This document shows positions 1 to 35,069 of a stretch of 35,069 bases of DNA, piece by piece. This stretch comes from Chloroflexota bacterium. GTDB taxonomy: Bacteria > Chloroflexota > Limnocylindria > Limnocylindrales > CSP1-4. The notes under the pieces were generated by a model. It saw only the letters and a list, made by a program, of their open reading frames with translations, was not told the origin of the DNA and did no database searches. The DNA is taken from contig PMXR01000027.1 in NCBI GenBank assembly GCA_003171035.1, positions 41,040-76,108 of the forward strand, read 5' to 3'. The translations under genes and the position numbers were made by a program. Each line of letters starts with the position of its first letter. Positions within the stretch are counted from its first letter, which is position 1.

Positions 1-1
1 C

Positions 2-1390
2 TTCCTGCAGCTGTACAAGGAGGGCCGGGTCGAGGATGCGTTCCTGTCGGTGATCCTCGACAACCCGCTGCCGGCCTCGACCGGACGCGTCTGCCAGCAC
101 CCGTGCGACAACCGCTGCCGCCGCGCCGCCATCGATGAGCCCGTGAACATGCGCGACGTCCATCGCCGCATCGCTGATGAGGTGTTCCTCTCGCCCAAGT
201 TCGAGCCCATGGTCGCTCGCGTCCTGGAGCGCAAATTTGAGCCGACCGGGCATCAGGTCGCGATCGTCGGAGCAGGCCCAACGGGCCTCACCTGCGCCTA
301 CTACCTGGCGCTGCTCGGCCACGACGTGACCATCTACGATTCGCGGCCCGCCGCGGGCGGCATGTTGCGGTACGCGCTGCCTGAATACAGGCTCCCGAAG
401 GCCGTGCTCGACAAGGAGATCGAGCTCATCGAGCGCCTGGGCGTCAAGTTCGAGTTCAACGTCAACGTCGGTGAGGATATGAGCCTCAACGATCTGGGCC
501 AAAAGTACGACGCTGTGTTCATGGCGATCGGCACCTGGAAGGAGGCCTGGGTCTACCTGGCCGGAACCGAGCTAACGGGCGTGATCCCGGCGCTGCCGTT
601 CCTGGAAGCCGTGTCGCGCGATGAGAAGGTCCCGGTTGGAAAGAACGTCGTAGTGATCGGTGGCGGCAATGCCGCCGTCGACTCCGCACGCACCGCCCGC
701 CGGCTCGGAGCGGACGTGACGATCGTCTACCGCCGCGAGCGCAAGGACATGCCGGCCATCCCGGAGGAGATCGAGGCGGCCGAGCACGAAGGCGTGAAGT
801 TTGCCTATCTGGCGGCACCGCATCGAATCGTGGGCGACAAGGATGGTCGGGTCTGTGCCATCGAGGCAGTCCGGACCAAGCTCGGCGAGTTCGACACCTC
901 GGGCCGCCGCCGGCCGGTGCCGACGGACGAAGTGATCCGCATCAAGTGCGACAGCGTGGTTCTCGCCGTCGGCGAGAAGGTCGACCCCGACTTCTGCAAA
1001 GCCTCGGGGCTCGCAGTCAAGGAGAACGGCACGCTGGAGGTTGAGCGGTACTCGCTCGAGACCAGCCGCGAGCGCTTCTACGCCGGTGGCGACCTCATCA
1101 CCGGGGCCTCGAACGTGTCGAACGCCATGGGCATTGGCAAGAAGGCCGCACGAAACATCCACAGGCGATTGATGGATCTGACGAAGTTCCCGAACCTGCT
1201 GCCGGCCTTCACCTACGGGATGAAGCCGCCGGAGACGCCGAGCGAGTTCAGCCGGCACGTTCCCGGTGAGATGCCGGCCGCCGAGCGAGTCAAGTCATAC
1301 GCTGAGGTCTCGCTCGGACTTACGGCCGTCGCCGCGATGGAAGAGACGACCCGTTGCCTTCGCTGCGACATCCGCAGCGTCGAGAGATAG
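2..1390 (+). CDS. GltD-like FAD/NAD(P) flavoprotein of Hox operon (5' partial)
   Basis: The reading frame is open from base 2, so the start lies upstream of the window. The visible N-terminal part matches the Fe-S segment of glutamate synthase small subunit/NfnB-like proteins (NPLPASTGRVCQHPCDNRCRR, Cys-rich). It is followed by an FAD Rossmann motif (VAIVGAGPTGLTCA, about base 260) and a second nucleotide-binding motif (VVVIGGGNAAVDSA, about base 648). The C-terminus ends with a Cys pair (RCLRCD). In this family the protein moves electrons between a pyridine nucleotide, FAD and Fe-S centres. It is followed 11 bases later by hoxU, so it is probably part of the hydrogenase diaphorase module, and in related clusters such a domain can be fused to a NuoF/HoxF subunit. 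Whether it is fused here cannot be seen. The family is firm; the role with hydrogenase is inferred from position. Confidence 0.85.
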   Translation, partial: FLQLYKEGRVEDAFLSVILDNPLPASTGRVCQHPCDNRCRRAAIDEPVNMRDVHRRIADEVFLSPKFEPMVARVLERKFEPTGHQVAIVGAGPTGLTCAYYLALLGHDVTIYDSRPAAGGMLRYALPEYRLPKAVLDKEIELIERLGVKFEFNVNVGEDMSLNDLGQKYDAVFMAIGTWKEAWVYLAGTELTGVIPALPFLEAVSRDEKVPVGKNVVVIGGGNAAVDSARTARRLGADVTIVYRRERKDMPAIPEEIEAAEHEGVKFAYLAAPHRIVGDKDGRVCAIEAVRTKLGEFDTSGRRRPVPTDEVIRIKCDSVVLAVGEKVDPDFCKASGLAVKENGTLEVERYSLETSRERFYAGGDLITGASNVSNAMGIGKKAARNIHRRLMDLTKFPNLLPAFTYGMKPPETPSEFSRHVPGEMPAAERVKSYAEVSLGLTAVAAMEETTRCLRCDIRSVER

Positions 1391-1401
1391 GGAGTATCGC
1401 C

Positions 1402-2109
1402 TTGACCGAGAAGGTGAAGGTCCGCATCGACGGCGAGGTGATTGCGGCCACCCCGGGCCAGACGATCCTCGAGGTCGCGCGGGCCAACGACAAGTACATC
1501 CCGGCCCTCTGCTACATGGAAGGGCTGAGCGCGGTCGGCGCTTGCCGGCTGTGCATGGTCGAGGTCGCCGGCGTCGCCCGCCTGCTGCCTGCCTGCACCA
1601 CACCGGTGCAAGAAGGTCTGGCGGTCAACACCAGCTCGCCGCAACTCCAGTCATATCGGAAGATCGCGCTCGAACTGTTGTTTGCCGAGCGCAACCATGT
1701 CTGCGCCGTCTGCGTCTCCTCCGGCCACTGCGAACTGCAGTCCCTGGCGCAGGAGCACGGCATCACCTACATCCGCTACCCGTACAACTTCCCAAAGCTC
1801 GCGGTGGACACTACGCACCCGCGCTTCGTGCTGGACCAAAACCGCTGCATCCTGTGCTCGCGTTGCGTGCGAACTTGCGACGAGATTGAGGGCGCGCACG
1901 TTTGGGACGTGTCCGGCCGCGGTATCCAATCCCGACTCGTCTCCGAACTGAAGCGGCCTTGGGGCGAAGCCACCACCTGCACGAGTTGCGGCAAGTGCGT
2001 GCAGGCCTGCCCGACCGGCGCGATGGCCGAGAAGGGTTGGGGGGTCGAGGAAATGACCAAACGGCCGGCCGTGGTAAGCCGCCTGACCTCGATGCGTGAG
2101 GGCCAGTGA
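1402..2109 (+). CDS. hoxU: NAD-reducing hydrogenase diaphorase subunit HoxU
   Basis: Small Fe-S subunit of the diaphorase module of a bidirectional [NiFe] hydrogenase, homologous to the N-terminal part of NuoG. An N-terminal [2Fe-2S] ferredoxin fold is visible (CYMEGLSAVGACRLC, then a further Cys). It is followed by the His-Cys cluster region (HVCAVCVSSGHCELQ) and two [4Fe-4S] motifs (RCILCSRCVRTC and CTSCGKCVQACPTG). I chose the TTG start at 1402 because GGGAG lies 7 bases upstream and it gives 235 residues, the usual HoxU length. An upstream in-frame ATG (1354) would overlap the preceding gene and add a non-conserved tail. The stop codon overlaps the hoxY start by one base, which indicates translational coupling. 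It relays electrons between HoxY and the flavin/NAD site in the cytoplasm. Confidence 0.93.
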   Translation: MTEKVKVRIDGEVIAATPGQTILEVARANDKYIPALCYMEGLSAVGACRLCMVEVAGVARLLPACTTPVQEGLAVNTSSPQLQSYRKIALELLFAERNHVCAVCVSSGHCELQSLAQEHGITYIRYPYNFPKLAVDTTHPRFVLDQNRCILCSRCVRTCDEIEGAHVWDVSGRGIQSRLVSELKRPWGEATTCTSCGKCVQACPTGAMAEKGWGVEEMTKRPAVVSRLTSMREGQ

Positions 2110-2639
2110 TGGACAAGGTGAAGATCGGCACGTGCTGGCTCGACGGCTGCTCGGGCTGCCACATGTCGCTGCTAGATATGGACGAAGCCATCGTGGCAGT
2201 GCTCGGGAAGGCCGACATCGTGTTCGGCCCGCTGGTCGACGCTCAGGAATGGCCCGAAGGCGTCGACGTGGCTGTGATCGAGGGCGCGATCAGCAGCCAG
2301 GACGACCTGGAGCTGGCGCAAACAGCGCGAGCGCGCAGCAAGATCGTCGTGGCCCTGGGCGACTGCGCAGTGACCGGCAACGTGCCGTCGATGCGCAACG
2401 GCATCCCCACGGCCAAGCTGATCGAGCGCGTCTACGTCGAGGGCGCGACCGCCGATCCCCAGGTACCCACGGACGGCGTGCCGGCGTTACTCAAGCAGGC
2501 CGGGCCGCTGCAATCAGCGATCAAGGTCGACATCCACGTCCCCGGCTGCCCACCGAAGCCCGAAGGAATCCTGTTCGTGCTGGGCGAGCTGCTGGAAGGC
2601 CGCGTGCCGGACCTCGGCTCCAAGCTGCGGTTCGGGTAG
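2109..2639 (+). CDS. hoxY: [NiFe] hydrogenase small subunit HoxY
   Basis: Cytoplasmic small subunit of a group 3d-type [NiFe] hydrogenase, 176 residues. It binds the proximal [4Fe-4S] cluster that passes electrons from the HoxH active site to the diaphorase. The cluster Cys residues are seen in CWLDGCSGCHMSLLDMDE at the N-terminus, in GDCAVTGN near residue 82, and in HVPGCPPKPEGI near the C-terminus. There is no Tat signal peptide, as expected for the soluble Hox type. The ATG at 2109 overlaps the hoxU stop (TGATG); a GTG one codon upstream is an alternative. The family length and motif order are normal. Confidence 0.94.
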   Translation: MDKVKIGTCWLDGCSGCHMSLLDMDEAIVAVLGKADIVFGPLVDAQEWPEGVDVAVIEGAISSQDDLELAQTARARSKIVVALGDCAVTGNVPSMRNGIPTAKLIERVYVEGATADPQVPTDGVPALLKQAGPLQSAIKVDIHVPGCPPKPEGILFVLGELLEGRVPDLGSKLRFG

Positions 2640-2756
2640 GACGGCATGGCTACGAAGAAGACGACGTCGGGTCAGGCGCCCGAAGCCGACGCGCCGAAGG
2701 CTCACTCGGCAGCCAACGCGTCCGCCGCGCTGCCGGCAGAGGCCAGGAGACCAGCC

Positions 2757-4172
2757 ATGAACAAGGTCATGATCGAGCACGTGTCGCGGATCGAGGGTCA
2801 CGCCAAGATCACGATCACGCTCGACGACGCGGGCCAGGTCAGCGACGCGCAGTTCCACGTGACCCAGATCCGTGGCTTCGAGAAGTTCGTCGAGGGCCGG
2901 CCGTACTACGAGATGCCGTCGATCACGGCGCGTATCTGCGGCATCTGCCCGGTCAGCCACCTGCTGGCCTCGTCGAAGGCCTGCGACGCGATTATGGCTG
3001 TGCAAGTTCCGGAGGCGGCCCGAAAGCTGCGGGAACTGCTCCACATGGCGCAATTCGTGCAGTCGCACGCACTCTCCTTCTTCTATCTCTCGGCGCCGGA
3101 CCTTCTGCTCGGCATGGACTCCGATCCGGCCAAGCGCAACGTCGCGGGGCTGCTGGAGAAGCATCCGGACCTGCTGCGCGAAGGGATCGCGCTGCGCAAG
3201 TTCGGCCAGCAGGTCATCGAGCGGCTCGCCAAGGAGCGGATCCACCCCTCGTGGACCGTGCCCGGCGGCGTCAACGCCGAGTTCGACCCGGACCTGCGCG
3301 AGAAGACCCTCGCCGAGTTGCCTGCGGCCATGGCTATCGTGAAGCGCACGATCGCCCTCTGGAAGAAGACGCTCGACAGCTTTCCGGACGAGATCGAGTC
3401 CTTCTCGAACTTCCCGACGATGTATTGCGGACTCGTCGGTCCCGACGGCTCGCTGCGGCTTTACGACGGCAACCTGCGGTTCATTGGCGCCGACGGCAGC
3501 ATCGTCGCCGACCAGGTCAAGCCCGCCGACTACGCGACCTACATCGGTGAGGCGTCACTCTCCGATTCCTACCTCAAGGCGCCGTACTTCAAGCCCGTGG
3601 GCTACGACGAGGGCATCTACCGCGTCGGGCCGCTCGCGCGCCTCAACATCGCCGACCGCTGCGGCACGCCGGCCGCGGATGAAGAGCTGGCGGAGTATCG
3701 CCAGCGGCTCGGACGTATCGTCCAGAGCGGCTTCCACTACCACTACGCCCGGCTGATCGAGGTCGTGTACGCCCTCGAGCGGATGCAGGAACTCCTCGAC
3801 GACCCGGCCCTCCTCGGGACCAAGGTTCGCGCCCACGCTGACGTGAACAACCTCGAGGGCGTCGGCATCATCGAGGCTCCGCGCGGCACGCTGATCCATC
3901 ACTACAAGGTCAACGACGACGGCGCGATGACCTGGGCCAACCTGATCGTCGCCACCGGCCACAACAACCTGGCCATGGGCCGCGGCGTCCTGCAGGTGGC
4001 CAAGCGCTTCGTCGATGGCAACAAGATTCAGGAGGGGGCGCTCAACCGCGTCTCCGCCCTGATCCGTGCCTACGACCCGTGTCTCAGCTGTTCCACTCAC
4101 GCCGTGGGCGTTGTGCCGATGGTCCTCCAGCTGCGCGGGTCAAACGGCGAGTTGCTGGACGAGCTGGGCTAG
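2757..4172 (+). CDS. hoxH: [NiFe] hydrogenase large subunit HoxH
   Basis: Catalytic subunit carrying the Ni-Fe centre. The four metal ligands are present: the N-terminal motif RICGICPVSH (Cys61 and Cys64) and the C-terminal motif DPCLSCSTH (Cys442 and Cys445). After His448 a 23-residue tail follows. In this family that tail is removed by an endopeptidase (HoxW) after nickel insertion, so the product is an intact precursor. I prefer the ATG at 2757 because AGGAG lies 7 bases upstream and the protein then begins just before the conserved SRIEGH segment. An in-frame ATG at 2646, 6 bases after hoxY, would add 37 Ala-rich residues without family support. No hoxW or hyp maturation genes lie within the window. 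Confidence 0.95.
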   Translation: MNKVMIEHVSRIEGHAKITITLDDAGQVSDAQFHVTQIRGFEKFVEGRPYYEMPSITARICGICPVSHLLASSKACDAIMAVQVPEAARKLRELLHMAQFVQSHALSFFYLSAPDLLLGMDSDPAKRNVAGLLEKHPDLLREGIALRKFGQQVIERLAKERIHPSWTVPGGVNAEFDPDLREKTLAELPAAMAIVKRTIALWKKTLDSFPDEIESFSNFPTMYCGLVGPDGSLRLYDGNLRFIGADGSIVADQVKPADYATYIGEASLSDSYLKAPYFKPVGYDEGIYRVGPLARLNIADRCGTPAADEELAEYRQRLGRIVQSGFHYHYARLIEVVYALERMQELLDDPALLGTKVRAHADVNNLEGVGIIEAPRGTLIHHYKVNDDGAMTWANLIVATGHNNLAMGRGVLQVAKRFVDGNKIQEGALNRVSALIRAYDPCLSCSTHAVGVVPMVLQLRGSNGELLDELG

Positions 4173-4235
4173 CTGTAGTCCCCGGGCAGCGACGCGGCCG
4201 GCGGCCGGCGAGCTGAAGATCACGCGAAGGAGTCA

Positions 4236-4886
4236 TCAGCCGACCGGGCTACCCACGCCGCCGCTGCAGGGGGCGCCGGGCTCGCCGCCCTGGCCTCCGC
4301 CGGCGTAGTGGTGGATGAATGCAAGCAGCCGCGAGTCGGACGGATCGGAGATCTTGAGTTGCGCGCCCCAGGCGCTGGCCACGACTTGCGTGGGCAGGCC
4401 GCTGAAGGGGCTCAGAACGACGTACTTCTCGGTTCCGACGTAGTTCGACGAGACCAGCTGGCGCAGGGCCGTCACCTGGTCGGCCGGAAGCCCCGGGTCG
4501 TAGGTGATCCAGACGGCCCCGTGTTCGAGAGAGTGGACGGCGTTCTCATTCGGGACGGGCTGTGCATAGATGCCACAGTTCAGCGGGGTGGCATTGTGTG
4601 CACCGCCGGCTGGAGGCAAACGATCGTAGATGACCGTTCCCAAGACGTGGGAATGGTTGGTCTCGGCAAACGTCTCCGTGCCCGCGGGTGGCCCGCCCTT
4701 GCTCACGGTCCCGAACCCCGCAACCACGGCGACTGCCGTCACAGCCAGGCCCACTACCAGAACGGCAACGACACCGGCGATGACCCAGAGCCTGACGCGC
4801 CGCTCGGGCTCGGCAGGCCGATATTGGGCCTCCAACTGTGCCGCGAACTTCCGGTTCTTCTGGCCCCTTCGGCCCTGCTTTGCCAC
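4236..4886 (-). CDS. DUF3105 family membrane-anchored protein
   Basis: A 216-residue protein with a basic N-terminus, one transmembrane helix (about residues 32-55, WVIAGVVAVLVVGLAVTAVA) and an extracytoplasmic DUF3105 domain. Family hallmarks are seen: TNHSHVLGTVIYDRLPPAGG, then LNCGIYAQPVPNENAVHSLEHG followed by VWITYDP. The conserved His and Cys residues could bind metal, but the family's function is unknown. The GTG start at 4886 has GGAGAAA about 6-9 bases upstream. The gene converges on hoxH with 63 bases between and is divergent from the zinc-ribbon gene. Its neighbours give no functional clue. Confidence 0.88.
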   Translation of the reverse strand: MAKQGRRGQKNRKFAAQLEAQYRPAEPERRVRLWVIAGVVAVLVVGLAVTAVAVVAGFGTVSKGGPPAGTETFAETNHSHVLGTVIYDRLPPAGGAHNATPLNCGIYAQPVPNENAVHSLEHGAVWITYDPGLPADQVTALRQLVSSNYVGTEKYVVLSPFSGLPTQVVASAWGAQLKISDPSDSRLLAFIHHYAGGGQGGEPGAPCSGGVGSPVG

Positions 4887-5220
4887 AGTGAGTTTCTCCG
4901 ACTGACTTCGATAGTTGCCTCATGAATCAGTCTATTGGAGGAATTCGTGAGCGCCGGCTCGTCCCGCCTGTTGCCCCACGCGATGTCACGGCGCGGGACG
5001 ATCAGGCCGCGCGCCAGGCATCGAAGTCGTCCAGTGCGGCCATTCCCGTCGCTCCGACGATGACACCGGCCAGATTCGCGACCAGCTCCGTTTCAGGGTC
5101 CCTGAGGCGCACTTGCGCCAGAGATGCGTCGCTGGGATCGACCGACGTATGTTCGCGCGCGCCAGGGAAGCGCATACTTTTTTAGTGGCTTGGTTGTTGG
5201 CCGCCATGAAGGCAGCCGAG

Positions 5221-6138
5221 ATGAAGATCTCGCCCGCGACAGCGTCGGGCTTGCCGCAAGAGCCGTCGCCGGGCGACGGGGTACCGGCGCGCGCCGAAAC
5301 GGTGCCGGCCGCGGCGACATCGGGCACCCTCGGCCAGGTTTGCTCATCCTGCGGGGCACTTCTCCCGGCCGGCGCCTACTGGTGCGGGGAGTGCGGCCAG
5401 TCTCTTATCGCCTTCACGGCCGCCCCGCCGGCCGGCGCTGCGGCGGCCGGTGCCGTGGCTCGCCTGCGAAAGGGCGCGACTCGGCGGTCGATCAGATTGT
5501 CGTATTCGGCCGTAGCCGGTATCGGCGCATCACTTGCCGCCAGCGTGCTGGTTCTCGCCACGATCAGCGGCAGTTTCGGCATGGCCGGCACCGGCGTCTC
5601 TCCCAGCGGCCCGTCCACTCCGGGGGTCGTCGCGGCAGCCCGCAATTCCCAGTCTGCGACCACGCCCGGCTCGACCTCCAACGGAGTCGCTTCCGCAAGC
5701 GCCCCCGTTTCCGTAAGTCCGCTCGCATCGGGCGCGCACGCGGCACCAACGCCGCCGCCAACCACCGCCCCGACATCCGTGGCAGCGACCAATGCCCCGA
5801 CCGCGGCAGCCCCGACGCCGCCAGCGTCGACCCCGGCCCCGGCCGGGCTCGCCCTCGACATCGCGAGTCTGCCGGCAGCCGTCGCGGCCACCACGACTGC
5901 GACCGTGGTCGCAACCACTTCCCCCGGCGCCATGTGCAAGATCAAGGTGAAGTACCACTCCGGTAAATCGTCGACGGCTCCGGGGCTCCTCAAGAAGAAG
6001 GTTGCCGACGCCACGGGCAGGGTTTCGTGGACCTGGACAGTGGAAGCCGGCACGCTGCCCGGGAATGCCACTGCGACGGTCACGTGCTCGTTGAAGGGCA
6101 AGTCCGCCACCAAGGACAAGGTCTTCGTAACCACCTGA
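5221..6138 (+). CDS. zinc-ribbon, single-TM protein with Ala/Thr/Pro-rich stalk
   Basis: The N-terminal cytoplasmic part holds a zinc ribbon with two Cys pairs (CSSCGALLPAGAYWCGEC). One transmembrane helix follows (IGASLAASVLVLATISGSF). Then comes a long Ala/Thr/Pro-rich low-complexity stalk and a roughly 100-residue C-terminal domain with a beta-sandwich look (ATATVTCSLKGKS). The topology suggests a surface-exposed protein with an intracellular zinc finger. No enzyme motif is visible and the function is unknown. The start is uncertain: ATG 5221 has AAGG 8 bases upstream, while ATG 5206 and GTG 5185 are in frame. A weak -10-like tract lies near 5172. Its architecture resembles the protein at 13137-14390. 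Confidence 0.72.
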   Translation: MKISPATASGLPQEPSPGDGVPARAETVPAAATSGTLGQVCSSCGALLPAGAYWCGECGQSLIAFTAAPPAGAAAAGAVARLRKGATRRSIRLSYSAVAGIGASLAASVLVLATISGSFGMAGTGVSPSGPSTPGVVAAARNSQSATTPGSTSNGVASASAPVSVSPLASGAHAAPTPPPTTAPTSVAATNAPTAAAPTPPASTPAPAGLALDIASLPAAVAATTTATVVATTSPGAMCKIKVKYHSGKSSTAPGLLKKKVADATGRVSWTWTVEAGTLPGNATATVTCSLKGKSATKDKVFVTT

Positions 6139-6310
6139 CGGGCGAGTTTGGGCAATTGCCCGATCCGTTGACCCCGTTCAGCTCGGCCGGTTCCGTGGCG
6201 GTGCACATCCACGACGCGACCGCCACGCGGCTCCCCGACCGCCGGGTGCCGTACGCCGGTGGCCGCGGTTCCGGATACCAAATCTTCGCCACAGCCGAGC
6301 TTCATCAGCC

Positions 6311-6336
6311 TTAGTCCCCACGGCCGTTGGGGCTAA
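6311..6336. terminator. hairpin between convergent genes
   Basis: TTAG-t-CCCCA, a 7-base loop, then TGGGGCTAA forms a 9-pair stem with one bulged T. It sits in the 211-base gap between the convergent zinc-ribbon and kelch genes, so it could end transcription from both sides. There is no clear U-tract, so this is a moderate call. Confidence 0.4.
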
Positions 6337-6349
6337 TCGGTCGCCGGTC

Positions 6350-7474
6350 TCATTCCTGAAACAAGTAAGCCTGGCTGGCATCGGAGCCATAGCCGCCACC
6401 GGTCAACAGAACGCGGCCGTCTCTCAGGAGGGTCATGGTCGAGAACTTGGTGTGGCAGGGCATAACGGGAGCCGCGCTGAAACCGTTGGAGTGAGGGTCG
6501 AATAGCTGCGGGTAGTTGCAGAATTCCGCGACGCAGCTTCCGTTGCCGATGAGGACCTTGCCGTCGCTAAGCAACACGGCGGGGCCACTAACGGCCTCGT
6601 TGGTCTTCGGGCCGGAAGAGCTGAAGGTGCCGGCGGCGGGATCGTATAACTCGACGTCACGCGCGCCGTCGTCTATCAAGACGCGCCCGTCATGGAGGGT
6701 CAGCACATTCAGGGATGCACCCGACTCCGTGTCGAGCTTGACGGGGGTAACGGTTCCAGAATTCGGATCGTAGAGGGCGGCGAGGTCGGTACCGTTGCCG
6801 CCGCCCGGATGGCCGGCGACCGTCAATACTCGTCCGTCCTGGAGCCTGGCAGCCGCGTTCTCTGCCCTGTTGGTCGGTATCGGCCCTACGGAGCTGAAAG
6901 CCCCTGTCTTCGGGTCGAACAGCTCAGCGACAGCGAACCATGGACTTGCAGATGCGTCTTGAGGGTTGCCTCCGCTGACGAGGACGCGGCCGTCCAGCAA
7001 CAGAATGGCGGCCTGCCCACTTCTCGGCCTTGCCATTCTTCCAGTAGGGCTGAACGTTCCCGTTGCCGGGTCGTAGAGCTCCGCCGAATCGAGGCTTTGT
7101 TCCGCGACTCCGGGCCAGCCTCCGGTGATGAGGACGCGGCCGTCGTTCAGGAGAGTGGCTGTGTGGCGGCTTCTGGGCGTGGTCATCGATCCGGTGATAC
7201 TGAACGTTCCCGTTGACGGGTCGTATAGCTCCGCGGAGGAGTCCGCTACGATAGGGTCGCGGCCGGTCGGGTCGTCGCCATTGCCACCGGCCACGAGCAC
7301 GCGTCCGTCCTTCAGGAGCGTCGCGGACTGACCTTCCCGGGCCACCAACATCGAGCCGGTCGATGTCAGGGAGCCCGTCGTCTTGACGGGTTGTGGCGCG
7401 CATGCGACACCGACGACGCCAGCTGCAACGAGCAGGGCCGCCAACCGCGCCGGCGCCAATCGGATACCCCTCAT
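6350..7474 (-). CDS. kelch-type seven-repeat lipoprotein
   Basis: A 374-residue lipoprotein. The signal peptide ends in the lipobox GVAC, so Cys would be lipidated at the membrane. The mature part has seven repeats built on a DGRVLVAGG core preceded by an R..xATLL strand and followed by SAELYDPxTGTFS. This is a kelch/galactose-oxidase-like pattern and implies a seven-bladed beta-propeller outside the cell. The later repeats are degenerate (DGRVLTVAG, DGRVLIDDG, DGKVLIGNG). I chose ATG 7474 because it gives a clean signal peptide; the longer frame would start at a TTG. It is head-to-head with a second propeller gene 211 bases away. The ligand is unknown; such propellers usually bind sugars or proteins. 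Confidence 0.85.
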   Translation of the reverse strand: MRGIRLAPARLAALLVAAGVVGVACAPQPVKTTGSLTSTGSMLVAREGQSATLLKDGRVLVAGGNGDDPTGRDPIVADSSAELYDPSTGTFSITGSMTTPRSRHTATLLNDGRVLITGGWPGVAEQSLDSAELYDPATGTFSPTGRMARPRSGQAAILLLDGRVLVSGGNPQDASASPWFAVAELFDPKTGAFSSVGPIPTNRAENAAARLQDGRVLTVAGHPGGGNGTDLAALYDPNSGTVTPVKLDTESGASLNVLTLHDGRVLIDDGARDVELYDPAAGTFSSSGPKTNEAVSGPAVLLSDGKVLIGNGSCVAEFCNYPQLFDPHSNGFSAAPVMPCHTKFSTMTLLRDGRVLLTGGGYGSDASQAYLFQE

Positions 7475-7674
7475 CTCACCCCTGATCGATGGTGCGCTGC
7501 TCAACTTGAGCCCGATCCCTGGAGATGATTCGTGCGGATGCGTCCGCTGGATCTGCGCCGCCGCAGGATGATGACGCGCCCTCGCCTGACGGCGTCGGGA
7601 GGCTATTGCGCGTGTCCTCGGCGCCTATCGGGCTGCCCGGTCCATGCTAGGCTGCCCACCGCCGTGAGTGGGCC

Positions 7675-7680
7675 TAGACT
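7675..7680 (+). promoter_or_regulatory. -10 element of putative leaderless promoter
   Basis: TAGACT ends 5 bases before ATG 7686. No Shine-Dalgarno sequence precedes this ATG and no convincing -35 is seen. The spacing would place the transcription start at the ATG. Confidence 0.4.
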
Positions 7681-7685
7681 TAGGC

Positions 7686-8873
7686 ATGATCGAGAACACG
7701 ACCGCACCGACGCCGGCGACTCGCGGGCTCCGGCGGCGCAGACGAACGCCCGCCTTCCTGGCTGGTCTCGCGACCGCGCTCGTTGTGATCATCGCTCTCG
7801 GTGTGGTTCTCGCGATCGGGCCGGGCAGGCAGTGCCGGCCTTCGGCAGGTCATTTCTGCGCCACTGGATCGATGACGACTGAGCGGAAGGGGCACACCGC
7901 AACGTTGCTGGCCGATGGTCGCGTACTCGTAGCCGGAGGCATCGGCTCCGCTGGAGTCCTTGCTTCGGCCGAGCTGTACGACCCCAGGACCGGCAGCTTC
8001 AGCCGGACCGGTTCCATGACTACGCCGCGGTCCGGCCAGACGGCCACGACGCTTCGCGATGGCCGAGTTCTCATAGCCGGCGGATATGACGGCAACGCCG
8101 GCGGCGACGCTCTCGCGACGGCGGAGATCTACGATCCCAAGACCGGCAGCTTCAGCTCGACCGGCTCGATGGCCACGGCCCGGCAGACGCACACGGCCAC
8201 TCCGCTGCCGGATGGCCGCGTTCTGGTAGTTGGCGGCGAGGTAAGTGTCGAGCCGCTCGCTTCGGCCGAATTGTTCGATCCCGCCACCGGCATATTCTCC
8301 GCGACGGGGTCCATGGCGGCCCGCCGCAGCCGCCACACGGCGACGGCGCTTGCGGATGGCCGAGTTCTCGTCGCGGGCGGGTCCGATGGAAGTTACGTCG
8401 CCTCGGCGGAGCTGTACGACCCAGCGACCGCCACATTCGTGGCGACGGGCTCGATGGCCCAGGCCCGCGGCGGCCAGACTGCGAGTTCGCTGTCAGATGG
8501 CCGCGTCCTGGTCGCCGGAGGCAACGTGATGTCGCACGAAGCGACGATCGCTTCGGCCGAGCTGTACGACCCGGCTACGGGCGCCTTCAGCTCGGCCGGC
8601 TCGATGACCGTTGCCCGTGACAGCCACACGTCTACGCTCCTGACGGACGGCCGAGTCCTCTTGGCGGGAGGCTACAACCGTTCAGGTTACGACCTGGACT
8701 CGGCCGAGCTGTATGACCCCAACACCGGCGTCTTCACCGCTACAGGCACGATGACCGCTTCGCGCCAGTCGGCAACGGCGACGCGCCTGTCCGACGGCCG
8801 CGTCCTGATCACCGGCGGATCCACAGGCAACGGCTCCGAACTCGTGTCGTCAGCTGAGCTCTATCAGCCGTAG
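7686..8873 (+). CDS. membrane-anchored kelch-type seven-repeat protein
   Basis: A 395-residue protein with an Arg-rich cytoplasmic tail, one transmembrane helix (about residues 28-46, GLATALVVIIALGVVLAIG) and an extracellular domain of seven very regular repeats. Each repeat has M-T-x-x-R-x-x-H-T-A-T-x-L-x-DGRVLVAGG followed by ASAELYDPxTGxFS. This predicts a complete seven-bladed beta-propeller. It is a paralogue of the lipoprotein on the opposite strand, but with a transmembrane anchor and better-preserved repeats. The ATG at 7686 is favoured because it follows a -10-like TAGACT by 5 bases and gives a clean N-terminus. The function is unknown, perhaps adhesion or polysaccharide binding. Confidence 0.87.
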   Translation: MIENTTAPTPATRGLRRRRRTPAFLAGLATALVVIIALGVVLAIGPGRQCRPSAGHFCATGSMTTERKGHTATLLADGRVLVAGGIGSAGVLASAELYDPRTGSFSRTGSMTTPRSGQTATTLRDGRVLIAGGYDGNAGGDALATAEIYDPKTGSFSSTGSMATARQTHTATPLPDGRVLVVGGEVSVEPLASAELFDPATGIFSATGSMAARRSRHTATALADGRVLVAGGSDGSYVASAELYDPATATFVATGSMAQARGGQTASSLSDGRVLVAGGNVMSHEATIASAELYDPATGAFSSAGSMTVARDSHTSTLLTDGRVLLAGGYNRSGYDLDSAELYDPNTGVFTATGTMTASRQSATATRLSDGRVLITGGSTGNGSELVSSAELYQP

Positions 8874-9030
8874 CGGTCCCATGCGCACGCCGCGACTGGG
8901 GCGCGCCCGGCTAGTGAACGTCTTCTGAAACGCCGCGAGGACTTCCGGCGACCGCGGCCTCGAGACAGCCCGGGTATCATCCGAAGCGATTCGTCGGCGA
9001 CATCCGAGACGGGTCAAGCTTGGGGGAAAC

Positions 9031-10692
9031 GTGAAGACCCTTCGACCTGGGGCGCTTTGGCCACGCGCGACGGTGGCGGCCCTGTTGGCCCTTGCCGCGA
9101 TCATCGCGATATCGGCAGTGCTGGTCGCGGCCCATCCGGCCGCCGCTCCGTCGGCTTCGGCCACTGCCCCCGGCGCCGGCGCCGAGACCAGCCCAACTAT
9201 CGACCCGAGTCTGATCGGTTTCGACTGCTCGACTACGGCACAGGCTCCCAATCCGACTCCGGACGCGACCGCTGTTCCGAGTCCGCTTGAGCCGGGTTCC
9301 GCTCCGCGGGGGTGGCCGGTCAAGCTCACCAACATGGAGCGCGAGGGCCGTCTGGCACCGGACGGCACCTCATACTTCATCGAGAGCGGTTACCTGGTGG
9401 CCGTCGACGCGTCGGGGCGCGAGCAGACGGGCTGGCCTCAGCCGCTCGGCATTCCGACCGACCTCAACACTCCGATGGCGTTCGGATCGGACGGGGTCGT
9501 ATACGTCTGGTCCGACAGCACGGTCGACGCATTTCGGGCCGACGGCACGAAACCGGCCGGCTGGCCGTACCACACGGCCGCTGTCGAGGACGTTCTGCCG
9601 GTTCCGCAGGGCGTGTTTGTTGAGTCGGCGCCGTCGGGCTGGGCGGGGTGCCGTAATGAAAGCCACCTCATGACCCTGATTGCCGCGGCAGGAGTGGCGC
9701 AGCCCAGCTGGAGAGTTCAGGGAGATATCGCCGCGGTGGGCCCGGATGGGACCATCTACACGAGCCAGGGCGACTCCGTCTTTGCCTACCGCAGCGACGG
9801 GGCGGTCATGTCGGGTTGGCCCGCAACCGGCTGGAGCCGCGTAAGCATCGACTTGAGTGGCCGCGTCTACCTGTCGTCGTGGAAGTTCAGGCCCATCACC
9901 GGGATATCGGCGGAAGGTCCGGGCCTGGCCCTGGAAACCAGAATCGCCGCGGTGGACCAGACCGGCCACCCCACCGCCGGCTGGCCGGTCACGATCGAAG
10001 GCGGCGCCTCGGAGCCGGCTTTCAGCCCCGATGGCGCCGTCTACTTGACCACGGAGATTTACGCTTCGGGCTCTCTCACCCCCACCGAAACCGTCCTGGC
10101 TCTTGATGCGTACGGCAAGCCGCAGCCCGGCTGGCCGATCCGGTTGCCGACCGGGAGCTATCTGCTGGCGAGCCTCCCGAGCATATCGGCGCCTGCGCCG
10201 GATCCGCCTCAAGTCGGCCCCGACGGGACGATCTACTTCGGCGCAGATACCGCCGATCCAAACAACCCGGGCACCATAGAGGAGGTGGACCCGTTCGGGC
10301 GGGTCAGGCCCGGATTCCCGGCCTCAGTAGATTGGTCGACGACCAGCAACATGTTCTCCGGGCCCGGATCGGGCTGGTTCGCGGTCGGCCGCACCGGGCT
10401 CGTCTTCGAGATAGACAACTACAGCATTCTCGCGATCGGTCCGAACGGCAAGAATGCCTCCGGCTGGCCGGTCAAGGCGCCCGCGCACGCGATAATCATG
10501 GCTGCAGCTCCGGAGCCCGACGGTGGGCTCCTTGTGCAGCTGCTCAATAGCAGCCTCGTCATCGCTCCGGGCGCGTCTGTCGGGCATGGGAGTGCGCAGC
10601 GGCTGGGCGATCCCTTGGCCGCCTTGGCACCGGACTTCCCGGGGACCCTCACGGTGATCCGCTATCTCCCCGACGGGAGGGTGGCCGGGTAG
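9031..10692 (+). CDS. secreted beta-propeller protein with GWP repeats
   Basis: A 553-residue protein. An N-terminal signal or anchor helix (VAALLALAAIIAISAVLVAA) is followed by a short Ala/Pro-rich stretch. The body has about eight repeats centred on GWP (PRGWPVKL, TGWPQPLG, PAGWPYHT, TAGWPVTI, PGWPIRLP, SGWPVKAP). They alternate with DGTxYxxS/DGAVYLTT strands, typical of PQQ-like or WD-like propellers. No enzyme signature is seen. The GTG start has GGGGGA a few bases upstream. It continues the surface-propeller block on the same strand as the kelch gene 157 bases upstream. The fold is confident, the function unknown. Confidence 0.84.
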   Translation: MKTLRPGALWPRATVAALLALAAIIAISAVLVAAHPAAAPSASATAPGAGAETSPTIDPSLIGFDCSTTAQAPNPTPDATAVPSPLEPGSAPRGWPVKLTNMEREGRLAPDGTSYFIESGYLVAVDASGREQTGWPQPLGIPTDLNTPMAFGSDGVVYVWSDSTVDAFRADGTKPAGWPYHTAAVEDVLPVPQGVFVESAPSGWAGCRNESHLMTLIAAAGVAQPSWRVQGDIAAVGPDGTIYTSQGDSVFAYRSDGAVMSGWPATGWSRVSIDLSGRVYLSSWKFRPITGISAEGPGLALETRIAAVDQTGHPTAGWPVTIEGGASEPAFSPDGAVYLTTEIYASGSLTPTETVLALDAYGKPQPGWPIRLPTGSYLLASLPSISAPAPDPPQVGPDGTIYFGADTADPNNPGTIEEVDPFGRVRPGFPASVDWSTTSNMFSGPGSGWFAVGRTGLVFEIDNYSILAIGPNGKNASGWPVKAPAHAIIMAAAPEPDGGLLVQLLNSSLVIAPGASVGHGSAQRLGDPLAALAPDFPGTLTVIRYLPDGRVAG

Positions 10693-10840
10693 CGGCGTAG
10701 GCGACCACTCGCGCGCCCCCGACCGATTGGGCTGCGATCGCCGGCGCGGAGTCGTTCGTGCACCGTGAGGCTTGCCCCCACCTTCATGATGTGAGCGTCT
10801 GGCGGCCATGGGCCGTCGCTCGGAACGAGAAGGAGCACCG

Positions 10841-12154
10841 ATGACATCGACCGTCGAGCCGGCCGCCGCGACTCGGGCGACGTTCGGGGTGCACTCGGAG
10901 GTGGGCAAACTCCGTCGGGTGATGCTCCATCGGCCGGACCTCGAGCTCAAGCGCCTGACACCCGCGAACCACGACGAACTCCTGTTCGATGACGTGCTCT
11001 GGGTGAAGCGCGCAAGCCAGCAGCACGACGCTTTCGCGGATCTGCTCCGCGGTCGCGGAGTGGAGGTCCTGTACCTCGAGGAACTCCTGACCGAGACGCT
11101 CGCCCTGGCCGACGCCCGGCGGTGGGTCCTCGAGCGTGCGGTCACTCCCTTCACTCTCGGCGCTGGGATGGCCGATGAAGTCCGAGCCTACCTCGACGAG
11201 GTCGAGCCGGTGGTCCTGGCGGACCATCTCATCGGCGGGCTCACCAAGCGCGAGGCCGTCGACGTCCTCGGCGGTCGCGCCGGCCGCGACATCGCGCGCG
11301 GGGTCGTGGGACGTGGGTCGGTCGTCGTCTCGGCCATGACAGACGACGACTTCGTCCTGCGCCCGCTGCCGAACACCTACTTCACCCGGGATTCCTCGGC
11401 CTGGCTCTACGGCGGCGTCGTGGTAAACCCGATGTACTGGCCCGCGCGCCGGCTCGAGGCGCTCAACGTCGAGGCCGTCTACCGCTTCCATCCGCTCTTC
11501 CGCGACGCCGGGTTTCAGTTCTGGTACTCGCGGGAGCAGGAGGGTGATTCGTTCGGCCGCGTCAGCTCCGAGGGCGGCGACATGATGCCGATCGGCAACC
11601 GCACCGTGCTCATCGGGATGAGCGAGCGCACCACCGGGCACATGATCGAGAAGATCTCGCTCTCCCTGTTTGCCGCCGGCGCCGCGGATCGAGTCATCGC
11701 GGCGGGGATGTCGCGGGATCGCGCCCACATGCATCTCGACACGGTTTTCACGTTCCTCGACAGAGACTGCGTAACGCTGTTCCCGTCCGTGGTCGACTCG
11801 ATCACGGCGTACTCCGTCCGTCCGGACGATCGGGCCGGCGAGCTGGACGTACGCCGCGAGGCCTCGTTTCTCGGCGCGGTCGGCGACGCACTCGGGATCA
11901 AGGACCTCCGCGTGATCGGGACCGGCGGCGACAGCTGGCAGGCCGAGCGCGAGCAGTGGGACGACGGCAACAACGTGGTCGCGCTCGAGCCGGGCGTCGT
12001 TGTCGCCTACGAACGCAACGAGTCGACCAACGAACTGATGCGGAAGGCCGGAATCGAGGTCCTCACCCTCGACGGTTCCGAGCTCGGCCGCGGCCGTGGC
12101 GGCGGCCACTGCATGACCTGCCCGCTCCTCCGCGATCCCGCCAGTCATGTCTGA
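10841..12154 (+). CDS. arcA: arginine deiminase
   Basis: A 437-residue enzyme that hydrolyses L-arginine to citrulline and ammonia. Family motifs are in order: an N-terminal segment with LRRVMLHRP, the FTRD motif ([11 protein letters not shown]), EGGD, the [10 protein letters not shown] catalytic His segment, and the C-terminal nucleophile Cys424 in [14 protein letters not shown] 10841 is chosen because AAGGAG lies 5 bases upstream; an upstream ATG at 10808 lacks such a site. The usual partners are absent (ornithine carbamoyltransferase, carbamate kinase, the arginine/ornithine antiporter). It may therefore serve arginine catabolism, ammonia release or acid tolerance alone, with the other steps encoded elsewhere. 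The length is slightly above the usual ~410 residues. Confidence 0.95.
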
Positions 12155-12204
12155 ACTGTCCATGGCGGCGAGCGCGGCCCCAGCCCTGTCACTAAGGGGG
12201 CAAG

Positions 12205-13005
12205 ATGGCCACAGTCATATGGTTCTTCGATCAGCTGTACGTGCCCAACGAACTCAGGTTTGATGACTTCGCCATTCTTCCGGTTCGCGCCGAAGACTGC
12301 GCCATGCACGAGGCCGCGAAGTCGTTCGCGACTCTTTTCGGTTTCGAATTCGCGTTCGCGAGCTGGCAGACGCCCACCGTGGACATGGTGGCCATGGTCA
12401 ACAGGGGAGTCCAGGCGGCGACGATCGAGGAAGCGATGTCGTCGACGGCGCCCAGAGTCATGGCGGCTGCGTCGGCTCTCGTGTACAGCCAGTTCGGGCG
12501 TGGCAGGCCGCTGGGAGCGTTCGTCGACCTGGGAAACGGGGAGTTCGAAGCGAGGTACGTGCGCGCGGACTACCGAAAGGTCACGGATGTGCCCATCGTC
12601 TCGGAGCAAGAGGAGTTGCTCAGAATGATCGGCGCGTTCACCGACCATCCGCAGGCGAAGGTGCTCGCCGATCTGTTCTCCGAAGCCTGCCGCGACCCTA
12701 ACCCGTCCGCCGCTATCGCGCGCCTGTGGGCGATTCTTGAAGCACTCGCGGATCGCTTCCCCGGACGAAAACACCAGAAGGTCGCAAGGGCCTTGTCGCA
12801 TCTCGGAATCGTCAATCCCGTGGCGAGGGGCGGCACGCTGACTCAGCGGGCCTACCGAGTCCGAAGCAAGCTGATGCATGAGGGGAGATTCGGCGCTACC
12901 GGCGTGGCCACGGAACTGAAGGCGGAACTCGCGGACCTGGTGTGGTTGGCGCTACGCCGAGCGGACTTGCGTGAGGTCGATCCGGCTGGAACCTACTTGC
13001 CCTGA
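12205..13005 (+). CDS. HEPN-domain (ApeA-like) protein
   Basis: A 266-residue cytoplasmic protein without a membrane segment. The C-terminal half has an all-helical HEPN-like region. Its hallmark R-x4-H is visible as R220 and H225 in YRVRSKLMHEG, preceded by a helix with RLWAILEALADRF. In HEPN families this pair forms an RNase active site in some toxins and defence proteins, while in others the domain only binds nucleotides or partners. The N-terminal half is unrecognised. The start ATG has AAGGGGG 4 bases upstream. No obvious antitoxin (MNT nucleotidyltransferase) is adjacent, so a classical toxin-antitoxin pair is not supported. Confidence 0.7.
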   Translation: MATVIWFFDQLYVPNELRFDDFAILPVRAEDCAMHEAAKSFATLFGFEFAFASWQTPTVDMVAMVNRGVQAATIEEAMSSTAPRVMAAASALVYSQFGRGRPLGAFVDLGNGEFEARYVRADYRKVTDVPIVSEQEELLRMIGAFTDHPQAKVLADLFSEACRDPNPSAAIARLWAILEALADRFPGRKHQKVARALSHLGIVNPVARGGTLTQRAYRVRSKLMHEGRFGATGVATELKAELADLVWLALRRADLREVDPAGTYLP

Positions 13006-13136
13006 GAATGCCGAGGGGGCACGGCCGAGGGCGACCTCCCGAACCGAGGGTTTCCATCCTCGCGGGACCAGCCCGCACCGCCCATCCTGCAACTCAAGTG
13101 TGCCGCCCGGCATCCTTCCTGCGAGGTTCCATTGCT

Positions 13137-14390
13137 GTGGTTGCGCCCCTAAAACCTCAAGAGGCTGCCAGCCCCCCGCTCGCTGCCATGGGCGCGTCCG
13201 CGCCGGCCGGGCCCCAGAACACGAGCCAAGGCTACGTCCGTCCGCCCGGCCGAGAGATCGCCGGCCTCACCCGCGCCCATCGCGACGAGCCCGAGGCCCC
13301 GACTCAGGCGTCGGCCCAGACTCAGGCGTCGGCCCCGACCTCGGTTCCTGCACCTCCGACGCCCCCGGACGTCCCGGGCATCACGCGGGCTCGCCACGAA
13401 GAGGGGGAGATTCCTGCAGTACGACCAAAGCTGGAGCCTCTCTTCTCCAATGAAGGCATGGTGCGCCTTGCCGAAGCGCAAGAGAAGAGTCGCGTCCTCG
13501 GGCCTGCAGCCGGCGTGATCGGTGCGCTGGTCGTTTCCGGAACCGCCCTCGGCCGTGGACTTGGATCACACCTTCCGGGCACGAAGAACGCTGCCCCGAG
13601 CCGCAGCCTCCCACCCGTCGACGACCCGCGCGCACGCGGTGGCAGACGCCGAAGAGCGGCAGGAGCGCTGATACTTGCCGGTCTGTTGGGCGTCATCACC
13701 ATCGGCTTCGGTTCGGCCGCCGTCCTCTCGCTGATGCCGAATAGCACCGGCCTCGCCAGCGGCCCAGGTGACTCATCGAGTATTGCCGTGGGCGTAGCGA
13801 GCATGCAGCCGTACGGCAGTTCAACTCCGGCCCCAAGCGCCGCGCCCACGAGCATCGTGATGGGCGAAGGCCCTCTTGCTCCCGACCCTGTGGGCCAGAT
13901 GGCCGCGCCCGCTGCGACCGGCACGCCAAAGTTACCCACTCCCAAGCCACCCGTGAGCACTCCCAAGCCGCCCACTCCCAAGCCGCCCACGACGCCGCCC
14001 ACGCCTGCGCCCACGCTTGCGCCCACGCTTGCGCCCACGACGCCGCCCACGACGCCGCCCACGCCTGCGCCCGCAGCGAACTCGGTTGCCTTTGAGCCGG
14101 CGGGGTCGACCAACGGCAGCCACACGGCGACCTATTCCGTTCCGCGCGGAACGAACTTCACCTTCATCATCGATGGGTTGGGCGGCGCCCGATGCTCGCT
14201 GTCGTCCATTCCGCACATGGGCGGTGCGCCCCGCAACCAGCTTGTCCCCGGCAATGTGTCCCAGGTGAATTCGATCATCCTGACGACCTGGGGAAGCAAT
14301 TGGCCCGTAGGCACCTATACGGTGACTGCCACCTGCACGCTCGCTGGGCAGCCAACGGCGACGGCGTCCCAGACGGTCCACGTCAACTAA
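13137..14390 (+). CDS. single-TM protein with Pro-rich stalk and C-terminal Ig-like domain
   Basis: A long disordered N-terminal region rich in Ala, Pro and Thr is followed by a basic stretch (GGRRRRAA) and one transmembrane helix (ALILAGLLGVITIGFGSAA). Next comes a Pro/Thr/Lys-rich stalk of KPPTP and PAPTL repeats (13931-14073). The C-terminal domain of about 95 residues has beta-strand character and ends with YTVTATCTLAGQPTATA, similar in style to the zinc-ribbon protein at 5221-6138. It is likely exposed on the cell surface. The start is uncertain. The frame is open back to ATG 13008, 2 bases after the preceding stop, but that extension reads like non-coding sequence. GTG 13137 has GAGG 10 bases upstream; ATG 13188 is possible too. 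Function unknown. Confidence 0.65.
   Translation: MVAPLKPQEAASPPLAAMGASAPAGPQNTSQGYVRPPGREIAGLTRAHRDEPEAPTQASAQTQASAPTSVPAPPTPPDVPGITRARHEEGEIPAVRPKLEPLFSNEGMVRLAEAQEKSRVLGPAAGVIGALVVSGTALGRGLGSHLPGTKNAAPSRSLPPVDDPRARGGRRRRAAGALILAGLLGVITIGFGSAAVLSLMPNSTGLASGPGDSSSIAVGVASMQPYGSSTPAPSAAPTSIVMGEGPLAPDPVGQMAAPAATGTPKLPTPKPPVSTPKPPTPKPPTTPPTPAPTLAPTLAPTTPPTTPPTPAPAANSVAFEPAGSTNGSHTATYSVPRGTNFTFIIDGLGGARCSLSSIPHMGGAPRNQLVPGNVSQVNSIILTTWGSNWPVGTYTVTATCTLAGQPTATASQTVHVN
13931..14073 (+). repeat. intragenic Pro-rich codon repeats
   Basis: Imperfect tandem repeats of CCCAAGCCGCCCACT and CCCACGCCTGCGCCCACG type encode the Pro/Thr/Lys stalk of the membrane protein. They are likely to vary in copy number by slippage. 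Confidence 0.7.
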
Positions 14391-14671
14391 TCTTCGGCGC
14401 GGTTTCAGCCGGCCTGTGCCCGCGCGGAGCCATGGATCCCCGAGGGTATGCCAGAAGCGTCGCGCCGGCTGCCCGGCTGGCGGCGAGGTAGCGTAGTCGG
14501 CGACCCGACAGGACTCAAGCCGACACCATACGGGTGAGGGTGCAAGCCGACGCCAACTGCCTTGACCGCCAGCCTCGGCTTGACTAACTTGCGTTCCGGG
14601 ATCGACCATCAGGGCCCGGCGCGCCACCGTTCGAGCTTACCCGGCGTCCGACAGCAGGCTAAGGCCTTCTA

Positions 14672-15778
14672 GTGATTGAGAAGCCACAGTCGGGGCGTTT
14701 ACTGCCGTATCAGCGTAAGGCCCTTGAGCATATTCAGGAGCTCGCGGCTCGTTTGAGCTCAACGGCTCGCGACGACATACGCGCCATCCTGGTAAGAGCA
14801 GGACTGCACGAGAGCGTCTACGACGACGCCATTGAGAGCGTCCGCATCCATGCCCGGGTCGCGCTCCATTTCCATCCCGAGCGTCTGAGTCGCACTGGCA
14901 GGACTGTTGCTGACGGCCTGCGTCGGACCGGGGTCTACATGAGCCAGTTCGAGACCGGGCTATCGGGCGGCAGCCCGTCGGCCTTTCCCGGCGGGGAGCG
15001 CGACCAGTGGGAGAGCCAACTCTTTGGCGGTGCCTACCATGAGCCGGACGCCTCACCTGCCGGTCGTCCCAAGTACGGCGCTCTTGCTGTCATGGATCAT
15101 CCCGACGGACCCGCGCCGCGCTTTGGCTCTTGTTACTTCCTGCTTCACGCGGAGGTCTCCAGCCGTTCGACGTTCACCTTCGGTAGCAGCCACGAACCAC
15201 ACGCGCCCGAGCGCACCGGGACGCTCGATGTATTCGATCCGGTGATGGCTCCGTTGCTGGCCCAGCTCGAACGAGGATCCGGAGCCTTCGGCATAGACGA
15301 CTTGACCGTAGCCGGCTTACTCGACCAATTGACAAGCGGGCTGTCGAAGCCTTCCTTCGATCCGCAGACTCGCCCCTTGGGTCGAGCTCTCGACAGCTTC
15401 ATCGAGGCTCAGATACACGGCGACATCCGCTTGAATCAAGACGTAGAGCGGCTCGTTGCCGATCCGGCCTTCCGAGATCATCCAGTTGGCGAATCTCTAG
15501 CGACAATCTCCATGAAGTACGGGATCCCACTCTACTGGCATCCGGGGTTCACGCTGCCCGTCGGCAAGGTTCCGGACGTCTTTCGAGAGTATCCGGTACG
15601 CCCTTTGGCGGAGCGCATCGCCGGACAGGGTGTCCTGGACGCGGCGAACATCGGCGCAATGGCGAACTCGCTGGAACTCGAACCGGAAGCATGGAAAGCC
15701 TGGGCCTCGCACGAGGACACACTCACGCAGTTCAGGCGGTTGTGGCACGTCCTTGTCGTGAATGGTGTGCCCGACTAG
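14672..15778 (+). CDS. DUF3626 family protein
   Basis: A 368-residue protein of the DUF3626 family. Recognised segments are FHPERLSRTGRTVADGLRR, SQFETGLSGG, a region with PGGERDQWESQLFGGAYH, PKYGALAVMDHPDGPAPRFG, and TFTFGSSHEPHAPERTG. The conserved His, Arg and Asp residues hint at an enzyme, perhaps a nucleotide transferase of the ADP-ribosyl type, but the function is not established and I do not assign one. No signal peptide or membrane helix is visible, so it is probably cytoplasmic. The GTG start has AAGG 7 bases upstream; no better in-frame start is nearby. It stands alone, with a 281-base gap upstream where I see no gene and a strong hairpin at its stop codon. Confidence 0.86.
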   Translation: MIEKPQSGRLLPYQRKALEHIQELAARLSSTARDDIRAILVRAGLHESVYDDAIESVRIHARVALHFHPERLSRTGRTVADGLRRTGVYMSQFETGLSGGSPSAFPGGERDQWESQLFGGAYHEPDASPAGRPKYGALAVMDHPDGPAPRFGSCYFLLHAEVSSRSTFTFGSSHEPHAPERTGTLDVFDPVMAPLLAQLERGSGAFGIDDLTVAGLLDQLTSGLSKPSFDPQTRPLGRALDSFIEAQIHGDIRLNQDVERLVADPAFRDHPVGESLATISMKYGIPLYWHPGFTLPVGKVPDVFREYPVRPLAERIAGQGVLDAANIGAMANSLELEPEAWKAWASHEDTLTQFRRLWHVLVVNGVPD

Positions 15779-15812
15779 GCGCTGCGGTGGCCGTGACCAC
15801 GGACGCTGCGCC
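15778..15812 (+). terminator. hairpin terminator after DUF3626 gene
   Basis: GGCGC-t-GCG-GTGG, a 6-base loop, then CCAC-gga-CGC-t-GCGCC form a GC-rich stem that starts at the last base of the stop codon. Only two Ts follow, so it would be a GC-rich terminator without a full U-tract. Confidence 0.5.
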
Positions 15813-16071
15813 TTGAGGTCAAGGCACCGCGATAGGCTTCGGCTCTTCGAGATGGACTCGAGCTGGCGATTCCCACGTGCTGGGCGTCGTTCAGCAGCCC
15901 GGCCGCCTGCCGCCGTGACTTCTCATTGAAAGCCCTGCTCGACTACCGATCATCGTGTCCATGTCATCCGCCGATCGGTCCATCCGGCTGCTCGTGGGTA
16001 TGTATGGGGTTTCAACGTGCCTAGAGCCGTTGTGTCCGTCATTCAGGAAGGGTTCAGTCTGATAACCATTG
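15813..16071. other. intergenic region, no gene seen
   Basis: Between the hairpin and the operator I find no frame with coding character. A GATAAC hexamer at 16061-16066 could serve as a -10 just upstream of the operator, but no convincing -35 accompanies it. Confidence 0.4.
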
Positions 16072-16085
16072 TGGGAGCGCTCCCG
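16072..16085. promoter_or_regulatory. CebR/LacI-family operator palindrome
   Basis: The sequence TGGGAGCGCTCCCG contains the perfect 12-base palindrome GGGAGCGCTCCC (16073-16084). It differs only in its last base from the TGGGAGCGCTCCCA operator bound by the LacI-family cellobiose/cello-oligosaccharide repressors CebR (Streptomyces) and CelR (Thermobifida). It lies about 90 bases upstream of a sugar permease gene. The regulator gene itself is not in the window. Control by a CebR-like repressor is inferred. Confidence 0.75.
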
Positions 16086-16177
16086 TAGCCTCGCTGCGAC
16101 ACCGGCGGAGTCATCTGTTCCGTAACGCTATTCTTGCGAGCCCACATCACGACACAGGACGCATGGGAGTTGCGCCA

Positions 16178-18571
16178 ATGACGGCTCGGATCGAGGAGCT
16201 TTCGGCTAAGACGGTACGGCCGGGACCGTCGAGTCGTCCGCCGAAAGCGTCCGTTCGCGAGGCGGCCTGGGGCTTCCTCTTCATCAGCCCCTGGATCGTC
16301 GGTCTGGTGCTGCTGACCGCGATCCCGATCATCGCCTCTCTGCTGCTGTCGTTCACGAACTACGACATCCTCCATCCGGAGCTGATCCGCTGGGTTGGAC
16401 TGGACAACTACGCCTGGGCCGCGTCCGACCCGGCCACGTCGAGTGCGGCGTGGTTCACGCTCAAGTTCGCGTTGGTGAGCGTGCCGTTGGGGATGGCAAC
16501 GGCGCTTGGGATCGCGATCCTCGTCAATCATCGGCTCCTCGTCGGGAAGAGAGTGTTTCGGACGCTCTTCTTCCTGCCCGTCCAGATCCCGGTCGTGGCG
16601 AGCGTCTTCATGTGGCTCGGCTTCGTCACGGGCGCCCGCGGCATGCCGATTACCTGGCTGCAGGACACCTCCACGAGCATCGCCCAGACGCTCAGCAGCC
16701 TTCCGGTGTTCAGCACTTTGGCCACCGTCTATCCGACGGGCTGGTTCACCGACAGGAGCTGGATACTGCCCTGGCTGATCCTGATGAGCGTCTGGGGCAT
16801 CGGCAACATGACGCTGATCTTCCTGGCCGGGTTGCAGGCGATCCCAAGCGTGCTGTATGACGCCGCCGCGGTGGATGGCGCCGGAGCATGGCGAACCTTC
16901 CGCACCGTGACCCTGCCGATGATCTCGCCGATGGTCTTCTACAGCCTCATCCTGAGCATCATCGGGGTTGCGGGGTACTTCACGCAGGCCTACTTGTGGA
17001 GCACAAATTCGCGGGGACGCGGCCGAATCGACGTGTGGAACCTCAACCTCTACACCACCGGTTGGGACTTCAATGCCATGGGCAAGGCATGCGCTCTGGC
17101 CTGGATCTTGTTCGTGGTGGTCATCGCCATCTCGGTGCTTCTCTTTTGGACCGCGAAACACTGGGTCTACTACGCCGGAGCCGATGCAACCAGCTCGAAG
17201 GCGACCACGCTCGAGGCCGAGGCCGCGCCTTCAGAGCCTGGGCCTGCGCCGGCCGGTGTCCCAATCGAGCCGGCGAGTGCGCTCGAGATCGAGGGCGCGC
17301 TTTCCGAGCCTGAGTCTGTGCCGGTGGTCGCAATTCGTCCTGCGACCGCGCTCGAGACCGAGCCTGCGGCCGTGATCGCCGCACTCTCGCCGAGATCGGA
17401 CAGGCCACGTCCCAAACTCATGCGGTTCATCGGCAAGCTGACATCCCGAACCGCGTTCACGGTAGTGACCGCAGTGCTGTGCGTGATGTTCCTGCTGCCA
17501 TTCCTGTACGCGCTTTCCGGGGCGTTCGGCGCGCCGGGCTCGGGGCGCGGCGCACCCGTTTACCCGGCTGTGGCACGCATGTACACGTGTACCGATTCGC
17601 AGCTGTGCACCTACCGGCCCCTCGCACGCGACCGAGTCAGCGGCAAGTTCACTCCGAGTGGAACGCCGGTCGACGTCTCGAAGCAGCCGGACCCCACGCT
17701 GCCGGTATTTGTGGTGCCCGGGTACGGCAACCTTGCGCTGCTGGAGGACCTTTCGGCCTATAACCAGCCCAGCGTCTTCATCGACCCGGCCGCGAACGAG
17801 CAGGTCGACCTCTCCATCAACCCGAGCAGGCTGAGCCGCGTTTGGGACTTCCACATCTCGCTCGACAACTTCGCGACCGCGATCGACTGGGCCGGAGTAA
17901 TCACCAAGACCGGGCCCGGAGGGCTGGCCACCTGGCTGCTCAACTCCATGATCATCGCCGGCTTCTCCACCATCGGAGCGGTTCTATCGTGCGTGCTGAT
18001 CGCGTACGGGTTCGCTCGGTTCAGGTTCCCCGGCCGCGACGTACTGTTCCTGGTCCTCATCGGTTCGGTTCTCATCCCGTATCCGGTGTTGCTGATTCCC
18101 CAGTTCATCCTGTACCGAGCGCTGGGATTAACCTCCGGCTTCCTGCCGCTCATCGTGCCAAACTTCTTCGGCAACGCGCTCTACATCTTCCTGTTGCGGC
18201 AGTTCTTCATGGCCCTTCCACGGGATCTTGACGAGGCGGCCATGGTCGACGGGGCCGGCCCGCTGCGCATACTGAGATCGGTAATCGTTCCGCAGGCGCT
18301 TCCGGCGATCATCGCGGTCGCACTGTTCCAGTTCTTCTTCTCGTGGGGAGACTTCTTCGGTCCTTTGGTCTACTTGAGCGGCAATGCCGACCGATACCCG
18401 GTGTCGCTGGGCGTGAACTACTTCACGTTCGCTCTCCAACAGGGCGGCACGAACGGACCCGGCGTCCTATTGGCGGGTTCGTTCATCGTCCTGATAGTGC
18501 CCGTGGCGATCTTCTTTGTAGCGCAGCGATTCTTCATGCGCGGCATCGTGGTCACGGGTGTCGAGAAGTAG
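16178..18571 (+). CDS. fused MalF-MalG-type sugar ABC transporter permease
   Basis: A 797-residue membrane protein that joins two sugar permeases normally made as separate subunits. The N-terminal half is MalF-like, with about six helices and the ATPase-contact EAA loop DAAAVDGAGAWRTFRTVTLP near residue 227. The C-terminal half is MalG-like, with EAAMVDGAGPLRILRSVIVP near residue 684. They are joined by an acidic Pro/Ala/Glu linker (about residues 339-407) made of repeats of ALExExA..SEP type. The MalG half has a roughly 110-residue external insert after its first helix. ATG 16178 follows GGGAG by 8 bases; an ATG 15 bases upstream is weaker. No binding protein or ATPase is adjacent, so these must come from elsewhere. 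The substrate is probably an oligosaccharide, judged from the CebR-type operator. Confidence 0.9.
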   Translation: MTARIEELSAKTVRPGPSSRPPKASVREAAWGFLFISPWIVGLVLLTAIPIIASLLLSFTNYDILHPELIRWVGLDNYAWAASDPATSSAAWFTLKFALVSVPLGMATALGIAILVNHRLLVGKRVFRTLFFLPVQIPVVASVFMWLGFVTGARGMPITWLQDTSTSIAQTLSSLPVFSTLATVYPTGWFTDRSWILPWLILMSVWGIGNMTLIFLAGLQAIPSVLYDAAAVDGAGAWRTFRTVTLPMISPMVFYSLILSIIGVAGYFTQAYLWSTNSRGRGRIDVWNLNLYTTGWDFNAMGKACALAWILFVVVIAISVLLFWTAKHWVYYAGADATSSKATTLEAEAAPSEPGPAPAGVPIEPASALEIEGALSEPESVPVVAIRPATALETEPAAVIAALSPRSDRPRPKLMRFIGKLTSRTAFTVVTAVLCVMFLLPFLYALSGAFGAPGSGRGAPVYPAVARMYTCTDSQLCTYRPLARDRVSGKFTPSGTPVDVSKQPDPTLPVFVVPGYGNLALLEDLSAYNQPSVFIDPAANEQVDLSINPSRLSRVWDFHISLDNFATAIDWAGVITKTGPGGLATWLLNSMIIAGFSTIGAVLSCVLIAYGFARFRFPGRDVLFLVLIGSVLIPYPVLLIPQFILYRALGLTSGFLPLIVPNFFGNALYIFLLRQFFMALPRDLDEAAMVDGAGPLRILRSVIVPQALPAIIAVALFQFFFSWGDFFGPLVYLSGNADRYPVSLGVNYFTFALQQGGTNGPGVLLAGSFIVLIVPVAIFFVAQRFFMRGIVVTGVEK

Positions 18572-18772
18572 CTCCTTGGCCGAGTCGTGGGTCATGGCCC
18601 AAGCCGGAGTGGCAATGACCGCTCCCGACCGGGCTCTCCCATGCGCGACGCATTTGTTCGAGCCACTGAGGCCATAACCACCACCAGGGCAGGGTTATGC
18701 CGATCCCTGTCAGGATCCAGAGCCTGTAACCGCCCTGACTTTGATGGAGTCTCAAGCTCCGAGTTGATCTGC

Positions 18773-18778
18773 TACACT
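18773..18778 (+). promoter_or_regulatory. -10 element of putative leaderless promoter
   Basis: TACACT ends 7 bases before ATG 18786, which has no Shine-Dalgarno sequence. The -35 region is not recognisable. The spacing fits transcription starting at or next to the ATG. Confidence 0.5.
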
Positions 18779-18785
18779 CCAACCA

Positions 18786-19715
18786 ATGGTCGGCCGAAGC
18801 CTTCGTCAAATCATCTGGGCGCGTCTCCGGCGGGACCGGGTCGCGATGATTTGCCTCATCATCCTGATCGTGTTCTACCTGGTCGGGATCTTCGGCCCCG
18901 TGGTCGCCGGCATGTTCGGCATATCGCCTTACACTTTCGACTCTAACGCGATCAGCGACCTGGGCGGAAAGCCGTACGGCGCCTTCGGCGGGATCAGCCT
19001 GGCGCATCCGCTGGGCGTCGAGTGGGGTACCGGCCGCGACATCTTCGCCCAGCTGCTGTTCGGCCTGCGGATCTCGCTCATCATCTCGACGACCGCGACG
19101 CTGCTGACCGTGACCATCGGGGTGCTGATCGGCATCATCGCCGGCTACGCCGGGGGCATAACGGACAGCCTGCTCGGCCGCCTGATGGACCTGATCCTCG
19201 CATTCCCGTTCCTGCTGATCGTGCTGGCACTGTCCGGTGTCCTCACCCAGCGGCTGACGGATCTGGGGGTGCCGGAGGGCAACGTGTCCCGGGTGCTCTA
19301 CCTTATCCTCGTGATGAGCGTCTTCGGCTGGCCGTATCTCGCCCGCATCGTGCGAGGCCAGGTCCTGAGTCTCCGCGAGCGCGAGTTCGTGGAAGCCGCG
19401 GTGTCCATGGGGGCCAGCCGGCGGCGGATCCTGTTCACTGAGATCCTGCCCAACCTGTGGGCGCCCATCCTGGTCTATGCGACGCTGACGCTGCCGAGCT
19501 ACATTGGGCTGGAGGCGGCCCTCTCGTTCCTCAACGTCGGCGTGCTCCCGCCCGACACGACATTCGGCGCGATGCTCGCCAATTCGGTGACCTACTTCAA
19601 CGTGGTCCCGACGTACCTGTTCATCCCGGGCACGGTGCTCGTCATCCTGGTTGTGTCGTTCAACCTGTTCGGCGACTCGCTCCGGGATGCCCTGGATCCA
19701 AAAGGGGGCCACTAA
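18786..19715 (+). CDS. peptide ABC transporter permease, DppC/OppC type
   Basis: A 309-residue inner-membrane permease that pairs with the DppB-type protein encoded further on. The N-terminal cytoplasmic tail and first helix (AMICLIILIVFYLVGIFGP) are typical of OppC_N. Five more helices and the EAA loop (FVEAAVSMGASRRRILFTEI) follow. An external loop with GTDxxGRD-like character (HPLGVEWGTGRDIFAQLL) matches the DppC family. Here it opens the operon, ahead of the binding-protein gene, instead of its usual place after dppB. The start follows a -10-like TACACT by 7 bases without a Shine-Dalgarno site, so the transcript may be leaderless. The substrate class (di- or oligopeptides, possibly nickel or other small ligands) is inferred from the family. 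Confidence 0.92.
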   Translation: MVGRSLRQIIWARLRRDRVAMICLIILIVFYLVGIFGPVVAGMFGISPYTFDSNAISDLGGKPYGAFGGISLAHPLGVEWGTGRDIFAQLLFGLRISLIISTTATLLTVTIGVLIGIIAGYAGGITDSLLGRLMDLILAFPFLLIVLALSGVLTQRLTDLGVPEGNVSRVLYLILVMSVFGWPYLARIVRGQVLSLREREFVEAAVSMGASRRRILFTEILPNLWAPILVYATLTLPSYIGLEAALSFLNVGVLPPDTTFGAMLANSVTYFNVVPTYLFIPGTVLVILVVSFNLFGDSLRDALDPKGGH

Positions 19716-19762
19716 AGCGGTTGGCCGACATGCCGGTGGGTCGGGATCGCCCCAGGTCCTCC

Positions 19763-19791
19763 ATGACTCCTTCTGCTCGCGCGTGTACTAT
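19763..19791 (+). promoter_or_regulatory. promoter in front of the binding-protein gene
   Basis: ATGACT (19763-19768) and TACTAT (19786-19791) are spaced by 17 bases, each 4 of 6 to the sigma-70 consensus. Transcription would start near 19798, giving a short leader with GGAGG ahead of ATG 19834. An ATG at 19798 could also be read leaderless, but the signal peptide favours 19834. Confidence 0.5.
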
Positions 19792-19833
19792 CGAGTGATG
19801 CCGGGTTATCCGGCGCCCTTGGAGGAACTGAGA

Positions 19834-21648
19834 ATGGAAAGAAGAATGGACAAGGGGTGGTTGCGCGCCTTGGCGCTCGGCGCCGTTGCGGCGCTGGCGC
19901 TCAGCGCCTGCAGCAGTAGCACGCCAACCGCCTCACAAGCCCCGGGGTCCACGACCCAGCCGACCACCGCCCCGACCGCGGGCCCGAAGGCCGGCGGCAC
20001 AGTCTATCTCCTGACCCAGGCCGACCAGTTTGACCAGGTCGACCCACAGCGCTCCTACACCGGAGAGGACCTCGCGTTCTTCTCGTCCACGATCTACCGG
20101 TCGCTCGAGGCGTACACGTACTCGCCGGACAACCCAACGGCATCGAAGCTGACGCCGGACCTGGCGACCGACCTCGGCACGTCCACGGACGGCGCCAAGA
20201 CCTGGAGCTTCACGCTCCGCGATGGCGTCACCTTCCAGGACGGCTCGCCGATCACGTGCGCCGACATCGCCTATGGAGTCTCGCGCACGTTCGCGACCGA
20301 CGTCATCAACCAGGGTCCGACCTACGCGATCCAGGACCTCAACATCCCGCAGGACGCTAAGGGCAACTCGCAATACCCGGGCCCGTACAAGGCCACCGCG
20401 GCCCAGCAGGCCCTGTTCGACGCGGCCGTCACCTGCTCCGCCGACGGCAAGACGATCACGTTCCACCTGAGCAAGCCGGTCGCGGACTTCAACTACACCG
20501 TGACGCTCGGCTTCTCGCCGGTTCCCAAGGCCGCTGACACGGGCGAGTCCTACGGTGTCGCCAAGCCGCCGATGGCCTCCGGCCCGTACGAGGTCCAGAG
20601 CTACACGACCGGCAAGGGCGGCAAGATGATCCTCGTCAGGAACCCCAATTGGAGTCAGGCGAGCGACCCGTACCGCCATCCTTATCCCGATCAGTGGGAG
20701 GTCGACTTCGGCCTCGACCCCCAGGTTATTGACCAGCGGCTGATCCAGAGCACGGGCACCGACCAGACTGCCATCTCGTACGCCGGGATGCAGCCCCAGA
20801 ACCTGGCCACCGTGTTCACCGACCCCACGACGACGCTCCCCGCCTTCGCCGGCCGCGCCGTCAGCGCCTATGACATCTACACCCGGTACCTGTGGATCAA
20901 CGTCCAGAAGGTTCCGAACCTGCTGATCCGCGAGGCCATGGCGGCCGCGCTCGACCGAAGCGCCATGAAGAAGAACCTCGGTGGTGACTTCTACGGCGAC
21001 TATGCCGACGGGGCGGTCAAGCCGAACATCGGCGCGGACTACGCCCCGACGGGGCTGTGGACGACCTTGCTCGGCGAGGCGATCCCGGACACGGGTGACC
21101 CGGCGTACGCAAAGACGCTGATCGCCAAGTCGGGTGTGGCTGCGCCGACGATCACCTACAACTATCCGGACACCCCCGTGCGGGGCAAGGAGGCCGCGAT
21201 CATCCAGGCCTCGCTCCAGGCGGCCGGGTTCAAGGTGACGCTGGCGCCGCTCCCGTCCGGGTCGTACTACAGCACCGTCTTCGATCCCACGAAGGCGGGC
21301 GACCTCGGCTACGGTGGCTGGGGAGCTGACTGGCCGAATGCCTCGACAGTCGTCCCGGATCTGTTCACCCAGGCGGGCGGATGGGACCTGTCGCAGGTCG
21401 ATGACTCAGCCTTCAACGCCGAGGTCCAAGCTGCAGCCGCCGAGACCGACCGCGCGAAGCAGTCGACCGACTGGCAGGCCCTCAACACCGAAACCATGAA
21501 GAACGTCTGGCTCATCCCGACTTTCTTCGGGCTCTCGCAGGACCTGGTAGGAACCAAGCTGGCCACGGTCGCCGGCGCCAACGGCGCCCTGTACCTGTGG
21601 GGACCCTACGGCTCGAAGCCGTACGGCGACTTCTACGTCAAGCAGTAA
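19834..21648 (+). CDS. peptide ABC transporter substrate-binding lipoprotein (family 5)
   Basis: A 604-residue extracytoplasmic binding protein of the DppA/OppA type (SBP_bac_5). The signal peptide (WLRALALGAVAALALSAC) ends in the lipobox LSAC, so the mature protein is lipid-anchored. A Ser/Thr/Pro-rich tether follows. Family segments are seen: the N-terminal GGTVYLLTQADQFDQVDPQ, the YTGEDLAFFSSTIYRSLE region, and WSFTLRDGVTFQDGSPITC. Near the C-terminus is WGADWPN, typical of the cluster that binds peptides. ATG 19834 has GGAGG 8 bases upstream. It sits between the two permease genes and has its own promoter. The strong hairpin downstream suggests that it is expressed above the rest of the operon. 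Confidence 0.94.
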   Translation: MERRMDKGWLRALALGAVAALALSACSSSTPTASQAPGSTTQPTTAPTAGPKAGGTVYLLTQADQFDQVDPQRSYTGEDLAFFSSTIYRSLEAYTYSPDNPTASKLTPDLATDLGTSTDGAKTWSFTLRDGVTFQDGSPITCADIAYGVSRTFATDVINQGPTYAIQDLNIPQDAKGNSQYPGPYKATAAQQALFDAAVTCSADGKTITFHLSKPVADFNYTVTLGFSPVPKAADTGESYGVAKPPMASGPYEVQSYTTGKGGKMILVRNPNWSQASDPYRHPYPDQWEVDFGLDPQVIDQRLIQSTGTDQTAISYAGMQPQNLATVFTDPTTTLPAFAGRAVSAYDIYTRYLWINVQKVPNLLIREAMAAALDRSAMKKNLGGDFYGDYADGAVKPNIGADYAPTGLWTTLLGEAIPDTGDPAYAKTLIAKSGVAAPTITYNYPDTPVRGKEAAIIQASLQAAGFKVTLAPLPSGSYYSTVFDPTKAGDLGYGGWGADWPNASTVVPDLFTQAGGWDLSQVDDSAFNAEVQAAAAETDRAKQSTDWQALNTETMKNVWLIPTFFGLSQDLVGTKLATVAGANGALYLWGPYGSKPYGDFYVKQ

Positions 21649-21684
21649 CCGCTACGCCTGGTCGTAGCTAGAGCCTCAACCCAA

Positions 21685-21723
21685 GCGCCCCCGGCGAGCG
21701 GCATCGCCTCTCACCGGGGGCGC
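21685..21723 (+). terminator. strong intra-operon stem-loop
   Basis: GCGCCCCCGG (21685-21694) pairs perfectly with CCGGGGGCGC (21714-21723). Inner GAG/CTC and GGC/GCC pairs extend the stem around an ATC loop. It lies in the 105-base gap between the binding-protein and DppB genes. No U-tract follows. It is best read as a partial terminator or a 3' mRNA-stabilising structure that raises binding-protein levels over the membrane subunits. Confidence 0.7.
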
Positions 21724-21753
21724 AACTATCCGGACCAAGGAAGGGCAAGCTCC

Positions 21754-22742
21754 GTGGCCGCATACGTGGTTCGTCGGGTGGTCATGATGGTCGGGCTCCT
21801 GTTCGTCCTGACCGTCGCGGTCTTCTTCCTGTTCACGCTCCTGCCGGGCGACCCGGCCCGGCTCACCTGCGGCAAGGCGTGCAGTCCCCAGATCATCGAG
21901 GCCAACCGGCATCGCCTGGGCTACGACCAGCCGATCCTGACCCAGTACGAGGAGTTCCTGTCGGGGCTGGTCGTCGGGCGCACGTACTCCGCCGACTCCC
22001 CTGATCCCATCGTGTGCAACGCCCCGTGCCTCGGTTACTCGTTCACCCGCCACGAGCAGGTGCTGACGCTGATCACGGCGGCCGCCCCGACGACCTTCTG
22101 GCTCGCAACTGGGGCGTTCATCATGTGGATCTCAGCCGGGATCTCGCTGGGCATCTTTGCCGCGCTCAACCACGGTCGCTGGCCAGACCGGCTCGTCATG
22201 GGCATCTCGCTGGTCGGCTACTCGCTGCCGTCGTTCTTCATCGGCCTCGTTCTGATCTTCTTCGTCATCCTCAAGTTAAACTGGCTGCCGTTTCCCGCGT
22301 ACGTTTCGCCGTTCGACAACCCATTCCAGTTCCTGCAGACGATGATCCTCCCCTGGATCGTCCTCGCGGTCCTGAACACGGCCTTTTACATGCGCCTGAC
22401 TCGCAACCAGGTACTCGAGACGTTCAACGAGGATTTCGTGCGGACCGCCCGCGCCAAGGGCCTTCCTGAGAGGACGGTCGTCATCAAGCACGCCCTCCGG
22501 GCGGGCCTGACGCCCCTCGTGACGGCCGCCGGGATGGACCTCGCCGCCCTCCTTGGCGGGGCGATCATCACCGAGAGCATCTTCAGCCTGCCGGGGCTCG
22601 GCGCGCTCGCGGTGAGCTCGGTCCTCGAGTCCGACCTGCCCCTGATCACTGGGATCACGCTCGTCACGTCGGCGATCATCATCGTGGCGAACCTGGTGGT
22701 CGACCTGTTGTACGCGGTGATCGACCCGCGCGTGAGGCTGGC

Positions 22743-22746
<4 letters not shown>
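21754..22746 (+). CDS. peptide ABC transporter permease, DppB/OppB type
   Basis: A 330-residue permease. The N-terminal segment (AAYVVRRVVMMVGLLFVLTV) is the classical OppB start, followed by LLPGDPARLTCG. The EAA-type loop is seen as DFVRTARAKGLPERTVVIKH. The first external loop is longer than usual and carries four Cys (TCGKAC and CNAPC), which could form disulphides outside the cell. The GTG start follows AAGGAAGGGC. The stop overlaps the start of the first ATPase gene (GTGA), so these genes are translationally coupled. It forms the membrane channel with the DppC-type permease encoded upstream. Confidence 0.94.
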
Positions 22747-23797
<1,051 letters not shown>

Positions 23798-23798
<1 letters not shown>

Positions 23799-24967
23799 TG
23801 ACGACCGAGACGGGCGAGATCCTTCGCGTCAGCGATCTCCGGACCTATTTTCCGGTCCGGTCCCATGCACTGATCCCGCGTGTCATCGGCCAGGTGAAGG
23901 CCGTTGACGGCGTCAGCTTCCAGGTCGGGTCCGCGGAGACGTTGGGCCTTGTCGGCGAGAGTGGGTCCGGCAAAACGACGGTTGCGAGGTCGGTGCTGAT
24001 GCTGGTCCGCCCCACCAGCGGCCAGATCGTCATCGATGGCCAGGAGATCACCCACCTCTCCCCGAAGGCACTGATGCCGATGCGCCGCAAGGCGCAGATG
24101 ATCTTCCAGGATCCGTACAACGCCCTCAACCCGCGCCATACCGTCGGGGGGATCATCGGCGCGCCGTACCGTATCCAGGGGATCGAACCACCCGGCGGTG
24201 TAAGGGCCGCGGTCCAGGCGCTCATGGAGCGGGTGGGCCTGAACCCGGAGCATTACAACCGGTACCCGAATGAGTTCTCCGGCGGGCAGCGCCAGCGGAT
24301 CGGGATCGCCCGGGCGATCGCGCTGCGGCCCAAGCTGATCGTATGCGACGAGCCGGTCTCCGCCCTCGACGTGTCGATCCAGGCCCAGATCATCAACCTC
24401 CTGCGCGACCTGCAACAGGAGTTCGGTCTCTCCTATCTGTTCGTCGCCCATGATCTCGCGGTGGTCCGCCAGATCTCGCACCGCGTCGCGGTCATGTACC
24501 TGGGCCACCTGATGGAGATGGCGCCTCGAGAGACTATCTACGCCGCGCCGCTCCACCCGTACACCCACTCGCTGCTATCGGCCGTGCCGATCCCGGACCC
24601 CAAGTTGCAGAAGGAGCGGTCCCGGATCATGCTCGAAGGTGACCTGCCGAGCCCGATCAACCCGCCCAGCGGCTGTGTGTTCCGCACTCGCTGCTTCCAG
24701 GCCCAGGAGCGCTGCAGCGTCGAGGTGCCGCCGCTCATCGAGGTGGCACCAGGTCATCAGGTCGCCTGCCACTTCCCGGTCGCGACCCTGCCTGCCGGCA
24801 TCGAGACAGCGCTAGCGACGTTGGAGAATCAGCCCGGCGTTCCGGTTCGTCGGCCCCAACCCGCCGGCGATCAAGTGAGTTCGGCGCAACTAGATCGTCT
24901 TCCGGCCGATGGCCGACCCGACTCCACGCCCGTCCGCCCTAAAGTCAGGGTCGGTCGATCTCGTTGA
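23798..24967 (+). CDS. peptide ABC transporter ATPase, DppF/OppF type
   Basis: The second ATPase of the importer, 389 residues. Walker A GESGSGKT lies near residue 52, the signature SGGQRQRIG near 161 and Walker B LIVCDEPVSALD near 180. The C-terminal Cys region GCVFRTRCFQAQERC is present. The protein then runs about 50 residues past the usual end, into a Pro/Arg-rich tail that may be poorly folded. ATG 23798 overlaps the previous stop; a GTG one codon earlier is possible. It heterodimerises with the DppD-type ATPase. The 187-base gap to the next gene holds no other gene. Confidence 0.94.
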
Positions 24968-25154
24968 ATCCCTCGACCCGGCGGCTGTCGGCTCCCTGAC
25001 CGCCTCGTCCGGTTTCCGGTTTTCAAGTGGCGGGAACTCGTGCCAGGTCGCCCAGCTGTTCATGAGCAACTCATGTACCGCGGCCCGCGGCTCGTCTCAC
25101 GGCGTGCGCGTCGGCCCGGCGATCCGCCGGAATGGCGGAGAGGAGGTACGGGTC

Positions 25155-26099
25155 GTGACTTACTCCATCGTCGCGCGCGACAGGACGACCGGTGATCTCG
25201 GCGTCGCGGTTCAGTCCAAGTTTCTGGCCGTCGGATCCGTCGTCCCATGGGCGCGCGCCGGCGTCGGGGCTATCGCAACCCAGTCGTATGCCAACGTCGG
25301 GTTCGGCCCCGACGGCCTGGCGCTCCTTGCCGGCGGGGCGACTGCGACGGGCGCGCTCGCGACGCTCGTCGAGGCGGATCGCCTCCCGGAGCAACGCCAG
25401 GTCGGCATCGTGGACGCCCACGGAGCGTCGGCCACCTACACCGGACGCTCATGCTTCGCCTGGGCCGGTGGGCGAACCGGCAGCGACTATGCCGCCCAGG
25501 GCAACATCCTCGCCGGACCGGCGGTTGTGGACGGGCTGGCAGATACGTTCGAGGCCGGGGGTCTCCCGTTCCCGGAGCTGCTGGTCGCCTGCCTGGGGGC
25601 AGCCGATGCCGCGGGCGGCGATCGACGCGGCCGTCAGTCGGCGGCGCTCCTCGTCGTCCGCGAGGGCGGCGGGTACGGCGGTGGCAACGATCGGTGGATC
25701 GACCTCCGGGTGGACGACCACGCCGACCCGGTCGCCGAGCTGGCCCGGCTCCTCGATCTCACGCACCTCTACATGGACCGGCCTACGCCGGCCGAGCTCA
25801 TCGCCCTGGATACCGCGCTTGCCGGCGAGCTCCGCGACCACCTCGGACGCCTTGGATGGGATCCCGCGACCGGCGGCAGCCCGGTCTTCGCCCCGATGTG
25901 GCCCGACGAGGCCGAGTCCGAGCAGGAGAGGCCCTCCGTTGGCGATCCGCAGCCCCTGCCGGACGGCTGGGGCCCCGCCTGGCAGGACCGCTTCCTGGCC
26001 TGGATGGCCGTCGAGAACCTCGAGGAGCGCACCGCTGCCGCGGGGTGGATCGATCCGAAGGTGCTGGCGTACCTCCGCGACGCGGCGTTGAAGCGGTAG
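25155..26099 (+). CDS. DUF1028 family Ntn-hydrolase-like protein
   Basis: A 314-residue protein. The first 200 residues match DUF1028: TYSIVARDRTTGDLGVAVQS, then KFLAVGSVVPWARAGVGAIA, then TQSYANVGFGPDGLALLAGG. In this family the Thr after the initiator resembles the N-terminal nucleophile of Ntn-hydrolases, which would require initiator removal. A C-terminal region of about 80 residues contains a putative peptidoglycan-binding-like part. I chose GTG 25155 because AGGAGGT lies 7 bases upstream and conserved homology begins right there. The frame is open further up but without family sequence. It follows a peptide transporter in the same direction, so a role in processing peptides or cell-wall fragments is plausible but unproven. 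Confidence 0.88.
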   Translation: MTYSIVARDRTTGDLGVAVQSKFLAVGSVVPWARAGVGAIATQSYANVGFGPDGLALLAGGATATGALATLVEADRLPEQRQVGIVDAHGASATYTGRSCFAWAGGRTGSDYAAQGNILAGPAVVDGLADTFEAGGLPFPELLVACLGAADAAGGDRRGRQSAALLVVREGGGYGGGNDRWIDLRVDDHADPVAELARLLDLTHLYMDRPTPAELIALDTALAGELRDHLGRLGWDPATGGSPVFAPMWPDEAESEQERPSVGDPQPLPDGWGPAWQDRFLAWMAVENLEERTAAAGWIDPKVLAYLRDAALKR

Positions 26100-26123
26100 A
26101 CGGCCGGAGCTTGCCGCAGCCGG

Positions 26124-26420
26124 CTACTGCCCCTTGAACATCCCGTCTGCCAGCACCGGGACGAGATCCGTCACGTCGAGCCGGGCGGCGATTGCCACGT
26201 CGTCGCTGAAGCCGCGGTCGACCAGCTCGCGGCCCGACGCCGAGCCCGTCAGCGCGACCGACCCAGTACGGGATCACGGCCGCACCTCGCTCGACCGCCA
26301 CCGATACAGCCGTCGAGAATGACAGCACGTCGACGACGATCACCAGGTTGGCCTCACCGGCCAGGAGCTGGACGCCGGCCCGCCCCCAGTCCATCCGCGC
26401 GCGATAGCCGTGCTGCCGGT
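26124..26420 (-). pseudogene. comB-like (2-phosphosulfolactate phosphatase) remnant
   Basis: Two parts of a ComB-family protein survive in different frames. The N-terminal piece (from about 26420 down to 26260) reads MDWGRAGVQLLAGEANLVIV, then VDVLSFSTAVSVAVERGA, typical of the family start. The C-terminal piece (about 26260 to 26124) reads SGRELVDRGFSDDVAIAA, then RLDVTDLVPVLADGMFKGQ and a stop, typical of the family end. Roughly 130 middle residues are missing and the frame shifts at the join, so the gene cannot encode an active enzyme. The family hydrolyses phosphosulfolactate in coenzyme M-type pathways, but bacterial members are poorly understood. The left boundary is approximate. Confidence 0.78.
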
Positions 26421-26614
26421 GGCTCGGGTCAGGATCCGTGCCGGGATTCACCGGCCCAGCACACTCCGGCGATCGGCGACAACCGGGCGATGCCGAAGCC
26501 GCGGGAGTCGTCGCGCATCGCCTCTGGAAGGCGCCAAAGACGGGCACAAGGATCAGGTCACGCGGGGCGCCGTGCCCCTGCTGGTGTCGACCCCCTCGGG
26601 GTCGACACGGTGAA

Positions 26615-27127
26615 CTACGCCGTGTGGCCCTTTTCGGGGAATGCCCGCATCAGGCGGCGCAGGAGGCGGTAGAGCTCCTCGCGCTCGGCCGGGTCGAGGA
26701 CCGCGGCGATCGTCGCCTCCCGCCTCGCCTGGGTCCCGGCCGTCCTGTCCCACGTCGCGTTGCCTTGCTCGGTGGGCTCGATCAGGGTGCCGCGCCGGTC
26801 GTTGGGGTCCGGCAGACGGCGAATCAAGCCTGCGGCCTCAGTGCGGTCGAGGCGGTTGGTCATGGCGCCGCTCGACAGGCGCATATCCGTCGCGAGCTGG
26901 CCCGGCGTCCGCCGGTACGGCGCTCCGTGCTTCCGCAGAAACATGATCACGTGATATGAGTGGCGGTCGAGGCCGTACTGGGCCAGGGTCTCGTCCAGCG
27001 ACCGGTCGAGCGCCTTGGCCAGGATCTGAATTCGCTCGACGATCCCCTCCGTGAGCGGATTGAGTTCCGGGATCTCGCGGGCCCAAACGTGGAGTGAGTC
27101 GTCCAGCTTGTCGTGCTCTTCGTCCAT
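26615..27127 (-). CDS. MarR family transcriptional regulator
   Basis: A 170-residue winged-helix regulator. The recognition region reads TPGQLATDMRLSSGAMTNRL, followed by the wing RRLPDPNDRRGTLIEPTEQG with the family DxRG pattern. Long dimerisation helices flank it. MarR proteins usually repress drug-efflux or catabolic genes and their own promoter, and release DNA on ligand binding. The ATG has no Shine-Dalgarno sequence but lies 6 bases after a -10-like element, which fits a leaderless message. An 11-bp palindrome overlaps its -35, so autoregulation is likely. The tandem GNAT gene runs divergently downstream of the same operator and may also be controlled. Confidence 0.92.
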   Translation of the reverse strand: MDEEHDKLDDSLHVWAREIPELNPLTEGIVERIQILAKALDRSLDETLAQYGLDRHSYHVIMFLRKHGAPYRRTPGQLATDMRLSSGAMTNRLDRTEAAGLIRRLPDPNDRRGTLIEPTEQGNATWDRTAGTQARREATIAAVLDPAEREELYRLLRRLMRAFPEKGHTA

Positions 27128-27133
27128 GCGGCC

Positions 27134-27161
27134 AGTATCGCTTCTTCCGACATCATGTCAA
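27134..27161 (-). promoter_or_regulatory. leaderless promoter of the marR gene
   Basis: On the minus strand a consensus -35 TTGACA (27161-27156) and a -10 GATACT (27139-27134) are spaced by 16 bases. The ATG follows only 6 bases after the -10. The -35 lies inside the operator palindrome. Confidence 0.7.
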
Positions 27162-27190
27162 GACTCTTATTCTAATACATCTTGACATGA
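27153..27190. promoter_or_regulatory. MarR operator palindrome
   Basis: TCATGTCAAGA (27153-27163) and TCTTGACATGA (27180-27190) are a perfect 11-bp inverted repeat with a 16-base AT-rich centre. TCAAGACTCTTA, which starts within the left arm (27158-27169), is repeated directly at 27229-27240, which suggests a second, weaker site. Each arm contains TTGACA, so one arm serves the marR promoter and the other could serve a rightward promoter. Confidence 0.75.
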
Positions 27191-27240
27191 AGACAGTCTC
27201 CTGCTACCGTGACCTAAACACTTCGAGATCAAGACTCTTA

Positions 27241-27560
27241 GGGTCGGATCACTTCACTTGAAGCGGGGCAGTACGGATGATTGACACGAACGCACGCACC
27301 AGGCACGGGATGGCCGTGGTTCGCGGGTCCAGCCTCCGCGAATGGCTCGTCCGGCGCCTGGGGGAGAGTGCGGCTCGGGTCCGCGCAGATGAGCCGGGCG
27401 GCGTCGTATGCGCGGTTCAGACACGCGACGAAGTCAATGGTCTGGAGCCGTGGCACCGCGACCCGGGGGCGACACCCGCTCGGTGGGTCCGCCTCATCTG
27501 AGATCGCGCCGGCGACGGCGCAGGCGCCGGAAGTGGGCCGGTTTCCGCGACAATGGTCGG
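27241..27560. other. region between MarR operator and GNAT gene, no convincing gene
   Basis: A frame of 74 codons (27277-27501) has an ATG but reads like arbitrary Arg/Gly/Ala-rich sequence, so I do not call it. A rightward promoter may start from TTGACA (27182-27187), with a weak TACCGT 17 bases later. The stretch may therefore be the long leader of the GNAT gene. Confidence 0.35.
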
Positions 27561-28673
27561 ATGATGGGACTGCCGCGCTGGAAGCTACGTCGGGCGAGGG
27601 GCGAGGATGCACCCGCCGTCGCCGCCATGCATATCCACTCCCGGCGGTTGGCCTACCGGGGGATGGTCCCGGACGCTCACCTCGACGGCGACGATGTCGC
27701 GACGCGAGCGGCCCGCTACGACTTCGACGCCGCCGCGCCCGGCGCCCCCGAGACGTGGATCGCCGTGGACGGCGACGACGTCGTCGGCTTCGTGACCGTC
27801 GCCCCGAGCCGCGACGAGGATCTCTCCGGACTCGGCGAGGTCCGCAGCCTCTACGTCGCGCCGGACCGCTGGCGATCGGGGGTCGGGTCGGCGCTGCTCG
27901 CGCAGGCCGAGGTACTGCTCCGCGACGCGGGGTTCCACGAGGCGCACCTCTGGGTGCTCGAGGGCAACACCCGGGCACGCCGCTTCTACGAGCGGGCGGG
28001 CTGGGCGCCTGACGGCGCGCTGAAGGTCGTCGAGATCGGCGGCCGACCGCTCGCCGTGGTCAGGTATCGCAAGGCCGCGGCTGGTACCCTCGCCCCCATG
28101 GAGAACCGCCAACCCGTCGTCGCGTCGATCCGCACCGAGCGAGTGGAGCTCGTTTCGATGTCGCTTGCCTTCATGCAGGCCCTCGTCGCGGGCGACCTCG
28201 ACGCGGCTACCCGCGAGATGGGCGCCGACCTGCCGGCGGACCTCGCCGAGGACCTCCGCAACTTCTTGAACTACCGCATCCCCGACCTCGAGGCGGACCC
28301 CTCGATCCGGCCGTGGCTCGGTCGGGGCATCATCTGGAGCCACCCCAACGGGCGCCTGGAGCTCATCGGGTCGATCGGGTTCCACAACGCACCGGACGAG
28401 ACCGGCCGCGTCGAGATCGGCTACCGCATCGTGCCCCCGTTCCGGCGACGGGGGATCGTCACCGAGTGCGTCCGGGCGCTCCTCGCCTGGGCCGAGGCGC
28501 AGGGCGTCCACCGCTTCCGCGCGTCGGTCGCCCCGGGCAATGTAGCCTCGCTGGCGACCATTCGCTCCTTCGGGTTCCACCAGGTCGGCGTCCAGATCGA
28601 CGAGATCGACGGCGAGGAGCTCGTGTTCCACCTGGACCGGCCGTCCGGCGAGGCCAGCGCGGCAGGCGACTGA
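27561..28673 (+). CDS. tandem GNAT-domain acetyltransferase
   Basis: About 370 residues with two acetyl-CoA-dependent N-acetyltransferase domains in one frame. The first (residues 1-175) has the acetyl-CoA loop RWRSGVGSALL after VRSLYVAP and the C-terminal ARRFYERAGW. The second (from about residue 180) is RimJ-like, with GYRIVPPFRRRGIVTE and NVASLATIRSFGFHQVG. A Met between them (28099, MENRQPV) could start a separate protein, so two gene products are possible. Substrates are unknown. ATG 27561 is followed at once by a second ATG at 27564. The frame is open further upstream, but that part is Arg-rich and unlike the family. It converges on the kinase gene with only 12 bases between. Confidence 0.85.
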   Translation: MMGLPRWKLRRARGEDAPAVAAMHIHSRRLAYRGMVPDAHLDGDDVATRAARYDFDAAAPGAPETWIAVDGDDVVGFVTVAPSRDEDLSGLGEVRSLYVAPDRWRSGVGSALLAQAEVLLRDAGFHEAHLWVLEGNTRARRFYERAGWAPDGALKVVEIGGRPLAVVRYRKAAAGTLAPMENRQPVVASIRTERVELVSMSLAFMQALVAGDLDAATREMGADLPADLAEDLRNFLNYRIPDLEADPSIRPWLGRGIIWSHPNGRLELIGSIGFHNAPDETGRVEIGYRIVPPFRRRGIVTECVRALLAWAEAQGVHRFRASVAPGNVASLATIRSFGFHQVGVQIDEIDGEELVFHLDRPSGEASAAGD

Positions 28674-28685
28674 CCGGGGCCGGGC

Positions 28686-29666
28686 CTACGTGTGCCCGTC
28701 GAGGAACATGCTGAGCCGCGTCCAGGTGAGACCGGGATCGACGCCCGGCGCGTGGGCGTTGACGGCCCGACACACCCAGCCGAGCCGCAGGGCGAGTCCG
28801 AAGGCCTCGCGCAACCCGGACATATCGCAGCCGGCGGCGAACGGCGCCAGGTACGCGTCGCGGTACGGGCCAGTGTCCACGGAGTCCTGGATGTCCTCGC
28901 GACCCCAGGAGATCACGCCCTCGAGGGTGACCGACATCGAGAAGAACGGGTGCGACACGCAGGCGTCGCCCCAGTCGAGGATCGCGTAGCGGCCGTCGCG
29001 CACGTACACGGCGCCGTCGTGGAGGTCGTCGTGCTGGATCGTCTCGGCGATCCCGTAGCCGGCCAGCTCTGCGCATTTCGCCGCCACCCGCGGGACGGCG
29101 TCGCGAAGTCGGCGCATCTCCTCCTCGCGACCCTTGGGGCCGTCGCGGCCGCCGCCGTCGACCGCAGCAAGCTCATCCAGCAGGGCCTCGTACCGCTTCG
29201 GCAGGACCGCGAGCCGCATGTCGGGAACTCCGAGCGCCAGCAGCACCCCCACGTCGTCGGCCGTGCCCAGCTGCATGCCGGCGTATTGCGGCAGCAGGTC
29301 GAGCCAGCGCCTGACGTCGCCCTCCTGCTCGGCCAGCTCACGCAGGCGAGCGCCGGCGTCGGCCATGAGCATCCAGCCGCGTTCGGCGTCGACAGCCAGC
29401 GGTGTCGGCACGACGTCCGGCCGGCGGCGTGCGAGGAACGCGGTGATGGCGGGCTCACGGCCGAGCGCGGGCGAGCTGGCCTTGAAGAACACCGGGCCGC
29501 GATCCGTCTGCACCCGCAGGACCGTCGACCACGGCCGCCGGTGGACCTCCTCGATCGGCCCGGTCATCCGCGCGCCGGCCGCCGCGACCTGCGCGGCGAT
29601 CCAGTAGGCAGGGTCGGTCGCCGCACCCGTCACTTCCGGACGCGCCAAACCGCCTCCGCGGGCCAT
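28686..29666 (-). CDS. aminoglycoside-phosphotransferase-like kinase
   Basis: A 326-residue protein of the APH/choline-kinase-like fold. VFFKAS carries the probable ATP-binding Lys62. The catalytic (Brenner) loop reads HDDLHDGA, with His212 and the catalytic Asp214. The metal-binding Asp231 is in ILDWGDACVSHPFF. The Asn expected at the end of H-x-D-x4-N is replaced by Ala219, which should weaken magnesium binding. The product may therefore have lowered or altered activity. The substrate is unknown; such proteins phosphorylate antibiotics, small alcohols or sugars. A 21-codon ORF ends 8 bases upstream of the ATG. No clear Shine-Dalgarno sequence precedes this start, so it may depend on coupling to the mini-ORF. 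Confidence 0.84.
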   Translation of the reverse strand: MARGGGLARPEVTGAATDPAYWIAAQVAAAGARMTGPIEEVHRRPWSTVLRVQTDRGPVFFKASSPALGREPAITAFLARRRPDVVPTPLAVDAERGWMLMADAGARLRELAEQEGDVRRWLDLLPQYAGMQLGTADDVGVLLALGVPDMRLAVLPKRYEALLDELAAVDGGGRDGPKGREEEMRRLRDAVPRVAAKCAELAGYGIAETIQHDDLHDGAVYVRDGRYAILDWGDACVSHPFFSMSVTLEGVISWGREDIQDSVDTGPYRDAYLAPFAAGCDMSGLREAFGLALRLGWVCRAVNAHAPGVDPGLTWTRLSMFLDGHT

Positions 29667-29674
29667 CGGCGGGC

Positions 29675-29740
29675 CTACGCGAGCGCCTCGGCCGAGTTGT
29701 AGGTGCTCGTGGCATCACCGAGGACGTGCAGCTCAACCAT
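29675..29740 (-). CDS. 21-codon leaderless mini-ORF upstream of the kinase
   Basis: ATG 29740 to TAG 29675 encodes MVELHVLGDATSTYNSAEAL plus a final Ala. It begins 6 bases after the near-consensus -10 TACAAT and its stop is 8 bases before the kinase ATG. I do not recognise the peptide. It may be a leader peptide, a remnant of a longer gene, or a device that loads ribosomes for the kinase. Such short frames also arise by chance. Confidence 0.4.
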   Translation of the reverse strand: MVELHVLGDATSTYNSAEALA

Positions 29741-29746
29741 CGGCGG

Positions 29747-29752
29747 ATTGTA
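29747..29752 (-). promoter_or_regulatory. -10 element TACAAT of the kinase transcript
   Basis: TACAAT on the minus strand is 5 of 6 to the consensus and ends 6 bases before ATG 29740. The -35 region is GC-rich and unclear. Confidence 0.55.
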
Positions 29753-29988
29753 CCCCGCCCCTCCGCGCAAGACCGCCGACCAGGCGGTCGCCCGGCTTCC
29801 GGGCCGACCAGTGGGCGACGGATCGGAAGCCGCCCCATTCGCAGCCCGTATTCAGAAGATCTCACCGGATGCGAGGCCTGCTTCGAATCCGGGGACACAA
29901 GGGATTGACAGATGTGGTGTTGCCCGCAGCATGAAGCGAGCGCACGGCATCCGGCGGGCCAGACGGGCGCTATCGGAGGAGTGGAACC

Positions 29989-30207
29989 ATGAGTTTTAGC
30001 TTCCCCGGAGGGGGAGACCGCCACAATCCCGGCAGCCTCAACCCTGGGACGGGTGGCGACCGGGATCCCATCAAGCCGTACCACGACGAGATCTCGTACC
30101 AGGCCCAACACACAGCGGATCTCGAACGGGAAGACGCTGAAGGCAAGAAGCGTCTCCCCTCGAGACTCATCGGCCGCTTGCTGGGGACCCTTCGCAGCTT
30201 GTTCTGA
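29989..30207 (+). CDS. small 72-residue hydrophilic protein
   Basis: A small protein with an excellent ribosome site (GGAGGAG, 29975-29981, 7 bases upstream of ATG). The N-terminal half is Gly/Pro/Asp-rich (FPGGGDRHNPGSLNPGTGG), the middle is acidic, and the end is a basic amphipathic helix (RLPSRLIGRLLGTLRSLF). No known family is recognised. The helix could touch a membrane or a partner. It lies alone between the kinase promoter and the repeat-flanked segment. Confidence 0.55.
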   Translation: MSFSFPGGGDRHNPGSLNPGTGGDRDPIKPYHDEISYQAQHTADLEREDAEGKKRLPSRLIGRLLGTLRSLF

Positions 30208-30896
30208 GACGGTCGGCCTTCGGAGGGGGACGTCGAGGTCGACCGCCGCGAGTGACTCTTGCAGTGGGTCCCTCTGCACTGACGCCGCGTCTTGACGGCG
30301 GTGATACCCGGCAACACCACGACCCAATTGACCCCAGTTAAGGCCAGTAAGGCGGAACTGCCTCCGTCTACCAGAGAACCGGGTCGTCGCCGTCCGGCCC
30401 GGGCCGTCGGGCGCAGTGAACGAAACGGGGACGCCGGCCATCGTATTGGTCATGGAGCGAGCGATTGGCAGAACGGCCTTGACGTTACGGAGGGAATCGG
30501 TGGCCATCGAGCCGAACGACGAACGGACCCGACGGTCCGGACCGCGCCGACGGCGCAGCTGCTCGCGGAGGCCGTCGGCCGCGCCCCGGCGCGAGTCTCG
30601 GTCAGGGTTGAGGGATCTTGTGGACCACCAAGGCCCGCGCTCACGCGTTCGCGGCGGCCGTGCCGGCATAGTTCAAGGCATCTGTTGGATATGGTCGGGG
30701 CGAGAGTGTCGGGGCGAGAGGACTAGAGGCTTCGCTTTCGAACTGACCTATGTGATGGCGCTGGCTGCCGGGCCGGTAGTCGAGGTGGCGTAGTCAACGC
30801 CGACGGGAGTCGAGGCCGAGATAACGAGCTAGCCGCCCCGGGAGGTCGACGTTTCGCCCTGGGCGACTCAACTCTCGGGTTGTTGGTCGGGCGTCC
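30208..30896. other. gene-poor region, no convincing gene
   Basis: Several open frames exist, but they are Arg-rich and lack start signals or family sequence. The only structure I see is one copy of the 72-bp direct repeat (30635-30706), followed by a second copy of GTCGGGGCGAGAG. Confidence 0.5.
30635..30706 (-). repeat. 72-bp direct repeat, copy A, with tRNA-Pro-like 3' end
   Basis: It matches copy B (32332-32403) at 67 of 72 bases in the same orientation. Read on the minus strand it begins CTCTCGCCCCGACCA, which resembles the 3' end of a tRNA-Pro (T-stem end, acceptor CGCCCCG, discriminator A, CCA). CTCTCGCCCCGAC is repeated in tandem just beside it. No tRNA body is attached. Confidence 0.75.
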
Positions 30897-32041
30897 CTAC
30901 CCCGCGTTGAAGATTTTCGCGGATATGCCTTCAAGGATCGTCTGTACGGCCGCGCTGTACTGGTTACTCAGGATGATGACCGTGACAGCGTCGACTGGGT
31001 AGCGCGCCTCAATCGATGCGAAGCCCGAGATAGCACCGTCATGCCAGATGATCGGCCGTCCGGAGTCGGTCCCGATCACGAAGCCATAACCGTAGCCGGC
31101 TGCCATCGTCCCATACTGGGGGGCGAACATCTCGGCGCGGGACGCCGCGGGCAGGAGCGCATCCGTCGTGAGCGCCTGCTCCCATCGGTTCATATCCTCG
31201 ACCGTGGAATATAGGCCGCCGGCCGCGAATGGGACCGACGGGTCTATTGGCACGGCCGGCGTCGCAGAATATCCATTCGTATACCCAATCGCCACACCGT
31301 TCGAGTTGTGGTCATAGCCGGTGTCGCTCAGATTCAGAGGCGTGAAGATGTACTTCTGCAGGAATGCCTCGTAGCTCATGCCGGAGACCTGCTCGATGAT
31401 GTAGCCCAGCAGGATGTAGCCGGAGTTGCTGTACGCCCAGGTCGTGCCGGGCGCGAAGTCCAGCGGTAGATCCCGAAAGTGGGCGATGATCTGCAGGGGA
31501 GTCGAGGGCTGGCCTTCGTAATCGACGAAGTCGGGCTGCGCCAGATAGTCGGGGATGCCGGACGTGTGCGTCAGGAGCTCCTTGATCGTGATGACACCCC
31601 AGGCAGTCGGACATTGGGGGATGTAAGTGCAGATGAGGTCGGTGACCTTGAGCTTGCCCTGAACCTGGAGCAGCAGGATGGCCGCAGCCGTGAACTGCTT
31701 GGTGTTGGAGCCGATAAGAAACCTGGTCTGCGGGCCGTTGGGGGTCTTCTGGTCGCGGTCGGCAAAGCCGTAGCCTTGCTCAGGAGCACGTGTCCATGTT
31801 GGGCGATCAGCACCGAGCCGCTGAACAGCGACTGCGAAGTCATGTTGGCGAGCATGGCGTCGACGGCCGAAATGGCGTCCGGCGAGATGGCGGTCGACGA
31901 CGGCGAGCTTCCGATCGAAGGCGCGACGCTGGTGGCTGAGGAGGCCGAACTCGGCGTCACCTTTGGCGGAGCCGCCGGGGAGCAAGCGGAGACGATCAGG
32001 AAGATCCCGCAGATTGCCAGCAGTGCACGTTGATGTCGCAT
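30897..32041 (-). pseudogene. serine-hydrolase (beta-lactamase/DD-peptidase-like) lipoprotein, frameshifted
   Basis: A class C beta-lactamase-family serine hydrolase whose frame breaks once. The N-terminal piece starts at ATG 32041 with GAGGGGAG 6 bases upstream. It has a lipoprotein signal peptide (AICGIFLIVSAC) and reads on to FSGSVLIAQHGHVLLSK. The rest is in another frame from about 31773 and begins GYGFADRDQKTPNGPQTRFL. The catalytic SNTK (S-x-x-K), the YSNSGY (Y-x-N) motif and the C-terminal WHDGAISGF are all intact. Restoring one G at about 31773-31776 would join both parts into a normal ~380-residue enzyme. It is either a recent pseudogene or a sequencing error. It lies between the two 72-bp direct repeats. 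Confidence 0.88.
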
Positions 32042-32307
32042 TGGGCACTCCCCTCGAGGACGGACGGCGAAGTAAGTTCGCCACGACACGCGACGGGGCT
32101 CGTTGGAGCCCGACTCCAGGTCCGCGCAGCCGGTCCGCGTGGTGTGAGCGGCCTACAAGCACCCTGTCATCATTGCCCCGCCAGGTAGACTCGCGGTTCG
32201 GCGTCGCGGTTCGGTCCGCTCTTCACCGGTCTCCGAATTGACCTGGACCAGGTATTGAGCCGACTGGGACGCGAGCTGGTCGTCCGGAGGGGGCGAGCAT
32301 ATCGATT

Positions 32308-32329
32308 GGCGACCGATAGGCGACCGATA
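32308..32329. repeat. tandem 11-bp duplication
   Basis: GGCGACCGATA occurs twice without a gap, directly next to repeat copy B. Such a short duplication may mark an insertion or recombination junction. Confidence 0.7.
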
Positions 32330-32331
32330 GG

Positions 32332-32403
32332 CCGCGCACACGCGTTCGCGGCGGCCGTGCCGGCGCAGTTCACGGCATTTGTTGGATATGGTCGGGGCGA
32401 GAG
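32332..32403 (-). repeat. 72-bp direct repeat, copy B, with tRNA-Pro-like 3' end
   Basis: The partner of 30635-30706, about 1.7 kb away and in the same orientation. The minus-strand reading again begins CTCTCGCCCCGACCA and continues with TATCCAACA. The two copies flank the serine-hydrolase pseudogene. Confidence 0.75.
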
Positions 32404-32665
32404 GAGCCAAACCGACCGTACGGCCTGAATGTCCCACTCGCGCTTGCGTGCGAGGTTGATGGCATGGTGCGGTGGCTGGACCAGGTCCAGTAAGGCCGGC
32501 GACTCGCGGCGGTCGCTCGGCCAGCGGCCAGCCGAGGAACGCGGTCGCACCGGCCGGGCCATCAGGCGCAAGTGCGCCGCAATCGCTTGACAGGGGCCCT
32601 CGCACCTGCCATGAAAGACAACTAGTTTCCATTGTGAAGAAAGTAGCGGCTAGGGGGAGAGAAGA

Positions 32666-33343
32666 ATGATCCAGCGATCGCTCAGTGGACTCGCCTTGAT
32701 GGGTGGGGCCCTGATCCTCAGCCTGGCCCTGGGTGGATGCCAGGCGTCGACCGCCACCCCAACACCGACCGCCACTCCGGTGCCGACCGACACTCCAACG
32801 CCGGCGCCTACGCCCACGGTGGCGCCAACGCAAACACCAACGCCCACCGCCACGCCGACCGACACTCCAACGCCGGCGCCCACGCTCGCCCCCACGCCGA
32901 CGGCCGCGCCCTCGCTGCCGACCTCGGTCGCGGCGTGCACCGGAAGCAACTCGATCAAACAGACGTTCGCCAATCAGATCGCCAAGCTCAAGTTCGCCCT
33001 GTACTGCCCGGTCCTCCCGGCCGGTTGGTCCGTCGTGACCGTGGCATGGGACTACAACGCCCCCGGCTTGCAGGCCCACTACAAGACCAAGGCCGGTTAC
33101 ACGGTGAACGTGTGGGAAGGCAACGTCTGCCTCCTCAGCCCCAACCCCTGCACCGGGGTCTGGGACCCCGACATCGGACCCCAGGCGTTCGGGCCGCTGA
33201 CCGGCGACATGTCCGGGTCGGCGGGACACTGGTCGACCCTCGTCTTCACCGCCAACCCGAAGGTCCTCTACACGATCACCGGCGATGGCATGAGCCAGTC
33301 CGCATTCGCGTCCTACTCGGCGGCGATGCACAAGTTCAGCTGA
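32666..33343 (+). CDS. Thr/Pro-rich lipoprotein of unknown function
   Basis: A 225-residue lipoprotein. The signal peptide ends in LALGGC, so Cys is the predicted lipidation site. A stalk of about 55 residues is almost pure Thr/Pro/Ala (PTPTATPVPTDTPTPAPT), encoded by DNA with an exact 27-bp repeat (32782-32808 and 32854-32880). The C-terminal globular part of about 140 residues is unrecognised. It has PVLPAGWSVVTVAWDYN, YTVNVWEGNVC and YTITGDGMSQSAFASYSAAM. GGGGGAGAG lies 5 bases upstream of the ATG. It is probably exposed on the outer face of the membrane. Confidence 0.82.
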   Translation: MIQRSLSGLALMGGALILSLALGGCQASTATPTPTATPVPTDTPTPAPTPTVAPTQTPTPTATPTDTPTPAPTLAPTPTAAPSLPTSVAACTGSNSIKQTFANQIAKLKFALYCPVLPAGWSVVTVAWDYNAPGLQAHYKTKAGYTVNVWEGNVCLLSPNPCTGVWDPDIGPQAFGPLTGDMSGSAGHWSTLVFTANPKVLYTITGDGMSQSAFASYSAAMHKFS

Positions 33344-33391
33344 GCCCGGCGAATGCGCCGCCGGCATCTGCCTGAATGGCCGGAGCAGATA

Positions 33392-33856
33392 TCAGTACTC
33401 GCCCTTGATAACGAAGAACGAACCCCGGATGGTGCCGGCCAGCTTGGACTTCTGCCTGGCGAACTTGAACCGCGAGGCAAGCTCGGCGGGAACTTCCATC
33501 CCGTCCGCGAGCTTGAACCCCACCGCCCGCTTGCCGGCGTCGTCGAGCGTGTACAGCACGTTGATCGACAGGCCGCTCTCGTAGAAGACGTAGGCCCACT
33601 TGATGTTCTCGACCTGGAAGACCGTCGCCTCGAGCGGGCGGGACGAGATGGCGAGGTCGCGCTCCTCCCGGAGGATGCGGTCCACCCAGTCGATGGTCTC
33701 CTTGGCCTCGCTCGCCGGCTCGACTGTGAAGTCGTGGGCGTACTTGTTCTTGAAGTAGCGGGCCTCGTTCGCCCGGAGGCCGGCGAGTGCGGGAGCCACA
33801 GGAGAAGACTCCAGGCCGATGGTCGAGACGTTGGTGAAATCCACGACGTAGGACAT
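33392..33856 (-). CDS. hypothetical cytoplasmic protein, 154 residues
   Basis: A protein of 154 residues with mixed charge and no signal peptide or membrane helix. It reads MSYVVDFTNVSTIGLESSP at the N-terminus, with YFKNKYAHDFTVEP, WAYVFYESGLSINVLYTLDD and GSFFVIKGEY at the end. I do not recognise the family. AGGGAG lies 6 bases upstream of the ATG and the codon pattern looks genuine. It converges on the lipoprotein gene with 48 bases between, where a weak CGGCG/CGCCG hairpin is possible. Confidence 0.75.
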   Translation of the reverse strand: MSYVVDFTNVSTIGLESSPVAPALAGLRANEARYFKNKYAHDFTVEPASEAKETIDWVDRILREERDLAISSRPLEATVFQVENIKWAYVFYESGLSINVLYTLDDAGKRAVGFKLADGMEVPAELASRFKFARQKSKLAGTIRGSFFVIKGEY

Positions 33857-34045
33857 GACTCGCTCCCTGTGTGACGAGGAACTGCCGCGAGGAGTGGAAT
33901 GTACCGGGTGGCGGTGCCGGGCGCCTATTGAGCCACGACCGGAGATGGAGGCCGCAACGCTTGACTGTGTTGCTCGGCTCCGGTGTGCGGCTCCTCGACG
34001 AGTTGAAGGCAGCGCCGATTCTCCTCGATGGGCCGGACCTGCTGG

Positions 34046-34780
34046 TCAGGGTCGGCTGTCGAGGTTGTCGAAGGCATCGAGGGTCGGTGCCGCCAGGTGG
34101 GCCGCGCGCGCGACATCGGCCCGCACCGCGCGTTCGAGGGCGGCGAGGGATGACACCCTCTGAACCTGCGTGTATGTGGCAACTGCCCAGACGCGCGCGA
34201 GTCCGGCGATGACGATCGCGGCGAGCTCAACTTCAGGATCGCCAGTATCCCGACCGATCCGTTCGGCCAGTGATGCGCCGACTGTCGCGGTGAAGCTTTC
34301 CAGCTCGACGTACGGCGCCGCACGAAGGGTCGGCGAGCTTTCCGCCACCTCGCAGAAGCGGCGGAATAGGCGCAAGGAATGTGCTTCATCCATGCCATCC
34401 CACCGGTCCAGCGGGATGCCGCCGAAAAGGGTGTTTACGACGACATCGCTGAGGGGTTCACGCCCACGATGCCGGACCGCGTCGGCAAGCGCCTCGACGT
34501 TGGACTCGGAGCGATCGAAGAACATCGACTCCTTGGTGGGGAAGTAGTTGAAGACGGTCTGTTCCGACACTTCACTTGCCTCGGCGATCCGGGCAACCGT
34601 CACGTTGTCGAAGCCCTCCGCGAGGAATAGCGCCGTCGCCACGTTGGAGATTCGCTGGCGAGCGCGGTGCTTCTTGCGCTCACGCAGGCCCTCTACCGCC
34701 GCGGACTCCTCGCCCGCGTGCGCCGCCTCGAGGGTCTCCAGGATCGCCTCAAAGGTGAGGCCGTCGTTGTTCGTCGTCAT
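34046..34780 (-). CDS. TetR family transcriptional regulator
   Basis: A 244-residue repressor. The N-terminal helix-turn-helix is clear: ISNVATALFLAEGFDNVTVA, then EASEVSEQTVFNYFPTKESM. The C-terminal helices would hold the ligand pocket and dimer face. An N-terminal extension of about 38 residues precedes the DNA-binding domain. The frame is open up to 35050, but ATG 34780 is chosen because the family start fits and a TATACT lies 8 bases upstream; the longer version would overlap the divergent gene. It is divergent from a DrrA-like ABC exporter ATPase and is very likely its repressor, as in many drug-efflux loci. Confidence 0.92.
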   Translation of the reverse strand: MTTNNDGLTFEAILETLEAAHAGEESAAVEGLRERKKHRARQRISNVATALFLAEGFDNVTVARIAEASEVSEQTVFNYFPTKESMFFDRSESNVEALADAVRHRGREPLSDVVVNTLFGGIPLDRWDGMDEAHSLRLFRRFCEVAESSPTLRAAPYVELESFTATVGASLAERIGRDTGDPEVELAAIVIAGLARVWAVATYTQVQRVSSLAALERAVRADVARAAHLAAPTLDAFDNLDSRP

Positions 34781-34788
34781 GCGTAAGG

Positions 34789-34794
34789 AGTATA
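34789..34794 (-). promoter_or_regulatory. -10 element of leaderless tetR promoter
   Basis: TATACT (minus strand) ends 8 bases before ATG 34780. No Shine-Dalgarno sequence is present in between. The -35 is not evident. Confidence 0.6.
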
Positions 34795-34809
34795 GACCTA
34801 AAAATGTAT

Positions 34810-34838
34810 TTGCTCTAGTCTTAGGGCCACCATAAGAT
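34810..34838 (+). promoter_or_regulatory. promoter of the ABC exporter genes
   Basis: TTGCTC (34810-34815) and TAAGAT (34833-34838) are separated by 17 bases. The TetR protein would probably bind in this 71-base divergent gap, but I see no clean long palindrome. Confidence 0.45.
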
Positions 34839-34851
34839 TGGAGTAAGCCAA

Positions 34852-35069
34852 ATGACTTGCGACACGCCGGCGTCCGCACGGCCATCAGCGCGCAGCAGCA
34901 CTGGGGCGATCGAGGCCACACCGTCCCCGCCGAGCGCGGTGCTTGCCGTGGATGCCCATGGGCTGGTGAAGACCTTTGGCACGACTCGCGCCGTCGACGG
35001 CATCGATCTAGCTGTGCGTGAAGGCGAGATCCTCGGTGTGCTTGGACCAAACGGCGCGGGCAAGACCAC
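34852..35069 (+). CDS. DrrA-like ABC exporter ATPase (3' partial)
   Basis: The first 72 codons of an ABC ATPase cut by the window end. After a Ser/Pro-rich N-terminal extension of about 35 residues comes [20 protein letters not shown], then [15 protein letters not shown], which is the Walker A motif of the DrrA/CcmA class. GGAG lies 8 bases upstream of the ATG. In this family it powers a two-gene drug or lipid exporter with a DrrB-type permease, which would follow downstream. It is divergent from the TetR gene. Confidence 0.88.

Follow-up and report, generated by a model that had tools for sequence, protein, structure and literature searches.

A probable large-serine-recombinase-derived cassette bounded by tRNA-Pro 3′-end cores in a Chloroflexota bacterium

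Stacked cassettes and tRNA-anchored islands

In the staphylococci, composite SCC islands consist of cassettes with serine recombinases (CcrAB or CcrC) stacked at the 3′ end of rlmH, with tandem att repeats and including elements that lack a recombinase. Integrons and CALIN are same-orientation arrays of small, mostly integrase-less cassettes based on IntI and attC, and their cargo includes toxin-antitoxin modules. Insertion into tRNA genes by serine integrases has been described as rare, with phage phiRSM1 in tRNA-Ser and the AICEs of Mycobacterium in tRNA-Leu as examples (PMC3218068). In a further account, the additive flexible genomic islands of Methylopumilus are marked by repeated copies of the terminal 20 bp of tRNA-Lys, and the tycheposons are of the tyrosine recombinase type (PMC10872708).

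The locus described here lies in a window, the whole stretch of DNA analysed (35,069 nucleotides), from a Chloroflexota bacterium. As in phiRSM1 and the AICEs, a serine recombinase would insert at a tRNA gene and restore its 3′ end; here, however, the clade of large serine recombinases (LSRs) is common to phages and chromosomes and is associated with long, mostly LSR-less cassette arrays at tRNA-Pro. The likeness to SCC extends to large serine recombinases, tandem att sites, loss of the recombinase and cargo stacked at one gene end, but the target is tRNA-Pro or tRNA-Arg rather than the 3′ end of rlmH with ccr, the LSRs belong to a different, phage-borne clade, the units are much smaller and the arm types far more numerous. 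One-orientation, mostly integrase-less arrays with toxin-antitoxin cargo are shared with integrons and CALIN, whereas the site is here a tRNA 3′ end with dyad half-sites and the enzyme a serine recombinase, not IntI acting at attC; that these are not integron arrays was judged by the lack of any tyrosine recombinase gene near a core in this genome and by the LSR-adjoining dyad half-sites. Recurring copies of a tRNA 3′ end and variable cargo are likewise features of the additive islands, and our arrays, as repeated tRNA-end-marked insertions with variable cargo, fall within that purely descriptive category; in the accessible part of its account the recombinase and half-sites are not assigned, whereas here an LSR and an attP/attL/attR logic can be identified (PMC10872708). 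Tycheposons, too, are tRNA-anchored cargo islands, but the recombinase here is of the serine type, with no tyrosine recombinase beside the tRNA repeats in this genome. Among the titles and abstracts listed in literature searches, none described this Chloroflexota cassette-array system. What appears to be new, judging from the literature searched, is the combination of tRNA-end cores, stacked serine-recombinase cassettes and their scale in this lineage, the separate parts being known.

The repeat pair and the cassette it bounds

Two 72-bp direct repeats on the same strand, copy A (30635-30706) and copy B (32332-32403), are spaced 1697 bp apart and match at 67 of 72 bases; their consensus occurs exactly twice in the window and in none of 100 shuffles. 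The preliminary description had the position, orientation and identity of this pair right, as well as a tandem partial duplicate at copy A, where the tRNA end is doubled with a period of 14 (30694-30720), and an 11-bp tandem repeat beside copy B (32303-32332; 2.7 copies by TRF). It had also called for a genome search for an intact tRNA-Pro sharing the 3′ end, and one exists: on the minus strand the repeat ends in CTCTCGCCCCGACCA, the 3′ end of an intact tRNA-Pro(CGG) in the same genome (C126:6631-6707), and copy B, ending in TCCTCTCGCCCCGACCA, reproduces the 3′ end of that gene exactly. The tRNA-Pro-like end it recognized is thus real, but the tRNA-derived portion comprises only the outer terminal 15-17 bp; the other ~57 bp match the 3′ end of LSR genes. 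Translated on the plus strand, copy B gives AHAFAAAVPAQFTAFVGYGRGER, similar to the C-terminus of an LSR that ends at the same core in contig C114; copy A has a stop codon within the LSR reading frame. No tRNA was found in the window and no working integrase is present, as had been claimed; the further statement that no integrase remains is not quite right, because this LSR gene end persists. An integron attC reading, suggested by the resemblance of the arm's GTTGGAT to the GTTRRRY core site, was dropped, the arm being an LSR gene end.

Read in the tRNA direction, each core has a tail arm ('a') on its left and a head arm ('b') on its right. By this convention the window cassette measures 1,683 bp from core to core, with a head of family b2 at copy B and a tail of family a6 at copy A. 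The core at copy B (32389-32405, minus strand) is an exact tRNA-Pro 3′ end. It lies between the tail arm a1 of the preceding cassette (32406-32460, minus strand; a family of 21 sites) and the window cassette's own b2 head arm (32328-32388, plus strand), which matches LSR 3′ ends over the last ~57-62 nt of the gene. Adjoining the latter is a segment we term X2 (32267-32318), 87% identical to L136:2938-2988, the continuation of a segment X1 in LSR-bearing relatives. The cargo is a serine hydrolase gene of the beta-lactamase fold with a lipoprotein-type start (30897-32041, minus strand; PF00144, E=5e-64). Relative to an intact gene that is 89% identical (G003:C123), it has lost one base in a G run near 31785, a frameshift that may be biological or an assembly error; in G003 the gene is also reversed relative to the b2 arm as compared with the window. 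The cassette closes with its a6 tail (30723-30760, minus strand), of a family shared with b2/LSR elements in G003:C90 and G009:C201, and the core at copy A, a tRNA-Pro 3′ end doubled with a 14-bp period (30692-30722, minus strand). Then follows the b2 head arm of the next cassette (30630-30691, plus strand), which again comprises the final ~57-62 nt of an LSR gene, contains an in-frame stop and matches LSR 3′ ends in L169, L170, L171 and L178. This is joined to X1 (30523-30625), part of an LSR-linked region, ~81% identical to L136:2985-3101, which lies upstream of an LSR gene and is there contiguous with the X2 homologue. As separate observations, X1 is repeated across the genus, homologues of its ~100 bp turning up at numerous locations, some of them close to LSR genes, and the doubled core TCCTCTCGCCCCGACACTCTCGCCCCGACCA recurs identically in three species, each time at a junction whose arms differ from those of the others (window 30692-30722, L176 ~1486 and L206 ~637), which would require an explanation if the duplications were independent.

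Between 25070 and 29829 the window is 93-97% identical to, and mostly collinear with, G002:C19. Homology ends at 29829, and the island runs from this synteny break to the contig end (29830-35069). As the sequence to the left of 29829 is chromosome shared with G002, copy A lies near the island edge. The preliminary description had proposed looking for an empty site in relatives; G002 supplies this left chromosomal boundary, but no relative has the exact site minus the window cassette. The island, on contig C17, which ends at 35069, is likely linked to the tRNA gene on C126, the two being separate contigs in the assembly.

The b2/a6 pair bounding the window cassette also bounds a 6.8-kb LSR-bearing element (G003:C90) and, in G009:C201, a cassette that retains a remnant of an LSR. 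The window cassette thus has the tRNA-Pro cores in direct orientation, the head arm formed by an LSR gene 3′ end and the attP pair of arms that mark this family, although its own dyad matches at 8 of 22 positions, which is moderate only. What it lacks is an intact LSR: about 60 nt of the gene are left at each copy, and this marks it as a derivative rather than an autonomous member. In both copies the LSR match stops 57-62 nt from the core and passes into X1 or X2, which in G012 adjoin each other upstream of an LSR but are here separated between copies A and B, so that the window cassette and the next unit both look like deletion derivatives. LSR-less units in relatives keep about 20, 60 or 147 nt of the b2 arm and others hundreds of nt. 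We accordingly rejected a fixed functional arm length of 57 nt; this varying retention makes the b2 arms of LSR-less units look like deletion remnants.

Core arrays, recombinases and half-sites

The following counts rest on searches and on fetched stretches of contigs. The 17-mer core is present in the genome in 15 exact and four one-mismatch copies (19 in total), compared with none at up to one mismatch for a backwards control pattern. It is found in all 21 genomes of the genus, most of which have five or more copies, and in many other genera of the family. On the fetched contigs, 84 of 87 pairs of neighboring cores share a strand; the units that the cores mark off measure 0.2-13 kb, with a median of 2.7 kb. 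Arm families combine freely across junctions. A full LSR is present in eight of 85 cassettes and a partial one in 15; the other 62 are without any. Four species share one short integrase-less cassette at 92-96% identity, while the flanking 2.5 kb are almost without homology. The sampled cassettes carry accessory cargo, namely transporters, dehydrogenases, TetR regulators, a two-component system, arginase, peroxidase and toxin-antitoxin genes. Those of the toxin-antitoxin type include YoeB with Phd/YefM, HipA, PIN and ParE (L030 435-6229; L114 1699-2115; L115 2718-3008). Scattered repeats unlinked to insertion, which in the preliminary description would have spoken against integration, were not what we found, since the core copies sit at insertion junctions. 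Its option of a dispersed repeat family survives in the sense that the 17-bp core is indeed also dispersed, because the window element is one unit of a lineage-wide cassette-array system.

An LSR gene or remnant runs convergently into the core on the head side at 41 of 127 distinct sites, about 15 of which abut an intact-looking tRNA-Pro. These core-adjoining LSRs combine the domains PF00239 and PF07508 and share the motif W-x-REST-x-GQ in an alignment; where the same genomes encode LSRs of a different catalytic motif, none of these adjoins the core. Core-type LSRs occur in 39 of the 81 genomes of the family, and their named matches are nearly all from Chloroflexi MAGs. They are also present on 28 IMG/VR contigs, with a terminase on six of the 13 tested. 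Six tyrosine-recombinase genes were found in the genome, none of them near a core, and the closest on a core-bearing contig is 22 kb off. On this sequence evidence, the predicted integrating enzyme is a phage-type large serine recombinase. The site-specific integration at a tRNA-Pro 3′ end that the preliminary description had surmised is accordingly supported by the identity of the core, the LSR ends and the paired arms, and its notion of a remnant or passenger that lacks a functional integrase by the ~60 nt of LSR that remain. The serine-recombinase identity of the enzyme, the integrase-derived bulk of the repeat and the lineage-wide array system lay outside what it had foreseen. Two further observations concern elements elsewhere. 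In a sister clade of LSRs, the gene ends at a tRNA-Arg gene (CCG, CCT or TCT anticodon) rather than at tRNA-Pro (L240-L257, L283). Additionally, C114 carries a tandem pair of apparently complete LSR elements (L032 2710-15893, equal to G000:C114:38725 to 51908, and on to C114:60946), one of 13.2 kb (b4/a2) followed by one of about 9.0 kb (b3/a7); they adjoin a tRNA-Pro(GGG)-like sequence that ARAGORN did not call, perhaps owing to its odd D-arm region.

Were elements to enter by LSR recombination, the attP of a circle (a-core-b) should be a dyad, and its two halves should come to lie at opposite ends of one element after insertion. On the viral contigs the two arms beside the core are indeed complementary (0.629 vs 0.467 permuted, 0/3000), with a single center between core bases 2 and 3. 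At 139 chromosomal junctions the arms show no match (0.283 vs 0.281), as expected if the two arms there come from different elements. Paired within one cassette, in contrast, head and tail match at the same center (0.404 vs 0.316, 0/5000; 51 non-b1 cassettes), and b4 heads pair with a2 tails in eight of nine cases; a strict redundancy filter leaves 28 cassettes, on which the test weakens to 64/5000. The short cassette common to four species lends independent support. The b2 arm has no match in the viral contigs.

The b1 heads constitute the commonest class. Beyond the core they begin with TTCRGGTAGGT, a stretch of 11 nt that is conserved across 51 sites of the genus and family, L027:2930 and L029:1130 among them, with nothing conserved further, and all 34 b1 cassettes are without an LSR. 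The conserved stretch is often followed by an inverted CCTACC. Such sites are nearly absent from viral contigs, with one match. A b1 head as the dyad partner of its own tail was rejected, there being a signal at no center, and the best-explaining model therefore does not cover this class.

Proposed serial insertion and competing readings

We favor, at roughly 85%, the reading that the window unit is a non-autonomous or decayed member of an LSR-integrated family that would use the tRNA-Pro 3′ end as its attB. A circular element would carry an attP composed of tail arm, core and head arm, the last being the 3′ end of its LSR gene, and recombination some two bases inside the 17-bp core, the putative crossover dinucleotide, would give rise to the order tRNA-core-b ... 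a-core-flank. Because every element supplies the tRNA end anew, insertion would restore the tRNA and rebuild attB, the next element would enter in front, and arrays of a-core-b junctions in one orientation would accumulate. Such serial insertion would explain the single orientation, the free mixing of arms at junctions and the fixed pairing within elements. Later loss of LSR genes would leave cassettes that retain their cargo: the b2/a6 element of the window would have lost all but the last ~60 nt of its LSR and kept the serine hydrolase gene, and the copy A arm would be the head of the next, likewise LSR-less, element near the island edge.

How much of such an array might still be active divides two further accounts. 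The island could be a fossil, now immobile: the debris of former serine-integrase elements or prophages that deletion and homologous recombination between cores have rearranged. This would accommodate the LSR remnants ending both arms in the same break region, the division of X1 and X2 between the copies, and a hydrolase gene that is frameshifted and reversed relative to the b2 arm in G003; however, the frameshift could be an assembly error, head and tail pairing is preserved and identical cassettes recur in different contexts, and we hold this account to be a substantial prospect at less than even odds. Conversely, integrase-less cassettes whose att sites are compact (about 30 nt of tail, 17 nt of core and 11 nt of head) may constitute a functional, integron-like system that resident or phage LSRs move in trans, the window unit being one such cassette. 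We regard this as rather unlikely: it draws on the prevalence of LSR-less cassettes (62 of 85, and 34 of 34 for b1), on b1 conservation that ceases after 11 nt over 51 sites, on the short integrase-less cassette common to four species in differing contexts and on accessory cargo including toxin-antitoxin genes, but the b1 sites have neither an assigned LSR nor a dyad, and the b2 arms of LSR-less units vary in length (about 20, 60 or 147 nt) as deletion remnants would.

Accounts that dispense with a serine recombinase fare far worse. Repeats of tRNA 3′ ends are the usual footprint of tyrosine integrases, as stated in the accessible part of one source (PMC4383910), which would suggest a classical genomic island or a tycheposon-type island at tRNA-Pro; but with the genome's six tyrosine recombinases away from the cores (22 kb at the closest) and an LSR as the recombinase gene that runs into the core, we deem this very improbable. 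A dispersed tRNA-derived repeat family spreading without site-specific integration would account for the many core copies per genome, but is contradicted by the 84:3 orientation bias, the pairing of arms within units, the adjacency of LSRs and the attP sites in phages, to the point of being scarcely credible.

Returning to the LSR-integrated family, a more speculative extension, which we put forward tentatively, is that it includes a serine-integrase counterpart of the integron. Here, resident or phage LSRs, possibly active at present, would acquire and shuffle integrase-less cassettes, chiefly of the b1 class (with an att site of ~58 nt), in tRNA-Pro arrays across this Chloroflexota family, toxin-antitoxin cargo included. 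More generally, an LSR clade at tRNA-Pro, with a sister clade at tRNA-Arg, would have left its remains as accessory-gene arrays across numerous species in a lineage that has been little studied, offering a concrete and testable route of modular gene gain outside integrons. The tRNA-end core with its arms would serve as a simple marker for such islands in metagenomes, and the arrays would be a source of natural attP/attB sets for one serine-integrase clade.
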